Shown here one piece after another: positions 1-34,241 of a stretch of 34,241 nt of DNA; the first letter of the stretch is position 1; each line of letters starts with the position of its first letter. Origin of the DNA: an uncultured Flavobacteriaceae bacterium (GTDB taxonomy: Bacteria; Bacteroidota; Bacteroidia; Flavobacteriales; Flavobacteriaceae); contig CALDCO010000226.1 in the NCBI GenBank assembly GCA_937937185.1, positions 1 to 34,241 of the forward strand, written 5' to 3'. The position numbers and the translations under genes are program-made. The notes under the pieces were generated by a model. It worked only from the letters and a program-made list of their open reading frames with translations. It was not told the origin of the DNA and did no database searches.

Positions 1-224
1 CCTTTTTCACTTGCTTTTTTTATGGCACGTTCAACATTATCTTTCGGCATGTTTACAGCCTTTGCATTTTGAATAACTGCTCGTAAACGCGAATTACTGT
101 CAGGATCTGGCCCTCCTTCTTTTACAGCCATTACGATGTCTTTACCAATACGAGTAAAGGCCTTGCTCATTGCAGACCATCGTTTCATTTTACGTGCTTT
201 ACGAAACTCAAAAGCTCTTCCCAT
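1..224 (-). CDS. YebC/PmpR family regulator (5' part of gene only)
   Basis: The first 74 codons of a minus-strand gene that runs off the left edge. The N-terminus [16 protein letters not shown], followed by a segment with FTRIGKDI and a [15 protein letters not shown] motif, is typical of the YebC/PmpR family. These are about 240-residue cytoplasmic proteins described as DNA-binding regulators or, in more recent work, as ribosome-associated factors that help translate proline-rich stretches. ATG at 222-224 is the only sensible start and it gives the canonical family N-terminus. The gene lies 207 bp downstream of the pterin dehydratase gene on the same strand, so it probably has its own promoter. 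An inverted repeat lies in its leader. Family assignment is firm; the molecular role cannot be decided from this fragment. Confidence 0.93.
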
Positions 225-242
225 TTAAAACTCTTATATTTT

Positions 243-269
243 TAAGTTTTCGAAAAATCTGAAAACTTA
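243..269 (-). promoter_or_regulatory. Inverted repeat in the yebC leader
   Basis: Nine-base arms TAAGTTTTC/GAAAACTTA separated by 9 bases lie 18 bp upstream of the YebC start codon. On the minus strand the upstream arm also reads TAAGTTTT, close to a Bacteroidota -7 box. It could be an operator or a small leader hairpin. In a sequence this AT-rich, chance is a real alternative. Confidence 0.25.
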
Positions 270-431
270 TGATTAATTATATCTTAAACTTCTCCATTCT
301 ATTTTAGTCAGTTTTAAATGTTGCTAAAACAAGAAGCCAGTTTATTTATGTACAACACAAATTTAAAAAAATCTGTGAGGTATTAAAATTCAGTTTTCAA
401 GTAAACAAAAAAGAACAATTACAAAAAGTTT

Positions 432-722
432 TTAATCGTCTTCTTCAACAATACTTTCTATAGCCATTGCCAGTTTAAAATCTTTATCTGTAACACCATT
501 AGCATCATGGGTAGAGAGACTAATTCTAAGAACATTGTAGGTGTTTGACCAATCCGGATGATGGTTTATGGCTTCGCACTCAAAGGCAATTCTGCTCATG
601 GCACTAAAGCAATCTTTAAAATTTCCAAATTCATATTCGGTATGAATGGCATTATCAAAATAATCCCACTCCTCTAATTTCTCTAGGCGGGTTTCGATTT
701 CTTTTTCGGTTAACTTTAACAT
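432..722 (-). CDS. Pterin-4a-carbinolamine dehydratase (PCD/DCoH)
   Basis: A 96-residue protein of the usual family length. It dehydrates 4a-hydroxytetrahydrobiopterin to the quinonoid dihydropterin during pterin cofactor recycling. The active-site segment EAINHHPDW places histidines at 54 and 55, with a third at 72 (STHD). This is the same spacing as the three catalytic histidines of the mammalian enzyme. It is the last gene of a minus-strand operon and begins 19 bp after the SDR gene. No aromatic amino acid hydroxylase is in the window. The family is certain; the physiological substrate is not. In bacteria lacking phenylalanine hydroxylase, PCD homologues may serve molybdopterin or folate metabolism instead. 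Confidence 0.93.
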   Translation of the reverse strand: MLKLTEKEIETRLEKLEEWDYFDNAIHTEYEFGNFKDCFSAMSRIAFECEAINHHPDWSNTYNVLRISLSTHDANGVTDKDFKLAMAIESIVEEDD

Positions 723-741
723 TATCTGTGTCTTAATTTGG

Positions 742-1575
742 TTATACTTCTAACTCTGTTAATATATCCTGACTTACTATTTGTAAGTGTTTGGGCAACA
801 TGTTTGTTTTTGGTAGCACGGCTAAATAGCGCTCATCATTTGTGGTAAATACTTGTTTAAATGACGGGGTATAATTCCCTAAAGAATTAATAATTTCTTT
901 AAAAAAATCGTCATGATGTACTAAATCGTTACTTCCTAAATGAAAAATGCCTGACTTATTTCGGTTAATAATATAGTGAATTTGCTGAGTTACTTTAGAA
1001 TCGGTAGTCACATTCATTATTAAATTTGGAAACACTTCAATTGGTAGGCGCTCTTTTAAAAATAGCTTTATCTCTTTAATTCTGGGTGATTGAGGACCAA
1101 ATACCATGGGTAACCTAACTATGGTTACCAATTTGCTTGGTAAGCGCAATAGCATGTTTTCTATTTTAATTTTAAAATGGCCATACATACTATGGCTTAA
1201 GGTTTTATCTAATTCATAACTAGGAAACTTGCTGTAAGCATCAAAAACATTTGCTGAAGAAATATATATTAATCGCGTATTTGTTTTGCTTATATAATCT
1301 GAAAGATGACTGTGCATGATAACCTGAGCTGAAAAATTCCCTCGTAATGCAGATATAATTAAAGTGGGTTTAACGAGTTCAAGAATTTCATAAATGTCAT
1401 CTTCTTCCATATTATATTGGAAATAATGACGATTTTTTTCAAAATTATAATTATCTGTTCTATAAGTTCCAAAGGTTCTAAAATAGGCACATAACTCTTT
1501 GTAAATGGCTTCACCTAAAAAACCGCTAGCTCCTAGAACGAGTACCTTAATTTTTTTATTAATAGTTTTCTTCAT
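742..1575 (-). CDS. SDR-family NAD(P)-dependent reductase/epimerase (RmlD-like)
   Basis: A 277-residue Rossmann-fold protein. The dinucleotide-binding motif GASGFLG is at residues 15-21, a serine pair at 106-107 (YISSANV), and the catalytic Tyr-x3-Lys is Y131-K135 (YGHFK). Length and motifs fit extended SDR sugar-nucleotide enzymes related to dTDP-4-dehydrorhamnose reductase. No sugar-nucleotide or polysaccharide genes surround it, so the substrate is unknown. It sits in the gcvT-glsA-SDR-PCD operon, 8 bp after glsA and 19 bp before PCD. The cytoplasmic location is inferred from the absence of a signal peptide. NAD(P)-dependent oxidoreductase is a safe call; RmlD activity is not established. 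Confidence 0.82.
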   Translation of the reverse strand: MKKTINKKIKVLVLGASGFLGEAIYKELCAYFRTFGTYRTDNYNFEKNRHYFQYNMEEDDIYEILELVKPTLIISALRGNFSAQVIMHSHLSDYISKTNTRLIYISSANVFDAYSKFPSYELDKTLSHSMYGHFKIKIENMLLRLPSKLVTIVRLPMVFGPQSPRIKEIKLFLKERLPIEVFPNLIMNVTTDSKVTQQIHYIINRNKSGIFHLGSNDLVHHDDFFKEIINSLGNYTPSFKQVFTTNDERYLAVLPKTNMLPKHLQIVSQDILTELEV

Positions 1576-1583
1576 GGGGCGTT

Positions 1584-2504
1584 TTAAAATATAGAAAGAT
1601 TGGTTTTCGTTGTAAATTGCTCTAAGGCCTGCATTCCGAGTAAAGAATTACCTTTTGTATTTAGTCCGGGAGACCAAATAGAAATTACAAACTGATTTGG
1701 TAAAAGTGCCACGATACCACCACCAACACCGCTTTTCCCAGGTAAACCCACTTCAAAAGCGAATTCTCCTGCTTCGTCATAAAAACCACAAGTAAGCATA
1801 ATTGCATTTATACGTTTTGCTTGAGGTGCTGTGAGGTGCTGTATATGGTTTAGACATTTTCCTTTATTGCTTAGCATAAAAAAAGTTTTGGAAAGCTGTT
1901 CACAATTCATTTTAAGGGCACATTGATGGAAATAAAAATCTAAAACTTCATCGACACTATTTTTTAAGTTTCCGAAAGATTTTAAGAGATTTGCGATGGC
2001 ATAATTTTTATAACCCGTTTCTTTTTCTGAGGCGGCCACTTTCTCGTCGTAAGTTATAGAATGGTCATTAGCAAGTACTCTCACATAATTTAAAAAATCT
2101 GTTTTCGGGTTTTTAAGATGACTTAATAACACATCGGCAACAACCATAGCGCCCGCATTTATCAAGGGGTTTCTAGGGATTCCATTCTCTTGTTCTAATA
2201 GCGATAAATAATTAAAAGGATTACCAGACGGTTCAACATCTAAACGTTTCCATAGGTTATTATTTATAAACGAAATGGCTTTCGATAGGGTTAAAACCTT
2301 AGAAATACTCTGAATAGAAAAAGGAATTTGCCAATCGCCTACCGAAAAAACATCGCCATTAATATGCTGTAAGTGAATGCCAAATTTATTGATATCTTGC
2401 TTGGATAATTCTGGGATGTATGACGCTATAACCCCTTTATTTTCTTGATGAATTAAATGACTATATATCGAAGTTAGAACGCTTTTTAAATCTGCCATTT
2501 GCAA
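1584..2504 (-). CDS. glsA: Glutaminase A
   Basis: A 306-residue serine-dependent glutaminase that hydrolyses L-glutamine to glutamate and ammonia. The catalytic Ser-x-x-Lys is S66-K69 in QSISK. The conserved NPLINAGAM segment carries N117, and the C-terminal GLPGKSGVGGGI loop contains S258 and V260, matching the family active site. Length equals that of the short bacterial enzymes (about 305-310). Two methionines open the frame (MQM); the first lies 3 bp after the gcvT stop codon, so the pair is surely co-transcribed and possibly translationally coupled. Co-expression with the glycine-cleavage T protein suggests an amino acid and nitrogen turnover operon. There is no sign of truncation. Confidence 0.96.
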   Translation of the reverse strand: MQMADLKSVLTSIYSHLIHQENKGVIASYIPELSKQDINKFGIHLQHINGDVFSVGDWQIPFSIQSISKVLTLSKAISFINNNLWKRLDVEPSGNPFNYLSLLEQENGIPRNPLINAGAMVVADVLLSHLKNPKTDFLNYVRVLANDHSITYDEKVAASEKETGYKNYAIANLLKSFGNLKNSVDEVLDFYFHQCALKMNCEQLSKTFFMLSNKGKCLNHIQHLTAPQAKRINAIMLTCGFYDEAGEFAFEVGLPGKSGVGGGIVALLPNQFVISIWSPGLNTKGNSLLGMQALEQFTTKTNLSIF

Positions 2505-2507
2505 ATG

Positions 2508-3590
2508 TTAACCCTTATAGAAAGGAAGTTTTACTACAGTGGCAGCAACAGCATTTTTGCGTATTTGGATGTGTATTTTGCTATTTACAGCAGCAAAAAT
2601 GGTAGGGACATAACCCAAGCCTATCCCTTTGCCTAAACTAGGCGACATCGTTCCAGAAGTTACTTCACCAATTTTTTTGCCTTGTCCATCTACAATATCA
2701 TAGCCATGCCTAGGTATTCCTCGATCGTTTAACTCGAAAGCAACTAATTTGCGGTGAGGGCCACGCTTTTTTTCTTCTTCTAAAGCTTTAGAGTTAGTAA
2801 ATGTTTTACTAAACTTAGTAATCCAACCTAATCCCGCTTCAATAGGGGACGTGGTTTCATTTATGTCATTTCCGTATAGGCAATAGCCCATTTCAAGCCT
2901 TAGTGTATCCCGAGCAGCTAAACCAATAGGCTTCGCTCCCGCAGCAGTAACTTTATCCCATATTTGCTTCACTTCGCTATTCTTGCAATAGATTTCAAAC
3001 CCACCACTGCCAGTATAGCCAGTAGCAGAAATAATAACATGTTCTATACCTGCAAAATCGCCAACAATGAAATTATAGAATTTAATTTCAGACAAATCAT
3101 GTGAAGAGAGCTTTTGCATGGCCTCCACGGCTTTTGGACCTTGTATGGCTAATAGGGCATAATCTTCAGATAAATTGCGTAAAGTGGCCCCTACGTCATT
3201 TTTAGAAGTAAGCCAATGCCAATCCTTTTCAATATTACTAGCATTAACGACTAATAAGTATTGATCCTCCTTAATTTTGTAGATAATTAAATCGTCTACA
3301 ATACCACCTTCATTATTAGGTATGCAAGAATATTGGGCCTTTCCAATAGTTAATTTCGAAGCATCATTACTGCATGTTTTTTGAATTAAGTCTAAGGCAT
3401 TTTCACCGCTCACTAAAAATTCTCCCATATGCGACACATCAAAAACACCAACGCCATTTCTTACCGTTTCATGTTCTATAGTAACCCCTTCATATTGTAT
3501 AGGCATATTGTAGCCCGCAAAAGGGACCATTTTTGCGCCTAATGCTTCATGAGTTTCGGTTAAAGCTGTGTTTTTTATATCTATTTGCAT
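2508..3590 (-). CDS. gcvT: Aminomethyltransferase (glycine cleavage T protein)
   Basis: A 360-residue T protein of normal length. It transfers the methylene group from the aminomethyl-lipoyl H protein to tetrahydrofolate, releasing ammonia. The N-terminal motif [13 protein letters not shown] and the folate-binding GGIVDDL segment (acidic residues 99-100) are intact. The C-terminal segment [19 protein letters not shown] is also characteristic. It is the first gene of the operon gcvT-glsA-SDR-PCD and lies opposite the divergent Xaa-Pro aminopeptidase gene. The 361 bp divergent region contains a TACTTTTG box 237 bp upstream. I looked there for glycine riboswitch signatures and found none. The gcvH and gcvP genes are not in this window. 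Confidence 0.97.
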
Positions 3591-3668
3591 CTTGTTTATT
3601 ACTTTAATTAATATTACGGGTAGGTGAATTTAATCTCATTAAGCCTTAGAAAATTTATTACCCCAAAA

Positions 3669-3679
3669 AACCACTTCAA
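3669..3679 (-). repeat. Solo end of family-A palindromic repeat
   Basis: AAACCACTTCA matches the outer end of the family-A repeats at 13960-14122 and 29536-29612. No inverted partner was seen nearby. With only 11 bases, a chance match is possible. Confidence 0.3.
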
Positions 3680-3826
3680 AATATACTGTTTTACTGTGTT
3701 TTTTAAATTAGCCATAGCGATACAATGCTAAAACATATAAACTACCTTATTTGTAGTGTTTTCAATTTTCATTACCACCTTCTAGTTCATAACAAGGGGT
3801 TCAACTAGTTTATCTTATTGCTGCCG

Positions 3827-3834
3827 CAAAAGTA
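3827..3834 (-). promoter_or_regulatory. Possible -7 box for the gcvT operon
   Basis: On the minus strand this reads TACTTTTG, matching the Bacteroidota -7 consensus TAnnTTTG. A clear TTTG -33 box is not visible upstream, and it would give a long leader of about 230 bases, so this is tentative. Confidence 0.28.
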
Positions 3835-3951
3835 TTGAAAATTATCGACTTGATTTTCATATAAAAATCTATAAAAAAATGTTAATTTATAAGCGCTAAG
3901 TTTTACGAAACTTATTAATGTTTAATTTCCCTTGTTTTTAAAAGTATTTTT

Positions 3952-5583
3952 ATGAAAAACCACTTTATATTTTGGTTACTAATTAGCTTCATGCTTGTTT
4001 CTTATTCTCAAACAAGTTATCCAACAGATTATTTGTCTAAAGATTTTCATAAAGAAAGAAGAGATGCTTTGCGAAAAAAGATGCCACCCAATAGCGTTGC
4101 AGTGTTTTTTGCGAATCCAGTAAGGAACAGAGCCAACGATGTCGATTATGTATATCACCAAGATCCAAATTTTTATTATTTAACAGGTTACAAGGAGCCT
4201 AATGTGGCCTTGTTAATTTTTTCTGAAGCCCAAAGAGGCAGTCTTGAAGAAGGCGACTATAATGAAATGTTGTTCGTTCAAGAAAAAAATAAAGTAGCCG
4301 AAATGTGGACAGGTGCTCGTTTAGGAATTGAAGGCGCTATAAAAAAATTAGGTTTTAGTACGGTTAAGAATGCTAAAGATTTTATGAGCTTTTCTAAGCG
4401 TTTTTCAGATTTTGACCTTGTATTGTTTAACGAATTTGAAGACGATTATAGAAACAGTAAACGAAACGATGCCGATTTGTATGACTTAATTAACAGTTTA
4501 AAAGCCAGTGTAGGTTATTTAAGTAGTGAGGAAGTTGCCGAAAAACAAGGCTTATACGAAACCATAAAGGCAACAGATATTGAAGAGAATATAAATGTTT
4601 TGCATCAAATAGGATTGGCTTTTGAAAAAAACCCTAGGCTGAGAGCAGACAAAGTAATATCACAATATTACTCAGCCGATAATGATGCCATTCGTAAAGA
4701 AATTAGAGAAACGATTATAAAAATAGAAGCAGCCCCAGAGAAAAAGAATTATGACACTAAAAAATTAACTCGTTTTATGGCCGAATTGAGAGAAATTAAA
4801 ACCACTGAAGAACTGGTGCTACTAAAAAAGGCCGTAAGAATTTCTGCTCAAGGGCAAATAGAAGTGATGAAAGCAATGCATCCTGAAATGTCTGAAACTG
4901 AAATACAAGGCATTCATGAGTATGTCTATAAAAAATATGGCAGTGAATATGAGGGTTATCCCAGTATAGTTGGCGCTGGCAATAATGGTTGTGTTTTACA
5001 TTACATAGAAAATAGTAAAATGAAAGTTGAAAATGATTTGGTGTTAATGGATTTAGGAGCAGAATACCATGGTTATACCGCCGATGTCACCCGAACCATT
5101 CCTGCTAATGGGAAGTTTAGCAAAGAACAACTAGCAATTTATGAGCTTGTTTATCAAGCGCAAGAAGCAGGAATTGCTGCCTGTACTGTAGGTGCTAAGT
5201 TTTGGAGCAGCCATATTGCGGCTCAAAAAGTGATTAATGAAGGACTAGTGAAGCTAGGAATTATAGCGAAAGGGACTAAACACCAGTATTTTCCTCATGG
5301 GACTTCGCATTATATTGGCTTAGATGTTCACGATTCGGGGACTTATGGAACTTTAAAAGAAAACAGTGTTATTACGGTAGAACCAGGCATATACATTCCT
5401 GATAATAGTGACTGCGATAAAAAATGGTGGGGAATAGCGGTGCGTATAGAGGATGATATTTTAATTACATCCAATGGCCCTGTAAACCTCAGTGAAGAAG
5501 CACCTAGAAAGGCAAGTGAAATAGAAAAGTTAATGAAACAAAAAAGTGCTTTAGACGATTTTAAATTACCAAAATTAGACTAG
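3952..5583 (+). CDS. Secreted Xaa-Pro aminopeptidase (M24B, PepP-like)
   Basis: A 543-residue metallopeptidase expected to release N-terminal residues preceding proline. Residues 1-20 form a signal peptide ending near SYSQ, so the enzyme is probably periplasmic or secreted. The N-terminal creatinase-like domain spans about 27-260 and the pita-bread catalytic domain about 280-520. The dinuclear metal ligands are all present: D367 (LMDLGA), D378 (TADVTR), H453 (GTSHYIGLDVHD), E477 (VEPGIY) and E500 (RIEDD), with H460 as catalytic histidine. It is about 100 residues longer than E. coli PepP, mostly in the helical linker at about 195-275. It precedes the serine hydrolase gene by 70 bp, and the two may be co-transcribed in peptide scavenging. 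Confidence 0.93.
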   Translation: MKNHFIFWLLISFMLVSYSQTSYPTDYLSKDFHKERRDALRKKMPPNSVAVFFANPVRNRANDVDYVYHQDPNFYYLTGYKEPNVALLIFSEAQRGSLEEGDYNEMLFVQEKNKVAEMWTGARLGIEGAIKKLGFSTVKNAKDFMSFSKRFSDFDLVLFNEFEDDYRNSKRNDADLYDLINSLKASVGYLSSEEVAEKQGLYETIKATDIEENINVLHQIGLAFEKNPRLRADKVISQYYSADNDAIRKEIRETIIKIEAAPEKKNYDTKKLTRFMAELREIKTTEELVLLKKAVRISAQGQIEVMKAMHPEMSETEIQGIHEYVYKKYGSEYEGYPSIVGAGNNGCVLHYIENSKMKVENDLVLMDLGAEYHGYTADVTRTIPANGKFSKEQLAIYELVYQAQEAGIAACTVGAKFWSSHIAAQKVINEGLVKLGIIAKGTKHQYFPHGTSHYIGLDVHDSGTYGTLKENSVITVEPGIYIPDNSDCDKKWWGIAVRIEDDILITSNGPVNLSEEAPRKASEIEKLMKQKSALDDFKLPKLD

Positions 5584-5653
5584 TTTTTTACAGGCTAGAA
5601 TTTTATAGTGACTATCATACTGTTTATTTAATTCTTTAATTTAGAGATAAAAA

Positions 5654-6811
5654 ATGAAATTTTCCCTTACGTGTTTCTTCATCACCCTGTTTATGAGCTT
5701 TTCTTATGTTGAAGCGCAAAAGCAATATTATTTTCCCGATAAAAATGCCGAATGGGAATATCAATCGCCTAGCGCGTTGAAGGTTAATGAAAACCAATTA
5801 AAAAAAGCCATAACTTTTGCTAAAGAGAATGAATATTCCGGATCTAGAGATTTAAGAATAGCTATCCTAAAAGGGTTTTCCAGAGAACCTTTTCATAAAA
5901 TTGCTGGGCCAACAAAAAAAAGAGGAGGGCCAGCAGGCATGATATTAAAAAAAGGCTATGTTATTGCCAAATGGGGTGATGTAAAGCGAGTGGACATGAC
6001 ATTTAGTGTAACAAAAAGTTACCTATCTACAGTAGCAGGTTTGGCTATAGATAAGGGTTTAATCGCTTCTACTACAAATTTTGTTAACGACTATGTCTGG
6101 GATGGAAGTTTTGATGGGACTCATAACTCTAAAATAAAATGGCAGCACTTGCTCACCCAATCTTCAGATTGGTCAGGATCGTTATGGGGAGGACACGATT
6201 GGGCCGATAGACCTCCAAAGGAAGGTGGTTTAGACGATTGGGAAAACAGAACTTATAAAACGCCAGGAACAACTTTTGAATATAATGACGTTCGAGTAAA
6301 TCTTCTCGCTTATTCATTATTACAAGTTTATAGAAAGCCATTACCCGTTATTTTAAGAGAAAAAATAATGAACCCAATAGGCGCTTCTTCTACATGGCGA
6401 TGGTATGGTTACGACAATGCCTGGGTAAATATCGATGGCATTAAAATGCAATCTGTAACTGGAGGTGGGCATTCTGGTGGGGGTCTATTTATTAACACAG
6501 AAGATCATGCGCGTTTTGGTTTGCTTTTTTTAAACAATGGCAAATGGAAAAATAAGCAACTTATAAGTGAAAAATGGATAACAGAAGCGACCACCTCTTC
6601 GAAAGCGAATATTAATTACGGTTACATGTGGTGGCTTAATAAAAAAGGCCCAAGACATTGGGAGGGTGTTTCTGAAAACATATATTATGCCGCTGGTTTT
6701 GGGGGGAATTTCATTATTATCGATAAGGAAAACGATTTGGTTATTGTTACAAGATGGTTAGAGCCTTCTAAAATAGGTGAATTTGTAAAAAAAGTTATAT
6801 TCTCCCTATAA
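5654..6811 (+). CDS. Secreted serine hydrolase of the beta-lactamase/class C family
   Basis: A 385-residue protein with a signal peptide (residues 1-22, cleavage near VEAQ). The nucleophile motif Ser-x-x-Lys is S118-V-T-K121. The YxN motif appears as Y210-N-D212, a mild variant. The C-terminal AAGFGGNFI segment corresponds to the third active-site motif of the family (HxG/KTG region), and a glycine-rich GGGHSGGG loop precedes it. Such proteins act as esterases, D-aminopeptidases or penicillin-binding-like enzymes, so beta-lactamase activity should not be assumed. It follows the aminopeptidase gene by 70 bp on the same strand. The substrate is unknown. Confidence 0.88.
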   Translation: MKFSLTCFFITLFMSFSYVEAQKQYYFPDKNAEWEYQSPSALKVNENQLKKAITFAKENEYSGSRDLRIAILKGFSREPFHKIAGPTKKRGGPAGMILKKGYVIAKWGDVKRVDMTFSVTKSYLSTVAGLAIDKGLIASTTNFVNDYVWDGSFDGTHNSKIKWQHLLTQSSDWSGSLWGGHDWADRPPKEGGLDDWENRTYKTPGTTFEYNDVRVNLLAYSLLQVYRKPLPVILREKIMNPIGASSTWRWYGYDNAWVNIDGIKMQSVTGGGHSGGGLFINTEDHARFGLLFLNNGKWKNKQLISEKWITEATTSSKANINYGYMWWLNKKGPRHWEGVSENIYYAAGFGGNFIIIDKENDLVIVTRWLEPSKIGEFVKKVIFSL

Positions 6812-7049
6812 ATTTAAGTGCTGCAAGATTTTAATAATTAATAAGCTTATGTTTAGTACCGTCTTCAATCTTTTTATTTGACATCCAATGTTTTTATTTT
6901 AATAATACCTACTTTAGTACTCTCCTTAATTACTTTCTCTAATTAGCTGAATAAATAGTCTTTTTTTGATACACTCTTTTTTGTTTTTCTGTGGAATAAA
7001 AGTGTTAAGTAATGGAAAAAGAGTTTAATAATTTAAACTAATAAAAAAA

Positions 7050-9083
7050 ATGATGTTAATTAAAAGATTAGTAATTGTTGTTGTATGTGTTTTTAATTCT
7101 TTTTACTGTTCTGGACAAAATTGGGAACAAATAAATAATAGTGTTAACGGTCTTAGAAATTCTTTATTTTTTGGCTTAAACACAACAATGCGAAATAACG
7201 GAAATGTTTTTGCTGCTACTAATGGATTATTTAACGATAGGGATCAAGGAACAAAGCCATTAGAGGTTAAAGCCTATCAAAAAGTTGGGACTAATTGGGT
7301 ACAATTAGGGCAAACTTTAAAAGAAGAAACTCCTGGGGATTATTTTGGAAGTTCTATTCATATGGCTGCTCAAGCTAACAGATTGGCTATTGGTATTTCA
7401 AGAAAGAGTGGGCCAGATACTGTAGAAGGAGGAGCTGTACAAGTTTATAGAATTTTAGACGATAATTGGGTGCCATTTGGAAATGAAATATTTGGAACTA
7501 GTAGTAACGGAACAGAAGGTGGCGGAGTAGGTCATTCTGTACGTCTTAGCAATGCAGGAACTTTTCTAATTGTAGGTAATCCTGGAAATAGTGAAATAGC
7601 CAGTGCTCAAGGGAGAGTCATCGTTTATGAAATGGGTCTAAATGGAAACTGGGAGCGCGTAGGGCAAGAACTTAATGGAGAAGTCACAAATGCTTTTTTT
7701 GGAGAAAGTGTAGATATTAATGGAACAGGCAATATTATCGCTGTAGGATCAAAAGGTTCTAATATTGGTGAAAACGTAGGTACTGTTTCTTTCTACAAAT
7801 TAATTAATAACGTTTGGGTACCATTAGGAGATAAAATAATTGGTAATCCAGGTGAGGGTACTGGTACTGATATCGATTTAAACTTTAGTGGAGATCGCAT
7901 TATCGTAAGAAAAGCCCTTTTTGATAATGCTAAAGGAAAAGCGACTGTATATCAATTTAAAAATAATAATTGGGTACAGTTAGGACAAGATATTTTAGGA
8001 TTAAAAGATCGTAGTGGATTACTTGGAATATCGATCAATGCCTTTGGAAATATTATAGCGCTAGGAAGGATTTTTGAAGGTACAATGCCCAGAGGCACTA
8101 CCACAGTATATCATTTGTTAAACGAAATTTGGACGCCTATAGGAGCTCCAATAAATTCTGAAGAAGGCGCAATTGGAAGAGAATTTAATGGCTATTCAGT
8201 TGATTTATCTGCTGATGGTTTTACACTTTTAACCTCTAGCCCGTCTCATGAGGTGGTTACGAATCCGCAAACAGCAGGAAGACAAGGTCAAGTTCGCGTT
8301 TTTGATTTTTCACCACCAAATTGTAATGCTTCTTTTATTAATTTTCAAGATATGATAGTGATTCCTACAGACGCCGGAAGCTGTTCTATTGCTGCCAATG
8401 TATGCTTAGAACAACCTAAAACGAACGATTGTATTGGAATGATTGTGCAAACCGACGCACCAGCCACTTTTCCTGTTGGCGACACGGTTGTTAATTGGTT
8501 TGCTTTTAGCACAACAGGGGAAAATGAAACGCGTTCTCAAATAGTAAGAGTTAAGGAGTTCGTCCCTCCCTTAATTCGTGTACCAGAGAATCAAACTGTA
8601 GAAATTATGGCTGGAAATACGGGGTATCAACTTCCAGATTATATTGCTTCCGGAGATGCAACGGCAAGTGATAATTGCTCTGCTGTAGATTTTTCACAAA
8701 CAACTTCCCCAGGGACTATTTTACAGCAAGGTATCTATAACATAGGTTTTATAGCAATAGATGCGAGTAGTAATTCATCACAAAATAGCTTTGAACTTAC
8801 GGTAACGCAACCTACTTTAGGAATCGATAACAATTTTAGTAATCATAAAATTTCTTTATATCCCAACCCAACTAAAAACAGTTTCAGGATTAATAACCCC
8901 TCAAGCATTCAATTGAATGGCCTTAAAATATACGATATAGTAGGAAAGGAATTAACATCGATAGATCTTAAAAAAGAAAATAAAAACCTAGCTATTAACG
9001 TTTCCCATTTACCAAAAGCATTATATTTTGTAAGCATTAACTCTGAAAAAGGAGAGGTTATAAAAAAAATAATTGTAGATTAA
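7050..9083 (+). CDS. T9SS-exported beta-propeller/HYR protein
   Basis: A 677-residue secreted protein. A signal peptide covers about residues 1-23 (cleavage near CSGQ). Residues about 25-420 contain at least six repeats of about 50-60 residues with the pattern xWVxLGxxIxG followed by VxVY-like strands, suggesting an FG-GAP/kelch-like beta-propeller. Residues about 425-590 are a HYR/Ig-like segment with paired cysteines and an ASDNCS motif. Residues 601-677 are a type A T9SS sorting domain beginning LYPNPTKNSF and ending in a basic KKIIVD tail. It is likely exported by T9SS and surface-anchored or released; function is adhesion or unknown. Two ATGs open the frame; either would give a working signal peptide. 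A perfect hairpin follows the stop codon. Confidence 0.88.
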   Translation: MMLIKRLVIVVVCVFNSFYCSGQNWEQINNSVNGLRNSLFFGLNTTMRNNGNVFAATNGLFNDRDQGTKPLEVKAYQKVGTNWVQLGQTLKEETPGDYFGSSIHMAAQANRLAIGISRKSGPDTVEGGAVQVYRILDDNWVPFGNEIFGTSSNGTEGGGVGHSVRLSNAGTFLIVGNPGNSEIASAQGRVIVYEMGLNGNWERVGQELNGEVTNAFFGESVDINGTGNIIAVGSKGSNIGENVGTVSFYKLINNVWVPLGDKIIGNPGEGTGTDIDLNFSGDRIIVRKALFDNAKGKATVYQFKNNNWVQLGQDILGLKDRSGLLGISINAFGNIIALGRIFEGTMPRGTTTVYHLLNEIWTPIGAPINSEEGAIGREFNGYSVDLSADGFTLLTSSPSHEVVTNPQTAGRQGQVRVFDFSPPNCNASFINFQDMIVIPTDAGSCSIAANVCLEQPKTNDCIGMIVQTDAPATFPVGDTVVNWFAFSTTGENETRSQIVRVKEFVPPLIRVPENQTVEIMAGNTGYQLPDYIASGDATASDNCSAVDFSQTTSPGTILQQGIYNIGFIAIDASSNSSQNSFELTVTQPTLGIDNNFSNHKISLYPNPTKNSFRINNPSSIQLNGLKIYDIVGKELTSIDLKKENKNLAINVSHLPKALYFVSINSEKGEVIKKIIVD

Positions 9084-9101
9084 TTAAAGTATTATTTATA
9101 A

Positions 9102-9150
9102 TGAACTCGTTTAAACTTTTTAACAAATTTAAAAAGTTTAAACGAGTTCA
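9102..9150. terminator. Perfect 21-bp-arm hairpin after the T9SS gene (family-A related)
   Basis: Perfectly complementary arms starting TGAACTCGTTTAAAC and ending GTTTAAACGAGTTCA surround a 7-base loop (ACAAATT). It lies 18 bp after the stop codon of the propeller gene, so it probably acts as a terminator, although the U-tract is inside the arm instead of after it. Its arm matches the family-A repeat end TGAAGTGGTTTAAAC at 13 of 15 positions, and both differences are mirrored in the opposite arm. Confidence 0.7.
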
Positions 9151-9187
9151 ATTTGTACATATATATCTGTATTCTAGATTAGACCTT

Positions 9188-9350
9188 ATACCATTTCCGA
9201 CTTAAAAAAAATTACTCACTAAAATTTGCCCTTTTTCATTTATACTTCAAAATAAAATTTAACCGTAGCTAAGCTATGCTTGCATTTATCTTTTTTGTTA
9301 AAAAAAATACCTGTATTTTATTTGAGTATTTTTAAATCAGAACTGGTATT
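9188..9350. repeat. Family-B palindromic repeat with internal CCGTAGC/GCTATGC hairpin
   Basis: A 163 bp element. The left end ATACCATTTCCGACTT is repeated inverted at the right (9334-9349) with 13 of 16 matches. The first 20 bases are identical to 22093-22112. Its centre (9263-9279) is a 17 bp palindrome, CCGTAGCTAAGCTATGC, also found in the family-A element at 14033-14049 apart from three central bases. There is no open reading frame. It resembles a MITE or REP-type repeat and makes up most of this 306 bp gap between convergent genes. Confidence 0.6.
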
Positions 9351-9389
9351 AAATATTTATTTTAGCTCGCTTTATGCTTAATTTCTTTT

Positions 9390-10025
9390 TTAGCTCACTA
9401 AATCACCAATAATTTCGGTATTCACTTCATGTACACCATCAAAAGTGATGATATTAACATTGTTTCCAAAAAGTGATTTGGCGCTCTTGATTTCATAGTC
9501 TAGGCGTTCTTCAGTTATGTGTTGATCTTTATCACCACATATCATAGACACTTTTGCTTTTAAAAAAGAAAAGTGATTAGGTTCTAATTCCTTTGGAAGT
9601 CCACCAGAGTGTAAAATAAGTTGATCGCACTGTACTTTATAATGTGCCACAAAACGACTGGCTACAGAAACGCCTTGAGAATAACCTAGTATAATTACCT
9701 TATAGTTTTTGGTATCGACTTCAGCATCAAAAACAGCTTTTAAATAGTTAAGGACATTTTTAGTTTCGGCTATTGTGTTTTCTTTAGTGAGCCAACTGGC
9801 TCCAACATGTTTAAAGTCTTTACCGTGATAATATTTACTAACCGCCTGTGGTGCCACTATATAGTTTTCGTCTGGAGGTAATTCTTTAAAATATTTTAAA
9901 AAATAGCGGCTTAAGTACCCCATACCATGGCAAACAAACCAAATGGTTTTCGTTTTGTCGCTTAACTTATTTAGGGTAGAATAAGAATTAGTATGTTGAT
10001 AGCTTATTTCTTTCTCGGTAGTCAT
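9390..10025 (-). CDS. Alpha/beta hydrolase (phospholipase/carboxylesterase-like)
   Basis: A 211-residue cytoplasmic alpha/beta hydrolase. The oxyanion-hole region is CHGMGY (32-37). The nucleophile elbow GYSQG puts the serine at 116, with a candidate acid at D165 or D167 (CGDKDQH) and the histidine at 199 (DGVHE). The size fits the Abhydrolase_2 esterase group. The frame can be extended upstream to 10115, but that start would remove all room for divergent promoters and adds an atypical hydrophobic-basic stretch. I therefore prefer ATG at 10023-10025. It is divergent from the menI-menF-menD cluster with a 92 bp shared promoter region. This raises the possibility that it supplies the MenH step or a related hydrolysis, but this is unproven. 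Confidence 0.83.
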   Translation of the reverse strand: MTTEKEISYQHTNSYSTLNKLSDKTKTIWFVCHGMGYLSRYFLKYFKELPPDENYIVAPQAVSKYYHGKDFKHVGASWLTKENTIAETKNVLNYLKAVFDAEVDTKNYKVIILGYSQGVSVASRFVAHYKVQCDQLILHSGGLPKELEPNHFSFLKAKVSMICGDKDQHITEERLDYEIKSAKSLFGNNVNIITFDGVHEVNTEIIGDLVS

Positions 10026-10044
10026 AAATCTATAGCGTGTTTTG

Positions 10045-10052
10045 TATTTTTG
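10045..10052 (+). promoter_or_regulatory. Possible -7 box for the men cluster
   Basis: TATTTTTG matches the Bacteroidota consensus TAnnTTTG and lies 65 bp before the thioesterase ATG, in the divergent gap. No clear -33 TTTG is seen, so this is tentative. Confidence 0.33.
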
Positions 10053-10087
10053 TAATGCGAAATGGGTTGTAATGAATAACCTGTTTA

Positions 10088-10095
10088 CAAAAATA
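10088..10095 (-). promoter_or_regulatory. Possible -7 box for the alpha/beta hydrolase gene
   Basis: On the minus strand this reads TATTTTTG, a TAnnTTTG match 62 bp upstream of the preferred ATG at 10025. It would lie too close to the alternative start at 10115, which supports the shorter protein. No -33 box is evident. Confidence 0.33.
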
Positions 10096-10117
10096 GTTAC
10101 AAAAAACGAAACCATAC

Positions 10118-10546
10118 ATGAAATTGCCTAAGGAAGAAATAATAGCTCGTGCCAATCTAATCTGTAAAAACACATTGATGGAGACTTTGGAAATTGAGTT
10201 TATAGATTGTGGCGATGATTATGTGGTTGCGAGAATGCCTGTAAATTCAAGGGTATACCAGCCAGATGGTGTTTTACATGGTGGTGCTACAGCGGCGTTA
10301 GCAGAAAGTGTTGGTAGTTTTGCTTCTCATTTGTTTTTAGATTTAGAGAAATATTATATAAGAGGGATCGAAATTACCGCCAATCATTTAAAGAGTGTCA
10401 AAAACGGATATGTTTATGCTAAGGCGGCATTCGTTCATAAAGGAAGAACAACACAACTGCTTGATATTAGAATTACAGATGACCATGATAATTTAATTTC
10501 ATTATGCAAATTATCAACCATTTCATTACCCAAAAAAGCGAAGTAG
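10118..10546 (+). CDS. menI: Hotdog-fold thioesterase, probable 1,4-dihydroxy-2-naphthoyl-CoA hydrolase
   Basis: A 142-residue PaaI/YdiI-type hotdog thioesterase. The signature QPDGVLHGGATAALAES contains Q48, H54 and E63, with S67 following. As I recall them, these are the positions used by E. coli MenI (YdiI), including the catalytic glutamate. The expected reaction is release of CoA from DHNA-CoA in menaquinone synthesis. Context strongly supports this: the stop codon is 4 bp before the isochorismate synthase gene, and menD follows. A general acyl-CoA or phenylacetate-type thioesterase remains possible on sequence alone. Family confidence is very high; the menaquinone role is an inference from context. 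Confidence 0.85.
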   Translation: MKLPKEEIIARANLICKNTLMETLEIEFIDCGDDYVVARMPVNSRVYQPDGVLHGGATAALAESVGSFASHLFLDLEKYYIRGIEITANHLKSVKNGYVYAKAAFVHKGRTTQLLDIRITDDHDNLISLCKLSTISLPKKAK

Positions 10547-10550
10547 GGGT

Positions 10551-11681
10551 ATGATGTCATCACAGTTTTTAGAACGACTTAAGAAGCACTATAAAAAAGC
10601 ATTGCCATTTGTGGTTTACTCTAAGCCTAATTCTTTAGTTGTAAAGGCACTACTTCAAAATACTACTGATATACATTATACTGAATATTTTGAGGAGACC
10701 GGATTTGTTTTTTCGCCGTTTAATTCTGAAGAGCAATCGGTTATTATTCCTGCAAATCAATCTGAAATAATTGAAACAGAAACTTTAGAAGCAGAAGATT
10801 TTGTTTTTGAAAGCGCTACAGCTAGGGTAACCAAAAATAATTTATCTCAGAAAAAAAAGTCCTACTTAGAGTTGGCTGAAAAAACAATCTTGAAAATAAA
10901 AGAGGGCACTTATAAAAAAGTAGTAATTTCTAGAGAAGAAAGACTAACAGTTAACGAGCAGGATGCCATCACCCTTTTTTTAAGGCTTTTTAAAGCCTAT
11001 AATAATGCTTTGGTATATTGCTTTTATCATCCCCAAATAGGTCTTTGGTTAGGCGCCACTCCAGAAACTTTTTTGAGTATTGAAGGAAAGCAATTTACAA
11101 CCATGTCTTTAGCAGGAACTAAAAAAATTGAGACCCACCAAGAATGGCAAGCAAAGGAGCTTAGCGAGCAACAATTAGTTACTAATTATATTACTGAAGG
11201 TATTTCACCGCTTACCAAAACAATTAAAATATCTGATGTGGAAACCGTACAAGCTGGTACATTACATCATTTAAAAACAACTATTTGTGGACAGTTAAAT
11301 GATGAACAAGGGAGTAATTTTAATAAACTCCTTAGAACTTTACATCCTACACCAGCTGTTTGTGGGTTGCCTAAAGCAGCTTCAAAACAATTCATTTTAG
11401 AGCATGAAAATTATAATAGATTATTTTATACTGGGTTTTTAGGAGAATTGAACTTTAAACAATCAAAAACAAGAAATGCTAACCGGCGTAATGTTGAAAA
11501 TAATGCCTATTCTAGTATTAAAAATACATCGAGCCTTTATGTAAATTTGCGTTGCATGCAATTAAAAGGTAATGAGGCTATTATTTATGTTGGAGGAGGA
11601 ATTACCAAAGATTCGATTGCTGAAAAAGAGTGGGAGGAGACGGTGAATAAATCGCAAACTATGAAAAAGGTACTTTATTAA
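10551..11681 (+). CDS. menF: Isochorismate synthase
   Basis: A 376-residue chorismate-utilising enzyme converting chorismate to isochorismate, the entry into menaquinone synthesis. The catalytic-base lysine lies in YKKVVISRE (K122-K123). Other family motifs are LGATPETF (167-174), SLAGTKK (186-192), SEQQLVTNYI with E206, HPTPAVCGLPK, YTGFLGEL and the Mg-binding region GGGITKDSIAEKEWEET near the C-terminus. No ADC synthase or salicylate synthase features were noted. Two ATGs open the frame just 4 bp after the thioesterase stop, which argues for one transcript. Position directly before menD makes MenF more likely than a siderophore EntC. Confidence 0.95.
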   Translation: MMSSQFLERLKKHYKKALPFVVYSKPNSLVVKALLQNTTDIHYTEYFEETGFVFSPFNSEEQSVIIPANQSEIIETETLEAEDFVFESATARVTKNNLSQKKKSYLELAEKTILKIKEGTYKKVVISREERLTVNEQDAITLFLRLFKAYNNALVYCFYHPQIGLWLGATPETFLSIEGKQFTTMSLAGTKKIETHQEWQAKELSEQQLVTNYITEGISPLTKTIKISDVETVQAGTLHHLKTTICGQLNDEQGSNFNKLLRTLHPTPAVCGLPKAASKQFILEHENYNRLFYTGFLGELNFKQSKTRNANRRNVENNAYSSIKNTSSLYVNLRCMQLKGNEAIIYVGGGITKDSIAEKEWEETVNKSQTMKKVLY

Positions 11682-11722
11682 TTATATTTTACATGGTCTA
11701 AATCTGTAAGTTTGTAAATACT

Positions 11723-13477
11723 ATGCATTACCCAAAAATTCCATTAGCGCAAACTGTGATTACGTTATGTAAGGCAAAAAACATTAAGCATATTATCATA
11801 TCGCCAGGCAGCAGAAGTGCGCCATTAACTATTGGTTTTACTAGCGATCCGTTTTTTAAGTGTTATAGTATTGTAGACGAACGCTGTGCGGCTTTTTTTG
11901 CTCTAGGAATCGCTCAACAAACTAAACACCCCGTTGCTGTTGTTTGCACCTCGGGAAGCGCGCTGTTAAATTATTATCCTGCGGTATGCGAAGCCTTTTA
12001 TAGCAATATTCCTTTAGTGGTATTATCAGCAGATAGACCGAAATATTTGGTTAATATAGGCGATGGGCAAACCATTAACCAAGATCATGTTTATGGAAAA
12101 CATAGTTTATACTCTGTTAACTTAAAACAAGACCTAAAAGACGGCGTAGGTTTTAATAAAACTGGGGAAGTACTTCCTATTTTTAAAAATTTAGAGAATA
12201 CCCTTGAAAAATATTTAGGATTACAAAAAACGGTTCAATTAGAAAACGAAGAACAAATAAATAAAGCACTAAATATTTCGATAGTACAATCTGGGCCTGT
12301 ACATGTAAACTGTCCTTTTGATGAACCTTTATACGAAACAACAAAAAAAGTAATGGTTTCTCCTAGGTTAATTTCCTTACCAGAAAAAGCACCTGAAAAT
12401 ACAGATTATAAAACGTTTTCTAAACAATGGAACACGGCAAAGCGGAAACTGGTTTTAGTTGGGGTACTATCTCCAAATACCATAGAACAAAAATATTTAG
12501 AGCATTTGGCAAAAGACGAGAGTGTTATTGTGCTTACAGAGACCACCTCTAATTTGCATCATGATTTTTTTATACCTAGTATTGATAAACTTATAGGCGC
12601 ATTAACAAAAACAGAATTTGAAAACTTGCAACCCGATATTTTATTAACTCTGGGCGGTTTAGTTATCTCAAAAAAAATCAAGAAGTTTTTAAGGGATTAT
12701 AAACCTAAACAGCATTGGCATGTTGGTTTGTACAGAGCAAATGATACTTTTTTCTCCTTAAATAAGGTCTTTAAACAATTAGAAAATTTATTTTTTGAAT
12801 CTTTTATATATCACGTAGTACCCGTTTCTAGCAACTATAGGAATTTTTGGTTGGGGATTATGAAAATACGTAGAGAAAAACATGAGTTGTATATGAACCA
12901 AATGGGTTATTGCGACTTTAAAGTCTTTAATGCTATTTTAAAATCACTACCCGATGCCATACAATTACAGGTTGGAAATAGCTCTGCCATTCGCTATACC
13001 CAGCTTTTCGATTTAAATAATACGGTAAGCGTTTTTTCTAATCGCGGAACAAGTGGTATCGATGGTAGTACAAGCACTGCCATTGGGGCTTCGATTATTA
13101 ATAAAAAGCAAACGGTTTTTATAACGGGAGATTTAAGTTTTTTTTATGATAGCAATGCCTTATGGAATAACTATATTCCTAATAACTTTAGAATTATACT
13201 TATAAATAACGGTGGCGGTGGTATTTTTAGAATTCTTCCTGGGCATAAAAACACAGATAATTTTGACACTTTTTTTGAAACAAAACATAACTTAACTGCA
13301 AAACAGTTGTGTGAAATGTATTTGTTTGAATATAATGTAGTTAAAGACGAAGAAGCACTTGTTTCCAAGTTAAAAACATTTTATAGTGAGAGTAAACAGC
13401 CTAAACTTTTAGAAATTTTCACACCTACAAGGGAAAATGATACCGTGCTGCTAAATTATTTTAAGTTTATTATTTAA
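11723..13477 (+). CDS. menD: SEPHCHC synthase (menaquinone biosynthesis MenD)
   Basis: A 584-residue thiamine-diphosphate enzyme joining 2-oxoglutarate-derived succinic semialdehyde to isochorismate. The N-terminal motif SPGSRSAPLTIGF is diagnostic, and the ThDP-activating glutamate is E53 in VDERCAAFFALG. The C-terminal cofactor-binding segment TGDLSFFYDSNAL starts at residue 468, followed by the conserved LINNGGGGIFRILPG. Length is normal for Bacteroidota MenD. It starts 41 bp after menF and completes the menI-menF-menD cluster. menH, menC, menE, menB and menA are not in this window. Confidence 0.96.
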   Translation: MHYPKIPLAQTVITLCKAKNIKHIIISPGSRSAPLTIGFTSDPFFKCYSIVDERCAAFFALGIAQQTKHPVAVVCTSGSALLNYYPAVCEAFYSNIPLVVLSADRPKYLVNIGDGQTINQDHVYGKHSLYSVNLKQDLKDGVGFNKTGEVLPIFKNLENTLEKYLGLQKTVQLENEEQINKALNISIVQSGPVHVNCPFDEPLYETTKKVMVSPRLISLPEKAPENTDYKTFSKQWNTAKRKLVLVGVLSPNTIEQKYLEHLAKDESVIVLTETTSNLHHDFFIPSIDKLIGALTKTEFENLQPDILLTLGGLVISKKIKKFLRDYKPKQHWHVGLYRANDTFFSLNKVFKQLENLFFESFIYHVVPVSSNYRNFWLGIMKIRREKHELYMNQMGYCDFKVFNAILKSLPDAIQLQVGNSSAIRYTQLFDLNNTVSVFSNRGTSGIDGSTSTAIGASIINKKQTVFITGDLSFFYDSNALWNNYIPNNFRIILINNGGGGIFRILPGHKNTDNFDTFFETKHNLTAKQLCEMYLFEYNVVKDEEALVSKLKTFYSESKQPKLLEIFTPTRENDTVLLNYFKFII

Positions 13478-13597
13478 TCTGATTTTTTTTACCGTTTATC
13501 TTTTTTTTCCTATTAAGTGCTTCTCGCTGTAGATAAGATAAAAATTATTGTATATTTAGTCCACACTATTAAAAATTAATTAAAAACATTTATTATT

Positions 13598-13939
13598 ATG
13601 AGTAAACGTGACGATTTAATCGTAAAATACGCTGCCGACCTAAAAGACAAAATTGGAGTAAAACCAGATATGGATTTCTTAACGAAAGTAACTATTGGTT
13701 GTGGTCCTTCTATCTACAATAAAGATGCTTCTACAGTTTCAGGTTCAGACCAGTCTGAATTAGATACTGTAAAAAATAACTTTTTAATTAAAAAATTAGG
13801 ATTAAAAGACAGTAACGATTTAGATAGCGCTATTGGATCTGTAATGGAAAAATATGGGAAATCTAATAGAACGAAGTATAGAGCAGTAGTTTACTATATG
13901 CTAGCCAAACATTTCAAGAAAGAATCTGTTTACAAATAG
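13598..13939 (+). CDS. DUF2853 family protein
   Basis: A 113-residue soluble, mostly helical, lysine-rich protein without signal peptide or membrane segment. The pattern MSKRDDLIVKYAADLKDK, a central TIGCGPSIYN segment with one cysteine, and a KYGKSNRTKYRAVVYYMLA C-terminal helix match the uncharacterised DUF2853 family. It lies 120 bp after menD on the same strand, with an AT-rich leader ending TTTATTATT before ATG and a TATATTTA near-match to a -7 box at about 13551. It may therefore be transcribed on its own. A family-A repeat and a terminator follow. Function unknown; a link to menaquinone synthesis is suggested only by position. Confidence 0.85.
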   Translation: MSKRDDLIVKYAADLKDKIGVKPDMDFLTKVTIGCGPSIYNKDASTVSGSDQSELDTVKNNFLIKKLGLKDSNDLDSAIGSVMEKYGKSNRTKYRAVVYYMLAKHFKKESVYK

Positions 13940-13959
13940 ACGTTTAGTATAGAAAACAT

Positions 13960-14122
13960 TGAAGTGGTTTAAACTTTTATCAATTTGCTAAAAAAATGCT
14001 TTTTTGCATCCATATTTCACAATTTTTGACTTCCGTAGCACTGCTATGCAACTAAAAAATTGCTAGATCTGGACACAAAAACACTATTTTTCACTTAAAT
14101 CAAAAAAGTTTAAACCGCTTCA
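13960..14122. repeat. Family-A palindromic repeat, long form (163 bp)
   Basis: Terminal inverted repeats TGAAGTGGTTTAAAC and GTTTAAACCGCTTCA, with one mismatch, bound this element. Inside (14020-14062) is an imperfect hairpin of about 20-base arms centred on CCGTAGCACTGCTATGC (14033-14049). There are no coding frames. The reverse complement of 29536-29612 matches its two ends with the middle missing. It lies in the gap between DUF2853 and the acyl-CoA synthetase, next to a terminator. It resembles a non-autonomous MITE or REP-type element. Confidence 0.72.
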
Positions 14123-14127
14123 TTATT

Positions 14128-14161
14128 AAAAAGCGTTACATTTTATTTTGTAACGCTTTTT
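14128..14161. terminator. Bidirectional rho-independent terminator
   Basis: Arms AAAAAGCGTTACA and TGTAACGCTTTTT are perfectly complementary with an 8-base loop. A-tract before and T-tract after let it work in both directions. It separates the convergent DUF2853 (plus) and acyl-CoA synthetase (minus) genes. Confidence 0.88.
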
Positions 14162-14173
14162 TTATGTAGTGAA

Positions 14174-15946
14174 TTAAGGCCTATAAATTTTTTCATAAAG
14201 TTCGTTATAGAGGGTCTTTATAACAGCTCGCTTCATCTTCATGGTAGGGGTTAAATGCCCCCCATCTACCGACCAAATTTCTGGGGTAAGTTCAAAACGT
14301 TTTATTTGTTCCCATTTACCAAACTTTTTATTACATTCATCTATCTCTAGTTGTATTCTATCTTTTATTTCTTTAGAGTTGGCAATATCTATTTTGTTTT
14401 TACCTATATTTTTTTTCTTAAGATCAATCCAGTCTTCAATAAATTCAAAATTGGGTTGAATAATAGCCGCAGGCATTTTTTCACCTTCACCAACAACCAT
14501 AATTTGTTCTATAAATCGCGACTGTTTTAAATCGTTTTCTAATAAAGACGGAATAACATATTTCCCGCCTGATGTTTTAAACATCTCTTTTTTGCGCCCA
14601 GTAATTTTTAAAAAACCTTCATCGTCTATTAGGCCTTTATCACCTGTATGAAAATAATTTCCAGACATAACACTTGCCGTTTTTTCAGGATCTTTAAAAT
14701 AACCTAGCATAACATTAGGCCCTTTTACTAATATTTCTCCATCGTCGGCAATCTTAACCTCTACTTCACTTATAGGCTTCCCTACCGTTCCAATTTTAAA
14801 ACCTTTATTAAGTTGGTCGTTTACAGAGATAACGGGCGAGGTTTCTGTTAAACCATACCCTTCCATAATTGGCATACCAGCGGCAGCAAATACTCTAGTT
14901 AATCGTGGCTGTAATGCAGCGCTTCCAGAAACCATTAGCTCTAAATTGCCACCAAGCCCTTCTTGCCATTTGCTAAATATAAGTTTACGTGCAATTTTTA
15001 GTTTTTGTTCATATAACCATCCATTTGCGCCATAGGGTTCATATTTTAATCCCAACTCGATGGCCCAGTAGAAGAGTTTCTTTTTTATACCACTTAAATC
15101 TGCTCCTTTGGCATATATTTTATCATATACTTTTTCATAGAGACGCGGTACTGCAGTCATAACATTAGGTTTAACCTCTTTTAGGTTATCGCTCATTTTT
15201 TCTATCGATTCAGCAAAATAAATTTCTATACCACAGTACTGATATAAATAAAGCATCATTCTTTCAAAAACATGACATACGGGAAGGAAACTTAAGGCTT
15301 TTGATTTTCCATAATCTAACGGCACGCGTTTATCACTAGCTAAAACGTTAGATACTAAGTTTTTGTGCGAAAGCATCACGCCTTTTGGTTTGCCTGTGGT
15401 TCCAGAAGTATAAATAAGGGTGGCTAAATCTGTGCTTTTTACGTTTTCTTTTCTTAGCTCTAAATCATTTTGATTCGTATCGTCTTTACCAAGTTCTAAC
15501 AATTCAGAATAATGAGGGCAACCTTCAATACGATCAAAGGAGTACACTTTTTTTAATTTAGTATTCGCTCTAATTTTATTGATTTTATCTAAGACTTCTT
15601 GGTCTGATATAAAACAATAGATAGATTCACTGTGATTAAGAACATATTGATAATCTTCGGGAGATATGGTAGGATAAATTGGCACACTTTGCGCAGCTAC
15701 TTGTAATATGCCAATATCCATTATGTTCCACTCTGTACGATTAGTAGTAGAAATAATGGCTATTTTATCGTTTTTATTTATGCCTAATTTTAAAAAGGCT
15801 CTACTAATGGCGTTCGCTTTATCTATATATTCTTTTGTAGAGGTTTTTACCCATTTGCCATCTTGTTTGGTTGCTAACGCAACATCTAGATTATAGTTTT
15901 CCATTTGGTAGTATGGAAAGTCAAAAAGTCTTGTAATTTCTATCAT
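14174..15946 (-). CDS. Long-chain fatty acid-CoA ligase (AMP-binding, FadD15-like)
   Basis: A 590-residue adenylate-forming enzyme that activates long-chain fatty acids with ATP and CoA. The ATP-binding P-loop YTSGTTGKPKG is at 179-189. The GYGLTETSP adenine motif lies in the middle, followed by YFHTGDKGLIDDEG and the hinge/lysine region ITGRKKEMFKTSGGKY. Length and motif wording match the bacterial long-chain acyl-CoA synthetases of the FAA1/FadD15 type; it is not the short MenE type, despite lying beside men genes. There is no signal peptide. It is monocistronic, flanked by the terminators at 14128-14161 and 16017-16044. Role: fatty acid uptake, degradation or phospholipid recycling. Confidence 0.92.
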   Translation of the reverse strand: MIEITRLFDFPYYQMENYNLDVALATKQDGKWVKTSTKEYIDKANAISRAFLKLGINKNDKIAIISTTNRTEWNIMDIGILQVAAQSVPIYPTISPEDYQYVLNHSESIYCFISDQEVLDKINKIRANTKLKKVYSFDRIEGCPHYSELLELGKDDTNQNDLELRKENVKSTDLATLIYTSGTTGKPKGVMLSHKNLVSNVLASDKRVPLDYGKSKALSFLPVCHVFERMMLYLYQYCGIEIYFAESIEKMSDNLKEVKPNVMTAVPRLYEKVYDKIYAKGADLSGIKKKLFYWAIELGLKYEPYGANGWLYEQKLKIARKLIFSKWQEGLGGNLELMVSGSAALQPRLTRVFAAAGMPIMEGYGLTETSPVISVNDQLNKGFKIGTVGKPISEVEVKIADDGEILVKGPNVMLGYFKDPEKTASVMSGNYFHTGDKGLIDDEGFLKITGRKKEMFKTSGGKYVIPSLLENDLKQSRFIEQIMVVGEGEKMPAAIIQPNFEFIEDWIDLKKKNIGKNKIDIANSKEIKDRIQLEIDECNKKFGKWEQIKRFELTPEIWSVDGGHLTPTMKMKRAVIKTLYNELYEKIYRP

Positions 15947-16016
15947 TCGCTATTCTAATCAATTAAGAGTACACAAAGTATGAAATTTAAACTCTAATTC
16001 AAATCAAGACATTAAA

Positions 16017-16044
16017 AAAGGGGTTATCGTAAAATAACCCCTTT
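16017..16044 (-). terminator. Rho-independent terminator downstream of the AraC-type gene
   Basis: Eleven-base perfect arms AAAGGGGTTAT/ATAACCCCTTT with a 6-base loop. Read on the minus strand, the hairpin is followed by a run of Ts. It lies about 170 bp after the AraC-type stop and just before the acyl-CoA synthetase start, insulating the two. Confidence 0.85.
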
Positions 16045-16213
16045 GCTAATTGATTGATAGCATGAATTTATACTAAGCCTAAATTATTTAATAACTAACT
16101 ATTTTTAAATGAATCCCTTAACTTTCATTTAATTAAATAAGTATTAGGTATAAATCCGTTGCTAAAGTAGGGCGTTTCTATTAATTGAGGTTGTAAAAAA
16201 TCGTAAAAATTAA

Positions 16214-17014
16214 CTATTGTAAGTACTTTTTAAGCATTTCATGCTCTTTATTGAAATACTGTTTTAATGGCATTCTCATAAAAATTTTAAAATCTTTGGC
16301 GAAATGTGATTCGTCATAATAATCATACATATGAATTAATTCTTTTAATTCTATTTCTTGACTTTCGTACTTCTGCATCAATTTAATAAAGCGGTATAAT
16401 TTTATATATTTTCCAGGAGTAGTCCCCACTATTTTTTTAAATTTAGTTTCCAGTGTTTTTTGAGAAATTGAAATTTCACATAAAAGATCCGTTACATTTA
16501 GTAAACCATTTTTTTCTCTAATGAAAGCGATTGCGCGATCTATATTTTTAGTATGTATATTAATAGTAAGGGGTAAAGATTGTAATCTTTTTTCAGCTTC
16601 ATTTATCGCATTATCACTGTTACTATTTGATGCAAATATATTTTCTAAAAATAAAAAAGTATCATTACAAAAGCCTTTCAAACAGGTATGCTTATCTTCA
16701 AGTTTTGAAATGTCTGAGTTAAAAATCTTATACAGAGCAGTAGGGTGTAAATTAAAGCCAAAAGACCTTGATTCTTCATTAACTTCTAAATCATAAGCTT
16801 TTAGCGATTGTCCAGATAAAACAATATTTTTTAAATAAAATTTGTCGAGATAAGAAGTAACAATGTGCTCTCCTTTTTCAATGTAAGTAACCGAAGGAAG
16901 CGCTACTGGAATGATTTTGGTCTTAAAAGGAATGGAATCTTTGTCAAAATAGAGTTCAAAATACTCTTCTATGAGTATAGCCTTTTCATTGGTTCTATAA
17001 ACGTTGAGATTCAT
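16214..17014 (-). CDS. AraC-family transcriptional regulator
   Basis: A 266-residue regulator. Residues about 1-150 are an AraC N-terminal domain of unknown ligand; it includes an aromatic FGFNLHPTALYKIF segment that resembles the DUF6597-type sensor regions seen in Bacteroidota. Residues about 160-260 form the two helix-turn-helix units; the DLLCEISISQKTLETKFKK recognition region and the YYDESHFAKDFKIFM second HTH are typical. It is flanked by terminators at 16017-16044 and 17060-17095, so it is monocistronic. Targets are unknown. The adjacent acyl-CoA synthetase or carboxypeptidase genes are candidates only by proximity. Confidence 0.9.
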   Translation of the reverse strand: MNLNVYRTNEKAILIEEYFELYFDKDSIPFKTKIIPVALPSVTYIEKGEHIVTSYLDKFYLKNIVLSGQSLKAYDLEVNEESRSFGFNLHPTALYKIFNSDISKLEDKHTCLKGFCNDTFLFLENIFASNSNSDNAINEAEKRLQSLPLTINIHTKNIDRAIAFIREKNGLLNVTDLLCEISISQKTLETKFKKIVGTTPGKYIKLYRFIKLMQKYESQEIELKELIHMYDYYDESHFAKDFKIFMRMPLKQYFNKEHEMLKKYLQ

Positions 17015-17059
17015 ACTGTGGGATATAAAGTATTAACGTAAATGTAAGGGTTTTAATTA

Positions 17060-17095
17060 AAAAAAGGTTCAAATATTTAAATTTGAACCTTTTTT
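17060..17095. terminator. Bidirectional rho-independent terminator
   Basis: Fifteen-base perfect arms beginning AAAAAAGGTTCAAAT and a 6-base loop, with A and T tracts included in the stem. It lies downstream of the carboxypeptidase gene at 17150 and upstream of the AraC-type gene, both on the minus strand. Confidence 0.9.
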
Positions 17096-17149
17096 CTACG
17101 AAATAAGCCTTAAAAAACGAAAAAACTTACATAAAAAGTAATTTTATTC

Positions 17150-19552
17150 TTACTCCTTAATAAATTTGAAAGTCTTAGTTTTATTATCATGTTCTATTTT
17201 TAGCAGATACATCCCAGATGCTATCGTTGAACAATCTATTTTAGATAAGTGATTATTATTATCTTTTTCACCAATCAATTGTCCGCGAATATCATAGATT
17301 TCATATTTGTAATTAGATAGGCTGCTATTTATTTGAAGTGTGTTTTTAATTGGGTTAGGATAAATAGAAAAATTATTGGAGATATAATCTGGCGTGCTTA
17401 GCGTATCGTCTATAATTTTTACTGCGAGGTCGTCGAAATAAAAACCATCTTCCGTATCTTCCGTATCTGTAAATAATAAAAAACGAATTTTAATAGTGTT
17501 TCCAAGATAGTCACTTAAATCAATTTCCTCATACACCCACTCGTTTTGAGTGCCCTCGTATATGGGTTCATCAAAAATATCAGCTACTGTATATTTTCCA
17601 CATTGGGGTATCCATGTATCGCCATCATCTCTAGAGACTTGTAACTGCACAAAATCAAAATCAAATCCATCTGCAATATCCCATCTGGCATAAAAAGATA
17701 AACTTGCGAAATTGGCCCTTGTTAAATCTAAGGCTTCAGCAAGTTCTATAGCGTTATCTACAGCATTGCCATAATTACCATTAGGAGAATCTGTTATAGC
17801 ACTTGGAGGCGATTTGTAAACGGTTGTAGAAATACCCCAATCTGTTGCTCCCCAGTTATCTGAAATGTCATCACCAGGTTCATCTAAAATTGTATTGGTA
17901 ATGCCAAATATTTTATTAACTCTTACGGTTCTATTAAACAAACCATTATTAACGACCAAATCATAAATAACTTCTTCACCTGTAGCTATTGTTGGTTTTA
18001 AGTTTATGGCAATGTTTCCTGTTCGCTTTTCCAATAAAGACATATTGTTTTGATCTTGAGGTTGGCCAACAGAGAGAATATTAGCACTAACAGGTAAAAT
18101 AGAAACTTCGAAATTTGAAGGCGATTCAAATCCTATACTTTCAATTTCATAGTTAACATTTGCTGCAGTAGTTTCTATAAAAACCGAAGACGGTTTCTCT
18201 TCAATGTTTGCTAAATTGCCATCAATTTGAGCTGCAGCAATATTTAAAAATAGCATGCTTTTACAAATTGAAATAATCTCAGATTCTGCAGGCCAAAAAG
18301 AATCTCCAATTTCTGGAGTCATAGCATAAATTTTATTTCTTGTTCCACCCGAAGTTGTTTTTAACATGTCGTACATGAAATCGTCACTAGATCCAGATAA
18401 TTCGTATAGTCCAGAAGCTAAGATATTATTATAATTATTATCTTTTACCATATATTTAGATATGGCATTATAAAGATCATTTTCTGGGGTAGGCTTATTA
18501 TCTACATAACCAAAAGGGAATAATAAAAGTTTGGAAAAACTATGCGCATTTATAGCAATTTTAAAATTATTTTGTTCTACTAACCAGCGAATGGCTTGTG
18601 TTTCAGGTTCAGAAAAAGGGTGAGTTCCAGGATAAGTATCTCCTGGGGGGCCTGAAGTTCCACTAGTATTCCATACTTCATCACCATTTGGTGTAATGTA
18701 GGAGTAATTTCTATTAAGATCGACACCTCTTGAGCCGCCTGCGTTTTGACTTCTATTTTTACGCCACAGTCCGCCACCATTGGGATTTGTAGTTTGGTTG
18801 TAGATATAACCATCTGGATTTAAACAAGGCACAAAAAACAACTCTGAATTATCTACAATAGATTTTATTTCATCGCTAGTACTATAATTTTCTAATAAAT
18901 ACCACATGTAGAAAATGGTTTGTTGAAGCGTGGTTGCCTCTCTAGCATGATGAACTGCTGTATATAAAATTTGCGATTCTGATGCCGATTCATTTGAGGA
19001 TGGATTATCAGATATTTTTACGTATTGTATTTTTCGTCCCTCTTCCGTAGTAAATGTGCTTATATCGGACCTTGAGCTTATTAAATCAGGATAAAGGGCT
19101 TTCATTTCATCCAATTCGTCAATCATCTCATCGTAGGTTAGAAAACCGCCCATAGTACCGTTGTTATAATTTACGGGTGTTTCATAATTTGTGATTGGAT
19201 TTTCCTCACAAAAGGCATTAGCAGTAGCGTTATTGTTGCTAACATACCTAGAGCTTTGAGGGTTATTTTGGTCTAAATAAAATTGTTTTACGTCTTCAAT
19301 AATAAGCTCTACGCTATTGCCATTGTTTTTTGCAGTTTCTATTTGCGATTGGGGGAAATCTGATATAATGAAGTTGTTTTTTTTATGGTGACCATGATCT
19401 ACTGCTAAGCCAAGCTTAGATAGTTTATTAAGGTCTTCTTTAGAACTGTAATAAATTTTAGCGCGGTGGTATTTCTCAATACTAGCGTTCTGAGAATAAA
19501 TAGAAGTACACATAAAAAATAGTGTAATGTATAAAAAGCGTTTCATAAGCAT
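17150..19552 (-). CDS. T9SS-secreted M14 zinc carboxypeptidase, copy 1
   Basis: An 800-residue secreted metallocarboxypeptidase. The signal peptide (1-20) ends at IYSQ. A propeptide-like region runs to about 100, and the M14 catalytic domain spans about 130-440. Zinc ligands are H202 and E205 (HHARE) and H337 (NAHSF). N280-R281 (DLNRN) bind the substrate carboxylate, and E414 (MTPEIGDSFW) is the catalytic glutamate. A beta-rich domain of about 560-720, resembling the immune-inhibitor A/MAM jelly-roll (GFYFDDL), follows. A type A T9SS sorting domain (SIYPNPIKNTL) ends the protein. The upstream neighbour at 19661 is a tandem paralogue. Expected role: extracellular peptide digestion. Confidence 0.93.
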   Translation of the reverse strand: MLMKRFLYITLFFMCTSIYSQNASIEKYHRAKIYYSSKEDLNKLSKLGLAVDHGHHKKNNFIISDFPQSQIETAKNNGNSVELIIEDVKQFYLDQNNPQSSRYVSNNNATANAFCEENPITNYETPVNYNNGTMGGFLTYDEMIDELDEMKALYPDLISSRSDISTFTTEEGRKIQYVKISDNPSSNESASESQILYTAVHHAREATTLQQTIFYMWYLLENYSTSDEIKSIVDNSELFFVPCLNPDGYIYNQTTNPNGGGLWRKNRSQNAGGSRGVDLNRNYSYITPNGDEVWNTSGTSGPPGDTYPGTHPFSEPETQAIRWLVEQNNFKIAINAHSFSKLLLFPFGYVDNKPTPENDLYNAISKYMVKDNNYNNILASGLYELSGSSDDFMYDMLKTTSGGTRNKIYAMTPEIGDSFWPAESEIISICKSMLFLNIAAAQIDGNLANIEEKPSSVFIETTAANVNYEIESIGFESPSNFEVSILPVSANILSVGQPQDQNNMSLLEKRTGNIAINLKPTIATGEEVIYDLVVNNGLFNRTVRVNKIFGITNTILDEPGDDISDNWGATDWGISTTVYKSPPSAITDSPNGNYGNAVDNAIELAEALDLTRANFASLSFYARWDIADGFDFDFVQLQVSRDDGDTWIPQCGKYTVADIFDEPIYEGTQNEWVYEEIDLSDYLGNTIKIRFLLFTDTEDTEDGFYFDDLAVKIIDDTLSTPDYISNNFSIYPNPIKNTLQINSSLSNYKYEIYDIRGQLIGEKDNNNHLSKIDCSTIASGMYLLKIEHDNKTKTFKFIKE

Positions 19553-19660
19553 ATAATTTTTTAAAATATTAGAATGCTGTAAAACTATGTTTACTGAAGA
19601 ATAATTAAGACCATTATGAGAAGATTATGAGTACTTAAAATTAATTATATGAGTTTTTTA

Positions 19661-22060
19661 TTAGTTTTTTATAAACTTAAAAGTCTTATTCTTATCGTCT
19701 TTAGTAATTTTTAGAAGGTATATTCCAGGAGATAAATTTGAACAGTCAATAGTAGAATTATCATGATTGTCCTCACTTTTTATAATTACTTGACCTTGTA
19801 TAGAATACATGTTATACTCATAGTTAGGCAAATTACTTTTAATGTGTAATTCATTTTTTACTGGATTAGGAAATAAACTAAAGTTATTCTCAATAAAATT
19901 TGTAGTGCTAAGCGTGGTGTCTATTACATTTACAGTTAAATCATCAAAATAAAAACCATCTTTTGTTGCACCTCTATCTGTAACTAATTGAAAACGGATA
20001 ATGATGTTTTCACCTAGGTAATCATTTAGGTCAATTTTTTCTAAAACCCATGTATTTTGTTCTCCATCATACAAAGGTTCATTATTAGCGTCTTTTTGTT
20101 CTGCTACTCCAAGATTGGTATATTTTCCACATTGAGGAATCCAGCTCGTCCCGTTATTAGTAGATACTTGAACTTGTACATAATCGAAGTTATTTTCGAT
20201 AGACCACTTGGCGTAAAACGATAAGCTTGCATTTGTTGCGGTAGTTAAATTTAGTGCATTGGTTAATCTAATCGTCTTATTTTGATTATTGCTATAGTTT
20301 CCATTTGGGGAATCTGTAATTGAGCTTGTAGCCGATTTGTATTCTGTTGTTGATATTCCCCATTGTGTATTGTCCCAATTGGTGGTATCATCTCCAGCTT
20401 CATCTAGAATAGTTATAGGTGTTCCAAACTTCTTGGTGATTATTGTTTTTTTGTCATAGCTACCATTGTTAATAACAAGCTCGAAAACGATATCTTCTCC
20501 GTTGCTAATTCCAGAATCTAAATTTATAGCAATACTACCGTTGCGTTCTTGCATTAATGCCAAATTATTATAATTGTTTGGCGCACCTACAGAGGTGATG
20601 TTGGTACTAATAGGATTTATTGATACTTTAAAATTACCAGAATTTTGAAGACCAATTCGTTGTATTCTATAATCGATAGTAGCAGAAGTGGTTTCAATAA
20701 ACAAGGATTCAGTAGTCTCTGTAAGCAAGGCAAAGTTTTGAATGGTTTGCGCAGCCGATAGGTTTAAAAACATCATGTTTTTACAAGTCGATATAATTTT
20801 TGAAGCGGGTTCCCAAAAAGAAGTGCCTATTTCAGGGGTCATTGCATAAACTTTTTCTCTAGAGTCTCCAGAGGTTGTAGTGAGCTCACCGTACATAAAA
20901 TCATCGCTAGCTCCAGCTGCGGCATATAAATTGGAAGTGATGATGTTATTATAATCATTATCGCTTACCAAGAATTCTGAAACCGCTTTAAATAAGGGAT
21001 CCTCAGGGGTAGGTTTGTTATCCGTATAAGCAAAAGGGTATAATAGTAAATTTCCAAAACTGTGCGCATTTATAGCCATTTTAAAGTTGTTTTGCTCAAC
21101 AAGCCAACGAATGGCTTTATTTTCGGGTTCAGAAAAAGGAGCTGTGCCTGCATAGCTACCACCATTAGGGCCGGAGGTTCCAACTGTATTCCATGTTTCT
21201 TTACCATTAGGCGCAATGTAGGAGTAATTTCTATTATTATCGACACCAATTGTTCTTCCGTTATTTCTTCTATTTTTTCGCCACAATCCGCCACCTCTGG
21301 GGTTTGTCGTTTCATTATGTATGTAACCGTCAGGGTTTATACAAGGCACAAAAAATAATTCTGTATTTTCTACAATGGCTTTAATTTCGTCATCTTTACT
21401 GTAGTTTTCTAATAAATACCACATATAAAATATAGTTTGCTGAAGCGATAAGGGCTCTCTAGCATGATGTATGGCTGTGTATAACATTTGAGGTTCTGTA
21501 GAAGATTCATTCACTGAGGGATTATCCGATATTTTTACATATTGAATGGCTCTTCCTTGAGAGGTCTTAAAGGTACTAATATTGGCTCTTGTGGTAATTA
21601 AATTAGGATAAAGCCTTTTCATATCGTCTAATTCTTGTAACATTTCAGAATAGGTTAAATACCCTCCCATCGACCCATTGTTATAATTTACAGGGGTTGT
21701 ATATGTTATTGGAGCGGCACTACATGAAAGGTTCACACTTTCAGCTTCTTCACCAACGTAATGGATGCTTTTGGGATCATTTTGGTCTTTATAAAATTGC
21801 TGTACATTATTAATGGTAATTTCTACTTTATTCCCATTTTTTCTAGCCGCATCTATTTCTAACTGTGAAAAATCAGATTCAATGTAAACCCCTTTTTTAT
21901 GAATACCATGGTCAAGCGGGATTCCTAGAGCACTTAATTGGTTTAAATCGCCGCTAGATTGGTAATAAATTTTTGCTCTATGGTGGTATTCATTATTTGG
22001 ATTTTGAGAATAAACCAAAGCACTTGTTACAATTAGAAGGGCAATTAGTAAAGTTTTCAT
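19661..22060 (-). CDS. T9SS-secreted M14 zinc carboxypeptidase, copy 2
   Basis: A 799-residue paralogue of the next gene with the same domain order: signal peptide (1-18, ending VYSQ), propeptide-like region, M14 domain, jelly-roll domain and T9SS sorting domain (SLFPNPVKNEL). Zinc ligands H199, E202 (HHARE) and H333 are kept, as are R277 and catalytic E410 (MTPEIGTSFW). The motif before the substrate-binding Asn-Arg reads VDNNRN instead of the usual VDLNRN, and the loop near residues 200-206 differs (REPLSLQ against REATTLQ). Both suggest a shift in specificity. The 108 bp between the two genes has no terminator, so they may be co-transcribed. A family-B repeat lies upstream. Confidence 0.93.
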   Translation of the reverse strand: MKTLLIALLIVTSALVYSQNPNNEYHHRAKIYYQSSGDLNQLSALGIPLDHGIHKKGVYIESDFSQLEIDAARKNGNKVEITINNVQQFYKDQNDPKSIHYVGEEAESVNLSCSAAPITYTTPVNYNNGSMGGYLTYSEMLQELDDMKRLYPNLITTRANISTFKTSQGRAIQYVKISDNPSVNESSTEPQMLYTAIHHAREPLSLQQTIFYMWYLLENYSKDDEIKAIVENTELFFVPCINPDGYIHNETTNPRGGGLWRKNRRNNGRTIGVDNNRNYSYIAPNGKETWNTVGTSGPNGGSYAGTAPFSEPENKAIRWLVEQNNFKMAINAHSFGNLLLYPFAYTDNKPTPEDPLFKAVSEFLVSDNDYNNIITSNLYAAAGASDDFMYGELTTTSGDSREKVYAMTPEIGTSFWEPASKIISTCKNMMFLNLSAAQTIQNFALLTETTESLFIETTSATIDYRIQRIGLQNSGNFKVSINPISTNITSVGAPNNYNNLALMQERNGSIAINLDSGISNGEDIVFELVINNGSYDKKTIITKKFGTPITILDEAGDDTTNWDNTQWGISTTEYKSATSSITDSPNGNYSNNQNKTIRLTNALNLTTATNASLSFYAKWSIENNFDYVQVQVSTNNGTSWIPQCGKYTNLGVAEQKDANNEPLYDGEQNTWVLEKIDLNDYLGENIIIRFQLVTDRGATKDGFYFDDLTVNVIDTTLSTTNFIENNFSLFPNPVKNELHIKSNLPNYEYNMYSIQGQVIIKSEDNHDNSTIDCSNLSPGIYLLKITKDDKNKTFKFIKN

Positions 22061-22091
22061 TCCGAGGGATTTAATCGTTTATTTTGGAGAT

Positions 22092-22242
22092 AATACCATT
22101 TCCGACTTAAAATAACAATATAAAAATTAAAACGACAACAATTTTTGATATAAATAAATGAAATAGTGCGTTATGGTTAGGCATTCTGATACAGTTTTAA
22201 TACACTGCTTTACAAGGCCTCATTTAAAAGCTAAATGGTATT
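22092..22242. repeat. Family-B palindromic repeat overlapping the purL stop codon
   Basis: About 151 bp bounded by AATACCATTTCCGACTT at the left and an inverted AAATGGTATT at the right (10 matching outer bases). Bases 22093-22112 are identical to 9188-9207. The right end supplies the purL stop codon, TAA on the minus strand. Unlike the copy at 9188, it lacks the CCGTAGC/GCTATGC core. It fills the gap between purL and the carboxypeptidase gene. Confidence 0.55.
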
Positions 22243-25200
22243 ATTTGTTCTCAAGCCATAATCTCGCATTAACAAAAGCTTCTAACCAAGGTGAAATCTC
22301 ATCCTGCCTACCTTTAGGGTAATTCGCCCAATTCCATTGAAAAGTAGAACGCTCTATATGCGGCATGGTGACTAAATGGCGCCCCGTTTTATCACACAAC
22401 ATGGCCGTATTAAAATCTGACCCATTAGGATTGCTAGGGTAGTCTTCGTAACCATATTTAGCCACAATATTGTAGTGATCTTCGGTTTTTGGTAAGCTAA
22501 ACTTACCTTCTCCGTGAGAAATCCATACGCCTAAAGTTGTTCCTGCTAAAGTAGATAACATTACAGAGTTGTTTTCATGAATTTTAACTGAAGTAAAAGC
22601 ACTTTCATGTTTTTGGGAATCGTTATGAATGAGTTTACCATGAACATCGTGTTCCGGATTAATAAGGTCTAATTCCATCCACAATTGGCAACCATTACAT
22701 ATCCCTATAGAAAGGGTGTCTTCTCTTTTAAAAAACGTATTAATAACTTTATTCGCTTTTTCGTTATATTTAATAGCACCAGCCCATCCTTTGGCTGAGC
22801 CAAGCACATCGGAGTTACTAAACCCACCTACAGCACCTAAAAACCGAATGTCTTCTAGTGTCTCACGACCAGAAATTAAATCGGTCATATGCACGTCTTT
22901 TACATCAAAACCAGCTAAATACAGGGCATTTGCCATTTCGCGCTCCGAATTAGACCCTTTTTCTCTTAATATGGCAGCTTTAGGCCTGCTTGTCTCTTCG
23001 CGCGTAGTCGAGAAGTTGTCAAGAGATTTTTCTCGAGGGTTAGAGAGCGCTCGATCGGACGGCTTAAGAATGTCACTTAGTTTTCCAGTAAAATGCTTTG
23101 GAAACACGTATTCTAAAGGTTGATTTTTATAGTTTTTATAGCGGGCTTCAGCTAAGTTATTAGCCGTTTGTTTTTGATCGAATAAAAAAGAGGTTCTATA
23201 CCAAACCGCTCTTAATTTAGAAACTGATAGTGTGTGCGTTTCAGTATGATTAATGATTTTTAAAGTATCATTACCTGTAGTGTTTCCAATTTTGAAAGCT
23301 TCTATATTCGCTTCAGAAAAGGCCTGTTCCACATCACTATCTTTGGCTTGAACTACAATACCTGCATTTTCAGCAAATAATAGTTTAATAGAATCTTCTT
23401 CGGCTAAAGCGGTTAAATTTAGCGTAGCACCCAGGTTTACATCTGCAAAACAAAGTTCTAATAATGTGGTAATTAAACCGCCAGAGGCCACATCGTGTCC
23501 AGCAACAATTTTATCGTTTTTAATAAGGTCTTGAATGGTATTAAATACGGTTTTAACGTAAGCAGCACTTTTTACATTAGGGGCTTCATTTCCTATTTTA
23601 GATTGTGTTTGCGCAAATGAACTCCCTCCCAATTTATAATTGTCTTGCGAGAGGTTAATGTAATAGATAGCTCCTGCATTTTTTTGAAAAACAGGTTCTA
23701 CAACTTTAGAAATGGCGTTGCAATTAGCTACAGCCGAAATAATAACCGTTCCAGGGGCAATAACTTCTTCATCCGCATATTTTTGCTTCATAGACAAAGA
23801 ATCTTTTCCGGTAGGAACATTAATCCCTAAATCTATTGAAAATTCTGAAATAGCCTGAACCGCCTCATATAATCTTGCATCTTCGCCTTCATTTTTACAC
23901 GGCCACATCCAGTTGGCAGATAGGGATATACTTTTTAATCCCTCTTTTAGAGGTGCCCATATAATATTTGTAAGGGCTTCGGCAATACTATTCCGACTTC
24001 CTGCAACGGGATTAATTAATCCAGAAATAGGGGAGTGGCCAATTGCAGTTGCGATACCCTCTTTGCCTTTATAATCTAAAGCCATCACACCAACATTGTT
24101 TAAAGGGATTTGTAAGGGGCCCACACACTGTTGTTTGGCTACTTTTCCACCAACGCAACGATCTACCTTGTTGGTTAGCCAGTCTTTACAGGCTACTGCT
24201 TCTAATTGTAGTACTTGCTCTAGGTAATCTTGGAAGTGATTAATATTATAATTTAAAGACGCATAATTTCTATCGACCTTTTTATCGGTCATTATGGTTT
24301 TAGGAGAGCTACCAAACATGTCTTCTAAAGCCATGTCCATAGGTTTGTCTCCGTTGGCTATAGATTCAAAAGTAAAGCGATCATCGCCAGTAACGTCGCC
24401 TACGGTATACATTGGCGAGCGCTCACGTTCTGCAATTTTAAGTAAGGTTTGTAAATGCTTTTCAGCAATAACCAATCCCATGCGTTCTTGCGACTCATTG
24501 CCTATAATTTCTTTGGCTGATAAAGTTGGGTCTCCAACGGGAAGCGCATCTAAATTTATTTTGCCGCCTGTATCTTCAACCAATTCCGATAAGCAATTTA
24601 AGTGTCCGCCAGCGCCATGATCATGTATGGAGACGATAAAATTCTCTTCACTTTCTACCATCCCTCTTACGGCATTGGCAGCACGTTTTTGCATTTCGGG
24701 GTTAGAACGTTGTACGGCATTTAGTTCAATGCCAGAAGAAAATTCGCCTGTATCTGCACTAGAAACAGCAGCACCTCCCATTCCTATGCGGTAATTTTCA
24801 CCACCAAGGATAACTATCTTGTCTCCCTTTTTTGGGATGTCTTTTAGCGCTTGGTTTGCTTTTCCGTAACCAATACCTCCTGCTTGCATAACGACCTTAT
24901 CGTAAGCAATTTTTCGCGCGTTTTCTTCATGCTCGAAAGTGAGAACAGAACCACAAATTAAGGGTTGCCCAAATTTGTTGCCAAAATCTGAAGCGCCATT
25001 ACTGGCTTTTATTAAAATATCCATTGGCGTTTGGTACAACCACTCACGCGCTTGTATTTTGTTTTCCCATGCCTTTTTAGGGCCTTCTAAACGAGAATAG
25101 GCCGTCATATATACTGCAGTTCCTGCTAGAGGAAGTGAGCCTTTACCGCCAGCTAAGCGATCGCGAATTTCACCACCAGACCCAGTGGCAGCACCGTTAA

Positions 25201-25972
25201 ATGGTTCTACCGTAGTTGGAAAGTTATGTGTTTCGGCTTTTAATGAGATTACCGATTCGTAGTTTTCTGTTTGGTAGAAATCTGGAACGTCTGCTCTTTT
25301 AGGAGCGAATTGTTCAACAATTGGCCCTTTAATGAAAGCCACATTGTCTTTATAAGCCGACACAATATCGTTTGGGTGTTTTTTTGATGTTTCTTTAATT
25401 AATTTAAATAGGGAAGTTGGTTTTTCTTCACCATCAATTATAAAAGTGCCATTAAAGATTTTGTGTCGGCAATGCTCAGAATTTACTTGAGAAAATCCAA
25501 ATACTTCAGAATCGGTAAGTGGTCTCCCCATTTTTTTAGAAACAGTCTCTAAATAGTTTACTTCTTCATCACTTAGCGATAAGCCTTCTTTTATGTTATA
25601 TGCAGAAATGTTTTCTATGTTAAGAATGGCTTCTGGTTGTATCTCCACAGTAAAAGAATCTTGGTTTAAACCATTAAATTTTTCAGAAACCATAGGGTCG
25701 TAATTGCTAAAGTTTTCTTTCACAGCATAAAACGCTTCTATACGAATAATGCCTTCTATTCCCATATTGTGGGTAATCTCTACAGCGTTTGTACTCCAAG
25801 GGCTAATCATGGCTGCTCGAGGACCAATAAAAAAAGCGTCTAAAGACGCTGTGTTTATTTTTGGTTGGTTACCAAATAACCAATTTAGTTTAGAGATGGT
25901 TTCAGTTGATAATTCTTCTACAGTTTGCACTCCAAATACATTACTGTTTACGTTGCCAAAGAAATGAATCAT
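22241..25972 (-). CDS. purL: Phosphoribosylformylglycinamidine synthase
   Basis: A 1243-residue large-type FGAM synthase, with synthetase and glutaminase domains fused. It catalyses the fourth step of purine synthesis, using glutamine and ATP. The N-terminal domain, the FSQVNSEHCRHKIF segment, the repeated AIR-synthase-like halves (LKAETHNFPTTVEPF, HDHGAGG) and the C-terminal glutaminase are all present. The glutaminase triad is C1092 (GICNGCQ), H1205 and E1207 (MPHIERS). An unusual 24-residue segment, 972-995, sits in the linker just before the glutaminase domain (RPKAAILREKG) and looks like an inserted repeat. A family-B repeat end overlaps the stop codon. A plausible promoter is just upstream. 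Confidence 0.97.
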   Translation of the reverse strand: MIHFFGNVNSNVFGVQTVEELSTETISKLNWLFGNQPKINTASLDAFFIGPRAAMISPWSTNAVEITHNMGIEGIIRIEAFYAVKENFSNYDPMVSEKFNGLNQDSFTVEIQPEAILNIENISAYNIKEGLSLSDEEVNYLETVSKKMGRPLTDSEVFGFSQVNSEHCRHKIFNGTFIIDGEEKPTSLFKLIKETSKKHPNDIVSAYKDNVAFIKGPIVEQFAPKRADVPDFYQTENYESVISLKAETHNFPTTVEPFNGAATGSGGEIRDRLAGGKGSLPLAGTAVYMTAYSRLEGPKKAWENKIQAREWLYQTPMDILIKASNGASDFGNKFGQPLICGSVLTFEHEENARKIAYDKVVMQAGGIGYGKANQALKDIPKKGDKIVILGGENYRIGMGGAAVSSADTGEFSSGIELNAVQRSNPEMQKRAANAVRGMVESEENFIVSIHDHGAGGHLNCLSELVEDTGGKINLDALPVGDPTLSAKEIIGNESQERMGLVIAEKHLQTLLKIAERERSPMYTVGDVTGDDRFTFESIANGDKPMDMALEDMFGSSPKTIMTDKKVDRNYASLNYNINHFQDYLEQVLQLEAVACKDWLTNKVDRCVGGKVAKQQCVGPLQIPLNNVGVMALDYKGKEGIATAIGHSPISGLINPVAGSRNSIAEALTNIIWAPLKEGLKSISLSANWMWPCKNEGEDARLYEAVQAISEFSIDLGINVPTGKDSLSMKQKYADEEVIAPGTVIISAVANCNAISKVVEPVFQKNAGAIYYINLSQDNYKLGGSSFAQTQSKIGNEAPNVKSAAYVKTVFNTIQDLIKNDKIVAGHDVASGGLITTLLELCFADVNLGATLNLTALAEEDSIKLLFAENAGIVVQAKDSDVEQAFSEANIEAFKIGNTTGNDTLKIINHTETHTLSVSKLRAVWYRTSFLFDQKQTANNLAEARYKNYKNQPLEYVFPKHFTGKLSDILKPSDRALSNPREKSLDNFSTTREETSRPKAAILREKGSNSEREMANALYLAGFDVKDVHMTDLISGRETLEDIRFLGAVGGFSNSDVLGSAKGWAGAIKYNEKANKVINTFFKREDTLSIGICNGCQLWMELDLINPEHDVHGKLIHNDSQKHESAFTSVKIHENNSVMLSTLAGTTLGVWISHGEGKFSLPKTEDHYNIVAKYGYEDYPSNPNGSDFNTAMLCDKTGRHLVTMPHIERSTFQWNWANYPKGRQDEISPWLEAFVNARLWLENK
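22988..23059 (-). repeat. In-frame repeat-like insertion in the purL linker
   Basis: 24 codons encoding a polar segment (residues 972-995, including DRALSNPREKS and TTREETS) between the synthetase and glutaminase domains. The DNA is rich in short palindromic bits such as TCTCTT...AAGAGA, GAGA...TCTC and CTTCTCGACTACGCGCG. It is visibly more GC-rich than its surroundings and resembles, from memory, the CTTCTCGACTGCGCTCGA-type intergenic repeat of Flavobacteriaceae. The reading frame is kept. Confidence 0.45.
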
Positions 25973-26003
25973 TATAAGCTAGTTTGTATGTTGTTTTAAA
26001 ATG

Positions 26004-26011
26004 CAAATTTA
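26004..26011 (-). promoter_or_regulatory. Probable -7 box of purL
   Basis: On the minus strand TAAATTTG matches the TAnnTTTG consensus. A TTTTTG sequence lies about 24 bases upstream as a possible, slightly distant -33 box. The predicted start of transcription would leave a leader of about 25 bases before the purL ATG. Confidence 0.45.
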
Positions 26012-26066
26012 CTTTTTTTCATCGTAATTATTTAACAAAAAGTACGATTAATTTCTAGGGTTTTAA

Positions 26067-28025
26067 CTATAAACCTTTTATAAAAGTACCTAAAGATTTT
26101 CCTTTTGGTACATTCATTTTTTTTCTTATGATGTATCTGTAATTATCAACACTGGCAACGCTAATATTAAGCTGTATTCCTATTTGTTTAGATGTTTTTC
26201 CTATCCTAATCATGGTTGCAATTTTTCTTTCTCGATCTGTTAAATTTTCAAAATTTTCACTCATTTTAGATTTAAAGTCATCATTATTTTCATCTACTTT
26301 CGAGTACAGTTGAATTTTCTCTTTATCTCGATCTATATCATCATTTATAAATAATATAGCATCTGAAAGCGCGCATTTAGAATAGTTATTTGCTGGCTTA
26401 ATCTGTTTTAACTGGTTTTTAATTTTTTCAAGTAAGGTGTTTTTTTCGTTAATTTGAAGTGCGAAATCTGTGAGGTTCTTAGTATTATATTCTACTTCAC
26501 GATCTAAAGCTTCTTTTTTTACTTTTAGCAGCTCTTGTTTAGACTCTAAAACTAAACGCTTAGTTTTTTCGTGTTTTCTTTGTCTTAGTACTGTTATTGC
26601 TATAAATAAAAATATAAAAAAGGCACTCCCATAAATAAAACAAATGGTTACTTTAAGTTTTTCTTGTTTAGTTTCAGCAAGTGCTAAAGCCATTTGTTTA
26701 TTATCTAGCTCAGTAATTAGATTTCTGTAATTATATTCTACCTCAAGTATTTTTGTTTTGGTATCTGCCTTTTTTTCGATTAATTTTTCTTTTATTTCTA
26801 TGTATGTATTTAAACTACTATTGCTTTTTTTAATATCTCCCTTTTCTTTATATAAGGTTGAAAGTGCTTTATGCGCGTCTATAATTGTTTCTTGGTAATT
26901 TTTATCTTTAGTATCTCCTTCTCCTAGCTCTAACACACAATGGAATATTTCAATAGCCAGATTGTAGTCTTTCTTACTTTTATAAATTTCTGCTTTCTTT
27001 ACTAAAGATTTAATTTTTTGGACATTATAGTTATTGTCTTTAGCAACCGTTAGCGCAGAGTCGATATATTTTAAGGCTAATTCATTTTTATTGATGCTTT
27101 TGTAACAGTTACTTATTGATCTGTAACCAATACTTATAAGATCTAGCCTATTTACTTTCTTTTTTATACGGAGTCCTTGTTTGAAATACTTTAGGGCTTC
27201 TTTGAAATCTTTTTTCTTAAGATGAAAATTACCAATTTCATCTAGAGTATTAGCGATATTTAGAGAGTCTTTATTAAGGGTGAAAAGGTTTAATGCTTTA
27301 TTAATGTTAGGTAAAGATTCTTCAAGGCGGTTTTGATCGATTAAAATTTCTCCCTTAATGAGATAGTGCAAGGCGATAAGTTGAGATTTATGTTGGCCAT
27401 CGGTTAATTTTTTTGCCAATTCTAGAACCCGATCAATATTTTCTAATGCTTTTTCATAATCATCAATATTTAAATAAATATGTGAAATGCTTAGATGGCT
27501 TACAATTAATTTAAATGCAATTTTTGAATCTTTGTTTTTAATTTTTTTTAATAACGCATTCGATTTAAATAAATTCTCTAATGCTTTATTATAGCGTTGT
27601 AATCTTTTATATGCCATTGCTCTATCATGAAATGCAGAAGCTAATTTCTCATAATTATTCTCATCATTTTTATCTAATAACAATTCTGTTTTTGCGGTAT
27701 ATTCCAGAACGTCATTTTCTTGGTTTTCTGCTGAAGAGTAAGATGTTAAGAGCGATAATCCTTCAACGATATTAAACGTGTCTTTTTCTGCAGTTGCTAA
27801 ATCGACTAAGATTTTAAAGGTTTTAATTACTGCTTTATATTGTTTTTTTTCACTTTGCGCTTCGGCCAGTTTTTTTAGGTAAGTTATTTTGTTAAGGTAG
27901 TTTTGCTCTTTGCTAATTTTTTTCTCTAAATCCTGTAGTGTTTCATCATTCTCAATATTTTCTTGAGCAAACAGACATCCTGAAAAAGCGATATAAAGGC
28001 AAGTGATTATGAAAAAATGCTTCAT
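26067..28025 (-). CDS. Membrane-tethered TPR/LuxR-type transcriptional regulator
   Basis: A 652-residue protein. Residues 1-20 are a signal peptide or N-terminal anchor (FSGCLFAQ). About eight tetratricopeptide repeats fill residues 60-430. A membrane helix is at about 459-480 (VTICFIYGSAFFIFLFIAIT), followed by a basic stop-transfer RQRKHEK. A long coiled coil covers about 485-545, and a LuxR/GerE-type helix-turn-helix (LTDRERKIATMI, then ISVASVDNYRYIIRKKM) occupies 595-652. The architecture implies a periplasmic TPR sensor and a cytoplasmic DNA-binding tail, as in many Bacteroidota regulators. A cysteine at 17 near a lipobox-like position is probably incidental. It is transcribed alone between purL and rsmB; ligand and targets are unknown. 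Confidence 0.9.
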   Translation of the reverse strand: MKHFFIITCLYIAFSGCLFAQENIENDETLQDLEKKISKEQNYLNKITYLKKLAEAQSEKKQYKAVIKTFKILVDLATAEKDTFNIVEGLSLLTSYSSAENQENDVLEYTAKTELLLDKNDENNYEKLASAFHDRAMAYKRLQRYNKALENLFKSNALLKKIKNKDSKIAFKLIVSHLSISHIYLNIDDYEKALENIDRVLELAKKLTDGQHKSQLIALHYLIKGEILIDQNRLEESLPNINKALNLFTLNKDSLNIANTLDEIGNFHLKKKDFKEALKYFKQGLRIKKKVNRLDLISIGYRSISNCYKSINKNELALKYIDSALTVAKDNNYNVQKIKSLVKKAEIYKSKKDYNLAIEIFHCVLELGEGDTKDKNYQETIIDAHKALSTLYKEKGDIKKSNSSLNTYIEIKEKLIEKKADTKTKILEVEYNYRNLITELDNKQMALALAETKQEKLKVTICFIYGSAFFIFLFIAITVLRQRKHEKTKRLVLESKQELLKVKKEALDREVEYNTKNLTDFALQINEKNTLLEKIKNQLKQIKPANNYSKCALSDAILFINDDIDRDKEKIQLYSKVDENNDDFKSKMSENFENLTDRERKIATMIRIGKTSKQIGIQLNISVASVDNYRYIIRKKMNVPKGKSLGTFIKGL

Positions 28026-28221
28026 TTTAAGTATATAAGATCATGTAATTCGCTTTGTATAAAATCAATTCAGTACAAATCATTTTTACTGATCATTTTA
28101 AAATTGTAAAACAATTATTATAAATTTAAATTGGGATATCTAGACTCGTTTTTATTCTCGGGTATTATAGACCGAAGGAGGGTAAGTTTTTTAGTAAAGT
28201 GCAACTATTTTTATTACTTAA

Positions 28222-29436
28222 TTATCCCTTTTCGTTTCTTTTTAGAAGTGCCATATAAAATCCGTCAAAACCAGACTCGTGAGCTAAAATTTTTCTTTCT
28301 TTAACAAAGGTAAACTCATTATTGGCGCCTAAAAATGTTTTAACTTGTTTTTCATTTTCAGATGGTAAAATACTACAAGTGGCATATACTAGTTGTCCTC
28401 CTGGCTTTACCATTTTTGAATAACGTCCTAAAATCTCTGTTTGGGTTTTTTTTATTTTTTCTATAAATTCAGGTTGCAATTTCCATTTGGCATCGGGGTT
28501 TCGTTTTAAAACACCTAAGCCAGAACAGGGAGCGTCTATTAAAACACGATCGGCTTTATCATAGAGTTTTTTTATGGGTTTAGTAGAATCGATAACACGC
28601 ATTTCTACATTATGAGCTCCAGCACGTTTCGCTCTGCGTTTCAATTCTTTTAATTTATTCTCATAAAGGTCCATTGCAATGATTTGTCCTTTATTTTCCA
28701 TTAAAGCCGCTAAATGTAAGGTTTTGCCGCCCGCTCCTGCACAAGTATCTACCACTTTCATTCCTGGTTTTACGTCTAAAAACTCAGCGACCAATTGCGA
28801 AGAGGCATCTTGAACTTCAAAATTTCCTTTTTTAAAAGCTTCAGTGGCAAAAACATTAGTGCGTTCGGTTAATTTTAAAGCATCAGGGTAGTTTTTAATG
28901 TGTTCAGTTTCAATATTAGCATCGAACAAAACAGCTTGAAGTTTGTCTTTGGTTGTTTTAAGCGTATTTACTCTTAAAACAACGGCGGCTTGCTCATTTA
29001 GTGCAGTTATTTCTTTAGACCATATGGCTTCTCCTATTTCTTTTACCGCTAAATTATCTAACCAATCTGGTATCGATTCTTTTATCTTTCTAATTTTGGA
29101 TAATTCGTCAAAGCGCCCTTTTATTTTTCGCGTAGGGGTGTTTTCAAAATATTTCCAATCTGGAAGTTTTATGCCTTTTAAAGTGGCCCATACAGCAAAC
29201 ATTCGCCAAATGTCATCTCTATTAAAAGGCGGTTTAACATTTGCAATTTCAGAATACAAACGTTTCCACCTTACCATATCATAGGTCGTTTCGGCAACAA
29301 AACCACGATCGCGACTTCCCCAACGTTTATCTCTTTTTAAGAGTTGTTGTACCACTTTATCGGCATACATATCCTCATTAAATATTTGTAATAGACCATC
29401 GACCGTGGCAAAGCATAAATTTCTATGTAGTCTCAT
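28222..29436 (-). CDS. RsmB/NOP-type rRNA cytosine-C5 methyltransferase
   Basis: A 404-residue enzyme that methylates cytosine-5 in RNA, most likely 16S rRNA, using S-adenosylmethionine. The SAM-binding motif VVDTCAGAGGKT is at about 228-239. The two family cysteines are C304 (DAPCSGLGVLKRNPD) and C354 (YATCSILPSEN), acting as release and nucleophile residues. An N-terminal NusB-like region includes RWGSRDRGFVAETTYD. I chose ATG at 29434-29436, giving MRLHRNLCFATVDGL, because homologues I remember begin there and GAGGA lies just upstream. An in-frame ATG at 29487 would add 17 residues and has a typical AT-rich leader. The call is solid; the exact rRNA position modified is inferred. Confidence 0.92.
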   Translation of the reverse strand: MRLHRNLCFATVDGLLQIFNEDMYADKVVQQLLKRDKRWGSRDRGFVAETTYDMVRWKRLYSEIANVKPPFNRDDIWRMFAVWATLKGIKLPDWKYFENTPTRKIKGRFDELSKIRKIKESIPDWLDNLAVKEIGEAIWSKEITALNEQAAVVLRVNTLKTTKDKLQAVLFDANIETEHIKNYPDALKLTERTNVFATEAFKKGNFEVQDASSQLVAEFLDVKPGMKVVDTCAGAGGKTLHLAALMENKGQIIAMDLYENKLKELKRRAKRAGAHNVEMRVIDSTKPIKKLYDKADRVLIDAPCSGLGVLKRNPDAKWKLQPEFIEKIKKTQTEILGRYSKMVKPGGQLVYATCSILPSENEKQVKTFLGANNEFTFVKERKILAHESGFDGFYMALLKRNEKG

Positions 29437-29535
29437 TAGTACATCCTCAAGTGTTTCGTTTGTTTTTTTAATATTAATGGGATGCATTTAAATAAACCAA
29501 ACGAGTTAATTTTTTTTATGAATGCGCAAAGGTAA

Positions 29536-29612
29536 TGAAGTGGTTTAAACTTTTTTGATTTAAGTGAAAAAAAGCATTTTTTTAGCCAATTGAAAAAGTT
29601 TAAACCACTTTA
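29536..29612. repeat. Family-A palindromic repeat, short form (77 bp)
   Basis: Outer arms TGAAGTGGTTTAAAC and GTTTAAACCACTTTA. The reverse complement aligns with the long copy at 13960-14122 through GCTAAAAAAATGC, then resumes at TTTTTCACTTAAATC, as if about 86 internal bases had been deleted between T-runs. It lies upstream of both the rRNA methyltransferase and the lipoprotein gene, between divergent starts. Confidence 0.72.
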
Positions 29613-29649
29613 ATTATAAAGTTTATCTGTTTAGGGGTTTTAGAGTTTA

Positions 29650-29671
29650 TTTGAAAGGTTTATCTTTCAAA
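29650..29671 (+). promoter_or_regulatory. Inverted repeat just before the lipoprotein ATG
   Basis: Perfect 8-base arms TTTGAAAG/CTTTCAAA with a 6-base spacer end 11 bp before the start codon. It could be a leader hairpin limiting translation or a dimeric operator. It is not followed by Ts on either strand, so it is not a terminator. Confidence 0.35.
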
Positions 29672-29682
29672 AAAAATATTTT

Positions 29683-30762
29683 ATGAAATTTTTTATCCTT
29701 TTATTTAGTAGTATTCTTTTTTTGTTTTCATGTATGAATAAAGCAGAAAAAAAAGAAATTGAATTATTACGAAATGGGTTTTCTAAAGTCGAAATAGCGC
29801 CTCTTTTACAAGATTCGACATTAAATATTAGGGCTTTAGAGTTTGTAGATAATCATAATGCATTTTTTGCCACCTCTGATGGTCGATTTGGTGCCATAGG
29901 AATTAATTTAATAAGCCAGGAAACTGAAGTTACTATGGCGCCATATATTGCTAAGATCGATACTGTAGCTGCCAATTTTCGTTCAGCAGCAGTGACTTCT
30001 TATGCTGGGTTTTTATTAAGCATTGGTTCGCCAGCATACTTATATAAATGTACTGATTTTGGAGTTACGCCTGTTTATATAGAAGCCCACAAGAAAGCGT
30101 TTTATGATGCGATGGCTTTTTGGAATGACAAAGAGGGGATTGCTATTGGCGACCCCACCAATACTTGTATGAGTATTATTATTACCAGAGATGGTGGCGA
30201 TACTTGGAATAAGTTACCCTGTAATGATTTACCAGAAGTAAAAGCAGGTGAAGCTGCTTTTGCTGCGAGCGATACAAATATTAAAATTATAGGAAATAAA
30301 ACTTGGGTAGCAACGGGCGGGAAAGCAAGTAGAGTTTTATATTCGCCAGACAAGGGAAGCTCATGGACTGTTTTTGAAACACCTATAATACAAGGGACTT
30401 CGACCACTGGCATCTATTCTATTGATTTTTATGATGAGTTAAATGGTTTTGCTATTGGTGGCGATTATACCAAGCCAGAAGAGAATTCGAGTAACAAAAT
30501 AAGAACAAAAGATGGTGGAAAAACATGGGAATTAGTAGCAAATAATCAAAGTCCGGGTTACAGAAGTTGTGTGCAATATGTTCCAAATAGTAACGCAAAA
30601 TCATTAGTTACTCTTGGTTTTAAGGGAATAGACGTTTCAAACGATTTTGGAGCTACTTGGCAACATTTAAGCGATGAAAGTTTTTATACTTTACGCTTTT
30701 TAAACGATAGCACTGCCTATGCAGCTGGAAAAGGAAGCCTAAGTAAATTAGTATTTAAATAA
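29683..30762 (+). CDS. YCF48/BNR-repeat lipoprotein
   Basis: A 359-residue predicted lipoprotein with lipobox cysteine C17 (FLFSC). The rest is a beta-propeller of the YCF48/sialidase-like group. Asp-box motifs occur at about 168-175 (TRDGGDTW), 221-228 (SPDKGSSW), 275-282 (TKDGGKTW) and 319-326 (SNDFGATW), with intervening GFAIGG and GIAIGD strands. Such proteins are often named oxidoreductase or photosystem-assembly-factor-like in Bacteroidota, without evidence for either activity. No sialidase catalytic residues are apparent. Its stop codon is 9 bp from the stop of the convergent gene at 30772, and a solo family-A repeat end lies between and over those stops. Confidence 0.85.
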   Translation: MKFFILLFSSILFLFSCMNKAEKKEIELLRNGFSKVEIAPLLQDSTLNIRALEFVDNHNAFFATSDGRFGAIGINLISQETEVTMAPYIAKIDTVAANFRSAAVTSYAGFLLSIGSPAYLYKCTDFGVTPVYIEAHKKAFYDAMAFWNDKEGIAIGDPTNTCMSIIITRDGGDTWNKLPCNDLPEVKAGEAAFAASDTNIKIIGNKTWVATGGKASRVLYSPDKGSSWTVFETPIIQGTSTTGIYSIDFYDELNGFAIGGDYTKPEENSSNKIRTKDGGKTWELVANNQSPGYRSCVQYVPNSNAKSLVTLGFKGIDVSNDFGATWQHLSDESFYTLRFLNDSTAYAAGKGSLSKLVFK

Positions 30763-30774
30763 TGAAGTGGTTTA
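30763..30774 (+). repeat. Solo end of family-A repeat at convergent stops
   Basis: TGAAGTGGTTTA is identical to the outer 12 bases of the family-A elements. Its last three bases form the stop codon of the minus-strand gene at 30772. An inverted near-match lies at 32434-32454, on the other side of the ECF sigma operon. Confidence 0.4.
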
Positions 30775-31338
30775 TCTAGATTTTTTACCACGTAATTCTT
30801 CTCGTTTATTTTCTAAGGCGTCCCTTTTTTCTTCTCTTTTTTTTATTAATTCACTGCGCTTTTCTCTCATGCCTTCTAACTTTTCCTGACGCATATGGTG
30901 ACGTCGGGTTCTTAATTGTTCTAGAACTTTACGCTTAAAAGAACGGTCTGCATTTTTTAGCAGTAGTATTTTCTTAGCAGACAGCACTTTAGTAAGTTTT
31001 TTTAGATATAATCGTTCTTGTTTTTCTTTTTGTTCTTCAAGTTCAGTGAGTTTATTTAAATGGGCTTGTGCTTCAGAATCTGTTAGGTTCATAATACCCT
31101 CATGGTTTAAGGTTGCTTTTCTAGACTCTCGCAACCGCTTACGATTATTTTCATTTTCGTTGTATATTGGCCAAAATGCTTGTGCTTCACTTTGAGTTAG
31201 ATTTAATTCTTTAGTGATGTGCGCAATTTTTAAGGCGTCCATTTTTTCTCTATTTTGCTTTAGGTTTTTTCCGTTTTTTTGGGAAAAAACATTTAAAGTC
31301 ATAAGCATTAAAATAATAAGAATAGCTGTCTTTTTCAT
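30772..31338 (-). CDS. Periplasmic LTxxQ/Spy-like protein of an ECF sigma operon
   Basis: A 188-residue secreted, highly charged, helical protein. The signal peptide is residues 1-19 (LMTLNVFSQ). The segment ELNLTQSEAQAFWPIYNE resembles the LTxxQ motif of the Spy/CpxP group, and the C-terminal 60 residues are a Lys/Arg/Glu-rich coiled coil. It is the third gene of the sigma factor operon, 11 bp after the transmembrane protein gene. Homologues in flavobacteria carry names such as sensor of ECF-type sigma factor. A role in sensing or chaperoning envelope proteins is an inference from the Spy/CpxP likeness and the context. Confidence 0.78.
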   Translation of the reverse strand: MKKTAILIILMLMTLNVFSQKNGKNLKQNREKMDALKIAHITKELNLTQSEAQAFWPIYNENENNRKRLRESRKATLNHEGIMNLTDSEAQAHLNKLTELEEQKEKQERLYLKKLTKVLSAKKILLLKNADRSFKRKVLEQLRTRRHHMRQEKLEGMREKRSELIKKREEKRDALENKREELRGKKSR

Positions 31339-31349
31339 TGTTTTTGTTT

Positions 31350-31787
31350 TTAATTGTCATATAAATTAATGGCATTATAAAGATCAAAGTCGTCGCCATT
31401 TTCAATTGTAGATTCAATGATGGTATCTATTAAATTGGGGTCCATAAAATCGATTTCATAGAGTTGGTTGTCTTCAAATAAATGTGCCATCTCATCTGCT
31501 TCAAATTCTTCTAAAATATAATTTTCAATCGTTTCATTTTCTACGAGATCTAAATTAAGAGGGGATTCGAAGCGGGTTAACACTATTAGTAATAGCACAG
31601 CCGCCGCAATACTAGAAATAATGTAGCGATAGTTCTTTTTTAATAAAATTAGTTTTGGTGGTTTAAAACCAGAATCTTTTATCGTTTCATTGTTTTTAAT
31701 TTCACTTAAGAGATTATGCTCTAAATCATTAAAATAATTTTCGGGAGTTTTAAATCCAGAGTCTTTTATTTTATTTAATTGTTTCAT
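31350..31787 (-). CDS. Single-pass membrane protein, putative anti-sigma-like partner
   Basis: A 145-residue protein. Residues 1-50 are cytoplasmic in the likely orientation and contain a repeated motif, KDSGFKTP at 8-15 and KDSGFKPP at 37-44. One membrane helix lies at about 55-71 (YIISSIAAAVLLLIVL). The remaining 75 residues are strongly acidic and rich in Asp/Glu. I chose the ATG at 31785-31787 over one 21 bases upstream because MKQLNKIKDSGF starts directly with the motif and leaves a longer leader. It sits between the sigma factor and the Spy-like gene. There is no recognisable zinc anti-sigma motif, so the anti-sigma role is inferred from position and topology. Confidence 0.72.
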   Translation of the reverse strand: MKQLNKIKDSGFKTPENYFNDLEHNLLSEIKNNETIKDSGFKPPKLILLKKNYRYIISSIAAAVLLLIVLTRFESPLNLDLVENETIENYILEEFEADEMAHLFEDNQLYEIDFMDPNLIDTIIESTIENGDDFDLYNAINLYDN

Positions 31788-31855
31788 ATTTATTTCTCTA
31801 GAAAACAAGAGTTTTTTATTCGTCCAATTATAGGACTCGATTTAACTTAAAAGGT

Positions 31856-32398
31856 TTAATTCGCTTTTAAATAGGTTTCAATTTTTTTAACGGCGATATG
31901 ATAGGAGGCTTTAAGTGACCCTTCGCTGGTTTTTATGATTTCTGAAATCTCTCTGTATTTTAAGTTTTGAAAATATTTCATGTTAAATACTAATTGCTGC
32001 TTCTCTGGTAATGTAGCTATTGCCTTTTGTAGTTTTAGCTGAATGTCTTTTCCCTCGAAATAAACATCTGCTTCTAAATTTTTAATGGCTAAATCTTTAA
32101 CCTCTTGGTTGGTTATTTGTAAGCGTTTGGCTTTTGTGTTGATATGAGTAATGGCTTCGTTAGTGGCAATTCGATATAACCAAGAATATAATTTACTATC
32201 GCCTTTAAATTTTTTAATGTTTTGATAGACTTTAATGAATGTGTTTTGTAGCACATCGTCTGTGTCTTCATGAGATTTTACAATATTACGAATATGCCAG
32301 TATAAGCGTTCTTTATATAGTGCAATTAAGGCTCTAAAAGCAGCATCTTTACCTTTTAGCGTTTGTAATTGCGTTATTAATAACTTTTCTTCTATCAA
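31856..32398 (-). CDS. ECF RNA polymerase sigma factor (sigma-70 family)
   Basis: A 180-residue ECF sigma factor. Region 2 spans about 20-90 (ALYKERLYWHIRNIVKSHEDTDDVLQ, split here for length as ALYKERLYW and DTDDVLQNTFIKVYQ, then YSWLYRIATN for -10 recognition). Region 4 spans about 125-178 (LPEKQQLVFNMKYF and YREISEIIKTSEGSLKAS). It has no extension domains. The only possible start is TTG at 32396-32398: no in-frame ATG occurs before region 2, and a TGA lies further upstream. It is first in a three-gene operon with a transmembrane protein and a Spy-like protein, which suggests an envelope-signal circuit and likely autoregulation. Confidence 0.92.
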   Translation of the reverse strand: MIEEKLLITQLQTLKGKDAAFRALIALYKERLYWHIRNIVKSHEDTDDVLQNTFIKVYQNIKKFKGDSKLYSWLYRIATNEAITHINTKAKRLQITNQEVKDLAIKNLEADVYFEGKDIQLKLQKAIATLPEKQQLVFNMKYFQNLKYREISEIIKTSEGSLKASYHIAVKKIETYLKAN

Positions 32399-32433
32399 AA
32401 AAATAAGCTTTACAATTGGACTTCAATTTATAT

Positions 32434-32454
32434 AAAAGGTTTAAAACACTTCAT
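32434..32454 (-). repeat. Solo end of family-A repeat upstream of the ECF operon
   Basis: AAAAGGTTTAAAACACTTCAT matches the right end of the family-A elements (AAAAAGTTTAAACCACTTC followed by AT) at 19 of 21 positions. It faces the solo end at 30763-30774 in inverted orientation. Confidence 0.42.
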
Positions 32455-32460
32455 AGTAAG

Positions 32461-32772
32461 GTCTAGTTTATCTAATAAAAAAATCTAATTGCCCTTGGCC
32501 GTCGTGTAAAAAGTGCACTCTGGTAGCGGGCGACGTTATAAAACGAGCTAGAAATAAATTTAACGATTACGGTTTCGACGATAAACCATATTGGGTACTA
32601 TGAAAAGCTAAATGAGTGAAAGGTGAATTTCATAATGTATAGTATAGGAGTTCTAAAAACGTCTGGTTGAGTGCTTCCAGAAACTTCGGGACAAAACCTA
32701 ATTTTAACAAACGAATGGTGCTCAAATTTAGCTGGTCTTGAGCCTATAGATTATGGGCTTTTAAGAATCTAT
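32461..32772 (+). pseudogene. Possible decayed coding remnant
   Basis: One plus frame stays open from before 32461 to the TGA at about 32602 and reads protein-like, for example AGDVIKRARNKFNDYGFDD followed by KPYWVL. Another frame shortly after gives ETSGQNLILTNEWCSNLAGL and a continuing PIDYGLLRIYE before a stop near 32774, interrupted earlier by a TGA. No intact gene or identifiable family was found. The base composition is locally richer in G+C than the surrounding gap. This could be the eroded end of an old gene or coincidence. Confidence 0.28.
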
Positions 32773-32882
32773 GAATAAGACTAAAGTATTAAACATCATT
32801 TTAATAAAGGCTAATAAGTAAAAATGAAAGATTTTTCTGAGTTTTAATGCGTATATTTATTAAAATCAAAAACTTAAGTATC

Positions 32883-34241
32883 ATGATTAAAAATTATCTC
32901 TCTATTTTAATTATTCTAGTATTACATAGTGCAATTGCCCAAGATTTATCTCAAGGGTATATAGCTAACGATTTAACACAACACCCTATGCAAGCTTTAA
33001 CTAAGCCTGGGTATTTATCTGCAGTTAACGATCCTTCTTTTCCTAGTACTGCTATTAGAAGAATTTCCGAAGCAGAACCTGGAAAATTTATTGTGCCCAT
33101 GTATAGTACCATACAATCTTGGAACGCAGACGAAAGCAAGCTGCTAGTATATGGTAGCGGAAGGCACAAGCTACTTAACGGTACAGATTATACTTTTATA
33201 AGGGAGCTAACAGATATAAGGCCAGATGATTTAGAAGCAGTATTTTGGGATTTTAATGACCCAGATGTTTTATTTTATATGGATAATAATACAGACGATT
33301 TTATTAGCTATAATGTGGAAACTAAAATTAAAACTGTAATAGCGAACATGAGAACATTAAGTGGTTGCCCGAACTCCTTTTCTCTAAGCGGTGGAAATGA
33401 TATACAAATGATGTCGTGGGATAGTGATGTATTTTCTTTTCGATGTGGAAATGATAATGCCTATTACTACAGGATTTCAACTGGAGTGTTAACAGAGTTT
33501 AATATCGACAACATTAATTACGTGGCGCCAATGCCATTTCCTAGTGGGAATTTATTTTACCATAATAAATCGGTTTATGATGCAAGTGGGAATTTAGTAA
33601 GAACACTTAATGTAAATAAGACAGAGCATTCCTGTTTAGGTAGGATGAGTAATGGAGACGATGCTTATTTTGCAATCTCTTTCCAAGAAGGACCAAATGG
33701 TGGTTGTCTAGGCACCTTAGTGGCTCACAATGCCACAACTGGAAATTGTTTTCCAGTGACACCTGTATCCGATTATGCCTTTTCAAAATCGGGCACGCAT
33801 ATGTCTTCATTAGCTCACAAAAATACAGAAGGGGGATGGGTGGCAGTATCTTCTGTGGGCTTTGAAAAAGACGGTGTTAAAATTTTGGACCAAGAGTTGT
33901 TTGTGGCCAAGGTAAACGAATTTGATGCCGATGTTTACAGGGTAGCACATCACCGTTCTGACGAAGATGAAATTGATTATTGGGGAGAGCCTCATGTTAC
34001 AATAAGCCCTACGGGTACACGATTATTATTTGGTAGCGATTGGAGTGGTGCAGAAGATGGGGTTTCTGTAGATAGCTATGTAGCCGAGTTACAAGCCTTC
34101 ACACTTTCTTCTAAAGATATTAAAGCGGATAAATTAGATTTTAGTTTTTATCCAAACCCTGTGGAGACCACTCTAAATATGGTTACTAAAAACACCTCTC
34201 TGGCTTATAAAATCTTTACTATTTCAGGAAAAAAAATCATG
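32883..34241 (+). CDS. T9SS-exported beta-propeller protein (3' end beyond window)
   Basis: An open frame of 453 codons from ATG at 32883 to the last base of the window, without a stop. The signal peptide is residues 1-20 (MIKNYLSILI start, ending SAIAQ). The body reads as a TolB/WD40-like beta-propeller: repeated segments such as YGSGRHK, WDFNDPDVLFYMDNN, and near residue 373 ISPTGTRLLFGSDWSG. From about residue 419, FSFYPNPVETTLNMV begins a type A T9SS sorting domain, so only about 40 residues are missing. It is probably secreted or surface-attached. There is no catalytic motif that I can identify. It is divergent from the ECF sigma operon. Confidence 0.87.
   Translation, partial: MIKNYLSILIILVLHSAIAQDLSQGYIANDLTQHPMQALTKPGYLSAVNDPSFPSTAIRRISEAEPGKFIVPMYSTIQSWNADESKLLVYGSGRHKLLNGTDYTFIRELTDIRPDDLEAVFWDFNDPDVLFYMDNNTDDFISYNVETKIKTVIANMRTLSGCPNSFSLSGGNDIQMMSWDSDVFSFRCGNDNAYYYRISTGVLTEFNIDNINYVAPMPFPSGNLFYHNKSVYDASGNLVRTLNVNKTEHSCLGRMSNGDDAYFAISFQEGPNGGCLGTLVAHNATTGNCFPVTPVSDYAFSKSGTHMSSLAHKNTEGGWVAVSSVGFEKDGVKILDQELFVAKVNEFDADVYRVAHHRSDEDEIDYWGEPHVTISPTGTRLLFGSDWSGAEDGVSVDSYVAELQAFTLSSKDIKADKLDFSFYPNPVETTLNMVTKNTSLAYKIFTISGKKIM

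Follow-up and report, generated by a model that had tools for sequence, protein, structure and literature searches.

Among the described repeats that resemble the elements reported here are ERIC and Correia, which insert at TA. These repeats, which PMC10969869 mentions, too are long imperfect intergenic palindromes (100-200 bp) of family- or genus-wide occurrence in bacteria, with internally deleted forms and a possible effect on mRNA. They have another sequence and other hosts, whereas the family reported here has a partner IS and makes a 3-bp target duplication. Prokaryotic MITEs are known as a kind, and the same review (PMC10969869) presents them, like our elements, as short, gene-free, intergenic and multicopy, with inverted ends, a target duplication and a partner IS with the same ends. 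Here, however, the interior is not derived from the partner, the whole length is palindromic and covarying, and the distribution extends to at least 41 of the 237 sampled genera of one family. The MITE of Cardinium (PMC9769881) is likewise a Bacteroidota MITE beside an identified IS, but its parental element belongs to the IS982 family, and it is described as derived from that element and confined to one strain. Finally, IS5-family IS (NF033580) have the same kind of terminal repeats and a 3-bp duplication; they encode a transposase and are 927-929 bp long, whereas our element codes for nothing and has 161 bp.

The window analyzed in this work is a stretch of 34,241 nucleotides from an uncultured Flavobacteriaceae bacterium (assembly GCA_937937185.1, contig CALDCO010000226.1). 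It carries copies of what is very probably a flavobacterial family of MITEs, about 160 bp long, gene-free, palindromic and moved in trans by an IS5-family transposase, those in this genome probably being relics. The flavobacterial hairpin family itself seems undescribed: we found no description of it in the literature searched, which included few subscription journals and no ISfinder.

Copies in the window and in its genome

The features of the window are given in Table 1. The 161-bp element has inverted ends of 19 bp and lacks a transposase gene, as befits a MITE, and the ORF on its 5' side presumably encodes a DUF2853 protein. The original prediction had related this copy to a shorter one by an internal deletion of about 86 bases, and the alignment agrees: between the long copy and the reverse complement of the short one, one large block is gone between two T-runs (161 - 75 = 86 bp). 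The location it gave for the two copies (13960-14122 and 29536-29612) holds, but their extent was one base too long on either side of both, because the outer T and A are part of the 3-bp target duplication. A third window copy, of 47 bp, was absent from it. Elsewhere in the window, two adjacent ORFs of 800 and 799 aa (17150-22060) are related, with 77% identical DNA over 300 bp, and represent a tandem duplication.

Table 1. Coordinates of the elements and neighboring features in the window
Feature	Position	Strand	Basis
Full-length palindromic MITE, 161 bp	13961..14121	- (strand of apex motif CATAGCAGTGCTACGG)	Sequence, genome matches, fold
Left target duplication, ATT	13958..13960	.	Flanks
Right target duplication, ATT	14122..14124	.	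Flanks
Left terminal inverted repeat, GAAGTGGTTTAAACTTTTA	13961..13979	+	IS5-family IS has the same kind of end
Right terminal inverted repeat	14103..14121	-	Sequence
Conserved hairpin apex	14033..14048	-	Sequence, family alignment
Internally deleted copy, 75 bp	29537..29611	+	Spacer of two divergent ORFs
AAT duplications of the 75-bp copy	29534-29536 and 29612-29614		Flanks
47-bp copy, little beyond two GAACTCG-type ends	9103..9149	.	Sequence
AAT duplications of the 47-bp copy	9100-9102 and 9150-9152		Flanks
Upstream ORF, 113 aa	13598..13939	+	Gene prediction, orthologs in G001 and G002
Terminator-like hairpin of the 113-aa ORF, parted from it by the insertion	14130..14163	+	Sequence, empty-site comparison

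A search of the window genome's own 3.54-Mb assembly gave matches spanning 151-165 bp at 19 places. Among the 71 rows of this search, places recur, since the palindromic element matches itself on both strands. The 13-mer AAGTGGTTTAAAC occurs 55 times in this genome, against 0 for the reversed control pattern. In the fetched loci, we identified 32 pairs of ends, namely 19 of 150-166 bp, 11 of 47-97 bp and two longer pairings (281 and 719 bp) without duplication; an exact 3-bp duplication flanks 15 of the 19 full-length copies and 9 of the 11 short ones. Further copies, as the original prediction would have it, are thus present, about 30 in the window genome and others in many related genomes.

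The pairwise identity of the full-length copies in the window genome ranges from 65 to 96%, and since its median is only 88%, the expansion in this genome is not recent. Five two-ended copies of 75-97 bp (on contigs C105, C112, C312 and C258, and in the window) have different deletion points when compared by eye, so that deletion recurs, and the short copies look like separate deletions in place, not one short form that spread. An internally deleted copy, initially taken as a sign of mobility, is therefore not evidence of it by itself.

Such repeats break assemblies. For example, contigs C3, C91 and C177 of the window genome start or stop within an element. Three contigs (C300, C215 and C177; L012, L013 and L025) have a common right flank of an element, and the left flanks of L012 and L013 differ, which is either recombination between copies or an assembly artefact. 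The genome also has another repeat family, of about 160 bp or more (L075, L017, L053 and L065), with a 50-bp copy of our element inserted there.

Target duplications and empty sites

The target-site duplications that the original prediction proposed to look for are 3 bp long. They are exact in 107 of 153 two-ended full-length elements (140-170 bp, over the flavobacterial loci collected), against a chance expectation of 21 when the right flanks were re-dealt (maximum 37 in 2000 trials). If the boundary is moved by 1-3 bp, only 0-9 of the 153 elements keep identical flanks, and identity over 4 bp occurs once. Because flank identity peaks at that boundary, both the element ends and the length of the duplication are fixed. 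The duplications are AT-rich (ATT 30, AAT 27, TAT 12, ATA 10, and others) and occur also in 23 of 32 shorter elements; 46 of the 153 full-length elements have no exact duplication.

Empty sites, which the original prediction proposed to look for in relatives, were found for the window site and for two nested insertions. The window site is empty in two genomes of the same genus (G001 and G002), where the ortholog of the 113-aa ORF leads directly to the terminator hairpin, whereas the element plus its ATT stands between the two in the window. Small gaps near the junction in this alignment are of the sort to be expected between species. An Aquimarina contig has an element with TCTTGAC-type ends nested in one with TTTAAAC-type ends (L219), and this locus, minus the inserted element and one ATT, aligns with L222 without gaps at the junction. 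In the window genome, a 50-bp copy flanked by ATC on both sides breaks another repeat (L075 versus L017 and L053). These are the three clear empty sites (L001, L219 and L075) among 188 junction queries, of which just 8 provided all of the 180 spanning rows. The rows of L049 were discounted, as they matched its own place under other locus identifiers, those of L214, L219 and L294 are mostly matches to neighboring or nested family copies, and L333 was set aside with one side covered by 42 bp only. The site of the 75-bp copy (29537) has a counterpart in G001, an orthologous pair of divergent genes with no element between them, but the divergence of this spacer precludes an empty site exact to the base. 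On the other side of the 161-bp element (window 13940-14180), the gene order shifts: the 113-aa ORF is followed by an ORF of 590 aa in the window, whereas in G001 and G002 the next ORF has about 300 aa.

The ends of the elements contain T-runs and a terminator adjoins the window copy, as would be the case if the repeats were generic T-rich terminators alike by chance. We attach a negligible probability to this explanation: the actual terminator is the separate hairpin at 14130-14163, the elements have target duplications, and they are alike over 151-165 bp, full-length copies that refute a chance similarity of terminators.

An IS5-family partner with the same ends

The complete related genome G150 has at least four pairs of the end pattern 927-929 bp apart; G127 was also scanned for this pattern, without match. 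The pairs of G150 enclose a transposase of 290 aa with DUF4096 and DDE (DDE_Tnp_1) domains, which matches the IS5-family equivalog NF033580 of NCBIfam (119.6 bits versus a cut-off of 110). Among three copies of this IS, any two differ by one or two positions; the fourth copy has 87% identity, and 3-bp duplications flank three of the four. Most copies pair one 19-bp end of the kind GAAGTGATTTAAACTTTTT with one of the kind GAACTCATTTAAACTTTTT, whereas in a small element the two ends are alike in kind. G150 also harbors palindromic elements of 160-162 bp, at least 14 in number, and an exact duplication flanks 10 of them. Relatives of the transposase at E<=1e-20 were found in 16 of 397 genomes, and those IS that could be bounded (in G066, G321, G387 and G076) have such ends together with a 3-bp duplication. 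When all loci are pooled, a 3-bp duplication flanks 11 of the 16 pairs of IS size (902-929 bp), a count that leaves out two pairs of 893 bp without one (L166 and L175).

When the interiors of 151 elements were compared with the IS, they gave short AT-rich matches only (best E 0.004). Since the interior has no homology beyond these, the element did not arise from the IS by internal deletion and falls outside the MITE subtype that descends from its partner in this way.

In the window genome, we identified no relative of the G150 transposase at E<=1e-10, and there is no transposase among the inspected window ORFs of at least 100 aa, as had been stated from the start. The same-genus G001 has one relative, broken by stops, with matching ends and no duplication. 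A transposase gene with the same ends, which the original prediction proposed to search for, exists in the IS5-family IS of G150 and other genomes, including those of other genera, and was not found in the window genome at that threshold. The elements of the window genome therefore probably date from an earlier period of transposition and are now relics. By comparison of sequences, we establish the ends, the duplications, the empty sites, the copy number and the existence in other genomes of IS with the same ends. We infer from these that an IS5-type transposase moved the elements. It (DUF4096 plus DDE, in an IS of about 927 bp) would recognize the common 19-bp ends and mobilize the elements in trans, with insertion into AT-rich intergenic DNA and a 3-bp target duplication. 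The copies of the window genome are presumably immobile now and may decay through point mutation and internal deletions between A/T runs, and the transposase was presumably lost after use in those carrier genomes that have no partner.

The elements are widespread in the family. Matches at E<=1e-5 were found in 5 of 60 relatives, and none of the 23 genomes from the order's other families had one. At E<=1e-7, there is a match in at least 49 of 397 sampled genomes of the family and in at least 41 of 237 genera, own genome included; these are lower bounds, with two candidates scored per genome. Five copies from another genus (G201) have a median identity of 87% with those of the window genome, like the 88% among the latter, whereas eleven copies from the same genus reach a median of only 74%. 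As the copies of the other genus are closer than those of the same genus, this suggests that the family spread horizontally.

Besides the TTTAAAC-type ends, a second end type, GAACTCATCTTGACTTTTT, occurs in at least 107 stretches, in Aquimarina, Snuella, Flavivirga, Lutibacter, Galbibacter, Kordia and others. Of 80 such loci listed, 42 have a partner end at a distance of 157-162 bp. An intact, roughly 900-bp IS bounded by TCTTGAC ends was found neither in the sites of 4 genomes nor in loci L202-L281 (80) nor in the listed sites of 7 more genomes. Flavivirga aquatica has a decayed IS5 relative of 538 bp with TCTTGAC ends and ATT on both sides, a single case in which the far end is off by two bases. 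The IS5 relatives of the Aquimarina genomes have TTTAAAC-type or related ends, and next to a GAAGTC-type end in Snuella no transposase relative was detected within the 3.3 kb fetched.

These data bear on the possibility that another transposase moves the element and that the IS5-type IS uses the same sites or picked the ends up. Of the 49 carriers, defined by an element match, most (43) show no transposase relative at E<=1e-20, and the failure to find an intact IS with TCTTGAC ends in the loci searched points the same way. However, the IS and the elements have the same ends and an equal length of duplication, TCTTGAC ends do occur on a decayed IS5 relative, and the elements co-occur with the IS5 group: there is an element match in 6 of the 16 genomes with a transposase relative (E<=1e-20) versus 43 of the 381 without (Fisher p 0.008, kinship uncorrected). 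We regard another transposase as improbable.

The original prediction had left the choice between a MITE mobilized in trans and a REP/BIME-type family. REP/BIME-like palindromes are spread by RAYT, a Y1-type tyrosine transposase, which makes no target duplication. Our palindromes are intergenic and the genome has seven Y1_Tnp (PF01797) matches, as this alternative would have it, but the loci of these matches lack the ends in question, the elements have 3-bp duplications, and their ends are those of a DDE-type IS. Hence, we consider a RAYT origin highly improbable. In contrast, mobilization of a MITE in trans is supported by an IS5-family IS that shares the ends and the 3-bp duplications, by the empty sites, by the family alignment and by the lack of a transposase among the inspected window ORFs. 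A frame of 497 aa on contig C85 (L103, 373-1866, minus strand) encodes a Y1_Tnp (RAYT-like) domain followed by a coproporphyrinogen III oxidase domain, which is complete; each exceeds the Pfam cut-off, and the frame is either a fusion or an insertion upstream of the start.

Conserved hairpin cores and their ends

The window copy folds end to end into a single imperfect hairpin, with a z-score of -8.4 as RNA and -5.7 as DNA. The family alignment that had been suggested could be built, with 41 diverse copies and a conserved apex, and 25 of its 46 pairs change on both sides yet remain paired. This alignment (A1) holds 41 of 46 non-redundant rows (L064, L108, L145, L242 and L308 were omitted), from a collection that left out elements with a weak apex. 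Splitting the copies by motif gave two core types, in which L224 and L258 may be misplaced. In type I, the inner pairs keep 93% of their pairing, with 62 compensatory cells, where shuffling gives a mean of 22 (maximum 34 in 300) and sliding the pairs gives 9 to 23. Type II has 16 compensatory cells versus a shuffle mean of 5 (maximum 12). Covariation alone is no proof of selection, because template switching can correct palindromes, but inspection by eye shows that the copies also retain an A.C mismatch at the apex and the internal loops. The hairpin is unusually well conserved.

None of 102 elements lies within an ORF over 100 aa, and between co-directional genes (n=59) 41 are on the strand of the genes and 18 on the opposite one (p 0.004), both counts resting on crude gene calls. 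Together with the covariation over the whole length and the conserved apex, the intergenic location and the strand bias would fit an element that is mainly a functional structured RNA or a regulatory hairpin of host genes, mobile by chance. However, template switching can yield covariation in palindromes, the gene calls are crude, the positions are scattered, and Rfam 15 gave no match at gathering score in the window, with matches far below threshold at the element. We find such a primary role unlikely, if well worth keeping in mind; it is compatible with the MITE reading and would add to it.

Some loci have a more complex structure. In Flavivirga sp. 57AJ16 (L252, 1775-2095), a different palindromic repeat, flanked by an apparent duplication of several bases, lies within the apex of a MITE of the family. 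A MITE of 752 bp in Flavivirga aquimarina (L265, 1271-2022) has a long insert with two similar halves in its core and TCA on both sides. On contig C25 of the window genome (L057, 3183-4450), two inverted solo ends about 1.27 kb apart frame a gene that we take to be aminotransferase-like; we rejected the pair as an autonomous element, because its ends share one arm type and the gene does not encode a transposase.

The two related core types are each found with both TTTAAAC-type and TCTTGAC-type ends. Both cores have TTTAAAC ends in G150 and TCTTGAC ends, in one copy each, in G332; these counts depend on the way in which loci were retrieved, and the combination of core II with TTTAAAC ends consists of the two G150 copies only. 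At L242, the left arm of one kind is, by eye, joined to the right arm of the other. The palindromic core might therefore be a long-lived module that outlives successive IS5-type partners in Flavobacteriaceae, both ends changing together to suit the resident transposase, an idea that we put forward tentatively and hold to be rather doubtful as it stands. If it is true, the core hairpin itself would be under selection, as RNA or as DNA.

With these elements, flavobacteria gain an ERIC-like family of repeats with an identified IS5-type partner, and because the partner is identified, movement in trans is directly testable. The presence of two end types on conserved cores makes the family a natural case for studying the survival of gene-free elements once their transposase is lost, and for asking whether the conserved hairpin serves the host.
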